Below are positions 1 to 38,213 of a stretch of DNA of 38,213 nt, piece after piece; the stretch's first letter is position 1, and every line of letters starts with the position of its first letter. The position numbers were made by a program, and so were the translations under genes. The notes beneath the pieces were generated by a model that had not been told where the DNA came from, did no database searches, and saw only the letters and a program-made list of their open reading frames with translations. The DNA is from an uncultured Solobacterium sp. (GTDB lineage: Bacteria > Bacillota_I > Bacilli_A > Erysipelotrichales > Erysipelotrichaceae), in contig URYK01000026.1 of NCBI GenBank assembly GCA_900552125.1, positions 1 through 38,213 of the forward strand, in the 5' to 3' direction.

Positions 1-148
1 CCATTTTCATATACGAATGAATCCTTTCTTGAATATCTTAACTTAATGACATTGGGATGGCCCCTCTCTTTCCTTTTGTGATTTACTACCACTCTTTCAT
101 CACAATATGTTCAAAATATGTAGCATATATCTATTTTAAATAATATCC

Positions 149-343
149 TTAATTTCTCTTATTCAGATAATTTCCTGCTGTGATACTGATAAATACAGCA
201 ATAATATAATATCTTGATGAATATAAATTTAATAAATTTTGTGAAGGAATAAATATTGCGATCAGAAGCATGATTCCTATAATACTGCATGATGAGAGAA
301 CTGCTGTCTTTAATCTTTCTAAGTTCTTATAATCATTTTCCAT
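149..343 (-). CDS. Small two-helix membrane protein, unknown function
   Basis: A 64-residue protein with a charged N-terminus (about residues 1-12), a hydrophobic helix at about 15-34 and a second at about 44-58, ending in a short basic tail. I do not recognise the family. It is supported as a real gene by an AAAGG ribosome site about 10 bases before the ATG and by a well-formed sigma-A promoter just upstream (375-403). It stands alone, after the terminator that ends the tagO-like gene and in the same direction. No clear terminator follows within the 148 bases to the window edge, where I see no other gene. Confidence 0.55.
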   Translation of the reverse strand: MENDYKNLERLKTAVLSSCSIIGIMLLIAIFIPSQNLLNLYSSRYYIIAVFISITAGNYLNKRN

Positions 344-374
344 AAAATCTTACCTTTCTAATTATTCCGATATA

Positions 375-403
375 ATTCTAATCTACATAAACTCCTTTAT
401 CAA
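375..403 (-). promoter_or_regulatory. Sigma-A-type promoter for the small membrane protein
   Basis: On the minus strand TTGATA (398-403) is followed by a 17-base spacer and TAGAAT (375-380), each one base from consensus. The predicted start of transcription lies about 25 bases before the ATG at 343. Confidence 0.55.
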
Positions 404-439
404 CACTATAAATATTAATATTACTTAATTATTCAGCAT

Positions 440-470
440 AAAAAAAGAAGATGCTAATTAACACCTTCTG
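440..470 (-). terminator. Rho-independent terminator after the tagO-like gene
   Basis: Minus-strand stem AGAAGGTG / CATCTTCT (8 pairs, one G-U) with an 8-base loop, followed by a run of T. It begins directly after the stop codon at 477. Confidence 0.8.
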
Positions 471-476
471 ATCTTT

Positions 477-1556
477 CTATTTTCCTCGAGAGGAACTTTT
501 ATAAAACTTTCTTACCTGTTTCTGTAAGGTATTCGCAATTGATAAGATTGGATGATATTGTTTTGATATCATTCCTGAGAATTCAATAAATAGTTCTACA
601 ATGAACGCTATAATAAATAATACAATGAATCCTGCAGTCTTATTTACTATATAAATATAAGCAGTGAAGCCAAATAATGCAGTCACAATATAAAGAATAA
701 TGACTGTATTACGATGACCAAATCGCTGTTGAAGTAGATGATGCAGATGTTTTTTATCTGCTTCAGAGAATTTATGACCATTTAGCTTTCTTCTTAATAT
801 AGCACCTAACGTATCTACAATTGGCACTGCCAACAATAAGATGGGTAGAGCTAGTGTCATAATGGTAGAACTTTTAAATCCTAATAAAGATATGGCAGAT
901 ATGATAAATCCTAAAAATAGTGCTCCACAATCACCCATAAAGATACTCGCTGGATGAGCATTATACAATAGAAATCCTAATGTTGCGCCAGCTAGAATCA
1001 AAGACATCGTCTGTATATCTAATCTACCTTCTAGAATAGAAAGACATGCGATAACAATTAAGATAATTGTTGAGATACCGCCAGCTAATCCATCTAATCC
1101 ATCAATAAGATTAACTGCATTGGTAATTCCTATAATCCATAGGAATGTAACCGCAATGGAAATCAATCCCATATCAATCTTAATACCAAATGGTAAACGA
1201 ATTACATCTAGCGACACATTCGCAACCGTCATTAAGACAATCGCTGCGGCAATTTCAAATAATAGTTTATATTTAGGTTTTAAATTTACCATATCGTCAA
1301 TCAGACCGCCTATAAACATAATCGTACCACCAATTAAAATGCCATTAATGGTCATATCTGTCTTCATGAAAATAGCCATACAGATAATAAATGATACATA
1401 AATTGCTACTCCACCAATGCGTGCAATCTTACCTTTATGTACAGTTCTCTCATTTTCCAAGGCATAGATTTCCAATTTACATGCGATAACTTTAAGAACA
1501 GGAGTGATGAGTGCAGATAAAGCCAATGGAATGATCAGATATTTCAGCCAATCCAT
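477..1556 (-). CDS. tagO: Undecaprenyl-phosphate sugar-1-phosphate transferase, TagO/WecA family
   Basis: Polytopic membrane enzyme of the MraY/WecA glycosyltransferase-4 family. It is expected to move a GlcNAc-1-phosphate type group from a UDP-sugar to undecaprenyl phosphate, the first membrane step of teichoic acid or capsule synthesis. Visible family signatures are the HKGKIARIGG segment near residue 41, the DD pair with following Lys residues (DDMVNLKPK, about 87), the NAVNLIDGLDGLAGG motif (about 146), MGDCGA (about 208) and the cytoplasmic His-rich loop KKHLHHLLQQRFGHR (about 267). That last loop marks the WecA/TagO group rather than MraY. About ten hydrophobic helices and a length of 359 are normal. 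The start has AGAGGAAAAACT before ATG. It follows mreB by 22 bases, so the two are probably one operon. Exact sugar substrate is inferred. Confidence 0.88.
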   Translation of the reverse strand: MDWLKYLIIPLALSALITPVLKVIACKLEIYALENERTVHKGKIARIGGVAIYVSFIICMAIFMKTDMTINGILIGGTIMFIGGLIDDMVNLKPKYKLLFEIAAAIVLMTVANVSLDVIRLPFGIKIDMGLISIAVTFLWIIGITNAVNLIDGLDGLAGGISTIILIVIACLSILEGRLDIQTMSLILAGATLGFLLYNAHPASIFMGDCGALFLGFIISAISLLGFKSSTIMTLALPILLLAVPIVDTLGAILRRKLNGHKFSEADKKHLHHLLQQRFGHRNTVIILYIVTALFGFTAYIYIVNKTAGFIVLFIIAFIVELFIEFSGMISKQYHPILSIANTLQKQVRKFYKSSSRGK

Positions 1557-1578
1557 AGTTTTTCCTCTCTACTTATTT

Positions 1579-2565
1579 CTACTGAACTAAGTGAAGGTTT
1601 TCCAGTAAGATTCCTGTACCTTCCGCAACACAACGAAGTGCATTATCTGCCACATATACAGGAATATGTAATTCATTACGTAATAATTCATCAATTCCGT
1701 GAAGTAAAGCTCCTCCACCAGTTAATACAATACCTCTAGTTACGATATCACTCGCAAGTTCTGGAGGTGTCTGTTCCAATACAGTTTTACATGCACGTAC
1801 TACATCCTGTAAGCTTTCTGCCATGCTTTCCTGAATTTCTTCACTAGTTAAAGTGATTGTTGTTGGAAGTCCTGTCACAAGGTCACGTCCACTGACTTCC
1901 ATTGATTCATGAATGCTTCCTTTCCATGCAGTACCAATGTGTTTTTTGATTTCTTCTGCAGTACGATCACCAATTAACAGTTTTTTATTTTCTTTTACAA
2001 ATTTGATAATGTCACGATCTAAAGTATCTCCCGCAATTTTTAAAGAAGTACTGCTTACGATTTCTCCTAAAGAGATAACCGCAACATCTGTCGTTCCACC
2101 ACCAATGTCTAATACCATACAGCCACTTGGTTTACCGATATCAAGTCCTGCACCAACAGCAGCTACTTTTGGTTCTTCTTCAATAAATACTTTTTTAGCC
2201 CCTGCACGATAAGCCGCATCACGAATCGCATTTCTTTCTACGCTTGTGATATTGCTTGGGCAGCAGATTAAAATTGTTGGACGTTTAAACATTCCTTTGA
2301 TCGCAAGTTTCTTAAAGAAGAAATTTAACATAATTTCTGTTACTTCAAAATCTGCGATAACTCCATCTTTTAATGGACGAATTGCCAACACTCTACCTGG
2401 TGTTCTACCTAACATGTCTTTCGCATCTTGTCCTGCCGCAAGACATTTCTTTGTTTCTGCATCTATTGCAACTACACTAGGCTCATCAATAACGATGCCT
2501 TCCCCCTTGACGTACATTAATAAGTTTGCTGTACCTAAGTCGATTCCTACTTCTTTTGAAAACAT
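1579..2565 (-). CDS. mreB: MreB/Mbl rod-shape actin homologue
   Basis: Cytoplasmic actin-like ATPase that forms membrane filaments guiding lateral wall synthesis. The N-terminal phosphate-1 loop GIDLGTANLLMYVKG, the central MVLDIGGGTTDVAVISLG phosphate-2 motif, GDTLDRDIIKF and the C-terminal GIVLTGGGALLHGIDELL adenosine motif are all intact. The length of 328 is standard. An AAAGGA box lies ten bases before the ATG. By position beside spoIIQ/spoIID it corresponds to the mbl or mreB copy of the Bacillus/Clostridium spoIID-spoIIQ-mbl neighbourhood; sequence alone does not let me separate Mbl from MreB. It is probably cotranscribed with the downstream tagO-like gene. Confidence 0.93.
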   Translation of the reverse strand: MFSKEVGIDLGTANLLMYVKGEGIVIDEPSVVAIDAETKKCLAAGQDAKDMLGRTPGRVLAIRPLKDGVIADFEVTEIMLNFFFKKLAIKGMFKRPTILICCPSNITSVERNAIRDAAYRAGAKKVFIEEEPKVAAVGAGLDIGKPSGCMVLDIGGGTTDVAVISLGEIVSSTSLKIAGDTLDRDIIKFVKENKKLLIGDRTAEEIKKHIGTAWKGSIHESMEVSGRDLVTGLPTTITLTSEEIQESMAESLQDVVRACKTVLEQTPPELASDIVTRGIVLTGGGALLHGIDELLRNELHIPVYVADNALRCVAEGTGILLENLHLVQ

Positions 2566-2665
2566 AGTTCTTCATTCCTTTCGTGAATCTTAATATAGAT
2601 TCGCATCTTTTCATACTCGCATATAGTGTTTATATATGCGTTATACTCATTTTCATGCACTTAAC

Positions 2666-2674
2666 ATTATATCA
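2666..2674 (-). promoter_or_regulatory. Extended -10 promoter upstream of mreB
   Basis: Minus-strand TGATATAAT is a TG-n-TATAAT extended -10 element about 100 bases before the mreB ATG. The -35 region is poor (CTTTTA), as is common with extended -10 promoters. The rest of the 209-base spoIIQ-mreB gap contains only AT-rich sequence and the spoIIQ terminator; it is too short for a spoIIID gene. Confidence 0.45.
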
Positions 2675-2755
2675 TAAATTCTAAAATGTAAAAGCGAAAA
2701 TCGATTTGTTGTTTTCTTAACATTCCTTAATAATTTTCTATTTGTATCAGATACT

Positions 2756-2777
2756 AAAAAGTACCGCTTGGGTACTA
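2756..2777 (-). terminator. Terminator overlapping the spoIIQ stop codon
   Basis: Minus-strand AGTACC / GGTACT stem with a 5-base loop, followed by TTTTT. The stop codon of spoIIQ lies in the 5' arm. Confidence 0.7.
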
Positions 2778-3398
2778 TTTAATATCGGTTAGTGCTTTGC
2801 CAATAATTACCGCAGGATCAATCAATACTTTATTCTTTTCTACAACGATATGCAAATGATTTCCTAAATCTTTATTATAAATATTGGTTCCGGCTTTTCC
2901 AATGATAGCTTTTTGTTTAAGCTTATCGCCTTTTTTTACTGCAACTTCAGATAAGCTCTGATAAGTAATAGAGAGATCATCGCTATGAATCGTCACTGTT
3001 TTCCCAAATATATTATCATCTTTTACTTCTGTCACTTCACCGCTAAAACTTGCCAGTACATCAAACGCTTCATCATTAAATGCGTAATCCATTCCCTGAT
3101 TTCCACGATACACACCTTCAAATTTAGTAAGCGAGGCAACTTTTGTATCTGTTCCATCATAATAATCTAACACAAGTTTTGCATCTACAGAAAATGGCTG
3201 TACTCCTTTTTCTATAGTATCACTCTGTGGGAGATTAAGCACCGGAGTTGTATCTTCATTAAAGACTGGTGTCTGCGCTTCTTTATCCTGAAGTGTATAT
3301 TCATATGTTAAATAGGCAGCTGCACACATGCATAAGCAGCTCATAAACACCATTAAACTACGTTTTGGAAATCTTTTTTTCTTTTTATAGCTGTACAT
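2775..3398 (-). CDS. spoIIQ: SpoIIQ-like degenerate M23 peptidase
   Basis: A 207-residue membrane-anchored protein: basic N-terminus, one transmembrane helix (about 14-33), an acidic linker, then an M23/LytM domain (about 85-200). In sporulating Firmicutes SpoIIQ sits in the forespore membrane and binds SpoIIIAH across the septum to form the engulfment channel. The second zinc motif is kept (HLH, H181 and H183), and so is the Asp of the first motif (D104). The first-motif His is replaced by Asn (N100 in YRGNQGMDY). Loss of this ligand implies no peptidase activity, as in the Bacillus subtilis protein. It lies directly downstream of spoIID. The start has AGGTGATGAA before ATG. Naming rests on degenerate motif plus neighbourhood. 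Confidence 0.82.
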   Translation of the reverse strand: MYSYKKKKRFPKRSLMVFMSCLCMCAAAYLTYEYTLQDKEAQTPVFNEDTTPVLNLPQSDTIEKGVQPFSVDAKLVLDYYDGTDTKVASLTKFEGVYRGNQGMDYAFNDEAFDVLASFSGEVTEVKDDNIFGKTVTIHSDDLSITYQSLSEVAVKKGDKLKQKAIIGKAGTNIYNKDLGNHLHIVVEKNKVLIDPAVIIGKALTDIK

Positions 3399-3452
3399 TT
3401 CATCACCTAATTATGTAATTGCTAGTTGCTCATTACATCCTTTCTAGTGATG

Positions 3453-3480
3453 ATTATGCCCTATTAAACCATGCTTATAC
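3453..3480 (-). promoter_or_regulatory. Candidate sigma-F-type promoter for spoIIQ
   Basis: On the minus strand GTATA (3476-3480) is followed 14 bases later by GGGCATAAT (3453-3461). The second element matches the GGnnAnAnT form of the Bacillus sigma-F -10 element; the first matches GyATA. The usual spacer is about 15. The -35 element overlaps the spoIID stop codon. In B. subtilis spoIIQ is a sigma-F gene, which makes the position meaningful, but the match is by eye only. Confidence 0.35.
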
Positions 3481-4404
3481 ATTCAATTTATCAATTTTAA
3501 CATCTGTATAATAGTGATTTAATATATCTTTATATGTTTTCCCCTGTAGTGCCATTTGCTGTGCACCTATCTGACTCATACCTATTCCGTGTCCATAACC
3601 TTGTGTAGTAATATGATATCCATCTTTCTGTTTCTTGATTGAAAAGCAGGAGGATCTTAAATTAAGTTTTTCTCGTATTTCTCTTCCACTAAAAGAAATC
3701 CCATCAATAACTATATTTTTCACATAGCCTGAATCATAATATTGAGTTTCAGATATTTCACTTATTGTATTCTCAAAGCCTAATAAGGTATGAAAATCTT
3801 CTTCTGAAAACACTACTGTCTGCTTATAAGATTTATCTGCTGTATCCCATGAACTATCTACACTTTGTAAGTATGGTGTCTCTTTCTGCCAATACTCTTC
3901 ACTATTAGCAGTTTTCCCACAGGAGCTGCTAAAGAAGGCTGCTGTTATTGGTTTTCCCTCATATGTCATAATTTCATTCTTCGTTTCCTCTATAGCTTTT
4001 ACTATGCGTTCATGATACTTTTCATAATCTGTCCCCCATATTTGTTTTAGCTGTTTATCATCATGATATACCTGTGTTCTAGTAGTATCATCTACCTCAT
4101 ATCCTCTTTGAACTACAAACGTTCTTGATGCTACACATTGTGCTTTCAATGTCTCTATTTCAAATGAAGCACTCATTTCTGAACCAATGACACCTTCTAA
4201 ATATTCATCTATAGATAGTTTTAAACTAGTTCCATCTTGTCGAATCATATGTACCATATTTTCTTCCTTAGCTTCTTCATCACTTGAAAACTTCTTCTCT
4301 ATTGTTTCCCAAAAAGGTAAAGAGGTATTATCCAGACTTAGCCATAAATAAGCTGATATGAGTAAAATCATAATCAAAATAAAAATCTTAATATACAATT
4401 TCAA
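3475..4404 (-). CDS. spoIID: Stage II sporulation protein D (lytic transglycosylase)
   Basis: SpoIID cleaves glycan strands at the septum with SpoIIM/SpoIIP to drive engulfment. The protein has an N-terminal membrane anchor (about residues 4-23), a short linker, then the SpoIID domain. The segment IDEYLEGVIGSEMSASF holds the candidate catalytic Glu (E76), followed by LKAQCVASRTF, AFFSSSCGKTANSEEYW and the C-terminal GYGHGIGMSQIGAQQMA signature. The length of 309 is normal. The start is unusual: the only in-frame option that keeps the whole anchor is TTG at 4404, and its GAGGG box lies in the 3' arm of the terminator hairpin of the preceding regulator gene. The next Met (residue 12) has no ribosome site. 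Confidence 0.9.
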   Translation of the reverse strand: MKLYIKIFILIMILLISAYLWLSLDNTSLPFWETIEKKFSSDEEAKEENMVHMIRQDGTSLKLSIDEYLEGVIGSEMSASFEIETLKAQCVASRTFVVQRGYEVDDTTRTQVYHDDKQLKQIWGTDYEKYHERIVKAIEETKNEIMTYEGKPITAAFFSSSCGKTANSEEYWQKETPYLQSVDSSWDTADKSYKQTVVFSEEDFHTLLGFENTISEISETQYYDSGYVKNIVIDGISFSGREIREKLNLRSSCFSIKKQKDGYHITTQGYGHGIGMSQIGAQQMALQGKTYKDILNHYYTDVKIDKLNV

Positions 4405-4442
4405 AAAAAATCACACCCTCTCTATAAGATATGAAAGGGTGT
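4403..4442 (-). terminator. Terminator of the response-regulator gene, overlapping the spoIID ribosome site
   Basis: Minus-strand ACACCCTTTC / GAGAGGGTGT stem (one G-U), 10-base loop, then GATTTTTTTT. The 3' arm carries the GAGGG that would serve the TTG start of spoIID, so folding of this hairpin should both stop upstream transcription and mask that site. Confidence 0.75.
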
Positions 4443-4448
4443 TTCTTC

Positions 4449-6029
4449 TTATTCCGTTATATTCGGATGTATCTGTTTTTTAAATTCACTAGGAGATATA
4501 TTATAGTATTTCTTGAACACTTTATTAAAATATAATTGATCTTCTATTCCTACTGCCAATGCTACATCTTTGATCATACTATCTTGATTGCTTAGTAATT
4601 CCATTGCTTTTTTCATTTTACGTTCATTCACATAATAATTTACATTTACTCCTGTTTCACTTTTAAACATACGACTTAATGTACTTTCATTCATATGTAA
4701 GTGATCTGCTATCATTTTTAGCGTTAGTTTTCGATGAATATTAGATTCGATATATTCTATCGCATCCAATATTTCTTTACGATAAAGCTGAGAAGAACTA
4801 TCCTGTAACCAGGTTTCGATAGTTTGAAAAGAACCTTTTACTATTTCTTCTAATTTATCACTCGTCTCACACAATGGAATCTGTGCTGTAATAGAATCAA
4901 ATGGAAAAGCATGACGAAGTCCTTTTGCCATTACATTTCCTTCAATGTTGTGAAAAATAAACATAAAGTATTCTTTTACAGATTGAGGCGATATTTCCTT
5001 TTCCTGCATAAAATACATGATATCTTCTAAAATACTATAAACCTTTGTGAAATTCTTCATCTGCATTGCATCTAATATCTGAAGATGAAAATCTACTTTA
5101 TTCATATCTAATTCATTAAAATTCTCATTTTCCTCAACCTGAATAAGAGAACCTTCTCCTAGATAGAATCGTCTTGCATGTGCCTTCAATAATAACTTAA
5201 ATTGTTCGTAAAAATTATCAGTTGACGGAATTATATCAGATAATGATATTGACATATGGATATCAAGATATTGTGCAATATTACGAATAATACTATGACA
5301 AATATTTAAAACACGAAGTTTCTCTTTACTTTCAAACATTATGATACCAGAGTGATTACTGATAAAAATCAAATGATATCCCATCATAATAGGAATAGAT
5401 TCTTTAATTAAATCTTTTAAATTATGATGCAGACCTTCATGATCTTTAACTTTTGTTTGATATAAATAATTTATGTTATCTACACGAAAATAGCCCATTT
5501 GAAATCCTTGTGAATACTTATCAAACATTGGTAAAGATAATATTTCCTGCAGCTTTTCTTCCTTAACCATATGCTTATTTTTTATTAACACAATACATTC
5601 TCTTAGTTTATTTATTGCGGCTTCATATTCATCATGGTCATTCTTACTACTTTCTACACATGACTCTTTTACCTGTTCAATTATTCTTTGTAACTCACTT
5701 TTTTCTAGTGTTACCTTTAATAAATAATCGAATGCCCCAGCTTTCATCGCATCTCTAACATATTCAAAATCTGAATAATTGCTTAAAGCAATGACTTGTG
5801 TATTTTTATTACGTTCTTTTATTTTCTTTATTAACTCAATACCATCCATACCTGGCATCTTTAAATCAGTAATTACGATTTCCGGATGTAGTTCATCAAA
5901 TACGCGCAGTGCTTCTTCTCCGTCTTTCACAGTAGCAATTACTTCACAATCTAATGCCTTCCAATCCAGCATATTTTTTAATGTAATTCGAATCAAACGT
6001 TCATCATCTACAATAAGCACCTTATACAT
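4449..6029 (-). CDS. YesN-type response regulator with AraC DNA-binding domain
   Basis: Receiver domain at the N-terminus (VLIVDDERLIRITLKNML acidic pocket, phosphoacceptor Asp in IVITDLKMPGMDG at residue 55 from this start, conserved Lys in DYLLK at 105), a long middle region of about 300 residues, and a C-terminal AraC/XylS double helix-turn-helix (about 425-520, with YFNKVFKKYYNISPSEFK). It should receive phosphate from the kinase encoded just upstream and act as a DNA-binding activator. The open frame reaches 6038 and overlaps the kinase stop as ATGA, but GAGGG then touches that ATG; the ATG at 6029 has the box at proper spacing and starts right before KVLIVDDE, so I prefer it. YesM/YesN systems usually control sugar ABC transporters, and none is in this window. 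Confidence 0.9.
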   Translation of the reverse strand: MYKVLIVDDERLIRITLKNMLDWKALDCEVIATVKDGEEALRVFDELHPEIVITDLKMPGMDGIELIKKIKERNKNTQVIALSNYSDFEYVRDAMKAGAFDYLLKVTLEKSELQRIIEQVKESCVESSKNDHDEYEAAINKLRECIVLIKNKHMVKEEKLQEILSLPMFDKYSQGFQMGYFRVDNINYLYQTKVKDHEGLHHNLKDLIKESIPIMMGYHLIFISNHSGIIMFESKEKLRVLNICHSIIRNIAQYLDIHMSISLSDIIPSTDNFYEQFKLLLKAHARRFYLGEGSLIQVEENENFNELDMNKVDFHLQILDAMQMKNFTKVYSILEDIMYFMQEKEISPQSVKEYFMFIFHNIEGNVMAKGLRHAFPFDSITAQIPLCETSDKLEEIVKGSFQTIETWLQDSSSQLYRKEILDAIEYIESNIHRKLTLKMIADHLHMNESTLSRMFKSETGVNVNYYVNERKMKKAMELLSNQDSMIKDVALAVGIEDQLYFNKVFKKYYNISPSEFKKQIHPNITE

Positions 6030-6034
6030 ACAAG

Positions 6035-7708
6035 TCATCCCTCACTTTTTTTATATGGAAGTAAAAGCGTCACGATTGTCCCTTTACCTATAACACTTTT
6101 TATATCCATAGAATATTTTTCTCCATACATTAAATGAATACGTTCCTGAACATTTTTAACTCCAATACCGCTTAACTTCTTATATCGTGTTTCTGTTTGC
6201 GTAATTTTAAATCCTTTACCATTATCACCTATTTCAATTTTTAAAAACTCTCCTTCTTTTTTAACTCGTATTGTTAGTATTTGGTGTTCTTTATCTTCTT
6301 CAAATGCATGGAGAATACTATTTTCCACTATTGGCTGTAGTAAAAACTTCAGTATAACACAATCCAATACATCATTATCTATATTATATACTGTTTCGAA
6401 AACATCTCCATAACGAAGTTTCTGAATAATGATATAATTTTTTACATTCTCTATTTCATCTTGGACGCTAACCATTTCTTTACTATCCAAAATTGTATTA
6501 CGCAATAACTTAGCTAATGCGCTAATTCCTTCACTTACAGGCTTATCTTCATTTAAGATTGCCAGATATTTTAACGTATTTAAGGTATTGAATAAGAAAT
6601 GTGGATTAATTTGCGCCTGCAATAGCTGAAATTGACTTTCCCTTTTCATTTCCTGTTCTTTCTCTATTGTCTCTAATAGTTCTTGAACACGATTCAAAAG
6701 ATCATTAAAGTTAACATTTAATTCATGAATTTCATCCTTACCATTATCCTCTATTTGACTTAAAGCAAGGTTGCTTTCATCAATATTTCGCATAGATTGT
6801 AATAACTTATTAATTGGATCTATCATACTTCGATAAATAAAATAGGCTATAATTGCGACCACCAGCAAAAATACCATACCATATATCAAGAGCATATCAC
6901 GATAACTATATATTTCAGCTAACACTGCACTCTCTTTACTTAAATATACTACGTACCATGAAGTATCCTTATTCTCTTTTTTTGTTAAGTAATACGAAAT
7001 CTGGTCTATTTCAACGATTGATGCTGATAAATCAATAGGTTTCTGAATAGATGATTCTAGACTTCCAAACAAACAATTTCCTTTTTCATCTGTTACGACA
7101 AGCAGACTATCATCTTCCATTCGCAGGATAGACGAATTAAATATTTCTTTTTCATAGCTTGTTAATAAATAACCAATCGGCTGATTATATAAATCATAAA
7201 TCCCTATGATCTGTATGATGGAATCATTTGTTTCATCATATCTCCATAGACCATTTTCTCCTTGTTTTAGAATTTCATCTTTTAAAGAAGATATCTCTAA
7301 TGAATTAATATTCCCTTCTTTATATAACTGGTTTTCATTTGCATCTAATAATCGTAACCCTGTATATTCTTCAAGAATATTATGTTCATGCAATCCCTGA
7401 ACAAACTGTAAATATATACTTTCATCCGTAGGGTAATATAAAAAATTTCTTACATACGGTGCACCGATTAATTTATACATCTGTTTATTTAAATGATCAA
7501 TGTGGACCTGAAATAACTCCTCAGACATCGAAACTACTCGATTGGCATTTGTCTCATGTTTCTCTAAAAGTATTTCTCTATTAGATGAATAATAATAAGA
7601 AAACCAGATAAACATTAAAAAAATCGGCACAAGGATAAAGCCTAGAAACAATCGCATTTTTATATTCGTTTTGCGAATTAATCCTTTAAATTTATTAAAC
7701 ATATTCAT
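6035..7708 (-). CDS. YesM-type sensor histidine kinase
   Basis: Membrane sensor of 557 residues. Helix 1 lies at about 19-39, followed by an extracytoplasmic sensing region of about 230 residues, helix 2 at about 272-292, a HAMP-like linker (IDPINKLLQSMRNID), then the His_kinase (PF06580) segment with phospho-acceptor His in QINPHFLFNTLN and a GHKL ATPase domain (N box near IVENSILHAF, G boxes GDNGKGF and GIGVKNVQERI). It should autophosphorylate on an extracellular signal and pass phosphate to the regulator encoded next. Its ATG immediately follows the ywzB stop, with GGAG nine bases before it, so it is probably cotranscribed with ywzB. The sensed ligand cannot be told from sequence. Confidence 0.92.
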   Translation of the reverse strand: MNMFNKFKGLIRKTNIKMRLFLGFILVPIFLMFIWFSYYYSSNREILLEKHETNANRVVSMSEELFQVHIDHLNKQMYKLIGAPYVRNFLYYPTDESIYLQFVQGLHEHNILEEYTGLRLLDANENQLYKEGNINSLEISSLKDEILKQGENGLWRYDETNDSIIQIIGIYDLYNQPIGYLLTSYEKEIFNSSILRMEDDSLLVVTDEKGNCLFGSLESSIQKPIDLSASIVEIDQISYYLTKKENKDTSWYVVYLSKESAVLAEIYSYRDMLLIYGMVFLLVVAIIAYFIYRSMIDPINKLLQSMRNIDESNLALSQIEDNGKDEIHELNVNFNDLLNRVQELLETIEKEQEMKRESQFQLLQAQINPHFLFNTLNTLKYLAILNEDKPVSEGISALAKLLRNTILDSKEMVSVQDEIENVKNYIIIQKLRYGDVFETVYNIDNDVLDCVILKFLLQPIVENSILHAFEEDKEHQILTIRVKKEGEFLKIEIGDNGKGFKITQTETRYKKLSGIGVKNVQERIHLMYGEKYSMDIKSVIGKGTIVTLLLPYKKSEG

Positions 7709-7912
7709 TTATACTCCATAATAAATGGAAATAGACAATAAAAACTGTGCAACTAAATATCCTAGCCCCATTGCCAGCAGTAATAATAATAGTCGAACCT
7801 GTCCTGGCTTTCTTACATTAGTGAATAATTCAAAACGAACACAACTCAATGCCCAAAAACATAATATAAAACTAACTGCATGTACTGTTAAATTGACTAA
7901 AAAGTATTGCAT
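7709..7912 (-). CDS. ywzB: YwzB-like small membrane protein (DUF1146)
   Basis: A 67-residue protein with two hydrophobic helices (about residues 6-24 and 41-62) around a basic loop containing FELFTNVRKPGQVRLL. This matches the DUF1146/YwzB pattern, a conserved Firmicute family of unknown function often found beside the murA-spoIID cluster. I place the start at ATG 7912, which has GAGGTG nine bases upstream, rather than the GTG at 7921 that overlaps that box. The kinase gene begins at the base after its stop. In related genomes ywzB and spoIID are near neighbours, so the two-component pair may have been inserted between them. Confidence 0.72.
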   Translation of the reverse strand: MQYFLVNLTVHAVSFILCFWALSCVRFELFTNVRKPGQVRLLLLLLAMGLGYLVAQFLLSISIYYGV

Positions 7913-7983
7913 GTTTTTCACCTCACATTCATTATACTTTTTTTTAATCTATGAGAAAAGAAAAATAATCAACATAAATATAA

Positions 7984-8015
7984 AGAAAAACAAGGCTTAT
8001 TCATTTTTGCCTTGT
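7984..8015 (-). terminator. Terminator of the O-antigen-ligase-like gene
   Basis: Minus-strand ACAAGGC / GCCTTGT stem, with the stop codon in the 11-base loop, followed by TTTTTCTTT. The remaining bases up to ywzB (7913-7983) show nothing else. Confidence 0.7.
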
Positions 8016-9199
8016 ATTGGATTTTCTTTATGAAAATATATACTTGATGCGGATAAAACAACAAAAAATAGTAATGCCGTCTGTACCCAATAAATTGTAT
8101 TATCTAAAACACCATGTATTAGTACAGTAAGTATAAATGCACAAATCAAAGAAAACAATCGTAAATCCAACCGTCTTTTAAATAAAAGATATACTTCTTT
8201 TAAATTGCCATATAAATATATTCCTGCAAGTAATACACCAACAATTCCATGGCATAAAATAGGGTCTAGATAAACACTATGTGAGTGTTGAGTAGGATGC
8301 CCATGATATTGTTTATAGATATGGAAATAAGTTAATGGACCTTCTCCAAATAATGGATGTTCCTGAATTCCTTTAATTGCGGTTATCCAAATCTTACCTC
8401 TTTTCATAAAATCAGCTAAGATATTTGCCCTTTGCAGTAGTGAAGGTTCTATTAAAACCATAAGGCCACAGCCACCAATAGCACCCATTGCGGCAGAGAA
8501 ATATCCGAATCTTTTATTTATTAAAAACATAAATGGAATAGTTACTACAAATGGAATCCATGCAGTACGTGAACCAGACAGATATAATGCGAATAAATTA
8601 CATACAATGGTTATTATATAGAAAAATATGCGTCGCTTTTGTTTTACCTGCATCATTTTATATACACAAATTAAAACAATAAATTCAATCATCATTGAAT
8701 AATAATTTGCGTTAAAAAAAGTAGAGTTAATTCTATATTTAGGACTTTCTTCAACTTTAAATTGTAGAAAATCATAATTTAAGCGATCAATAATACGACA
8801 ATATTCCAACATTGCATAAGCAAAACAGAATAAAGATATTATACAGCAGGCATCCAGCAATAACTCAAATAGACGTTTATTTATGATTGTTCTGTAGTAA
8901 AAAATAAAAAGAATAATAAATAAAATCACAATAGCACATAGACCGCCAATAATATTCTTATGAAAGAATGATACTACGATCGATAATATCGAAAATATGA
9001 TCATAAATCCCGATTTTGGTACTTCAGCTATAATTTTTCGTAATCTTTTTGTAATTACTAAATATATTAATACACCTGAAATTGTAAGAATTGGAAATTC
9101 AAATGGTAAAAATATTGAACATACGACGAACATGATAATATATTCATCTAATGTAAAATTGTCAAGTTTTCGATGTAGAAAAGAAGAAATTCTCTCCAT
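7997..9199 (-). CDS. O-antigen ligase / Wzy-type polytopic membrane protein
   Basis: About 400 residues with ten or more hydrophobic helices and a large extracytoplasmic loop containing HPLFGEGPLTYF and HPTQHSHSVYLD, the pattern of the Wzy_C/O-antigen ligase family. Such proteins join or polymerise lipid-linked glycans on the outer side of the membrane. An earlier SGSRTAW segment fits the conserved Arg-bearing loop. The ATG at 9199 (MERISSFLHRK) has GGAGG seven bases upstream; the in-frame Met at 9223 lies upstream of that box and is unlikely. It forms its own unit between two terminators. With tagO and mreB nearby a role in wall polymer or capsule synthesis is likely, but the glycan is unknown. 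Confidence 0.72.
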   Translation of the reverse strand: MERISSFLHRKLDNFTLDEYIIMFVVCSIFLPFEFPILTISGVLIYLVITKRLRKIIAEVPKSGFMIIFSILSIVVSFFHKNIIGGLCAIVILFIILFIFYYRTIINKRLFELLLDACCIISLFCFAYAMLEYCRIIDRLNYDFLQFKVEESPKYRINSTFFNANYYSMMIEFIVLICVYKMMQVKQKRRIFFYIITIVCNLFALYLSGSRTAWIPFVVTIPFMFLINKRFGYFSAAMGAIGGCGLMVLIEPSLLQRANILADFMKRGKIWITAIKGIQEHPLFGEGPLTYFHIYKQYHGHPTQHSHSVYLDPILCHGIVGVLLAGIYLYGNLKEVYLLFKRRLDLRLFSLICAFILTVLIHGVLDNTIYWVQTALLFFVVLSASSIYFHKENPIQGKNE

Positions 9200-9286
9200 C
9201 AGGTACCCTCCATTCCTAAACATGCAAACTCATTATAGCATTGCCTACAAAAAATAACAATTCTTATTGAATACCTTACAAATTTG

Positions 9287-9311
9287 AAAGAAAAGCCGAT
9301 AACAATCGGCT
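9287..9311 (-). terminator. Terminator of the coiled-coil gene
   Basis: Minus-strand AGCCGAT / ATCGGCT perfect 7-pair stem with a TGTT loop followed by TTTCTTTC. The stop codon of the gene lies in the 5' arm. Confidence 0.8.
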
Positions 9312-10635
9312 AGTTGTATTTATTAAGTTCTGTAGTAATATTTGCTATTTTTGACTCTAAATCAGTTTTTCTAGAAGTAAGTGTTGAAATCTGAGTTTCT
9401 GCTTCTTCTTTTTTACTTTCTGCAGATTGCGCTTTTGTATTATATTCATTATTTGCTTCACTTGCTTTTGTATAAATTTCCTGATAATCTGCTACACCAT
9501 ATTGTGAACATAGATTTCTATATCCTTGAAGAGCTGCATCATACTGTTCTTTTTCATCAGCGTTAGAACTATTCTGATATGAGGATAGCTGATTTACTTT
9601 ATCTAAAGCTGCTTTAACTGCATCTGACTGTGACTGTAATTGTACTGCCTGATTATACAAGCTTTGATAAGAATCTAACTCTGCTTGAGCATCATCTCTA
9701 TTTTTCTCAGCTGTTTCTAACTGAGAATTAACTTTATCTAATTGACTCTGATATTGATCTAATTGTTTTTCTAAGCGAGTGATTTCTGCTTGATTTGTTT
9801 CAATATTTACAGAACCTCCATCATCTGAATTATCTGTCTGATCATCCGTTGGCTGTTCAGTTGTTTCTCCTGTATTTTCTTCTGGATCCGTTTTCTCTGC
9901 TGGAGTATCTGAATCACTACCGCCAAAGAAATTAGATAAAGCATAGCGTACACCGAAAAAAGCTGCCACAACGATACAGATACCAACAATTCCAATAATC
10001 ACATAGGTAATTATTTTATTCATTTTCTGTGTTTTTGCTTCATCTACGGAATCATCTTCCTCTAAATCATCGTTATCATCTTTATCCTTTTTATTTTCTT
10101 TTTTCTTTTTACGTTTATTGATTAATGATAATAAGTTGTCATCATCGTCATCGTCATCTTCAAAAACTACTTCATCATCACTATCTTCATCTTCCTCTTC
10201 TTCTACTACATCTTCTTCATAATCTTCATCATCATATAACTCAGATGTAGCATTTTTATCTAGAATCTTTGTTTCCTCTAGTGCAGAAGCTCTAGTTTTA
10301 TTATCCATGATTACTAATGTTTTATCATAAGCAGGCTGATTTTCGAAACCAACTCTTGTTTTTTCAATTAATGTATCATCTACTCTTATATCTGGAATAC
10401 CATTACTGTTTGAATTAGTCTCTGTATTTTTAAATGATCCTGTATCACTGATATGATCAAAAATACTATCATGCTGTGAATTCTGTTTAGCTTCGTAAAT
10501 ACGTTTTTCTTCTTCCTTTTGACGTTTTAGTTCATCAATTTTTCTTCTTAACTCGTTATCTTTACTATATTCATGAATCATATTAGACAAATCATCATCT
10601 TCGTGTGTATTCATATTTTTTCTATCTTCATTCAT
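9310..10635 (-). CDS. Acidic single-pass membrane protein with extracellular coiled coil
   Basis: A 441-residue protein I cannot assign to a named family. From the start: a charged cytoplasmic region with an Arg/Lys/Glu helix, a strongly acidic stretch (about residues 145-175, including a run of seven Asp), a short Lys-rich patch, one transmembrane helix (about 210-232), an acidic Thr/Asp/Glu-rich linker and a C-terminal coiled coil of about 170 residues rich in Gln, Ala, Glu and Asn (QAEITRLEKQLDQYQSQLDK and similar heptads). Type II topology is likely, with the coiled coil outside. The start is ATG 10635 with GGAGG eight bases upstream; the open frame continues 48 codons further but without a ribosome site. 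A role as a wall-associated scaffold or division factor is only a guess. Confidence 0.8.
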   Translation of the reverse strand: MNEDRKNMNTHEDDDLSNMIHEYSKDNELRRKIDELKRQKEEEKRIYEAKQNSQHDSIFDHISDTGSFKNTETNSNSNGIPDIRVDDTLIEKTRVGFENQPAYDKTLVIMDNKTRASALEETKILDKNATSELYDDEDYEEDVVEEEEDEDSDDEVVFEDDDDDDDNLLSLINKRKKKKENKKDKDDNDDLEEDDSVDEAKTQKMNKIITYVIIGIVGICIVVAAFFGVRYALSNFFGGSDSDTPAEKTDPEENTGETTEQPTDDQTDNSDDGGSVNIETNQAEITRLEKQLDQYQSQLDKVNSQLETAEKNRDDAQAELDSYQSLYNQAVQLQSQSDAVKAALDKVNQLSSYQNSSNADEKEQYDAALQGYRNLCSQYGVADYQEIYTKASEANNEYNTKAQSAESKKEEAETQISTLTSRKTDLESKIANITTELNKYN

Positions 10636-10821
10636 ATATAAAACCTCCATTTTATATTCTAATATATATGAAAGGTAATCTTTTGTCGTTTTATCATGCA
10701 CTATGCTGCATGTGTATCTATTATAGCACCGATTTTCATAATATGTCATAGTAATTCTTAACAATCCCTTAAAAATCATATTTTTCTAGTTTTCTTTTTA
10801 TGTAAATATAATCAGGAAAAT

Positions 10822-10867
10822 AAAAAAGGATAATATATCTAATTTATCTAGAAATATTATCCTTTTA
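10822..10867 (-). terminator. Strong terminator after the NrdD-tail-like gene
   Basis: Minus-strand AAAAGGATAATAT and ATATTATCCTTTT arms (about 13 pairs) around a 16-17 base loop, followed by TTTATTTT. It stops transcription of the lepB/10883 unit before the coiled-coil gene. Confidence 0.8.
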
Positions 10868-10882
10868 AACATTAAATTATTA

Positions 10883-11173
10883 TTATGCATGTTTTACACG
10901 ATCATGTTCTTCAGCACGTTTTCCGTTATTAAAACGATCAACAGTTCCTACTAGATAACCTGTAATACGGCGAATCTTTTCAAATCCTTCTGGACGCAAG
11001 TGATATCCCAAGCCTACATCTTCTCCATCAAAAGTTAATTCCACAGAAGTAATTTCTTTTTTAGGATTATTTTGGCGAATATAACTGAAATATGCTCTCG
11101 CCTCTTTTTCACTTACTTCTTCATTAGAATGAACTTCAATCCCATCAATAATTCTTTGATATTCCATTTTCAT
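10883..11173 (-). CDS. Small protein resembling the C-terminal tail of anaerobic NTP reductase
   Basis: A 96-residue soluble protein. Its last 30 residues (RRITGYLVGTVDRFNNGKRAEEHDRVKH, split across about 67-95) resemble the extreme C-terminus of class III ribonucleotide reductase NrdD, where a similar FN-GK-E-RVKH pattern follows the zinc ribbon. The catalytic barrel, the CxxC zinc ligands and the glycyl radical site are all missing. Stand-alone proteins of this kind are annotated as NrdD-like in Firmicutes, but their role is not established to my knowledge. The start has GGAGGCGT before ATG. It follows lepB by 64 bases and may share its transcript. It is not a broken nrdD: start, length and terminator are all in order. 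Confidence 0.6.
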   Translation of the reverse strand: MKMEYQRIIDGIEVHSNEEVSEKEARAYFSYIRQNNPKKEITSVELTFDGEDVGLGYHLRPEGFEKIRRITGYLVGTVDRFNNGKRAEEHDRVKHA

Positions 11174-11237
11174 ACGCCTCCTATTTTCTTTAACTATTAT
11201 AGCTATTCTCTATTATACTTTCAAACCGTATGCTCTA

Positions 11238-11858
11238 TTAATTTCCGATCATTTTTATTTTATCAAATGGATATAGAATAAATATTCCTTTTCCCTTGAT
11301 ATCATCTCTTTTAAATGGACCTACTCGTCGTGAGTCATAAGAAACAACTCGATTATCTCCCATTAGAAAATATTCATCTTCTCCTAATGTTATTTTATCA
11401 AAATCTTGAGTAAAATAATCCCCTCTTTCTCGAATCTGATTTACATAATCAGTATCAAGATAAGGTTCTTCAATCGGTAAACCATTGACGTATACTACAT
11501 CATCTTTCGCATAAACCGTATCTCCTGGAAGTCCAATAACGCGTTTTACCCAGTTTTCTCCACTTTCTTCGTTATATGCAACTACCACATCAAAACGATC
11601 AATATCCGTAAATTTAGCACTAAATACATTCATCAGGCCAACTTCTCCATCTTCTAGGGTTGGATACATGCTACGTCCATCAACACGAACCGGCTTGACC
11701 ACAAAAGTTGTTAGTAAGAAAACAGCAATAAAGCATATAATAAAGGTTTTTAAAAGATCTAAAAGCTCATATTTAATACCTTGTTTTTTCTTATCTGATC
11801 TATTTTCTACATCTACTTCATCAATAACTGCTTTAACGTCATCATTTCTTGAATCCAT
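11238..11858 (-). CDS. lepB: Signal peptidase I
   Basis: Membrane-bound Ser/Lys endopeptidase that removes signal peptides from exported proteins. After a charged cytoplasmic segment of about 30 residues there is one transmembrane helix (about 36-54), then box B with catalytic Ser in GRSMYPTL (S63), box D with catalytic Lys in KRVIGLPGD (K105), and box E GDNRVVSYDSRRVG. The length of 206 and the single anchor are typical of Gram-positive type I enzymes. ATG 11858 has GGTGA six bases upstream; the GTG at 11867 overlaps that box and is less likely. It lies upstream of, and codirectional with, the NrdD-tail-like gene. Confidence 0.94.
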   Translation of the reverse strand: MDSRNDDVKAVIDEVDVENRSDKKKQGIKYELLDLLKTFIICFIAVFLLTTFVVKPVRVDGRSMYPTLEDGEVGLMNVFSAKFTDIDRFDVVVAYNEESGENWVKRVIGLPGDTVYAKDDVVYVNGLPIEEPYLDTDYVNQIRERGDYFTQDFDKITLGEDEYFLMGDNRVVSYDSRRVGPFKRDDIKGKGIFILYPFDKIKMIGN

Positions 11859-11956
11859 GTACTTCACCAGCTCTTTCTTAATCTAAAATATGTTTCTATT
11901 ATAACACTCATCAACAAAAACATAACTGAATATTTTATGATTTTATAAAGAATATA

Positions 11957-11981
11957 GAAAAAGCACATCTTAGATGTACCT
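11957..11981 (-). terminator. Terminator after map
   Basis: Minus-strand GTACATC / GATGTGC stem (one G-U) with a 3-base loop followed by TTTTTC, seven bases after the map stop codon. Confidence 0.6.
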
Positions 11982-11987
11982 TTCACT

Positions 11988-12857
11988 TTAATATGTTAAG
12001 ATTTCAATACCACGTTCAGTAACTAAAATCGTATGTTCCCATTGAGCACTCAGTGAACCATCTTTTGTATATGCTGTCCATCCATTTTCTTCATCAATAT
12101 ATAAGTGGTAATCTCCAACATTGATCATTGGTTCAATTGTAAATACCATACCAGGAACTAACAGCATCCCTGTTCCAGCTCTGCCAACGTGGCTTACAAC
12201 TGGATCTTCATGGAATTCTTTCCCTACTCCATGCCCTGCAAAATCAATTACTACGCTATATCCTTTACTTTTCGCATATTGATAAATCGCAGCACCAATA
12301 TCACCAACATGTCCCCATGGTTTTACTGCATCAATGCCGATCTGAAGACATTCTTTTGTGACTTCCACAAGTTTTCTAGCTTCTTCACTAACTTCACCAA
12401 TCATAAACATACGTGAAGCATCTGAATAATAGCCATGATAAATTGTAGAGACATCGACATTTACAATATCCCCCTCTTTAAGGATAATTTTATCATCAGG
12501 AATTCCGTGACATACCTCATCATTAATAGAAGTACAGCAGCTTTTTGGGAACCCTTCATAATTTAATGGTGCCGGAATAGCCCCATGAGATACTGTATAA
12601 TCATATACTAAACGATCTACTTCACCAGTACTCATACCTGGTCGTATATATTTTGCGACATGATCCAGTACACCTGTATTAATATTTGCACTTTTCTTAA
12701 TTCCTAAAATATCTTCTTTATTTTTAATCAATGAACAATCAGGAACAATATGACCTTCTCTAGCTAATTGCGCAAGTTTTTGGTCAAATTTCTCATGACA
12801 TTGTTTATATTTTTTACCACTGCCACACCAGCAGCGAGTATTTCTATGCATTTCCAT
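11988..12857 (-). CDS. map: Methionine aminopeptidase type I with N-terminal SEC-C zinc motif
   Basis: Cytoplasmic metalloenzyme that removes initiator Met. A SEC-C motif leads the protein (CWCGSGKKYKQCH, about residues 8-20), a zinc-binding element seen in the longer MetAP variants of Firmicutes and thought to help ribosome association. The pita-bread catalytic domain follows with all metal ligands: the VNVDVS and YSDASR aspartates, GHGVGKEFHEDP His, FTIEPM Glu and QWEHTI Glu, plus substrate His in EVCHGIPDD. The length of 289 is right for the SEC-C form. ATG 12857 has GAGGTG at good spacing; the GTG at 12863 sits in that box. It forms its own unit, not the usual adk-map-infA cluster, so this may be a second copy. 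Confidence 0.93.
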   Translation of the reverse strand: MEMHRNTRCWCGSGKKYKQCHEKFDQKLAQLAREGHIVPDCSLIKNKEDILGIKKSANINTGVLDHVAKYIRPGMSTGEVDRLVYDYTVSHGAIPAPLNYEGFPKSCCTSINDEVCHGIPDDKIILKEGDIVNVDVSTIYHGYYSDASRMFMIGEVSEEARKLVEVTKECLQIGIDAVKPWGHVGDIGAAIYQYAKSKGYSVVIDFAGHGVGKEFHEDPVVSHVGRAGTGMLLVPGMVFTIEPMINVGDYHLYIDEENGWTAYTKDGSLSAQWEHTILVTERGIEILTY

Positions 12858-12919
12858 ACTCACACCTCTTTCATCTATTATAGTATAGCACTTATCGTTT
12901 CATTTTCACATAAAACAAA

Positions 12920-13780
12920 TTAAGATTCAGCTTTTTTACTCTCCATTTTATCAATATGTTTCCGAGCTATTCTTTTAAAATCTGTATCTTTTGTTTTTCT
13001 TCTAGGCAGGAAATAATGAGCAATTGATTTCTTTCCTCTGTTTTTCACATAAAAAAATCCTACTATAGAAAATACCGTCGCTCCTATAAAATTAACTAAT
13101 AGATCCTGCATTGTATCTAATAATCCTATATCAAGATATCCATTAAAACCTAAATCTTTTCCATTCACAACTACTGAATTAATCCCATCAATTGTTATTG
13201 GAATATTACTTTTAGTAGGATCAAACATTACTGATGTGATACTATGGATAATTGTATCTTTTTGCATATCCGTATGCATAAAAGTATCCATTCCTAATTC
13301 AAAGAATTCCCATATTACTCCAATTGTCATAGAAAAACAGAAAGCTACAAGTGCCATAAATAATGGGGAAAGCTTAAACTGTAATCGATCATCTTTATTT
13401 AACAAATCTACGAGTGAAAAGCCTATGGCGGCAGCTAGGAAACCATTTAACGTATGCAATATCGTATCCCACATAGGAAATAGTATATAGAAAGAGGAAA
13501 TTTCTCCTAAAATCTCTGCCGCAAAAATAAACAACAAGATAATAATTTCTAACACAGTAGGAAGTTCGATTTTTAATTCTACCTGTAAAAAACTTGGCAC
13601 AATTAATAAACCTAAGGTTAGAATACAAAGAAATACATTCTCAAAGTTACGGTTAAAGATTTGTAGAATCATCATGACAATAACTAATGCACGTAGTGTT
13701 AGATACACTATAAAAGATTTTTTATGTTCTTTTAATTCCATTTGTATAGCTGCCATTAATGTTTCATAACGTTTACGCAT
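12920..13780 (-). CDS. YjdF-like (DUF2238) polytopic membrane protein
   Basis: About 286 residues with seven to eight hydrophobic segments in the first 240 and a basic cytoplasmic tail (about 245-286). The pairing of WDTILHTLNGFLAAAIGF with GVIWEFFELGMD, polar His/Asp/Glu residues inside predicted helices, fits the YjdF/DUF2238 family, whose function is unknown. A GGAGGTGTTTT precedes ATG. It is transcribed toward map with a 62-base gap and no clear terminator between, so some readthrough into map is possible. Upstream gap 13781-13868 shows nothing. Confidence 0.6.
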   Translation of the reverse strand: MRKRYETLMAAIQMELKEHKKSFIVYLTLRALVIVMMILQIFNRNFENVFLCILTLGLLIVPSFLQVELKIELPTVLEIIILLFIFAAEILGEISSFYILFPMWDTILHTLNGFLAAAIGFSLVDLLNKDDRLQFKLSPLFMALVAFCFSMTIGVIWEFFELGMDTFMHTDMQKDTIIHSITSVMFDPTKSNIPITIDGINSVVVNGKDLGFNGYLDIGLLDTMQDLLVNFIGATVFSIVGFFYVKNRGKKSIAHYFLPRRKTKDTDFKRIARKHIDKMESKKAES

Positions 13781-13868
13781 AAAACACCTCCGATGTAATA
13801 TTTATTTTATATATTTGACGATAATATCACATATCAAATGGAATGTCTAGTAAAAATTGAGCTGCATT

Positions 13869-14717
13869 TTAGGTTTGATAAGCGGTTAAAAATTCTAATA
13901 TATAACTCATTGCTTTTTGAAAATCTTCCCCATAAAAACCATGACCTGCACCATTAATTACCTTTAACTCAGCATTCGGATAAACCTGTATTGCCCGCTC
14001 TGAATAAGAGAGAGGTACTATCTCATCTTGATCTCCATGAATAATTAATACATCCTTATTATATGGAGTAATTCCTTTATAAATATCATATCCAATTAAA
14101 GGTTCGAAATATGCTTTCCCAACTTCCATCCACATAAAGTAATAAGTCTCTGGTATTTCTTCCATATCTTGAAATAACTCATTCGCTCTTTTTGAAAGGA
14201 TAAATGCAGGGTATAGAAGAATCATTCCTTTTATTTCATTCAAGTGATCTGCTCCTGTTATTGCGGAAACAGCCCCACCTTGACTTGTCCCAATCAAAAA
14301 GATATTCCTGCTATCAACATAATCAAGTTCCTTCAGACGTTCTATTACAGCTTCTAAATCAGCTTTTTCTGTAAATAAAGACATTTTTAAAGTTGAACCA
14401 TCACTTTAGCTATCTGTGCTTCCTCCACAAAAATCAAAACAATATACTACATATCCGTTTTCTGCTAATTGTTCAGCATATGGTATACCTACCTGATAAT
14501 TTCCTCCAAAGCCATGTGAAAAAATTATTGTGGGCATCTTCTCTTCAGCATTTTGTGGAATATAAATTTTGCCATAGATTTGATTTTTTCCTCTTTGCGC
14601 ATATAGTTCTTCTACTTTATACGTATATGCAGTAGTACCTGTTGATGACACATCTAAACTCGATGATTTATTAACATTTGTACAGCCACATAAAATAAAT
14701 AAAGAGATAAGTATCAT
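13869..14717 (-). pseudogene. Alpha/beta hydrolase lipoprotein interrupted by an in-frame TAA
   Basis: Two open frames, 14717-14406 and 14384-13869, are in the same phase and together make one hydrolase. The 5' part has a lipoprotein signal with lipobox LCGC, the oxyanion segment FSHGFGGN and YCFDFCGGSTDS. Then comes TAA (14408-14406), and reading on gives SDGSTLKMSLFTEKADLEAVI, followed by the nucleophile elbow GTSQGG, the acid loop IIHGDQDEIVPL and the catalytic His in GAGHGF. Ser, Asp and His of the triad are all after the stop. No base is lost, so a single substitution (for example AAA to TAA) explains it. No ribosome site precedes the Met at 14384. The signal peptide also lacks its usual Lys/Arg: an ATGAAAAGG just upstream is one base out of frame, possibly a second lesion. 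Confidence 0.85.
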
Positions 14718-14732
14718 TATTCCTTTTCATAA

Positions 14733-15175
14733 TTAATTTTGCGAATTTGCCTCTATAATCTCTTGTAAAGTTACGTGTTCATTACGATAACGTTCGTTCG
14801 GGTTCTTTTCTGGAATGCTTAAGCCAATAGCTTTTTGTAGGCACGCATGTACACAAGCTAAACAAGTCTTACAATTTCCCGGATGATATACTGCTTTTTT
14901 ATTCTCAATAGAGATGGAAGCAGATGGACAAATGCTTTTCAGATGCCACACCCTATACAATTATCTTTAATTTTAATAAGATGTTGCCAACTATCAGAAG
15001 GCATTCGACTCATATTTTCAAGAAATTGCTTATGGGCATTTCTATCATTATCATTCACTTCTGAAATACCATTCTTTCTATTTTTCAAATCCTCTAAGAT
15101 AACCGATACTTGTTCTTCTACTTTTTTATCTATTTGTTTTTGTTCTGCCATATCAAAACCAGGTAGCCAGTGAAC
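14733..15175 (-). pseudogene. Ferredoxin/flavodoxin-type (EFR1-like) gene, 5'-truncated and frameshifted
   Basis: Two open frames in different phases (15151-14939 and 14960-14733) form the back half of a two-cluster ferredoxin. The first ends NCIGCGI then TGA. Restoring one base next to 14939/14940 gives CIGCGICKSICPSASI, a perfect CxxCxxCxxxCP, and the frame continues to the second cluster CKTCLACVHACLQKAI. So a one-base deletion lies inside the first 4Fe-4S motif. Before it is a helical linker (about 60 residues) as in EFR1-type proteins, which carry a flavodoxin domain of about 150 residues in front; that domain is missing. Homologous-looking sequence reaches upstream to about 15175 (WLPGFDMAEQ) and then stops at the merR remnant. 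Family naming is from memory of the architecture. Confidence 0.75.
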
Positions 15176-15450
15176 AGGATGTAAAATGGATTAAAGATCT
15201 AGTTTGTTTAAAAAAATGTGGAATGAGCATTCAGGAAATGAAAAATTATCTTGATTTATGTCTTCAGGGAGAGAAAACAATTCCTCAAAGAAAAATCTTA
15301 TTAGAAAAGAAACAAGAAGCCTTGAGAAAGTCTATCCAAGAGCTTACAGAAAGTATTCATTATATTGATTTAAAACAGTCATTTTATGATGATGTATTAT
15401 TTGGAAAACGTCCCTATGTAAGTAATCTTATTCAATCAGAAAAACAGTAA
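15169..15450 (+). pseudogene. MerR-family regulator lacking its DNA-binding head
   Basis: From 15169 the frame reads SEQDVKWIKDLVCLKKCGMS followed by IQEMKNYLDLC, QGEKTIPQRKILLEK and a long C-terminal helix. This is the second half of a MerR regulator's winged helix plus its dimerisation coiled coil. The N-terminal 40 or so residues, with the first helix-turn-helix and RYY motif, are absent, and the bases upstream belong to the ferredoxin remnant on the other strand. The first Met in frame (15223) has no ribosome site. It therefore cannot bind DNA as a normal MerR and is probably not expressed. Confidence 0.75.
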
Positions 15451-15452
15451 CA

Positions 15453-15480
15453 AAAAAGGAAGTACTCACTTCCCTTTTTT
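15453..15480. terminator. Bidirectional terminator between the merR remnant and fhs
   Basis: GGAAGT-ACTC-ACTTCC hairpin with AAAAAA on one side and TTTTTT on the other, so it can stop transcripts from both convergent genes. Confidence 0.8.
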
Positions 15481-15497
15481 ATTAGATTTTAATTTTA

Positions 15498-17168
15498 CTA
15501 GAATAATCCTTCAATATGTCCATTTTCATCAATGTCCATATTATTTGCGGCCGGTATTTTTGGTAAGCCTGGCATTGTTAGGATCTTTCCAGTTAAAGCA
15601 ACTAAGAATCCTGCCCCTAGACTTGGTCGTAATTCTCTAACAGTGATAGTAAAATCTTTAGGTGCTCCATATACTTTTGCATCATCAGATAAAGACATCT
15701 GTGTTTTTGCCATACAGATAGGCATATGATTCCAGCCTAAAGAGTTATATAAAGCAATCTGTTCTTTTGCTTCTTCTGTAAATTCTACTCCTTTTGCGCC
15801 ATAAACTTTAGTCGCAATTGTAGTAATCTTATCTTCTATACTTGCTTCTACATCATAGAGAGGTGCATAGCTATTTTCCTGATCACAAAGTTCGACAAGT
15901 TTATTTGCTAAATCAATTGCTCCTTCTCCACCTTTTGCCCATACTTGAGATAAGCTCATAGGATGATTATGTTCTTTACACCAGTTTTGTAATGCCTTTA
16001 CTTCTGCAGGTGTATCAGTTGCAAATTCATTGATAGCAACAATATATGGCAATCCAAATTGTTTAACAGTATCAATATGCTTAGCTAAATTTTCGCATCC
16101 AGCTAGCATAGCTTCTACATTTTCTTCTTTTAAATCTTCATAAGCAACATTACCATGTTGTTTTAATGCACGAATTGTTGCGACAATAACAACAGCATTT
16201 GGTTTTAACCCACCAAAACGACATTTGATATCTAAGAATTTTTCAGCTCCTAAATCTGCCCCAAAACCTGCTTCTGTAACTGTATAATCAGCTAGTTTCA
16301 AACAAGTCTTAGTTGCTAAAATTGAGTTACAGCCGTGAGCAATATTCGCAAATGGTCCTCCATGAATTAAAACTGGATTATGTTCTAATGTCTGAACTAA
16401 ATTAGGTTTAATAGCATCCTTCATGACCATTGCCAAAGCACCTTCGATACCTAAATCTTTAACATAGATAGGTTCTTTCTTTGTATTAAACGCAACAAGC
16501 ATATTACCTAAACGTTCTTTTAAATCCATTAAGGAAGTAGAAAGACATAATACAGCCATAACTTCACTTGCGACAGTAATATTAAATCCATCTTTTCGCT
16601 CTACTCCATTAGCTTTAGGTCCTTGTCCAATCGTAATATCACGAAGTGTACGATCATTCATATCTAAGCATCGTTTCCATGTAATATTTTCAATATCAAT
16701 ATCCAATTCATTACCTTGATGAATATGATTATCAAGACAAGCAGAAATTAAATTGTTCGCAGTCGTAATGGCATGCATATCACCTGTAAAATGAAGGTTG
16801 ATATCTTCCATAGGAACAACCTGTGCATATCCTCCACCTGCTGCTCCACCTTTTAATCCAAATACTGGACCAAGACTAGGTTCACGTAAAGCAATCATCG
16901 TTTTTTTGCCTAAGCGATTTAATGCATCGCCTAAACCAACTGTAGTTGTAGACTTTCCTTCTCCTGCTTTTGTAGGATTAATTGCGGTAACTAAAATCAA
17001 TTTTCCATCTTCTTTATTTTCATTACGATGTAGTAAATCTAAAGAAACTTTTGCTTTATATTTTCCATAATATTCTAAGTCATCTTCTTCAATACCAATT
17101 TTAGCCGCTACATCACGAATATGTTCCATTTGACATTCTTGAGCAATTTCTAAATCTGTTTTAAACAT
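15498..17168 (-). CDS. fhs: Formate--tetrahydrofolate ligase
   Basis: Cytoplasmic ATP-dependent enzyme making 10-formyl-tetrahydrofolate, the one-carbon donor for purine synthesis. Family signatures are intact: the P-loop-like [19 protein letters not shown] (about residues 65-83), [20 protein letters not shown], the [15 protein letters not shown] region and the C-terminal [14 protein letters not shown]. The length of 556 is standard. The start has GGAGGTAACATT before ATG. It follows purD by 11 bases, so both are on one transcript under the purine riboswitch upstream; this supplies the formyl donor alongside the GAR synthetase step. The terminator at 15453-15480 closes the unit. Confidence 0.97.
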
Positions 17169-17179
17169 AATGTTACCTC

Positions 17180-18412
17180 CTACATATCTTTCTTTCCAAT
17201 ATCATTACGATAGAATAATTTATCACAATGAATCTTATGTACATCTGCATAGGCATTATCATATGCTTCTTCTAATGTTTTTCCTGTCGCAGTAACACAT
17301 AATACACGTCCGCCATCCGTTAATAATCTACCATCTTCTTCTTTAGTTCCCATATGATAAATCATTGATTCTACGTTCTCAGTTCCTTCTATAACTGCAC
17401 CTTTAGTACTAGAAGCCGGATATCCATCACTTGCCATTACAACACCAAGTGTTACTTCATCAGACCATTCTAGTTCTGTCTTACTATGTTCCATGATATT
17501 TTCAATGATATCGCAAATGTCTGTTTTTAATCTAGGTAGGATAACTTCCGCTTCTGGATCTCCAAAGCGAGCATTGAATTCAATTGTCTTGATTCCATGT
17601 TTTGTAAGCATTAATCCGCCATATAGGAATCCTGTGAAAGGATGTCCTTCTTTAACCATTGCTTTTGCCATAGGGACCATGATACTACTCATTGCTTCTT
17701 GCACAATTTCAGGAGTAATTGTCTTAACTGGAGAATACACTCCCATTCCTCCTGTATTAGGACCTTTATCGCTATCAAATGCAGCCTTATGATCCTGCGC
17801 AATTTCCATAGGTAATACTAGGTCACCACATACAAAGCAAATCAAAGAGAATTCAAATCCTTCTAAGCATTCTTCAATTACCACACGATTCCCTGGTATA
17901 CTAAAAGCTATTTCAATTGCATCTAACGCTTCTTTCATTTCATGTGCAACCGTTACACCTTTTCCTGCCTTTAAGCCATCTTCTTTAATAACGATTGGAA
18001 CACCTTGATGTTCTACATAACGAATCGCTTCTTCTTTTTTATCAAAAGTACAGTAACTAGCAGTTGGAATACCATACTTTGCCATAATTCTCTTTGCGAA
18101 ATCTTTACTTGATTCAACTTGTGTTGCATCTTTTGTTGGTCCAAATATTTTTAATCCTTTTGCCTGGAATGCATCTACTACACCTAAAGAAAGTGTAGCC
18201 TCTGGACCTACAATTGTTAAGTCAATTTCTTTTTCTTTCGCAAATGTCACTAGACCTTCTACATCACTATCTGAAATAGGAACACACTCCGCAAGTTTTG
18301 CCATCCCTGGATTTCCAGGAGCAGCGTAAATTTTTCTAACGCGATGGCTTTTGCTGACTGCATGAACCAAAGCATGTTCTCTTCCACCCTTACCAATTAC
18401 TAATACTTTCAT
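17180..18412 (-). CDS. purD: Phosphoribosylamine--glycine ligase (GAR synthetase)
   Basis: ATP-grasp enzyme for the second step of de novo purine synthesis. The N-terminal domain opens with [18 protein letters not shown] and contains [13 protein letters not shown]; the ATP-grasp core has the [16 protein letters not shown] loop, [10 protein letters not shown], and the metal-binding [15 protein letters not shown] segment. The length of 410 is slightly short of typical but complete. It is the first gene after the guanine-type riboswitch, with fhs next. The other pur genes are not in the window, so purD sits apart from any large pur operon. The start codon is preceded by a purine-rich AAAGGAACGAAAGAAAG leader. 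Confidence 0.96.
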
Positions 18413-18437
18413 CTTTCTTTCGTTCCTTTCTTAACAT

Positions 18438-18473
18438 AAAAAGCATGAAAAGTTTGAAGTAAACCTTCCATGC
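18438..18473 (-). terminator. Riboswitch-controlled terminator before purD
   Basis: Minus-strand GCATGGAAGGTTT and AAACTTTTCATGC arms (13 pairs with two G-U) around loop ACTTC, followed by TTTTTATG. The 5' arm and loop (GTTTACTT, 18457-18464) are exactly complementary to AAGTAAAC at the 3' side of the aptamer P1 stem (18487-18494), so terminator and antiterminator exclude each other. Confidence 0.85.
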
Positions 18474-18490
18474 ATCAAGCCAAAAAGTTT

Positions 18491-18557
18491 ACTTGTAGTT
18501 CGCCAATTTACGGTCGGCGAGTAGAGACGAATCAACCAATTATGTTTCTATACAAGT
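18491..18557 (-). ncRNA. Guanine-type purine riboswitch aptamer
   Basis: Minus-strand RNA of 67 bases. P1 is ACUUGUA / UACAAGU (7 perfect pairs). Then come P2 with loop UAAUUGG, J2/3 GUCUCUACU, P3 CGCCGA / UUGGCG with loop CCGUAAA, and J3/1 AACUAC. Compared with the B. subtilis xpt aptamer, the pocket bases equivalent to U22, U47, U51 and C74 are kept; C74 indicates guanine/hypoxanthine rather than adenine. P2 is odd: its 5' side is two bases shorter and contains an A-A mismatch. Ligand binding should hold P1, free the terminator and switch purD-fhs off. Confidence 0.88.
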
Positions 18558-18569
18558 AATGCCACTTTT

Positions 18570-18598
18570 ATTTTACTTTATTTCAAAAAACATTACAA
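18570..18598 (-). promoter_or_regulatory. Sigma-A promoter of the purD-fhs riboswitch leader
   Basis: Minus-strand TTGTAA (18593-18598), 17-base spacer, TAAAAT (18570-18575). Predicted transcription start is a few bases before the aptamer P1 stem, as expected for a riboswitch leader. Confidence 0.6.
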
Positions 18599-18706
18599 TA
18601 AATCTCAAAATTAATTTTGACATATCATAATTTTTATACTAATGCTGTCCTCCAAAAATTGCCACTTGATTTAATAGTTCCATCTTTTCCTAATGTCACA
18701 AAACCT

Positions 18707-18961
18707 CTAAGTATCTCTTCCTTGATAAATCTTATCATTTGTGTGAATCCATATTTCCTGGGAAATGCTTTCGATATAAATGATATTTTTTATTGCTAAG
18801 CGTATATAATCTTCCTGGTCTTTTACTAAAAGAAATTGTTGATTAGGATTTGCTTCATACAATACAAAATCTGCATCTTCATCAATTGAGATATTACCAT
18901 CACGTAAATCCTTTAATATCTGTTCCCGTATTTCTTTTCTACATAATAGCTTTACCTTCAT
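18707..18961 (-). pseudogene. LytTR-type regulator, C-terminally truncated
   Basis: 84 residues. The first 50 (with DEDADFVLYE) match the short N-terminal part of small Firmicute LytTR regulators, and the segment IKNIIYIESISQEIWIHT is the start of a LytTR DNA-binding domain. The frame then ends after KIYQGRDT; the remaining 60 or so residues, with the recognition strands (the usual FVRINKS-like part), are missing. A different frame over the next 90 bases encodes an unrelated-looking tail ending KSSGNFWRTALV, so the 3' end may have been replaced by a deletion. The start has GAGGGTGATAGC before ATG and a TATAAT lies just upstream. It could still be translated, but should not bind DNA. Confidence 0.55.
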
Positions 18962-19065
18962 GCTATCACCCTCTTCAATTATAGTTTATCAGATAAGCAC
19001 AAAAAGAAAATACAATTTCTATAAGATACAAATATAACAGATATAATGCACTTTTTATAAAAAAA

Positions 19066-19108
19066 TAGTAAAGTTAGCTTTATATATTATTTTGCTAATG
19101 TTATACTA
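19066..19108 (+). promoter_or_regulatory. Extended -10 promoter with overlapping inverted repeat before the XRE gene
   Basis: TGtTATACT (19099-19107) is an extended -10 element. It lies in an imperfect inverted repeat whose arms are TAGTAAAGTTAGC and GCTAATGTTATACTA, with TTAGC/GCTAA exactly matched. Such a repeat over a promoter is the usual layout for autoregulation by a small XRE repressor. The rest of the 171-base gap between the divergent genes is plain AT-rich sequence. Confidence 0.45.
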
Positions 19109-19132
19109 TGAATGTAAAGGAGGCTTTACTTT

Positions 19133-19339
19133 ATGAAAAATAAAGTGCGAGAACTTCGTCAAGAATTTAATATGACGCAAGAAGATTTAGCACGACAATG
19201 TTCCGTTAGCCGACAGACAATCATATCGCTGGAAAGAGGAAAATATGATCCATCTATTCACTTAGCTCATCGTATTGCCGTTATATTCAAAAAGCATATT
19301 GAAGAAATCTTTATATTTGAGGAAGGGAGTGTAGAATGA
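19133..19339 (+). CDS. Small XRE-family transcriptional regulator
   Basis: A 68-residue Cro/CI-type protein that is almost entirely one helix-turn-helix domain: [20 protein letters not shown], then [17 protein letters not shown] as the recognition helix region, then a short helical end with IEEIFIFEE. An AAGGAGG box lies nine bases before ATG. Its stop overlaps the start of the next gene as ATGATG, so translation is coupled. Proteins of this size are commonly paired with a small membrane protein of the DUF2178 type in Firmicutes, and the next gene is such a partner, though broken here. The regulator itself looks intact. Confidence 0.85.
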
Positions 19340-19743
19340 TGAAAGGAATTGACATGAAAAAAGTGAAAGAATTACGAGGGGAATTATTATTAATGTTATG
19401 GAATATAGTATTTTGTTTATAACTTATTCTTGATAATGATATTATGGCAGGTATGGGTGGCCTTTTAGCCACTTACTATGTGTATCGGAAAATAAAAAAG
19501 GCTTTGAAATCCGATGCAGAATATGAACAATTTTTAATAGAAGAAAATGATGAGAGAAAGAATATGATAGAAAGCAAAGCATTATCAATCGCAGGAGCAA
19601 TAAGCGGTTATGTCTCTTTATTTGTCATTCATATTTTTCTAAAACATAGAGATTTTTTAGCTTTCTTCCTAACCATATCAATTATATGTATTTATCTAAT
19701 TACCTTTGCCATTGCGGCAAAATATTATGATAAAAAATATTGA
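19339..19743 (+). pseudogene. XRE-associated membrane protein (DUF2178-like) with an in-frame TAA
   Basis: Starting at ATG 19339 (AGGGAG eight bases upstream, overlapping the regulator stop) the frame reads [14 protein letters not shown], then a hydrophobic stretch ending VFCL, then TAA at 19420-19422. It continues in the same phase as LILDNDIMAGMGGLLATYYV, a charged loop with NDERKNMIESKA, and two more helices ending at 19743. The second part has an ATG at 19444 but no ribosome site. With the stop read through, the protein has three helices and the loop pattern of small regulator-linked membrane proteins. A single TTA-to-TAA change is the simplest cause. Family name is tentative. Confidence 0.65.
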
Positions 19744-19884
19744 TAGAGATGTATCCTCCTTTGTTTATTACCTTAGGAGAAATAATAACTTAATATTTGT
19801 ATAAGATTATCTTTTTCATATTTTTATTGTCTTATATTATATACGGATGGTATTATAATAAAAGTATTAATTGGAGGTGTTTAT

Positions 19885-20784
19885 ATGGAAGAGAATAAAG
19901 AATCATGTAAAAAGGATAGTAAGCGTATTGCTTATGCCTTATTTCTCTATAATATTTTAGCTGTATTTGTTGTTAATATAGTTGGTGGGATTTTGTTTTA
20001 TCAAGGATATGATTTAAACCAAGAATCTATAGTATATCTATTAAATGGAATTACCACAGTGATTAGCGTTAGTGTTATTGTCTATGTATTTTCAAAAAAG
20101 CTAAAGACAGATCTTGCTTTACAGATACAGCATGTTGGGTTTATTAAAATATGTAAATATACTGTAATTGGTATGGGACTATCTATTATAATGGGAATTG
20201 TTGTTCAAATTATAAATGAAGGTTTAGCTGTCTTTGGATGGAATATGTCAACACCTGACTTCTCTCTTCAAACTGATTATAACTATAATCTAATACTGTT
20301 AATATCAACATGTATTATTGCACCTATATTTGAAGAATTGTTGTTTCGTGGTTTAATACTTCAGACATTAAGACGATATGGTAATGTGTTTGCGATTATT
20401 GTAACTAGTTTATTGTTTGCTTTAATGCATGGAAATATTCCACAGGCTGTTCCTGTTTTCTTTCTAAGTGTTGTTATTTGCTTTGCGGTAATTAAAACAG
20501 GCAGCTTATGGACAGGTATAGCGATTCATTTCTTAAATAATGCATTATCTGTTTCTATATCCGGTTTTTTAAACAACCAAATCGTTGTCTTGCTCTATGT
20601 AGCATTTGAGTTTTTCGCAATGGGATATGCAATCTATTTTATATGGAAACATAGAAATGCAATACAAAACTATATCTTACATAATAAAAGTTATCCTTTC
20701 ACTTTCTTCTTCAGAAATTGGGCATCTATGTTATATCTTATCCTATCTTTAATTCCAATCATCACAAGTTTTGTTAGAGTATAA
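19885..20784 (+). CDS. CPBP-family intramembrane metalloprotease
   Basis: 299 residues with about eight hydrophobic helices. The CAAX/Abi (CPBP) active-site motifs are complete: EELLFRG (EExxxR) near residue 154, ALMHGN (FxxxH type, reading LLFALMHGN) and AIHFLNNAL (HxxxN) near 214. Family members cleave substrates in the membrane; some give bacteriocin immunity, others anchor or process peptides. It is a single gene with GGAGGTGTTTAT before ATG and TATAAT at 19854-19859. No bacteriocin gene is visible nearby, so the substrate is open. A strong terminator follows. Confidence 0.9.
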   Translation: MEENKESCKKDSKRIAYALFLYNILAVFVVNIVGGILFYQGYDLNQESIVYLLNGITTVISVSVIVYVFSKKLKTDLALQIQHVGFIKICKYTVIGMGLSIIMGIVVQIINEGLAVFGWNMSTPDFSLQTDYNYNLILLISTCIIAPIFEELLFRGLILQTLRRYGNVFAIIVTSLLFALMHGNIPQAVPVFFLSVVICFAVIKTGSLWTGIAIHFLNNALSVSISGFLNNQIVVLLYVAFEFFAMGYAIYFIWKHRNAIQNYILHNKSYPFTFFFRNWASMLYLILSLIPIITSFVRV

Positions 20785-20798
20785 AAGAGTATAAATAA

Positions 20799-20840
20799 AA
20801 TGCACATAGTTTATGAATTTAATCATAATTTATGTGCATT
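20799..20840. terminator. Bidirectional terminator between CPBP and HAD genes
   Basis: AATGCACATA...TTATGA and TCATAA...TATGTGCATT arms form a long imperfect stem with a loop of about 6 bases, flanked by T-rich ends in both directions. It separates two convergent genes. Confidence 0.75.
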
Positions 20841-20844
20841 CTTA

Positions 20845-21627
20845 TTATAATAAACCACATTCATAGATAGCTTTTTGAAGGCCATCTTCCTCTACACAAG
20901 GTGATGCATGCATAACCATATGTTCTAGTTCAGGGTTTTCTCCACCTATTAGAATACTATTTTTAATTAGTTCAAACATTGGAATATCATTATTGCTATC
21001 ACCAAATACATAACAATCTTCTTTGTCCACATGTAACTGTTCCAATATTTTCTCTATCCCCGTTGCTTTAGAGTGTCCCTTGATAACCAATTCAGCACAA
21101 TTGCCTCCACGATCAATATATTCAAAATAAGGATTAATGAATGCTTTAAATTGATCAATATAATTTGGATTATTATAGTGAATAAAGATTTTTTGAAATT
21201 CCATATTATCACTAATTGGCTTTATTTTAATGTTATTCTTTTCATATTCACGAAGATGATACAACAATCTTTCACTTGTAATATTATCAGATATATATAA
21301 ATATTCTTTTCCCTCTAAAAATGCTTCGATATCATATTCCTTAATTTTAGAAATAATATCTTTGTGTAGCTTTTTTTCAACTTCCGCTATATAAATAACT
21401 TCATTTTGATATTCTACATAACTTCCACATCCTAAAATACGTCCATCAAATGCTATTGTATTTGTAATGGGACTTAGAATAGCTTTTGTTCTACCTGTAT
21501 TTAAAATCAATACATAGCCTGCCTCTTTTAGTTTTGTTAAAGTATCTCTAGCAGAATCAGGAAGAATTCCTGTTTTATTTGAAATAATTGTTCCATCAAA
21601 ATCAAAAAATAATACTTTCATTTTCAT
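20845..21627 (-). CDS. Cof-type HAD hydrolase
   Basis: 260-residue phosphatase of the HAD type IIB (Cof) group. Motif I FFDFDGTI (nucleophile Asp) at the N-terminus, motif II LNTGRTK near residue 42, Lys before motif III (HSKATGIEK) and motif IV VFGDSNNDIPMFE near 212 are all present, with the cap domain between motifs II and III. Such enzymes dephosphorylate sugar phosphates, nucleotides or flavin precursors; the substrate cannot be read from sequence. AAGGAGAAGCTT precedes ATG. The next gene downstream of its promoter region is the HD-domain nucleotidase, 58 bases upstream, likely the same unit. Confidence 0.93.
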   Translation of the reverse strand: MKMKVLFFDFDGTIISNKTGILPDSARDTLTKLKEAGYVLILNTGRTKAILSPITNTIAFDGRILGCGSYVEYQNEVIYIAEVEKKLHKDIISKIKEYDIEAFLEGKEYLYISDNITSERLLYHLREYEKNNIKIKPISDNMEFQKIFIHYNNPNYIDQFKAFINPYFEYIDRGGNCAELVIKGHSKATGIEKILEQLHVDKEDCYVFGDSNNDIPMFELIKNSILIGGENPELEHMVMHASPCVEEDGLQKAIYECGLL

Positions 21628-21685
21628 AAGCTTCTCCTTTTTCCAAAAGAGATTTTATCACAATTAAAAAGTCTCATCAATAATT

Positions 21686-22255
21686 CTATTTCTGTTGTTC
21701 TTTTTCAATCTTTAATAATGTATCCTTTCGTACTTCTTCTCTTAATTTCACTAAATAGTCAGAGAAAGATACTTTATCATCTCCGTAAGTTAGATTCAAA
21801 TCATATTCTTTAGGTATCCAAGTTGATATATCAGAAATATTATGTTGAATAACTGCTTCTAAGCTATCAATCGCCTTATATATTTTAGCTTCTAATGTCT
21901 TTCTCTCTTTCATTTCTTCATATAGCAAATGCATTTCCTTTGCATAATTAGCAGGAAGAGTATTTACCCAATCATTCAGCAATTGCTCTTCTTGGATTTC
22001 ATGAGCTGCTGTCTTATCAAAGCTAGGTATATCCCCTGTAAAGCATTCTCCTAAATCATGAATAATACACATTCGTATCACTTTATCCATATCTGCTTCT
22101 GGAAACTCATCACGCATAAAAAATGCCATTAATGTCATCATCCAAGTGTGTTCTGCTACACTTTCTTTTCTTCCTTTAGCAGTATAACAATGTCTTGTAG
22201 TATCTTTTAATCTTTCTGCGATTAACAGTGTTTCTAATAATTTTCTTGGCTCCAT
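21686..22255 (-). CDS. YfbR-like HD-domain phosphohydrolase (5'-deoxynucleotidase type)
   Basis: 189 residues with the HD signature: SVAEHTWMMTL (first His, about residue 35), IIHDLGECFTGDIP (HD pair, about 69-70) and a later Asp in KAIDSLEAVIQ (about 128). This pattern is that of the YfbR/HDDC2 group, which removes phosphate from deoxynucleoside monophosphates. GGAG lies eight bases before ATG. It is followed by the HAD gene and preceded, beyond a terminator, by the PTS IIA gene. Another HD protein (YwfO-like) and a Nudix enzyme are nearby, suggesting a loose cluster of nucleotide housekeeping genes. Confidence 0.85.
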   Translation of the reverse strand: MEPRKLLETLLIAERLKDTTRHCYTAKGRKESVAEHTWMMTLMAFFMRDEFPEADMDKVIRMCIIHDLGECFTGDIPSFDKTAAHEIQEEQLLNDWVNTLPANYAKEMHLLYEEMKERKTLEAKIYKAIDSLEAVIQHNISDISTWIPKEYDLNLTYGDDKVSFSDYLVKLREEVRKDTLLKIEKEQQK

Positions 22256-22282
22256 TCACTAATCTCCTTTATTACTTATATT

Positions 22283-22317
22283 AAAAGATGCAGCTTTTAT
22301 TATGATCTGCATCTTTT
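22283..22317 (-). terminator. Terminator after the PTS IIA gene
   Basis: AAAAGATGCAG / CTGCATCTTTT perfect 11-pair stem with a 13-base loop, just after the IIA stop codon. Because the arms begin with A and end with T it could work in both directions. Confidence 0.75.
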
Positions 22318-22322
22318 GTTTC

Positions 22323-22670
22323 TTACTTACCTCTTGTGACTTCTTCTAGTTTTAGTTCAAATTCATCCATCTTACGATATAAATCCATAAATTCATCACA
22401 TAAGATTTTAAAGCTCTCTGCACTCATTAACTGATCTTGAGCATGCGTCAACAACAAACTCAACGTAACTGGATTACCTCCTGCTTCTTCCTGCACGAGT
22501 TTCTGATGAATATGATGTCCTTTCGCATATAATTCATTCCCTTTTCGTAAAAGCTCGTTACAGCGATCATAATTTTTACTTTTTGCCTCTTGTATGGCTT
22601 CGATATAAAGACTTCTTGCTTGTCCCACGGAAGAAATGATTTCTAAAATATCTAGTTCTGAACTAACCAT
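22323..22670 (-). CDS. PTS lactose/cellobiose-type IIA component (orphan)
   Basis: 115-residue all-helical protein of the PTS IIA-Lac family, which forms a trimer and passes phosphate from HPr to a IIB domain. Visible features are the N-terminal ISSVGQARSLYIEAI helix, the HHIHQKLVQEEAGG segment, and the active-site region LLTHAQDQLMSA with the phospho-accepting His (about residue 75). No IIB, IIC or beta-glucosidase gene is adjacent; the gene is monocistronic between a terminator and the YwfO-like gene. It may serve a transporter encoded elsewhere, or be a regulatory IIA. AGGAG lies nine bases before ATG. Confidence 0.9.
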   Translation of the reverse strand: MVSSELDILEIISSVGQARSLYIEAIQEAKSKNYDRCNELLRKGNELYAKGHHIHQKLVQEEAGGNPVTLSLLLTHAQDQLMSAESFKILCDEFMDLYRKMDEFELKLEEVTRGK

Positions 22671-22772
22671 AGCTGCATCTCCTGCCTTTTTTACTTAGAA
22701 TATTGTAACATATGTATTATGTGAATTCACTATGTTTTGTACAATTTGATATCTCTTACATTTTTTTATCTA

Positions 22773-23999
22773 TTATATATTTAATTTTTCCTTTGGATAA
22801 TAAACTTTAGCCTCTTCTTTTAAGTTAGCTTTTGTTAAGGCACGGACAATATCACTAGCCCTTGATAATTCTTTTACTTTTCCATCTTCTTCAAGAACCC
22901 AGATATTATGTCCATGTTCATTGCTTTTATAAGGTGAATATGGTTTTTGTGATACAACATCAGGATATACATAATATGCAGGATCATATCCTAACTCTTT
23001 TACATAAGCAGTAATTCTTTCTATGTCGGATTCATCCTTTAATGTCTCATAATCAAATAATTTTCTATTTAATAATCGATAAGATAAATCGCTTAATATC
23101 TTATCTGTACAATTAATCAATCGAGAGAAGCCATATAATGCGGCTGGTTCATCTAACTGATATAATGCATCAATTCCTGCAGGTTTTCCACTAAGAAATG
23201 GATGAAACATTTTTGCATCTTTTAATACTTCTGGCTTTTCTATATACACTTCTTTCATTCTTCTAAAAACAAGTGACAGTAATGCTTCATAGCTACGTGC
23301 AACTGGATGAAGATATACTTGCCAATACATATGATATCTAGCCATAATATAATCTTCTACACTATGTATACCACTAGCTTTCACAACCATCTTACCATTC
23401 ACAACTCGTAGAGTTCTTAAAATTCTTTCTAAATCAAACTTTCCATAACTTGTTCCTGTAAAATAGGCATCACGTAATAAATAATCCATACGATCAGCAT
23501 CTAGTTGACCACTTACTAATTGATTCATACATTCTTTTTTATGTTTGTATTGAATAATACTAGCAACATCTTCAGGTAGACTTGGATTACATGACTTTAA
23601 TATCTGATGGATTTCACTATCTTCTATAATAATCTTTACAGTATATTCTTCATGTTTATAGATACTTATTCCTTCAAATGCATGAGAGAATGGCCCATGT
23701 CCTATATCATGTAACAGCCCCGCTAACACAACAACAATTTTTTCATACTCACTTAATTCTTCATTTAATTGTTTTACTTCATATACCATTCTTCTTACAA
23801 TTTCATAGACACCTAAAGAGTGTGAGAACCGTGAATGTTCTGCTGTATGATATACTTGAAAATCTCCACCTAACTGATGGATTCTTTTTAGCCTTTGCAT
23901 TTCTTTGGCGTTAATGCAGTCCCATATTACTTGATAATCTACATGTATGTATCCATGTATAGGGTCTCTAAGTACTTTTGGTTCATTTGTTTTCTTCAT
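22773..23999 (-). CDS. YwfO-like HD-domain phosphohydrolase
   Basis: 408 residues, the length of the YwfO/dGTPase-like group in Firmicutes. The HD core is clear: HSRFSHSLGVYEIV (first His), LLHDIGHGPFSHAFEG (HD pair plus following His), and QLDADRMDYLLRDAYFTG (final Asp). The C-terminal half is helical with conserved HPVARSYEALL. Related proteins hydrolyse deoxynucleoside triphosphates and some act in nucleotide pool control or phage resistance; the activity here is inferred. GAGGGTGAGATC precedes ATG. It has no obvious partners; the gap to the next upstream gene is 96 bases and holds only that gene's terminator. Confidence 0.88.
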   Translation of the reverse strand: MKKTNEPKVLRDPIHGYIHVDYQVIWDCINAKEMQRLKRIHQLGGDFQVYHTAEHSRFSHSLGVYEIVRRMVYEVKQLNEELSEYEKIVVVLAGLLHDIGHGPFSHAFEGISIYKHEEYTVKIIIEDSEIHQILKSCNPSLPEDVASIIQYKHKKECMNQLVSGQLDADRMDYLLRDAYFTGTSYGKFDLERILRTLRVVNGKMVVKASGIHSVEDYIMARYHMYWQVYLHPVARSYEALLSLVFRRMKEVYIEKPEVLKDAKMFHPFLSGKPAGIDALYQLDEPAALYGFSRLINCTDKILSDLSYRLLNRKLFDYETLKDESDIERITAYVKELGYDPAYYVYPDVVSQKPYSPYKSNEHGHNIWVLEEDGKVKELSRASDIVRALTKANLKEEAKVYYPKEKLNI

Positions 24000-24072
24000 G
24001 ATCTCACCCTCTTTTCTAAGTTCATTATACTATATGAATAGGAAAAAAATCATATAAAATAATATATAATAA

Positions 24073-24097
24073 AAAGCAGTGCTTTATACACCGCTTT
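24073..24097 (-). terminator. Terminator after the PstS-like gene
   Basis: Minus-strand AAAGCGGTG / CACTGCTTT stem (one G-U), 7-base loop, then TTATTATAT; the stop codon lies at the foot of the 5' arm. Confidence 0.7.
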
Positions 24098-25274
24098 ATT
24101 CCATTCCTCCAACATAGCCTGTTTTATTAATCAATTCAATACCTTGTGCTGATTGAATCCAATCTAAGAAAGGCTGTAGGTTTTTATTATCATTTCCTTT
24201 TACATAGATAGCGTAAAATGGATTAGTGATAGGATATGTTTTATTTAATATATTTTCTACATTTGGTTCTATTCCATCTATTTTTAATAAGCGTATGCCA
24301 TTATTCTTAACCATACTTTGTGTATAATAACGGAAAGAATATCCTATTGCATTTTCTCTATTCTCATACTCTGCTGTCTGAGTTATGATTCCACCCATAC
24401 CACTGACAACATCTTTTTTTATTGGTTCCATGATTTTCTTATCACCCATAAAACGAATTAAAGCAGATTGAGAGCCACTTCCTTCTGGCCGTTGAAATGC
24501 ACGTATAGATTGATCATTTCCACCAACTTCTTTCCAATTTGTGATTTTACCACTATAAATATCTTGTATCTGTTCTGTAGTTAAATCAGTGATTGGATTT
24601 TCATAATTTACGAAGAATACAAAAGATTCTAAGCCAATTGGAACCATAACTAATTCCTTGTTTTGTGCTTCAAACATTTCTTTTTGTTGTTGAGAAGGTG
24701 CAGCCACAAAGATTAAATCTGTTTCTTCATTCAATAATCGTTCATAGGCATATGGTGTTGTCGAACACTCTACAACAGGATTTTCATCATAAAGAGAATA
24801 TTCATCTTCAGGATATACCGCTTGCACGAAAGATGCATATATCGGATATAAAGCAGTTGCGCCATCTAAGCGTAATAAATCCTCAGTCATTTTATAACTG
24901 CTTGTTTCGTCTAATGTTGCTAGTTTTTCACTATTAAATGGTTTATATTCCATCAAATCAACTTCTGTTTCCATCACATCAAAACGATTGATCCATGCCT
25001 GATAACCATAGCTTCCCGCGACAGTAACAACACAAGCTAGGAAAGGAATAATAATAAATAGTTGTGTTCTCTTTTTTAAAAATCTTTTATTACGAATACA
25101 GCTTACTAAAGTAGACCAAATATAGATATAGACAAGAAGAAAGGAAATTAATGTTAAATATGATACATGTGGAAAGATTGAGTTATGAGATAAGACTAAC
25201 GTAAAAATTAAACTAAAGGGTATAAAGAATAAAGAAATTAATGCGATAAGTACAACATAAGGCGTATATTTCAT
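24096..25274 (-). CDS. Membrane-anchored PstS-like phosphate-binding protein
   Basis: 392 residues in two parts. The first 95 contain three hydrophobic helices (about 5-30, 38-60, 72-90) joined by a basic loop. The rest is a periplasmic-binding-protein fold of the PstS type, with LDGATALYPIYASF near residue 134, LIFVAAPSQQQ, the DIYSGKITNWKEVGG signature, and RPEGSGSQSAL, which forms the anion-binding loop in PstS. Ordinary PstS is a lipoprotein with one signal peptide; here a three-helix membrane domain replaces it. No pstC/A/B gene is near. Its ATG overlaps the Nudix stop (ATGA), with GGAGG inside the Nudix gene, so the two are translationally coupled. Confidence 0.82.
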   Translation of the reverse strand: MKYTPYVVLIALISLFFIPFSLIFTLVLSHNSIFPHVSYLTLISFLLVYIYIWSTLVSCIRNKRFLKKRTQLFIIIPFLACVVTVAGSYGYQAWINRFDVMETEVDLMEYKPFNSEKLATLDETSSYKMTEDLLRLDGATALYPIYASFVQAVYPEDEYSLYDENPVVECSTTPYAYERLLNEETDLIFVAAPSQQQKEMFEAQNKELVMVPIGLESFVFFVNYENPITDLTTEQIQDIYSGKITNWKEVGGNDQSIRAFQRPEGSGSQSALIRFMGDKKIMEPIKKDVVSGMGGIITQTAEYENRENAIGYSFRYYTQSMVKNNGIRLLKIDGIEPNVENILNKTYPITNPFYAIYVKGNDNKNLQPFLDWIQSAQGIELINKTGYVGGME

Positions 25275-25660
25275 ATAGATTCCTCCCGCAATTTAGCTAA
25301 AATAGGTTTATCTGCTTTTTCAAAATTATAGTTAGATACATCATTTACATTAATCCACGCATATTCATGATGTGCATGTAATTGTATTTCTCCACTAAGA
25401 TAGGAACAAATATATGCATGGACATGTAAAATACAATCTTCTCTTTCATCGACAATACTAGTTAAATAGCGTTTTACTGAAACATCAATTTCTAGTTCTT
25501 CCTTTATTTCTCTAACAACCGCTTCTTCTTTAGTTTCATTTACTTCTACTTTACCGCCAGGAAATTCCCAGATATTTTCATGTATTCCTTTTCCTCTTTT
25601 CGCAACTAATACCTTATGATCTCTACAAATAATTCCACATACAATATCTAGTTTTTTCAT
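25271..25660 (-). CDS. Nudix hydrolase, MutT type
   Basis: 129 residues with a complete Nudix box GGKVEVNETKEEAVVREIKEEL (written here as two parts: GGKVEVNETKEEA and VVREIKEEL, about residues 35-56) and the N-terminal VCGIICRDHKVLVAKRGKG typical of 8-oxo-dGTP diphosphatases. It probably cleans oxidised nucleotides. ATG 25660 has GAGGGAAA before it and overlaps the preceding stop as ATGA; the apparent earlier start at 25675 is a TTG inside the upstream gene without its own site. Middle gene of a three-gene coupled unit. Confidence 0.9.
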   Translation of the reverse strand: MKKLDIVCGIICRDHKVLVAKRGKGIHENIWEFPGGKVEVNETKEEAVVREIKEELEIDVSVKRYLTSIVDEREDCILHVHAYICSYLSGEIQLHAHHEYAWINVNDVSNYNFEKADKPILAKLREESI

Positions 25661-26412
25661 TTTCCCTCGCTCCAATCAATAAAGTTTTCTGGATCCGTAT
25701 CTTCTTTCTGTAAGATTTCATCCAAATAAAAATTATCCTCTATTCTTAATAATTTCCAATATTCCACAAAAGAAGTTTGTTTTTTTGTACCATCTGTTAC
25801 TTCTTGAGTTTCCATATTCAATGTATAATCTTTCATACTCCCCTCAATATATACCCAGCAGCAGTCTTTATTATTATCTTGATAATCCTGAACACCAACA
25901 ATAGAGCTTCTTAATAATTTAATGTTTTCTAAAACGTTTCTTTCGTTACGCATTTCTTGCCAAACTAGTTTTGTTTTCCATTGTTCATACAAATGTGGAG
26001 TTAAATATGGTTTTAATGCTTCTGTATCATTATATGTCCATGCCTCTTGTACATGAAAATAAATATCTTCAGCTCTTTTAAGAATATCTTCCTCTTTCCA
26101 AAGAGTATCAGTAGTTTGAATAGTTTCAAGTACTTCTTTGGTTTGTTTAGATTTTTTTCTTACTCTATTTCGATAAACAATCATTGGTATAGATGGTATT
26201 AAAATGATGACCCCAACAACACCTACTGTAGATATTAGACTTCCTAGAGGATCCTGATTATGATTGTCGTTATAATGATGATGTCTCGAACTACTAGAAG
26301 ATCCGCCTCCACTACTACCGCTACCTGAGCTGCCGCCGCCAGCTCTTGCGAAGATGGGTGCTGGTGTTAATAATATCATTAATAAAATTAAAATCCATAC
26401 TTTCTTTTTCAT
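25657..26412 (-). CDS. Secreted/membrane Tim44-like domain protein
   Basis: 251 residues: signal peptide (about 1-22), a low-complexity Gly/Ser stretch, a His/Asn-rich patch (about 44-54), one transmembrane helix (about 62-80), a basic stretch, and a C-terminal Tim44-like domain (about 105-245) containing AEDIYFHVQEAWTYNDTEAL and YLTPHLYEQW. The topology suggests the Gly/Ser part outside and the Tim44-like domain inside the cell. Bacterial Tim44-like proteins are membrane-linked with unsettled roles. It is the first gene of the coupled unit with the Nudix and PstS-like genes. Promoter-like TATAAT elements lie in the 73-base divergent gap to the DUF6483-like gene. Confidence 0.8.
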   Translation of the reverse strand: MKKKVWILILLMILLTPAPIFARAGGGSSGSGSSGGGSSSSSRHHHYNDNHNQDPLGSLISTVGVVGVIILIPSIPMIVYRNRVRKKSKQTKEVLETIQTTDTLWKEEDILKRAEDIYFHVQEAWTYNDTEALKPYLTPHLYEQWKTKLVWQEMRNERNVLENIKLLRSSIVGVQDYQDNNKDCCWVYIEGSMKDYTLNMETQEVTDGTKKQTSFVEYWKLLRIEDNFYLDEILQKEDTDPENFIDWSEGK

Positions 26413-26485
26413 AATCCCTATCCCTCCTTTATATTTTTATTATACAATAAAGATATAATAAAGATAAAGAAAGAGAGGGACTCTT

Positions 26486-26851
26486 ATGAGTATCTTTGAA
26501 AATGATTGGATTATGAGACAAATCGAAAGTATGACAGACATGCTTGGTAAAGTTTTACTTCATAAGGATAAAACTAAAATTATTGAAGAAGATGAATTTG
26601 GAGATGATAAAGTAAGAAACTATTATCATAAAAGTCAGGAATTAATAAAACAAAAGAAATACAAGGAGGCAATTACCTATATTAAGGAGAACTTTTCTAC
26701 AGGCAATATGGATTATTTAAAAGCAGTTTTATCTTGTTTTGATCAATTAAATGTTCTTACAGAAAAGGAATTAGAAGAAGGAAATTATTCTCGTCAAGAA
26801 TTATATAATGACTTAGAATTTATTACAGAACAATACGGTATTCATCTATAA
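26486..26851 (+). CDS. DUF6483-like small helical protein
   Basis: A 121-residue soluble protein opening with NDWIMRQIESMTDMLGKVLL, then an acidic segment and a helical-repeat-like part (YYHKSQELIKQKKYKEAITY resembles one TPR unit). The opening resembles the DUF6483 family of Firmicutes, of unknown function. GAGAGGGACTCTT precedes ATG, and a plus-strand TATAAT lies at about 26454. Single gene with its own terminator. Name tentative; reality of the gene is not in doubt. Confidence 0.7.
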   Translation: MSIFENDWIMRQIESMTDMLGKVLLHKDKTKIIEEDEFGDDKVRNYYHKSQELIKQKKYKEAITYIKENFSTGNMDYLKAVLSCFDQLNVLTEKELEEGNYSRQELYNDLEFITEQYGIHL

Positions 26852-26856
26852 TGTGC

Positions 26857-26890
26857 AAAGGAAGCAGGTGTTAATTCTGCTTCCTTTTAT
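26857..26890. terminator. Terminator between the DUF6483-like gene and ggt
   Basis: AAAGGAAGCAG / CTGCTTCCTTT perfect 11-pair stem with a 9-base loop, followed by TATTT; the arms allow use by the convergent ggt transcript as well. Confidence 0.8.
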
Positions 26891-26908
26891 TTAATTAATA
26901 AATAGTTA

Positions 26909-28510
26909 TTACCAAGATGCAATAGCACTATCTGTTCTAGATTCAGAGCCACCCATCAGCGTTCCATTTTCCATTCTTAAGATAATCTGTCCTCTGCCAA
27001 AAGATGCAAGTTCCATATTTACCTGTATCAGATGTCCTCTTTCCTGTAATCTTCTAACTATATTCGTATCAAAACTATGTTCTACATGAAACTCTTTATC
27101 TTTGATCCATTGCCATCTAGGTGCATCTAATGCTTGTTGGGGGTTTAAATGAAAATCAATCATATTCATGACAACCTGTACATGACCTTGAGGCTGCATA
27201 TAACCACCCATAACTCCAAAAGGTCCAATTGCTTTTCCGTTTTTTGTAAGAAAACCTGGAATTATAGTATGATAAGTTTTCTTTCCTGGAGCTAATGAAT
27301 TAACATGATCAGGATGTAAAGAGAAATCATGTCCTCTATTTTGAAGAGAAATACCTGTATCTTTCACAACTACACCGCTGCCAAATCCCATATAGTTACT
27401 TTGAATGAATGAAACCATATTACCTTCCTGATCAGCAGTACATAAATATACTGTTCCACTCTTATATGGATTTAGGACTTCTGGTAATTTTGCATTTTCT
27501 GTAATTTCTTGAGCACGTAGTTTGCCATAGTTAGGATCTAATAATGTCTTTATATCTGTTTTCATAAATCTAGGATCTGTAATATGATGCATTCCATCCG
27601 CAAATGCCATTTTCATTGCCTCAAACTGATGATGAAACATTTCTTCATTACGCTCTGTAAATTGAAATTCTTTTAATATATTTAAAGCCATCAATGCGAC
27701 AATTCCCTGCCCATTTGGTGGAAGCTCCCAAACATCATAGCCATGATAATGAACAGACACAGGTTTTACCCATTCTACTTTATGATTTTCTAAATCACTT
27801 TTTCTTATATAACCTCCATGAGCTATGCTGTCTTTCTCGATTTGTTCAGCCAGTACACCACCATACAGTGCCTGCCCCTTTGTTTCTGCGATTTTTTCTA
27901 ATGTATCTGCATGATTTTTTAACTTTATAATCTGACCTGGTTCTGGAGCTTTTCCATCGACAGTAAAAGTATTAAACCATTCCGCAAAGACAGGGTCATC
28001 TATTTTATCCTGATAATTACGCAAGGCATTCTTCCACATTCGAGATGTTTCAGGTGTCACAGGATAACCATTTCGAGCATAAGAAATTGCTGGAGCTAAC
28101 ACTTGTTTAAGCGGTAATTTTCCAAATCTTTCACTTAGTTCTACCCAGGCTTTAGGTGCTCCAGGTACTGTTACCGGAGTCCATCCATGTTTCGGCATTT
28201 CTGTAATTCCTTTTTCTTTCAACTTTTCAATTGATATTCCCATTGGTGCTTTTCCTGAACTATTTAATCCATACATCTCATCTTTATACCACACAATTGC
28301 GAAAGCATCAGAACCAATTCCATTTGCGGTTGGCTCTACTACTGTTAAGGTTGCGGCAGTTGCGATAGCCGCATCAATAGCATTACCTCCTTCTTTAAGT
28401 ATTTGTAGACCAGCAGATGATGCTAGATTATTTCCTGTACATACCATTCCATTCCTAGCTAAAATTGGATATCTGCTAGCTGTATATGGTTTATTGTATA
28501 ACTCAAACAT
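26909..28510 (-). CDS. ggt: Gamma-glutamyltransferase family protein
   Basis: 533 residues with the Ntn-hydrolase architecture. The large-subunit part has NGMVCTGNNLASSAGLQIL, GGNAIDAAIATAATLTVVEP and NGIGSDAFAIV; the small-subunit start is probably SGTVYLCTADQEGNMVSFIQ, where the Thr would be the nucleophile exposed by self-cleavage; then GVMGGYMQPQGHVQV matches the conserved GG pair. No signal peptide is visible, so it would act in the cytoplasm, unlike classical secreted GGT. Many such paralogues are acylases or process other gamma-glutamyl compounds. ATG 28510 has GGGGAG at good spacing; the GTG at 28516 lies too close. Single gene, divergent from the chromate transporter pair. Confidence 0.88.
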   Translation of the reverse strand: MFELYNKPYTASRYPILARNGMVCTGNNLASSAGLQILKEGGNAIDAAIATAATLTVVEPTANGIGSDAFAIVWYKDEMYGLNSSGKAPMGISIEKLKEKGITEMPKHGWTPVTVPGAPKAWVELSERFGKLPLKQVLAPAISYARNGYPVTPETSRMWKNALRNYQDKIDDPVFAEWFNTFTVDGKAPEPGQIIKLKNHADTLEKIAETKGQALYGGVLAEQIEKDSIAHGGYIRKSDLENHKVEWVKPVSVHYHGYDVWELPPNGQGIVALMALNILKEFQFTERNEEMFHHQFEAMKMAFADGMHHITDPRFMKTDIKTLLDPNYGKLRAQEITENAKLPEVLNPYKSGTVYLCTADQEGNMVSFIQSNYMGFGSGVVVKDTGISLQNRGHDFSLHPDHVNSLAPGKKTYHTIIPGFLTKNGKAIGPFGVMGGYMQPQGHVQVVMNMIDFHLNPQQALDAPRWQWIKDKEFHVEHSFDTNIVRRLQERGHLIQVNMELASFGRGQIILRMENGTLMGGSESRTDSAIASW

Positions 28511-28581
28511 AAACACTCCCCTTTTCTTTTTTCTTTAAAATATCACATTCATAATTTAAGTCAAGTTAGATTTAAAAATTC

Positions 28582-28609
28582 TTGTAAATATAAAAATATT
28601 TAATATAAT
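28582..28609 (+). promoter_or_regulatory. Sigma-A promoter of the chromate transporter pair
   Basis: TTGTAA (28582-28587), 16-base spacer, TATAAT (28604-28609). Transcription would start near 28616, after the ATG at 28614, which rules that ATG out as a start. Confidence 0.65.
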
Positions 28610-28640
28610 AGGAATGTTTGAAAAGGAAATGAGGGATCTT

Positions 28641-29189
28641 ATGAAAATATATTGGGAATTAATCTGTGCTTTTATGCGTATCGGTGCATTTACTTTTGGT
28701 GGAGGATATGCCATGTTGCCATTGATTCAAAAAGAAATCGTAGATAAAAAACGTTGGGCAACAGAAGAGGAAATTATGGATTATTATGCGGTAAGCCAGT
28801 GTACTCCAGGAATCATTATGGTAAATACTGCTACATTTATTGGTTATTATTTAAAAGGTATACCTGGCGCAATTGTCGCAACATTAAGTGTTGTGACTCC
28901 TAGTATTATTATAATTACTTTAATTGCGTCAATCCTAACAACTTATTCATCACTAGCCATCGTTCAACATGCTCTTGCTGGTATTCGAGTAGCAGTTTGT
29001 GTTCTTGTGTTAAATGCTGTTATTAAATTATGGAAAAATGGAATAAAGGATGCTTATGGTATTATCGTATTTGCATTTGTTCTTGCGGCAGTAAGTTTTA
29101 CTAGTATATCAACTGTAATTATTGTCATCTTATCTGCTGTTGCAGGACTGATCTATACTACGCTAAAACAAAGGGGGCAGGTAAAATGA
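28641..29189 (+). CDS. Chromate transporter, N-terminal-type half (short CHR)
   Basis: 182 residues from this start, with about five to six helices. CHR signatures are AFMRIGAFTFGGGYAMLPLI near the N-terminus and YAVSQCTPGIIMVNTATFIG. Short CHR proteins work as pairs of unlike halves with opposite topology, and the partner is the next gene (overlap ATGA). Substrate may be chromate or another anion. I prefer ATG 28641, with AGGG five to six bases upstream, over 28614, which lies before the predicted transcription start. Confidence 0.9.
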   Translation: MKIYWELICAFMRIGAFTFGGGYAMLPLIQKEIVDKKRWATEEEIMDYYAVSQCTPGIIMVNTATFIGYYLKGIPGAIVATLSVVTPSIIIITLIASILTTYSSLAIVQHALAGIRVAVCVLVLNAVIKLWKNGIKDAYGIIVFAFVLAAVSFTSISTVIIVILSAVAGLIYTTLKQRGQVK

Positions 29190-29743
29190 GTTTAAAGATA
29201 TTGTTAATTGCTTTCTTTGAATTCTTCAAAACAGGCTTATTTGCGATTGGCGGAGGTCTAGCGACGATTCCATTCTTAACAGAAATGATGAATACTTATC
29301 ATTGGTTTACTCCAGATATGCTAGCAGATATGATTGCGGTTAGTGAATCAACCCCTGGAGCCATTGGGATTAATATGGCAACATACACAGGTTATCAAAT
29401 TGCCGGAGTTATTGGTGGAATTGTTACTACTATAGGATTGATCACTCCTAGTATTATTGTTATTTGTATCGTTGCGAAGTTTTTAAAGAAATTTAAAGAT
29501 AGTAAAATAGTTTCTTCTATATTTTATGGAATTCGCCCAGCTGTTACTGCATTAATTGCATCTGCAGGTATCACTATTTTTATTGCTGCATTATTTCAAG
29601 ATGGAAATAATGTAATGGAAATGATTAAATGGGAATGTATTGTTTTATTTGTAGTAATATTCTATGTATCAAATAAAAAAAGCTGGCACCCTATCGTATG
29701 TATAGTGTTATCAGCTATTATTGGTATTGTATTTCAATTATAA
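29186..29743 (+). CDS. Chromate transporter, partner half (short CHR)
   Basis: 185 residues, paralogous to the preceding gene: FFEFFKTGLFAIGGGLATIP corresponds to the GAFTFGGGYAMLP motif of the first, and AVSESTPGAIGINMATYTGY to its SQCTPG motif. It is followed by four more hydrophobic helices. The start overlaps the previous stop, with AAAGGGGGCAGG upstream. Together the pair forms one heterodimeric transporter. A terminator follows within two bases of the stop. Confidence 0.9.
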   Translation: MSLKILLIAFFEFFKTGLFAIGGGLATIPFLTEMMNTYHWFTPDMLADMIAVSESTPGAIGINMATYTGYQIAGVIGGIVTTIGLITPSIIVICIVAKFLKKFKDSKIVSSIFYGIRPAVTALIASAGITIFIAALFQDGNNVMEMIKWECIVLFVVIFYVSNKKSWHPIVCIVLSAIIGIVFQL

Positions 29744-29744
29744 T

Positions 29745-29770
29745 GATGTCTCTTATGGCATCTTTTTTAT
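29745..29770 (+). terminator. Terminator after the chromate transporter pair
   Basis: GATGTC / GGCATC stem (one G-U) with loop TCTTAT, then TTTTTTATTT. Confidence 0.7.
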
Positions 29771-29775
29771 TTGCT

Positions 29776-29852
29776 TCGCGCGGTCGCGCGATAAAGTCGC
29801 GCGCGCGCGAAATATTTTTTAATTTAATAACGCGCGCGTTATGCTGCGCGCG
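29776..29852. repeat. Cluster of four alternating CG tracts (left flank)
   Basis: In order: TCGCGCG-GT-CGCGCGA (29776-29791, inverted repeat), TCGCGCGCGCGCGA (29797-29810, 14-base palindrome), AACGCGCGCGTT (29829-29840, palindrome), GCGCGCG (29846-29852). Between them is AT-rich sequence. Each can fold on itself or pair with another. They fill the 118-base gap at the 3' end of the AlbA_2 gene. Similar tracts lie beyond its 5' end (31603-31647) and nowhere else in the window. Confidence 0.85.
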
Positions 29853-29861
29853 ACATACCTT

Positions 29862-31511
29862 TTATTTTATCTTATACCTTGTTTGATTTCCTTTTCCTAT
29901 TAAAGTTAGCTTATTTTCTTTAACTAATTTCTTTAACAGACGATATGATTGATCTTTAGATATTTTCAACAATTCAGATACTTCTCTTCTTTTAATTCCA
30001 TCATTGCTTTTCTTAGCAAATTTTAGCACTAATTCTTCATATCTTAATTCATCTATATCTGTTTGTCTTATATAGCCTATCATATTATCTCCTGCATTAT
30101 ATACTTTAGCACTTAATATATAAGTTCTATTTTTTCCTTTACCTGTTGCTTCTATTAGACCAGATTCTACTAATTTTCCAATTGTAGCAATTGCTTTCGA
30201 TTCACTAATATGAGTAGTTTCCATAATCCTTTTCAAATTTACTCTTCTTTCATACTTTAAACAAGATAAAATTAACAAGGAATTAATACTCAAAGCTCTT
30301 TGATTTCGTTCTTGTTCCTCATTAAGCATCTTCATAAAATGAAAATCAGGTTTCGCTCTTTGAATAAATAACTTAACCATTGTTTTTGTACTTTCTGAAT
30401 AATCAGGCCATGGTCTTCCAAACAAAATTGATCCTTCAAAAATTCTATCAATTCCCCTTCCTGTTTTTTCAGCCAAACCTATTCTTTTTAAAGCATCGGC
30501 CAAGTTTTTATTTCTTCCATGAGGTTCTACTGTCAACAAATTATCTAATGTGACTCCTTCAATAAACCCCCCAGGATTACTAATGATTAAACCTTCATCA
30601 TCAATAGCTACACGAACTGTTCCTAACATCGTATAATCCCGATGCGAAAATGCATTAATTAAAGCTTCTCGAAATGCTTTTTTTGAAAATTCCGGAACGC
30701 TAATTCTAAGAAGTCCATCATCTACTTCATGTTCTGGATTCCAAGCATTAAAGTTATTTTCAATTATTTCTAAAGTTGCTAAAATTGATTTTCCATATTC
30801 TTCATTTTTCCGTACAACTGTACCCTCTAATACTTGAAAAGAAGATCTTGCTGTAGGTATATATTTTGCTATTTTTTCTTCTTTTCCAATTAGTAACATC
30901 CCTGTTATAGTTGGGATTAATATACCATTATCCTCTTTAACCAGTCCTAATGCCTTTTCTAATTCTTCATTATCTAAATCAAGCAAATAATTATCTCCAT
31001 TACTTTTTTTAATCATATTTCTTAATCTAATAATTTCATGTTCATCAAAATCATTAGTAGTAGCATTATGTATCATTTGTGCTGAAAAATCTAATAAACT
31101 CAAATCAGATAAACGTGTTGTAATTTCAAAAGGATACATTGGAACATTTTCAGGTTCTCCATTACTTTTTAATCTTCTTCTTAGCATTTTTCCTTGTAAG
31201 GTTGCAACAACTGTTTTACTTTTAGGAATTGTTATTTTCATTATATTCTTATCTTCTTCATAAAGTATTTCAGCTTCAATAAAAATAGTAGGTACTATAT
31301 TATTCATTACCATAGCACATAAACCTATTTCATCTTCATGTTTTTTTGCCAATCCTGTAATTTTTCCATTATCCTCTACACCTAAATATAAAACCCCTCC
31401 ATCAGTATTTGCCATAGCAACAATAGCTTCAACTAGATCTCTATCTGGATATACTTTCTGATCGCTTTTAAATTCTACTAATAAAGATTCTTTATTTGGT
31501 ATTGTTCTCAT
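29862..31511 (-). CDS. AlbA_2 (Schlafen-like) / ATPase / winged-helix protein
   Basis: 549 residues. An AlbA_2 domain occupies about residues 5-135 (LLVEFKSD, LVEAIVAMANTDGGVLYLGV with the usual Glu and GG turn). A GHKL-like ATPase region follows at about 280-395 (FREALINAFSHRDY, IISNPGGF, GRNKNLADALKRIGLAEKTG). The C-terminus holds two winged-helix segments (about 410-470 and 495-549). This is the widespread 'ATP-binding, AlbA_2 domain transcriptional regulator' architecture; related Schlafen-like proteins occur in defence islands, but the molecular role is unproven. Start: GAGGGG eight bases before ATG. It is a lone gene, inserted between unrelated units and bracketed by CG tracts, which suggests acquisition as a cassette. 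No transposase or clean target duplication is visible. Confidence 0.88.
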   Translation of the reverse strand: MRTIPNKESLLVEFKSDQKVYPDRDLVEAIVAMANTDGGVLYLGVEDNGKITGLAKKHEDEIGLCAMVMNNIVPTIFIEAEILYEEDKNIMKITIPKSKTVVATLQGKMLRRRLKSNGEPENVPMYPFEITTRLSDLSLLDFSAQMIHNATTNDFDEHEIIRLRNMIKKSNGDNYLLDLDNEELEKALGLVKEDNGILIPTITGMLLIGKEEKIAKYIPTARSSFQVLEGTVVRKNEEYGKSILATLEIIENNFNAWNPEHEVDDGLLRISVPEFSKKAFREALINAFSHRDYTMLGTVRVAIDDEGLIISNPGGFIEGVTLDNLLTVEPHGRNKNLADALKRIGLAEKTGRGIDRIFEGSILFGRPWPDYSESTKTMVKLFIQRAKPDFHFMKMLNEEQERNQRALSINSLLILSCLKYERRVNLKRIMETTHISESKAIATIGKLVESGLIEATGKGKNRTYILSAKVYNAGDNMIGYIRQTDIDELRYEELVLKFAKKSNDGIKRREVSELLKISKDQSYRLLKKLVKENKLTLIGKGNQTRYKIK

Positions 31512-31544
31512 ATTATCAACCCCTCACACTTTTTCATTGTTATC

Positions 31545-31589
31545 TGTATATTGACTTTTCATCAAGTATCAATAATAAACAATGATACT
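31545..31589 (-). promoter_or_regulatory. Promoter with inverted repeat before the AlbA_2 gene
   Basis: Minus-strand TTGATA (31567-31572), 16-base spacer, TATACA (31545-31550). A perfect AGTATC / GATACT repeat (31565-31570 and 31584-31589) covers the -35 element, a plausible operator for this winged-helix protein itself. Inference only. Confidence 0.45.
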
Positions 31590-31602
31590 CTTTTGCTTAT
31601 TA

Positions 31603-31647
31603 TCGCGCGCGCGCATTAATAAGTCAAGTTTTATCGCGCGTTGCGAT
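31603..31647. repeat. Two alternating CG tracts (right flank)
   Basis: TCGCGCGCGCGC (31603-31614) and ATCGC-GCGTT-GCGAT (31633-31647, a 5-pair hairpin). Both are followed by ATTAAT. They lie upstream of the AlbA_2 promoter and mirror the left cluster at 29776-29852. Confidence 0.85.
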
Positions 31648-31687
31648 TAATGTAATATAATAAAGACATCAACCGTAATCAATGCCT

Positions 31688-33031
31688 TTATGCAAACTCA
31701 AATTTTCTCATTTTAATTAAATAAATAGAAACTAAGGTAACACCCTTTAATATAGAACTAATGGTAATTGCCCACCATATACCATTCAATCCTAATATAT
31801 TACTCAACACTATTGCCATCGGTATTCTAGCTGCTGTTAATGTAATACTTACAATCGAAGGCGGCAATGTTTTACCTAATCCATTAAATGCACCAGCTGC
31901 AGAATATTCAATACACATAAACATTTGCGACACTCCTAGTATTCTTAGATAATCTACACCTAATGGTAGAACATCTGGTTCTCGTATAAATATCTCAAAG
32001 ATAAACTCTGGAAATACAATTAATACAAAAGAACAGAATAATCCCCAGACAATCATCGCAATTAAAGAAATACGATAGCCTTCCATGATTCTCTTTTTGT
32101 TTTTTGCGCCATAATTCTGAGCTACAAAACTATTCAATGCGGCCGCATAGCCTTCTGCTGTCATCCATGAAATTGATTCAATTTGAGAACCTACTTTCTG
32201 AACTGCAACAGCTGCATCTCCCCAACCTGCAATCAATCTAGCAATTACCATAGAGATACTTGAAAACAACATACTTTGTAAAGCACTTGGCAATCCTATT
32301 CTAAAAATCTCTTTCATATGCTTCATGTGTGGTTTACTTAAAATATGAATATTACAAAATAAAACTGTATCATTCTTTATTGAATACATAAACAGCAACA
32401 TAACAATAGCCTGTGCTAATACTGTCGCAATCGCAGCACCTGCTACACCATATGCTGGTACAAACCCAAATCCAAAAATAAACAATGGATCTAATACAAT
32501 ATTAATAATTAATCCGACACCGTTAGCAATTAATGATGTACGACTATTTCCCATTGCGGTTAATGTACCGGTAAAAATCTGATTCATAAAAGAAAAAATA
32601 ACTAAACCACAAGTAATTATTAAATAAATCTTTGCATCTTCAATTACTTGTGGACTATTTAATTGGAAAAAGGCAATCATTTGATTCGCAAATAAGACAG
32701 AAAGTAATCCAAATGCTAAAGCAAATACGATTCCCATCTGAAAAGAACTTTGTGCATATGCAGCTGCTTCATCACTTTCTCTAGCTCCTAATGCATGTCC
32801 TACTTTTATCTGTCCACCCATTTTTGCTAATGTAACTAGTCCATTTGATAGCCACATAAACATCCCTGCTGCACCTACAGATGCCACAGCAGCCGAACCA
32901 ATCCTTCCAATCCAAATCATATCAATTAAGTTATAAGCCATTTGAATTAAGCTTGTTAACATAATTGGCAAAGCTAATGAACACAATGCAGGTAAGATTT
33001 TACCTTCTAGTAAATTTATATTCTTATTCAC
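31688..33031 (-). CDS. MATE-family efflux transporter
   Basis: 447 residues, twelve hydrophobic helices in two similar halves. The first opens LALPIMLTSLIQMAYNLIDMIWIGRIGSAA (seen at about 15-45, the usual MATE entry helix pair), and the second has GLPSALQSMLFSSISMVIARLIAGWG. These are cation-coupled exporters of drugs and metabolites; the cargo is not predictable. The start is GTG 33031 with AGGAAGTGAGAAC before it. A weak hairpin follows its stop (31662-31689) without a good T run. It follows luxS in the same direction with 54 bases between, separated by a probable terminator. Confidence 0.92.
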   Translation of the reverse strand: MNKNINLLEGKILPALCSLALPIMLTSLIQMAYNLIDMIWIGRIGSAAVASVGAAGMFMWLSNGLVTLAKMGGQIKVGHALGARESDEAAAYAQSSFQMGIVFALAFGLLSVLFANQMIAFFQLNSPQVIEDAKIYLIITCGLVIFSFMNQIFTGTLTAMGNSRTSLIANGVGLIINIVLDPLFIFGFGFVPAYGVAGAAIATVLAQAIVMLLFMYSIKNDTVLFCNIHILSKPHMKHMKEIFRIGLPSALQSMLFSSISMVIARLIAGWGDAAVAVQKVGSQIESISWMTAEGYAAALNSFVAQNYGAKNKKRIMEGYRISLIAMIVWGLFCSFVLIVFPEFIFEIFIREPDVLPLGVDYLRILGVSQMFMCIEYSAAGAFNGLGKTLPPSIVSITLTAARIPMAIVLSNILGLNGIWWAITISSILKGVTLVSIYLIKMRKFEFA

Positions 33032-33049
33032 GTTCTCACTTCCTTTTAA

Positions 33050-33076
33050 AAGAAAGTTTCAGACCTAAGCCTGAAA
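33050..33076 (-). terminator. Probable terminator after luxS
   Basis: Minus-strand TTTCAG / CTGAAA stem with an 8-base loop followed by CTTTCTTTT. The T run is broken, so some readthrough to the MATE gene is likely. Confidence 0.5.
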
Positions 33077-33085
33077 TACTCTTAA

Positions 33086-33550
33086 TTATTGTGGATAAAC
33101 TAACTGTTCTTCTGTCCAGTTTTGAATTACTTTTCCATATTCCTTTGCATAATTCTTTGCTTTATCTAAATCGTGATCTAAATAATTACCACATTCTTTA
33201 GACTCTTGTGCACCTGGAATATCTCCTTCAAAATTAGCAATAAATTCCATAGTATCTTGTACAAGCTGAATAGCTTCTTTTTTAGAAATTGAGTCTCTTG
33301 TTAGAAAGTAAAAGCCTGTACGACATCCCATAGGACCTGCATAAATAATCGCATCGCTATATTTCGTATTTCTAACATAAGTAGCAAATAAATGTTCAAA
33401 AGTATGTAAACCGTCATTATCTAAATATACACCAGCATTAGGTTTTACCATTCTTAAATCATAAGTAATGATATCACCATCAATTCTAGAAACATACATG
33501 CCTGGATTTAAAATATCGTGATCAATACAAAAACTTGTTATTTTGTCCAT
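33086..33550 (-). CDS. luxS: S-ribosylhomocysteine lyase
   Basis: 154 residues. LuxS splits S-ribosylhomocysteine to homocysteine and DPD, the precursor of the AI-2 signal, within the activated methyl cycle. Metal ligands are present in HTFEHLFATY (two His) and ECGNYLDHD (Cys), and the catalytic Cys region reads GPMGCRTGFY. The length is normal. ATG 33550 has GAGGTG eight bases upstream; the TTG at 33565 overlaps that box. A good promoter lies at 33568-33597. No pfs/mtnN or cysteine gene is adjacent. Confidence 0.96.
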   Translation of the reverse strand: MDKITSFCIDHDILNPGMYVSRIDGDIITYDLRMVKPNAGVYLDNDGLHTFEHLFATYVRNTKYSDAIIYAGPMGCRTGFYFLTRDSISKKEAIQLVQDTMEFIANFEGDIPGAQESKECGNYLDHDLDKAKNYAKEYGKVIQNWTEEQLVYPQ

Positions 33551-33567
33551 AGTTTCACCTCGCAATC

Positions 33568-33597
33568 ATTATATAGGAAGTTAAGGATAACTGTCTA
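33568..33597 (-). promoter_or_regulatory. Sigma-A promoter of luxS
   Basis: Minus-strand TAGACA (33592-33597), 18-base spacer, TATAAT (33568-33573). Predicted start leaves a leader of about 10-15 bases. On the plus strand an extended -10 (TGCTATACT) serves the divergent ANT(6)-like gene. Confidence 0.6.
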
Positions 33598-33648
33598 GTT
33601 TTTTCTCTTCTGTGCTATACTTTAATTATAGAAAGGGAGTACTATCAA

Positions 33649-34491
33649 ATGAGAAATGAAGAAGAAATGTTCCAATTAATTATTAATACCGCAAAAAAAG
33701 ATGATCGAATTCGTGCTGCATATTTAGAAGGCTCTCGTGCAAATCCAGAAGTCAAAAAAGATAGATTTCAGGATTATGATATTGTGTATATTGTAGAAGA
33801 AACTACATCATTTATAAAAGATATTTCTTGGATTGATATCTTTGGAGAACGTCTATTTATGCAATATCCTGATGAATTCTCAGATTCTACTACGGATAAA
33901 TCTCAATGTTATGGCTGGCTTATTCAATTTACGGATGGCAATCGATTAGATTTACATGTATGCACCTTAGACTATGCTCTTAAACATTTAGAGATATACC
34001 AAGTTTTATTAGATAAAGATAATATTTTACCTTCTCCTCCACATAATATGCAAAGTATATATTGGGTAAAGAAACCTTCAGAAAAAGAATTTCTTGAAAC
34101 ATGTAATGAGTTCTGGTGGTGTTTAAATAATATTGGTAAAGGAATAAAAAGAGATGAAATACCTTATGTATTAGAAATATTAGATTCCATACTTCGTCCT
34201 ATGTATAAAAAAATGCTTATATGGTATATCGGTATTCATAATGATTTTCATGTTAATGCTGGTAAGGGTGGAAAGTATTTAAAACAATACCTTCCTGAAA
34301 AGATGTATAATCAATTTATGTCTAGTTATTATTTTCATGATACAGATTCTTTATGGCAATTATTCTTTAACCTATGTATCAATTTTGACCATCTTGCGAA
34401 ATCTATAGCTGATGATTTATCTTTCTCTTATAATCAAGAGGAAGCAGATAATAGTTTTCAATTCTTTAAGGAAATACATGATCTAACCTAA
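33649..34491 (+). CDS. Aminoglycoside 6-adenylyltransferase family protein
   Basis: 280 residues. The nucleotidyltransferase signature is intact: YLEGSRANPEVKKDRFQDYD gives the GSRAN helix turn and the metal-binding D-x-D (QDYDIVYIV). RLDLHV supplies the third Asp. The rest is the helical ANT(6)/AadE/AadK C-terminal domain (EFWWCLNNIGKGIKRDE, KGGKYLKQYLP). Members adenylate streptomycin at position 6. Chromosomal AadK-like copies like this one are often intrinsic and weakly active, so resistance is possible but not assured. AGGGAGTACTATCAA precedes ATG. No mobile element is near, and base use is like its neighbours. Confidence 0.88.
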   Translation: MRNEEEMFQLIINTAKKDDRIRAAYLEGSRANPEVKKDRFQDYDIVYIVEETTSFIKDISWIDIFGERLFMQYPDEFSDSTTDKSQCYGWLIQFTDGNRLDLHVCTLDYALKHLEIYQVLLDKDNILPSPPHNMQSIYWVKKPSEKEFLETCNEFWWCLNNIGKGIKRDEIPYVLEILDSILRPMYKKMLIWYIGIHNDFHVNAGKGGKYLKQYLPEKMYNQFMSSYYFHDTDSLWQLFFNLCINFDHLAKSIADDLSFSYNQEEADNSFQFFKEIHDLT

Positions 34492-34497
34492 ATGTAA

Positions 34498-34546
34498 AAG
34501 TGACCTCCTTAAGTTTTATAATCTAACTGTAGTTGGTCACTTTTTA
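34498..34546. terminator. Terminator between the ANT(6)-like gene and the PRD regulator
   Basis: AAGTGACC / GGTCACTT stem of 8 pairs around a large AT-rich loop, followed by TTTATT. It separates convergent genes. Confidence 0.6.
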
Positions 34547-36613
34547 TTAATTTAAATATTCCATTATTTCTCTAGAGTTATTCGCAATATCTAACTTTTT
34601 GAAAAAAGATTTTTGATTAAATAATTCTAATAATTCAGCCATAGCTGTTAGATGTGTCTGATTATCTATAGCACTTAAACTAAAAATATATTTAACTGGA
34701 TCATTATCTTGATTACCAAATTTAACTGGTGATCTTAGTACCCCTATTCCTAAAGCTATAGATAAAGCTCCACATTCTGGCTTAGTATGAGGAAGTGCCA
34801 CATGTTTAGTAATTACAATATAAGGTCCCACAATTTTTACGCTTCTTATTGTTTCTTCGACATAATTCTGAGTAATATAATGATGTTGAACTAGTGGTTC
34901 ATAAGCTAAACGTACAGCCTCTTCCCAATTCGTTGCCTCTATATTTAAACGAATTAATTCGGGTTTTATCATTTCTTTCAAATGCAATGTCTTTTCCTTT
35001 TCTTTATCATTTTCATTCTGAGAAAAATAAAAAATTAATTCGTTATATAGATCATCTTCTTGTTGAATATCTGCATATTTTTCAATGATATTCATCACGA
35101 CATCGATATTAGGCTGTTTTAGTGAATCACTTCCTAACTGCATATAAACATCACGCATAACTTGATATCTTTCCGCCATCGACATAACAGGCGTTACTCG
35201 AATAACAGGAATTCCTATATCTACTCCGTATTTTACATAGCTCGTAGAAAAGATAATATCGATTGTTGAATCTACATCCTGTATATGTGCTGTTTCGACT
35301 GGTGGAAGAAAATGAAGCTCTGGAAACATCTCTTTAAGCTCATTATATAAGATAGCAGAACTCCCTATTCCATTGGAACAAGCAACAAGCGCAATTTTTT
35401 GTCGATTGATTTTTAGTTTGTTTTTACCTGAATAAATAGACGCAAAATGCATGGTTAAATAGGCAATTTCTCCTGATGGAATTTTTTCTCCAAAGATAAC
35501 ATGAAATGGTTTCATTGTTTCTTCCATTAATTGATATAATTCACCATATTCTTCTTTTACTTTATCACATAAAGGATTAAAAATTGGTAATTTAAACAAA
35601 AGTCGGTAATATGCTGGTCGAAAATGTGAGTATAGCTGAATGAATATTTCTTCTTTATCTTGATAATGTACTCCACTCAAATACTCAAAGCGTGTCATAA
35701 TTTTTCCAACCATATCTGAAATAAAAATACAATCTTTTGTTTCTTCCAAAATATCTCCAAAGGAGATGCCTAAAATCCATGAAGATATATAATTTAAATC
35801 TCCTTGTGTTATATGTTCAGTATTTTTATAATTCTTTAAAAGTTCTACAGAAAAATCATATTCTTTCATAGAAGAGATAGCGTCTACATCCATTAAATCT
35901 TTAATTTCTTCATCTGCAGATTTTCCACTCTGTATGCGTGCTTTTAAAAATATAAAGATGTATATAAACTCTACAAGCCGATCTTCTACAAAATGAATAT
36001 TGTGTTGCTTTGATAATTCACTTATTACTAATCTTGAATATTCAAATATATCTAAATGAAAGTCTTCAATAAAAACATCAAAAATTTTAGAGTGTTGTTC
36101 TTCTGATAACGTATAAATGACTAATTTCATCATCATTCTGCGTATATCCATTTCAGATCCAACTAGAAAATATCCCCTTTTTCGATTATTTCTTACTTTA
36201 ATATTATTTTCTTCAAGTATTTGCATAAGCTCTTTAAAATCAAGCAATACCGTTGAACGACTTACTTTTAGAAAATTAATAAAATCATTAAGTGATAAAT
36301 ATTCATGATTCATGAATAGCATCAGATACATATAAATCTGACGCTCTCTTTTATTCATGTAATACTCATTACTTTCCTCCATCTCATGTAAGATTATTCC
36401 TAACTTTTTACGCATCTTATCATCTATTTTTATCTCTTTAGAACTTCCTATCGTAATTGGGGAGATTTTATAAAACTTTAAGATTTCATTGATTTTTTCA
36501 ATTCGATAAGTAGCTTGTCGACGCGTAATATTAGAATTTAATTCAATTTCTTTTAATGTAATATATTTCTTTTTGGATAGCATCTGCAATAAATTCATTA
36601 TTTCATGATCCAT
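34547..36613 (-). CDS. PRD-containing transcriptional regulator with PTS IIB-like and IIA domains
   Basis: 688 residues in the BglG/MtlR-type activator layout: two N-terminal helix-turn-helix domains (about 1-60 and 80-150, with RERQIYMYLMLFM and LSLNDFINFLKVSRSTVLLD), two PRD domains (about 170-400), a IIB-like domain (about 405-495, IALVACSNGIGSSAILYNEL with its Cys) and a type-2 IIA domain (about 540-688, HVALPHTKPECG with phospho-accepting His). PTS-dependent phosphorylation should set its activity. GGAGGTATTGT precedes ATG. It lies downstream of the KDPG aldolase gene by 121 bases that hold its own TATAAT (about 36672) and two AAAAGTTAAA direct repeats, and probably controls that sugar-acid locus. 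Confidence 0.9.
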   Translation of the reverse strand: MDHEIMNLLQMLSKKKYITLKEIELNSNITRRQATYRIEKINEILKFYKISPITIGSSKEIKIDDKMRKKLGIILHEMEESNEYYMNKRERQIYMYLMLFMNHEYLSLNDFINFLKVSRSTVLLDFKELMQILEENNIKVRNNRKRGYFLVGSEMDIRRMMMKLVIYTLSEEQHSKIFDVFIEDFHLDIFEYSRLVISELSKQHNIHFVEDRLVEFIYIFIFLKARIQSGKSADEEIKDLMDVDAISSMKEYDFSVELLKNYKNTEHITQGDLNYISSWILGISFGDILEETKDCIFISDMVGKIMTRFEYLSGVHYQDKEEIFIQLYSHFRPAYYRLLFKLPIFNPLCDKVKEEYGELYQLMEETMKPFHVIFGEKIPSGEIAYLTMHFASIYSGKNKLKINRQKIALVACSNGIGSSAILYNELKEMFPELHFLPPVETAHIQDVDSTIDIIFSTSYVKYGVDIGIPVIRVTPVMSMAERYQVMRDVYMQLGSDSLKQPNIDVVMNIIEKYADIQQEDDLYNELIFYFSQNENDKEKEKTLHLKEMIKPELIRLNIEATNWEEAVRLAYEPLVQHHYITQNYVEETIRSVKIVGPYIVITKHVALPHTKPECGALSIALGIGVLRSPVKFGNQDNDPVKYIFSLSAIDNQTHLTAMAELLELFNQKSFFKKLDIANNSREIMEYLN

Positions 36614-36734
36614 ACAATACCTCCATATTATTATTCTATTAAAATTTAAGTGAATAACGTTACCTATTATAAAGTTTTTTAGTTTAACTTTTATTTTGAA
36701 GATGGATATTTTTATACTTTAACTTTTACTTAGA

Positions 36735-37376
36735 TTATCCCTTGCATTTTTCTCGTGTTTCTTTAATAATTCTTCTTATTTCAGAAGCATTTTTAGCTAT
36801 ATCAGCTGTACTTCCTTTTGTGAGAAGACCACCAAACCCGCAACAATCAACACCTTTTACTACATACTCTGCTAAATTATTTAAATTAATTCCACCACTT
36901 GCAAGAATTGGCATATAAGGAATCGGTGTTTTAAAAACAGAAACTAATTTAGGGCCATAAAAGTCAGAAATAGGGAAAGCTTTGATAAAAGAAGCACCCA
37001 ACTCTAATCCTCTTATAGCTTCAGTTACAGAAGTACAACCAGGTGCATATGGTATCTGATATCGATTGCATACAATTGCAACATCTTCACTTAAGTTTGG
37101 CGCTATGATAAAATCTGCTCCTGATAAAATTGCATGTCTAGCAGTTTCTCCATCTAATACAGTTCCCGCACCAATTAATAATTGATTTTTATATTTTTCT
37201 TTTAAACTACGAATCACATCACCAGCGTTAGATAGTGTATAACTAATTTCCAGACAATCTATTCCCCCATCTAAACAACCTTGTGCTATTTCAATTCCTC
37301 TTTCGATTGTTTCTACACGTACAATTGCCATTGCACCTGTATTTGCTATTCTTCTTGTAATATCTGTTCTTTGCAT
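36735..37376 (-). CDS. eda: KDPG/KHG aldolase
   Basis: 213 residues, class I aldolase splitting 2-keto-3-deoxy-6-phosphogluconate (or 4-hydroxy-2-oxoglutarate) to pyruvate plus an aldehyde. The catalytic Glu (LEISYT, E43), the phosphate/pyruvate loop LIGAGTVLD, PGCTSVTEA and the Schiff-base Lys (SFIKAFP, K132) are all present, as is the C-terminal GGINLNNL segment. Length fits the family. Its ATG overlaps the preceding stop by one base (TAATG) with GGAGG upstream, so it is cotranslated with the membrane protein gene. With the DapA-family gene and the PRD regulator it suggests a pathway for sugar acids such as gluconate, glucosaminate or similar compounds. Confidence 0.92.
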   Translation of the reverse strand: MQRTDITRRIANTGAMAIVRVETIERGIEIAQGCLDGGIDCLEISYTLSNAGDVIRSLKEKYKNQLLIGAGTVLDGETARHAILSGADFIIAPNLSEDVAIVCNRYQIPYAPGCTSVTEAIRGLELGASFIKAFPISDFYGPKLVSVFKTPIPYMPILASGGINLNNLAEYVVKGVDCCGFGGLLTKGSTADIAKNASEIRRIIKETREKCKG

Positions 37377-37864
37377 TATAGTCCTCCTTTTTTTACAACT
37401 TCATAAGTTACATTATTTTTCTTTAAAATATTGATTATATCATCTTCAATTGTATATAAATAAGAATGTCTAAATAAGTAAATAATTCCAATATAATACC
37501 AGCCTGATGGGTGCTGAACTTTATTTCCTGAAAAAAATAATTTAATAGATTTCCAATCTCTTAGTATTTTAACCTCTTTTATTTCCTCATAACTTAAACT
37601 TTGTAGGTCATTTAAATTTACAGGAAAACAAATATAGGTTTTATGAAATTCACAAATTGAAGTATCCTTAATTAAGCGAATACCATATCTACACATATAT
37701 TTAACACTAAACCATAAGGCTGTAATACCAAGAAATGATAATAAATAGTATGCATTTCCTAATGTAAAAATTATAATCAGTATGAAACATAGAGTTAAAA
37801 TTAAATTTAATATTGTATAAAGATATAGTTTCATTCGATCATCTTTTACAGCATATACATTCAT
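37376..37864 (-). CDS. Membrane protein with two helices and a PH-like tail, unknown
   Basis: 162 residues. A short basic N-terminus, two hydrophobic helices (about 13-34 and 38-55), then a soluble domain of about 105 residues rich in beta-strand-type segments (EIKEVKILRDWKSIKLFFSG, GWYYIGIIYLF), reminiscent of bacterial PH-like membrane domains. I do not recognise a named family. AAGGAGATTCAT precedes ATG. It sits between the DapA-family gene (14-base gap) and eda (one-base overlap), so it is firmly inside the operon, an unexpected place for such a protein. Confidence 0.75.
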   Translation of the reverse strand: MNVYAVKDDRMKLYLYTILNLILTLCFILIIIFTLGNAYYLLSFLGITALWFSVKYMCRYGIRLIKDTSICEFHKTYICFPVNLNDLQSLSYEEIKEVKILRDWKSIKLFFSGNKVQHPSGWYYIGIIYLFRHSYLYTIEDDIINILKKNNVTYEVVKKGGL

Positions 37865-37878
37865 ATGAATCTCCTTTT

Positions 37879-38213
37879 TTATAAATGATAATATTTAAGC
37901 ATATTTATTATCTTTTCATCATCTTCTTTACTTAATTCCTGTACTGGTTTTCTAGCAGGGCCTATTTCTGCAATTCCAGCTAGTTCAGTAGCTCTTTTCA
38001 TAACGCTTGGAACTGTACCAAGTTTTAATACACCACGAAGTACATTGATATCTTTTTGTAATTGTTCTGCTTTTTCTGTTTCTCCTTCTCGTAAGGCTTT
38101 ATCTAATCCTACTAGAGTGTCAACTATTACATTACTTGTTCCTGCTACTGCTCCTGTGGCACCTAATGAATACGCATATGAAATTTTTGAATCAGATCCT
38201 ACTAGTAAACTAA
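37879..38213 (-). CDS. DapA-family aldolase/lyase, 3' end only
   Basis: The last 111 codons of a gene that runs off the window; the 5' part is not visible. The translation begins SLLVGSDSKISYAYSLGATG and continues with AVAGTSNVIVDTLVGLDKAL, LQKDINVLRGVLKLG and ARKPVQELSKEDDEKI. This is the C-terminal part of the dihydrodipicolinate synthase/N-acetylneuraminate lyase family (GATG-like loop, then helices of the C-terminal domain). The Schiff-base Lys and YYNxP motifs lie outside the window. In this setting, beside eda, it more likely degrades a 2-keto-3-deoxy sugar acid than makes lysine precursors; that is inference. Confidence 0.82.
   Translation of the reverse strand, partial: SLLVGSDSKISYAYSLGATGAVAGTSNVIVDTLVGLDKALREGETEKAEQLQKDINVLRGVLKLGTVPSVMKRATELAGIAEIGPARKPVQELSKEDDEKIINMLKYYHL

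Follow-up and report, generated by a model that had tools for sequence, protein, structure and literature searches.

Why should alternating CG tracts surround a single gene in otherwise AT-rich DNA? The window analyzed here (the whole stretch of 38,213 bases, with a GC content of 31.5%) contains seven alternating C/G runs of ≥6 bases, at 29777-29782, 29785-29790, 29798-29809, 29831-29838, 29846-29852, 31604-31614, and 31635-31640, all of which flank one gene within 1.9 kb. The original prediction had counted six blocks, the first two runs, which form one hairpin, having been taken as one. Its claim that the tracts are confined to the flanks of this gene was confirmed: there is no run of ≥6 bases elsewhere in the window, where the longest alternating C/G run is 5 bases (at 5903). 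The downstream tracts include perfect palindromes of 16 and 14 bases, and the upstream tract contains one of 10 bases. To assess chance, we simulated 200 sequences under each of three Markov orders (1, 2, and 3), with training on sequence outside the locus; the simulated sequences contained means of 0.73, 0.90, and 0.105 runs of ≥6 bases, respectively, with a maximum of 4 runs per sequence and a longest run of 9 bases, compared with the 7 runs and the longest run of 12 bases observed. An Rfam search of positions 28000-33500 gave no match. As judged from sequence comparison, the most likely explanation is that the locus contains an autoregulated, portable Schlafen-type gene for which the CG tracts serve as operators.

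A Schlafen-type gene with a predicted RNase domain

The gene (29862-31511, minus strand) encodes a protein of 549 amino acids that, as described earlier, combines AlbA_2, ATPase, and winged-helix regions. AlbA_2 spans residues 8-116 and HATPase_c_4/GHKL residues 299-377, followed by winged helix 1 at about residues 409-466 and winged helix 2 at about residues 487-546, the latter with recognition residue R524. The match to SLFN_AlbA_2 (PF04326) scored 63.3 bits (curated cut-off, 25.3), and the order of the Pfam matches, PF04326, PF13749, PF13412, is that of a Schlafen domain followed by a minimal histidine kinase and a C-terminal winged helix-turn-helix (wHTH). These matches suggest a bacterial protein related to the antiviral Schlafens, with AlbA_2 as its predicted RNase head, followed by a central GHKL ATPase and a pair of winged helices.

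The catalytic E, E, and K of RNase-active Schlafens are present as E8, E13, and K15, which are unchanged in 22/22 aligned proteins. By motif spacing, they would correspond to E209, E214, and K216 of SLFN11, which are required for RNase activity according to the excerpted text of PMC9482658, where the D252A variant is described as not inactive. The window protein resembles human SLFN11 and the mouse/rat-type SLFN8/SLFN13 core in having an AlbA_2 domain with an E-x4-E-F-K motif, but unlike SLFN11 it has a GHKL ATPase and wHTHs in place of the helicase part, and its RNase activity is predicted. A profile of 22 relatives matched the Schlafen cores of SLFN8 and SLFN11 with its N terminus; it also aligned with the uncharacterized protein PDB 3lmm at positions 222-547 (E value, 4.9e-26), the N-terminal part aligning weakly. 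PADLOC matches of the 549-amino-acid protein were weak and partial.

The layout of Schlafen domain, GHKL ATPase, and winged helix has been reported beside anti-phage BREX systems, and the available excerpts describe such proteins as RNase effectors. Their linkage to BREX or other defense loci is common but not obligatory. A 2025 preprint by Taboada et al. reportedly covers the anti-phage activity of these effectors. As far as the excerpts describe them, they have the same order of Schlafen head, GHKL-type ATPase, and C-terminal wHTH as the window protein; the window gene differs in its two wHTH regions, in the lack of BREX neighbors in what was seen, and in its own predicted operators, a feature that the excerpts leave unmentioned. 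It is flanked by a chromate-transporter pair (plus strand, ending at 29743) and a MATE transporter (minus strand), and a Pfam scan of nine window proteins revealed neither BREX nor another defense locus. Likewise, no recognizable BREX protein was seen in our own reading of 20 neighbors of 11 homologous loci. At homologous loci (given here as L numbers), a type III restriction/SNF2 helicase adjoins the gene in L006, an AAA-PDDEXK protein in L005, and a UvrD-like helicase in L002, and a relaxase lies near L220. A streptomycin adenylyltransferase-type gene (PF04439) is located in the window at 33649-34491, close to the luxS and MATE genes.

CG tracts in and upstream of the predicted promoter

Upstream of the gene, on the minus strand, lies a sigma-70-type promoter match, TTGACT-17-GATAAT (31599-31627), which agrees with the consensus at 10/12 positions and contains a CG tract in its spacer. 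It is the best of 12 promoter-like sites in the region, but shuffles of the region averaged 13.6 such sites, so the promoter match alone proves little. The tract in the −35/−10 spacer (predicted operator O1, 31604-31614, centered at about 31608.5) has its counterpart in relatives that carry a motif of their own in the equivalent spacer. About 31 bp upstream of O1 is an imperfect CG palindrome, ATCGCGCGTTGCGAT (predicted operator O2, 31633-31647, centered at 31640). The window gene has one mark of an autoregulated repressor, a palindrome overlapping its own predicted promoter. In autorepressed toxin-antitoxin modules and wHTH regulators of defense islands, operators overlap the regulator's own promoter, with paired sites about three turns apart. 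The arrangement predicted at the window gene appears similar, but here effector and repressor would be one polypeptide, and there are extra predicted operators behind the gene.

A non-CG inverted repeat, AGTATCA-N11-TGATACT, was observed at 31565-31589, in the stretch that separates the predicted start of transcription from the gene. It is possibly a second operator or a second promoter control and, as a point against the CG tracts, could itself be the real operator.

Homologs 48 to 60% identical to the window protein were obtained from Clostridia records and the genomes sampled around them; sampling of the phylum for close kin gave a best listed FTHFS match of 64% among 199 genomes. Of the protein matches listed (120 of 5,373), two named ones stand close to the top, P0021 (67%, Erysipelotrichaceae) and P0022 (76% over 83%, Thomasclavelia), so that the AT-rich host is probably outside the groups sampled here. 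A CG run like those of the window was present at the promoter in 0/22 relatives compared, the protein of the nearest relative being 60% identical, but 17/22 relatives have a promoter match in which the spacer carries its own palindrome or half-palindrome (ACGCACGCGTGTGT, TTGCACATTTGTGC, CGAAATTTTCG, and others). Among these promoters are TTGACA-TAAACGCACGCGTGTGT-TAAAAT (L170), TTGACG-TCAACACACGCGTGCGT-TAAAAT (L174), TTGACA-AAACGCACGCGTGCGTT-TATAAT (L189), TTGACT-TTAAGACACGCGTGTGT-TAGAAT (L179), TTGACA-TTATTGCACATTTGTGC-TATACT (L006), and TTGACA-ATTCGAAATTTTCGCGT-TAGAAT (L164); no promoter match was found in L178, L185, and L190.

Strict scoring covered 17 spacers, those of the window and 16 relatives, with one match chosen at loci with two promoter matches, and left out L004 (a near-duplicate of L003), L178, L185, and L190 (without a match), and L180 and L186 (match unused). 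At least 5/6 complementary pairs were found in 11/17 spacers, compared with 7.7% of 5,000 random 17-mers from the window. Single spacers were mostly not significant (P < 0.05 in 3/17), and the combined P value of 3e-5 ignores relatedness. Operator pairs are 30 to 32 bp apart in L170, L174, L187, and L189, which is similar to the 31 bp between the downstream palindromes D2 and D3 of the window (see below); distances determined by hand were 33 to 34 bp in L001 and L165 and 40 bp in L173. No clear operator was visible by eye in L009, L010, L176, and L177 (38 to 41% identity). Viral contigs yielded no close relative of the protein, only three of 39 to 44% identity, and the phage and plasmid homologs are remote (21.8 to 28.0% identity among the best 30 of 97 and 15 of 26 records). 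Scans of viral contigs for CG motifs gave at least 144 loci, 8 of which have a GC content of <40% and carry 1 or 2 CG runs each.

A recognition-helix residue tracks the class of predicted operator

Operator specificity was found to track the recognition helix, related sequences included: 11/11 Arg524-type proteins have CGCG, CGCACG, or ACGTGCG within 150 bases upstream, compared with 1/11 proteins with Asn, Ser, Thr, or Tyr at position 524 (L164, Tyr), for which we counted a CGCG-type upstream motif. The window itself combines Arg524 with predicted CG operators. The remaining residues pair with other motifs, Asn524 with TTGCACATGTGCAA (L001 and L003 to L006) or AATTCAATT (L180), Ser/Thr524 with AACTCGA (L178, L185, and L186), and Tyr524 with AACGCAGA (L002) or CAACTC (L164). 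The Fisher P value of 3e-5 for this association includes relatives and near-duplicates as separate sequences, and we formulated the CGCG-type rule after inspecting the operators. The residue count comprises 22 loci and the listing of operator classes 24; both sets left out L009, L010, L166, L176, L177, L190, and genes that were partial or more distant. When winged helix 2 was excluded from the FastTree alignment, the non-Arg proteins appeared in four separate parts of the tree, which makes it unlikely that the link between residue and operator is one inherited event. This suggests that a single recognition-helix residue tracks operator class, in what may be a small DNA-recognition code.

Predicted autoregulation by the second winged helix

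We consider it likely that the CG palindromes are operators for the second winged helix of the Schlafen-type protein, which would in this way control its own production. That the tracts might be binding sites for the protein itself had been one of the suggestions of the original prediction, and it gains support, as a prediction, from the position at the promoter, the palindromes of the relatives, the near-exclusive location in several genomes, and the covariation with residue 524. An oligomer would occupy both O1, within the promoter spacer, and O2, some three helical turns further upstream, thereby blocking RNA polymerase and limiting the amount of the protein itself. If the ATPase part sensed a phage-related signal, repression might be relieved and RNA cleavage switched on. 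At the downstream copies, the same oligomer could hold the gene at both ends by a loop or bridge, or read-through could be stopped there.

Bacterial Schlafens are, in the excerpted text of PMC12839542, widespread candidate anti-phage RNases. No account of how cells keep Schlafen RNases quiet was found in the open-licence PMC literature searched, and operators of bacterial Schlafen genes are undescribed in the titles and abstracts among the open-licence PMC matches listed. Private predicted operators are one possible answer to how a cell keeps such an RNase quiet, and the operator pattern suggests a way to find Schlafen-type genes from noncoding DNA.

The CG cluster behind the gene

Since the chromate-transporter pair is encoded on the plus strand and the Schlafen-type gene on the minus strand, the two genes converge on the downstream CG cluster, a place that needs no promoter. 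It comprises four predicted operators: D1, a CG run (29846-29852); D2, the perfect 16-base CG palindrome (29827-29842, centered at 29834.5); D3, the perfect 14-base CG palindrome (29797-29810, centered at 29803.5, 31 bp from D2); and D4, the CG hairpin TCGCGCG-GT-CGCGCGA (29776-29791, centered at 29783.5).

Operators behind the gene might be a clue to the way in which infection is sensed by the enzyme. One doubtful possibility is that the protein guards its own locus, a silent RNase being held between operators before and behind the gene, with the operator set as the sensor. Phage attack would break, copy, or reshape the local chromosome and thereby open the bridge, and the freed protein would switch on its own gene and cleave RNA. 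Such guarding would explain why operators lie behind the gene between convergent genes, and also the downstream repeat clusters of distant relatives described below.

D3 scores as terminator-like on the plus strand, with a T-rich tail, and RNA folding of the downstream block is strong on both strands (z, −2.9 and −3.4). Both observations favor a reading of the tracts as terminators of transcription, or as RNA hairpins that insulate a gene standing alone. As an explanation of the tracts, this is nevertheless unlikely: the upstream tract lies within the promoter spacer, and the class of motif tracks the recognition helix. Furthermore, the chromate-transporter pair already has a terminator-like hairpin with a T-rich tail behind it (29745-29772, plus strand), the CG cluster lying further on, and a terminator scan on the strand of the Schlafen-type gene found none.

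Bracketing of the gene by predicted operators was scored as a motif common to both flanks at 30/40 loci, 20 of them close members; the scoring left out L001, L002, L005, L010, L013, L016, L195, L197, L198 (gene unrecognized), and L175 (without downstream DNA). The shared motif was significant in L165 (P = 0.010), L169 (P = 0.005), and L172 (P = 0.005) and not significant in L164 (P = 0.055) or in the window (P = 0.10, from shuffles that preserve CG content). With 3/20 close members significant, bracketing failed as a rule for the family and is a minority trait in relatives. By eye, TAACGCACGAACGCGCGTTA is present behind the stop codon of L179, and no operator motif common to both flanks was seen in L001, L002, and L005. 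The high shared-flank score of L182 was due to a repeat other than an operator.

Repeat density was significant upstream in 20/27 family members, compared with 3/26 other window genes, and downstream in 14/27 family members, compared with 2/26 other window genes. This set consists of 27 hand-picked loci, the start codons of L183 and others being uncertain; it was compiled without L004 and L168 (near-duplicates), L173 (short 3′ flank), L009, L010, L013, L016, L175 to L177, L190 to L198, and others. The downstream test was not passed by L165, L169, and L172, and some of the downstream repeats (L001, L002, and L167) are probably terminators. In the distant relatives L182, L184, L167, L012, and L017 (28 to 33% identity), downstream repeats were significant and upstream repeats were not. 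Clusters of repeats or palindromes (e.g., copies of AATCGAGTGCACTCGATT and TTTCAATGCGTTT) were observed directly behind the stop codon in L182, L183, L184, L167, L012, L017, and L014, and they were significant in all seven but L014 (P = 0.068).

Promoter and gene seem to form a portable block in relatives

In L001 and L003 to L006, a homologous block starts 7 to 15 bp upstream of the −35 box; its other end varies from 58 bases short of the stop codon to about 250 bases past it. The flanks of this block are unrelated in 9/10 pairs of these five loci, the exception being L003/L004, whose flanks are common; the common upstream boundary of that pair is no insertion edge, because 7.6 kb upstream is common to both. 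The clearest case of portability is L006 compared with L003 and L004, with 96 to 97% identity within the block. Promoter, operators, and gene thus seem, in these alignments, to move together, which fits a defense gene in turnover and part of the original idea of a mobile cassette.

Direct repeats with 85 to 99% identity were observed on both sides of the gene in L001 (1869-1956 and 3807-3893) and in L003 (4148-4665 and 7858-8364; 5510-5630 and 8391-8511). They may stem from insertion with duplication or from the assembly of related copies.

In its full form, the cassette idea takes the CG tracts as the ends of a single-gene mobile cassette, either terminal repeats or target sites. It gains partial support from the promoter-gene block between unrelated flanks in relatives, to which the direct repeats on both sides in L001 and L003 may be added; this shared block is without defined ends. 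The tracts, however, look unlike terminal repeats. The motifs lie within the promoter and not at block ends only, their copy number is unequal between the two sides, most relatives are without downstream copies, and the protein has no transposase or integrase domain. Moreover, unrelated flanks are to be expected anyway between distant species. We therefore regard it as improbable that the CG tracts are cassette ends.

Z-DNA and CG-specific enzymes

The alternating sequence had also raised the question of Z-DNA. The tracts might be Z-DNA switches, read in left-handed form by a winged helix or acting through promoter supercoiling, and indeed purines alternate with pyrimidines over the full length of (CG)n and of ACGCACGCGTGCGT. 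The winged helix is, in addition, the fold of the Z-DNA-binding domain. However, sister proteins have non-alternating palindromes in the same places (AACGCAGA, AACTCGA, and CAACTC...GAGTTG), so that Z-DNA, although possible for CG, is not needed. The Z-DNA contact residues of the Z-DNA-binding domain are presumably unmatched in this protein, which is a further point against such switches, and we rate them as very unlikely. Targets of a CG-specific methylase or nuclease, also suggested in view of CG-rich sites concentrated at one locus, are hardly credible, because no such enzyme was found among the nine window proteins scanned or in our own reading of the other window translations, and relatives have unrelated motifs in place of the CG motif.

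Operator motifs in the genomes of relatives

The predicted operator motifs seem to be private to their own gene in several genomes (given here as G numbers). The motif CRCACGYGTGYG was searched in six genomes (G844, G502, G570, G870, G812, and G579). In G844 it occurs at two places only, 24804 and 26549, bracketing the gene at 24883-26526, and in G502 likewise at two places only, 95108 and 96835, bracketing the gene at 95137-96765. It was found at two places in G570, both at the promoter, and at three in G870, two of them at the promoter; the strict pattern occurred at 0 places in G812 and in G579. Five genomes contain one copy each of TTGCACATGTGCAA, and in all five it lies at the promoter. 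With a looser pattern, searched in seven genomes, the places located at the gene were 2/2 in G1369, 2/3 in G1259, 1/1 in G978, 2/3 in G579, 0/6 in G812, and 0/8 in G1425; G1208 contained none at all.

When 200 genomes from a single family were searched starting from the motif, it was found at 14 places, spread over 13 genomes, compared with 41 genomes (by our own count) for a reversed control pattern. According to tblastn, 3 of these 14 loci belong to the family (two flank the gene in G844, and one adjoins a gene remnant in G1022), one is part of an operator-like cluster that lacks a family gene (G1042), and 10/14 places have no family gene within 1.5 kb. The strict motif is missing from 8/9 sampled genomes with a homolog and therefore marks just part of the family.

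The G1042 and G1022 loci have the following features. In L223 (G1042:C33:170000-182689), repeats that resemble operators, namely TTTTAACGCGCGCGTGCGTTAAAA and AACGCAC-like copies, are clustered in an intergenic region at about 7500-7600, and the surrounding 12.7 kb contain no family gene; a relic, orphan operators, or another regulated gene are possibilities. In L224 (G1022:C55:20000-35000), a family gene that has undergone internal deletion, with an upstream operator, is located at about 6977-7410, and this remnant keeps the start of the gene (by our own reading) and the C-terminal 107 residues (by tblastn).
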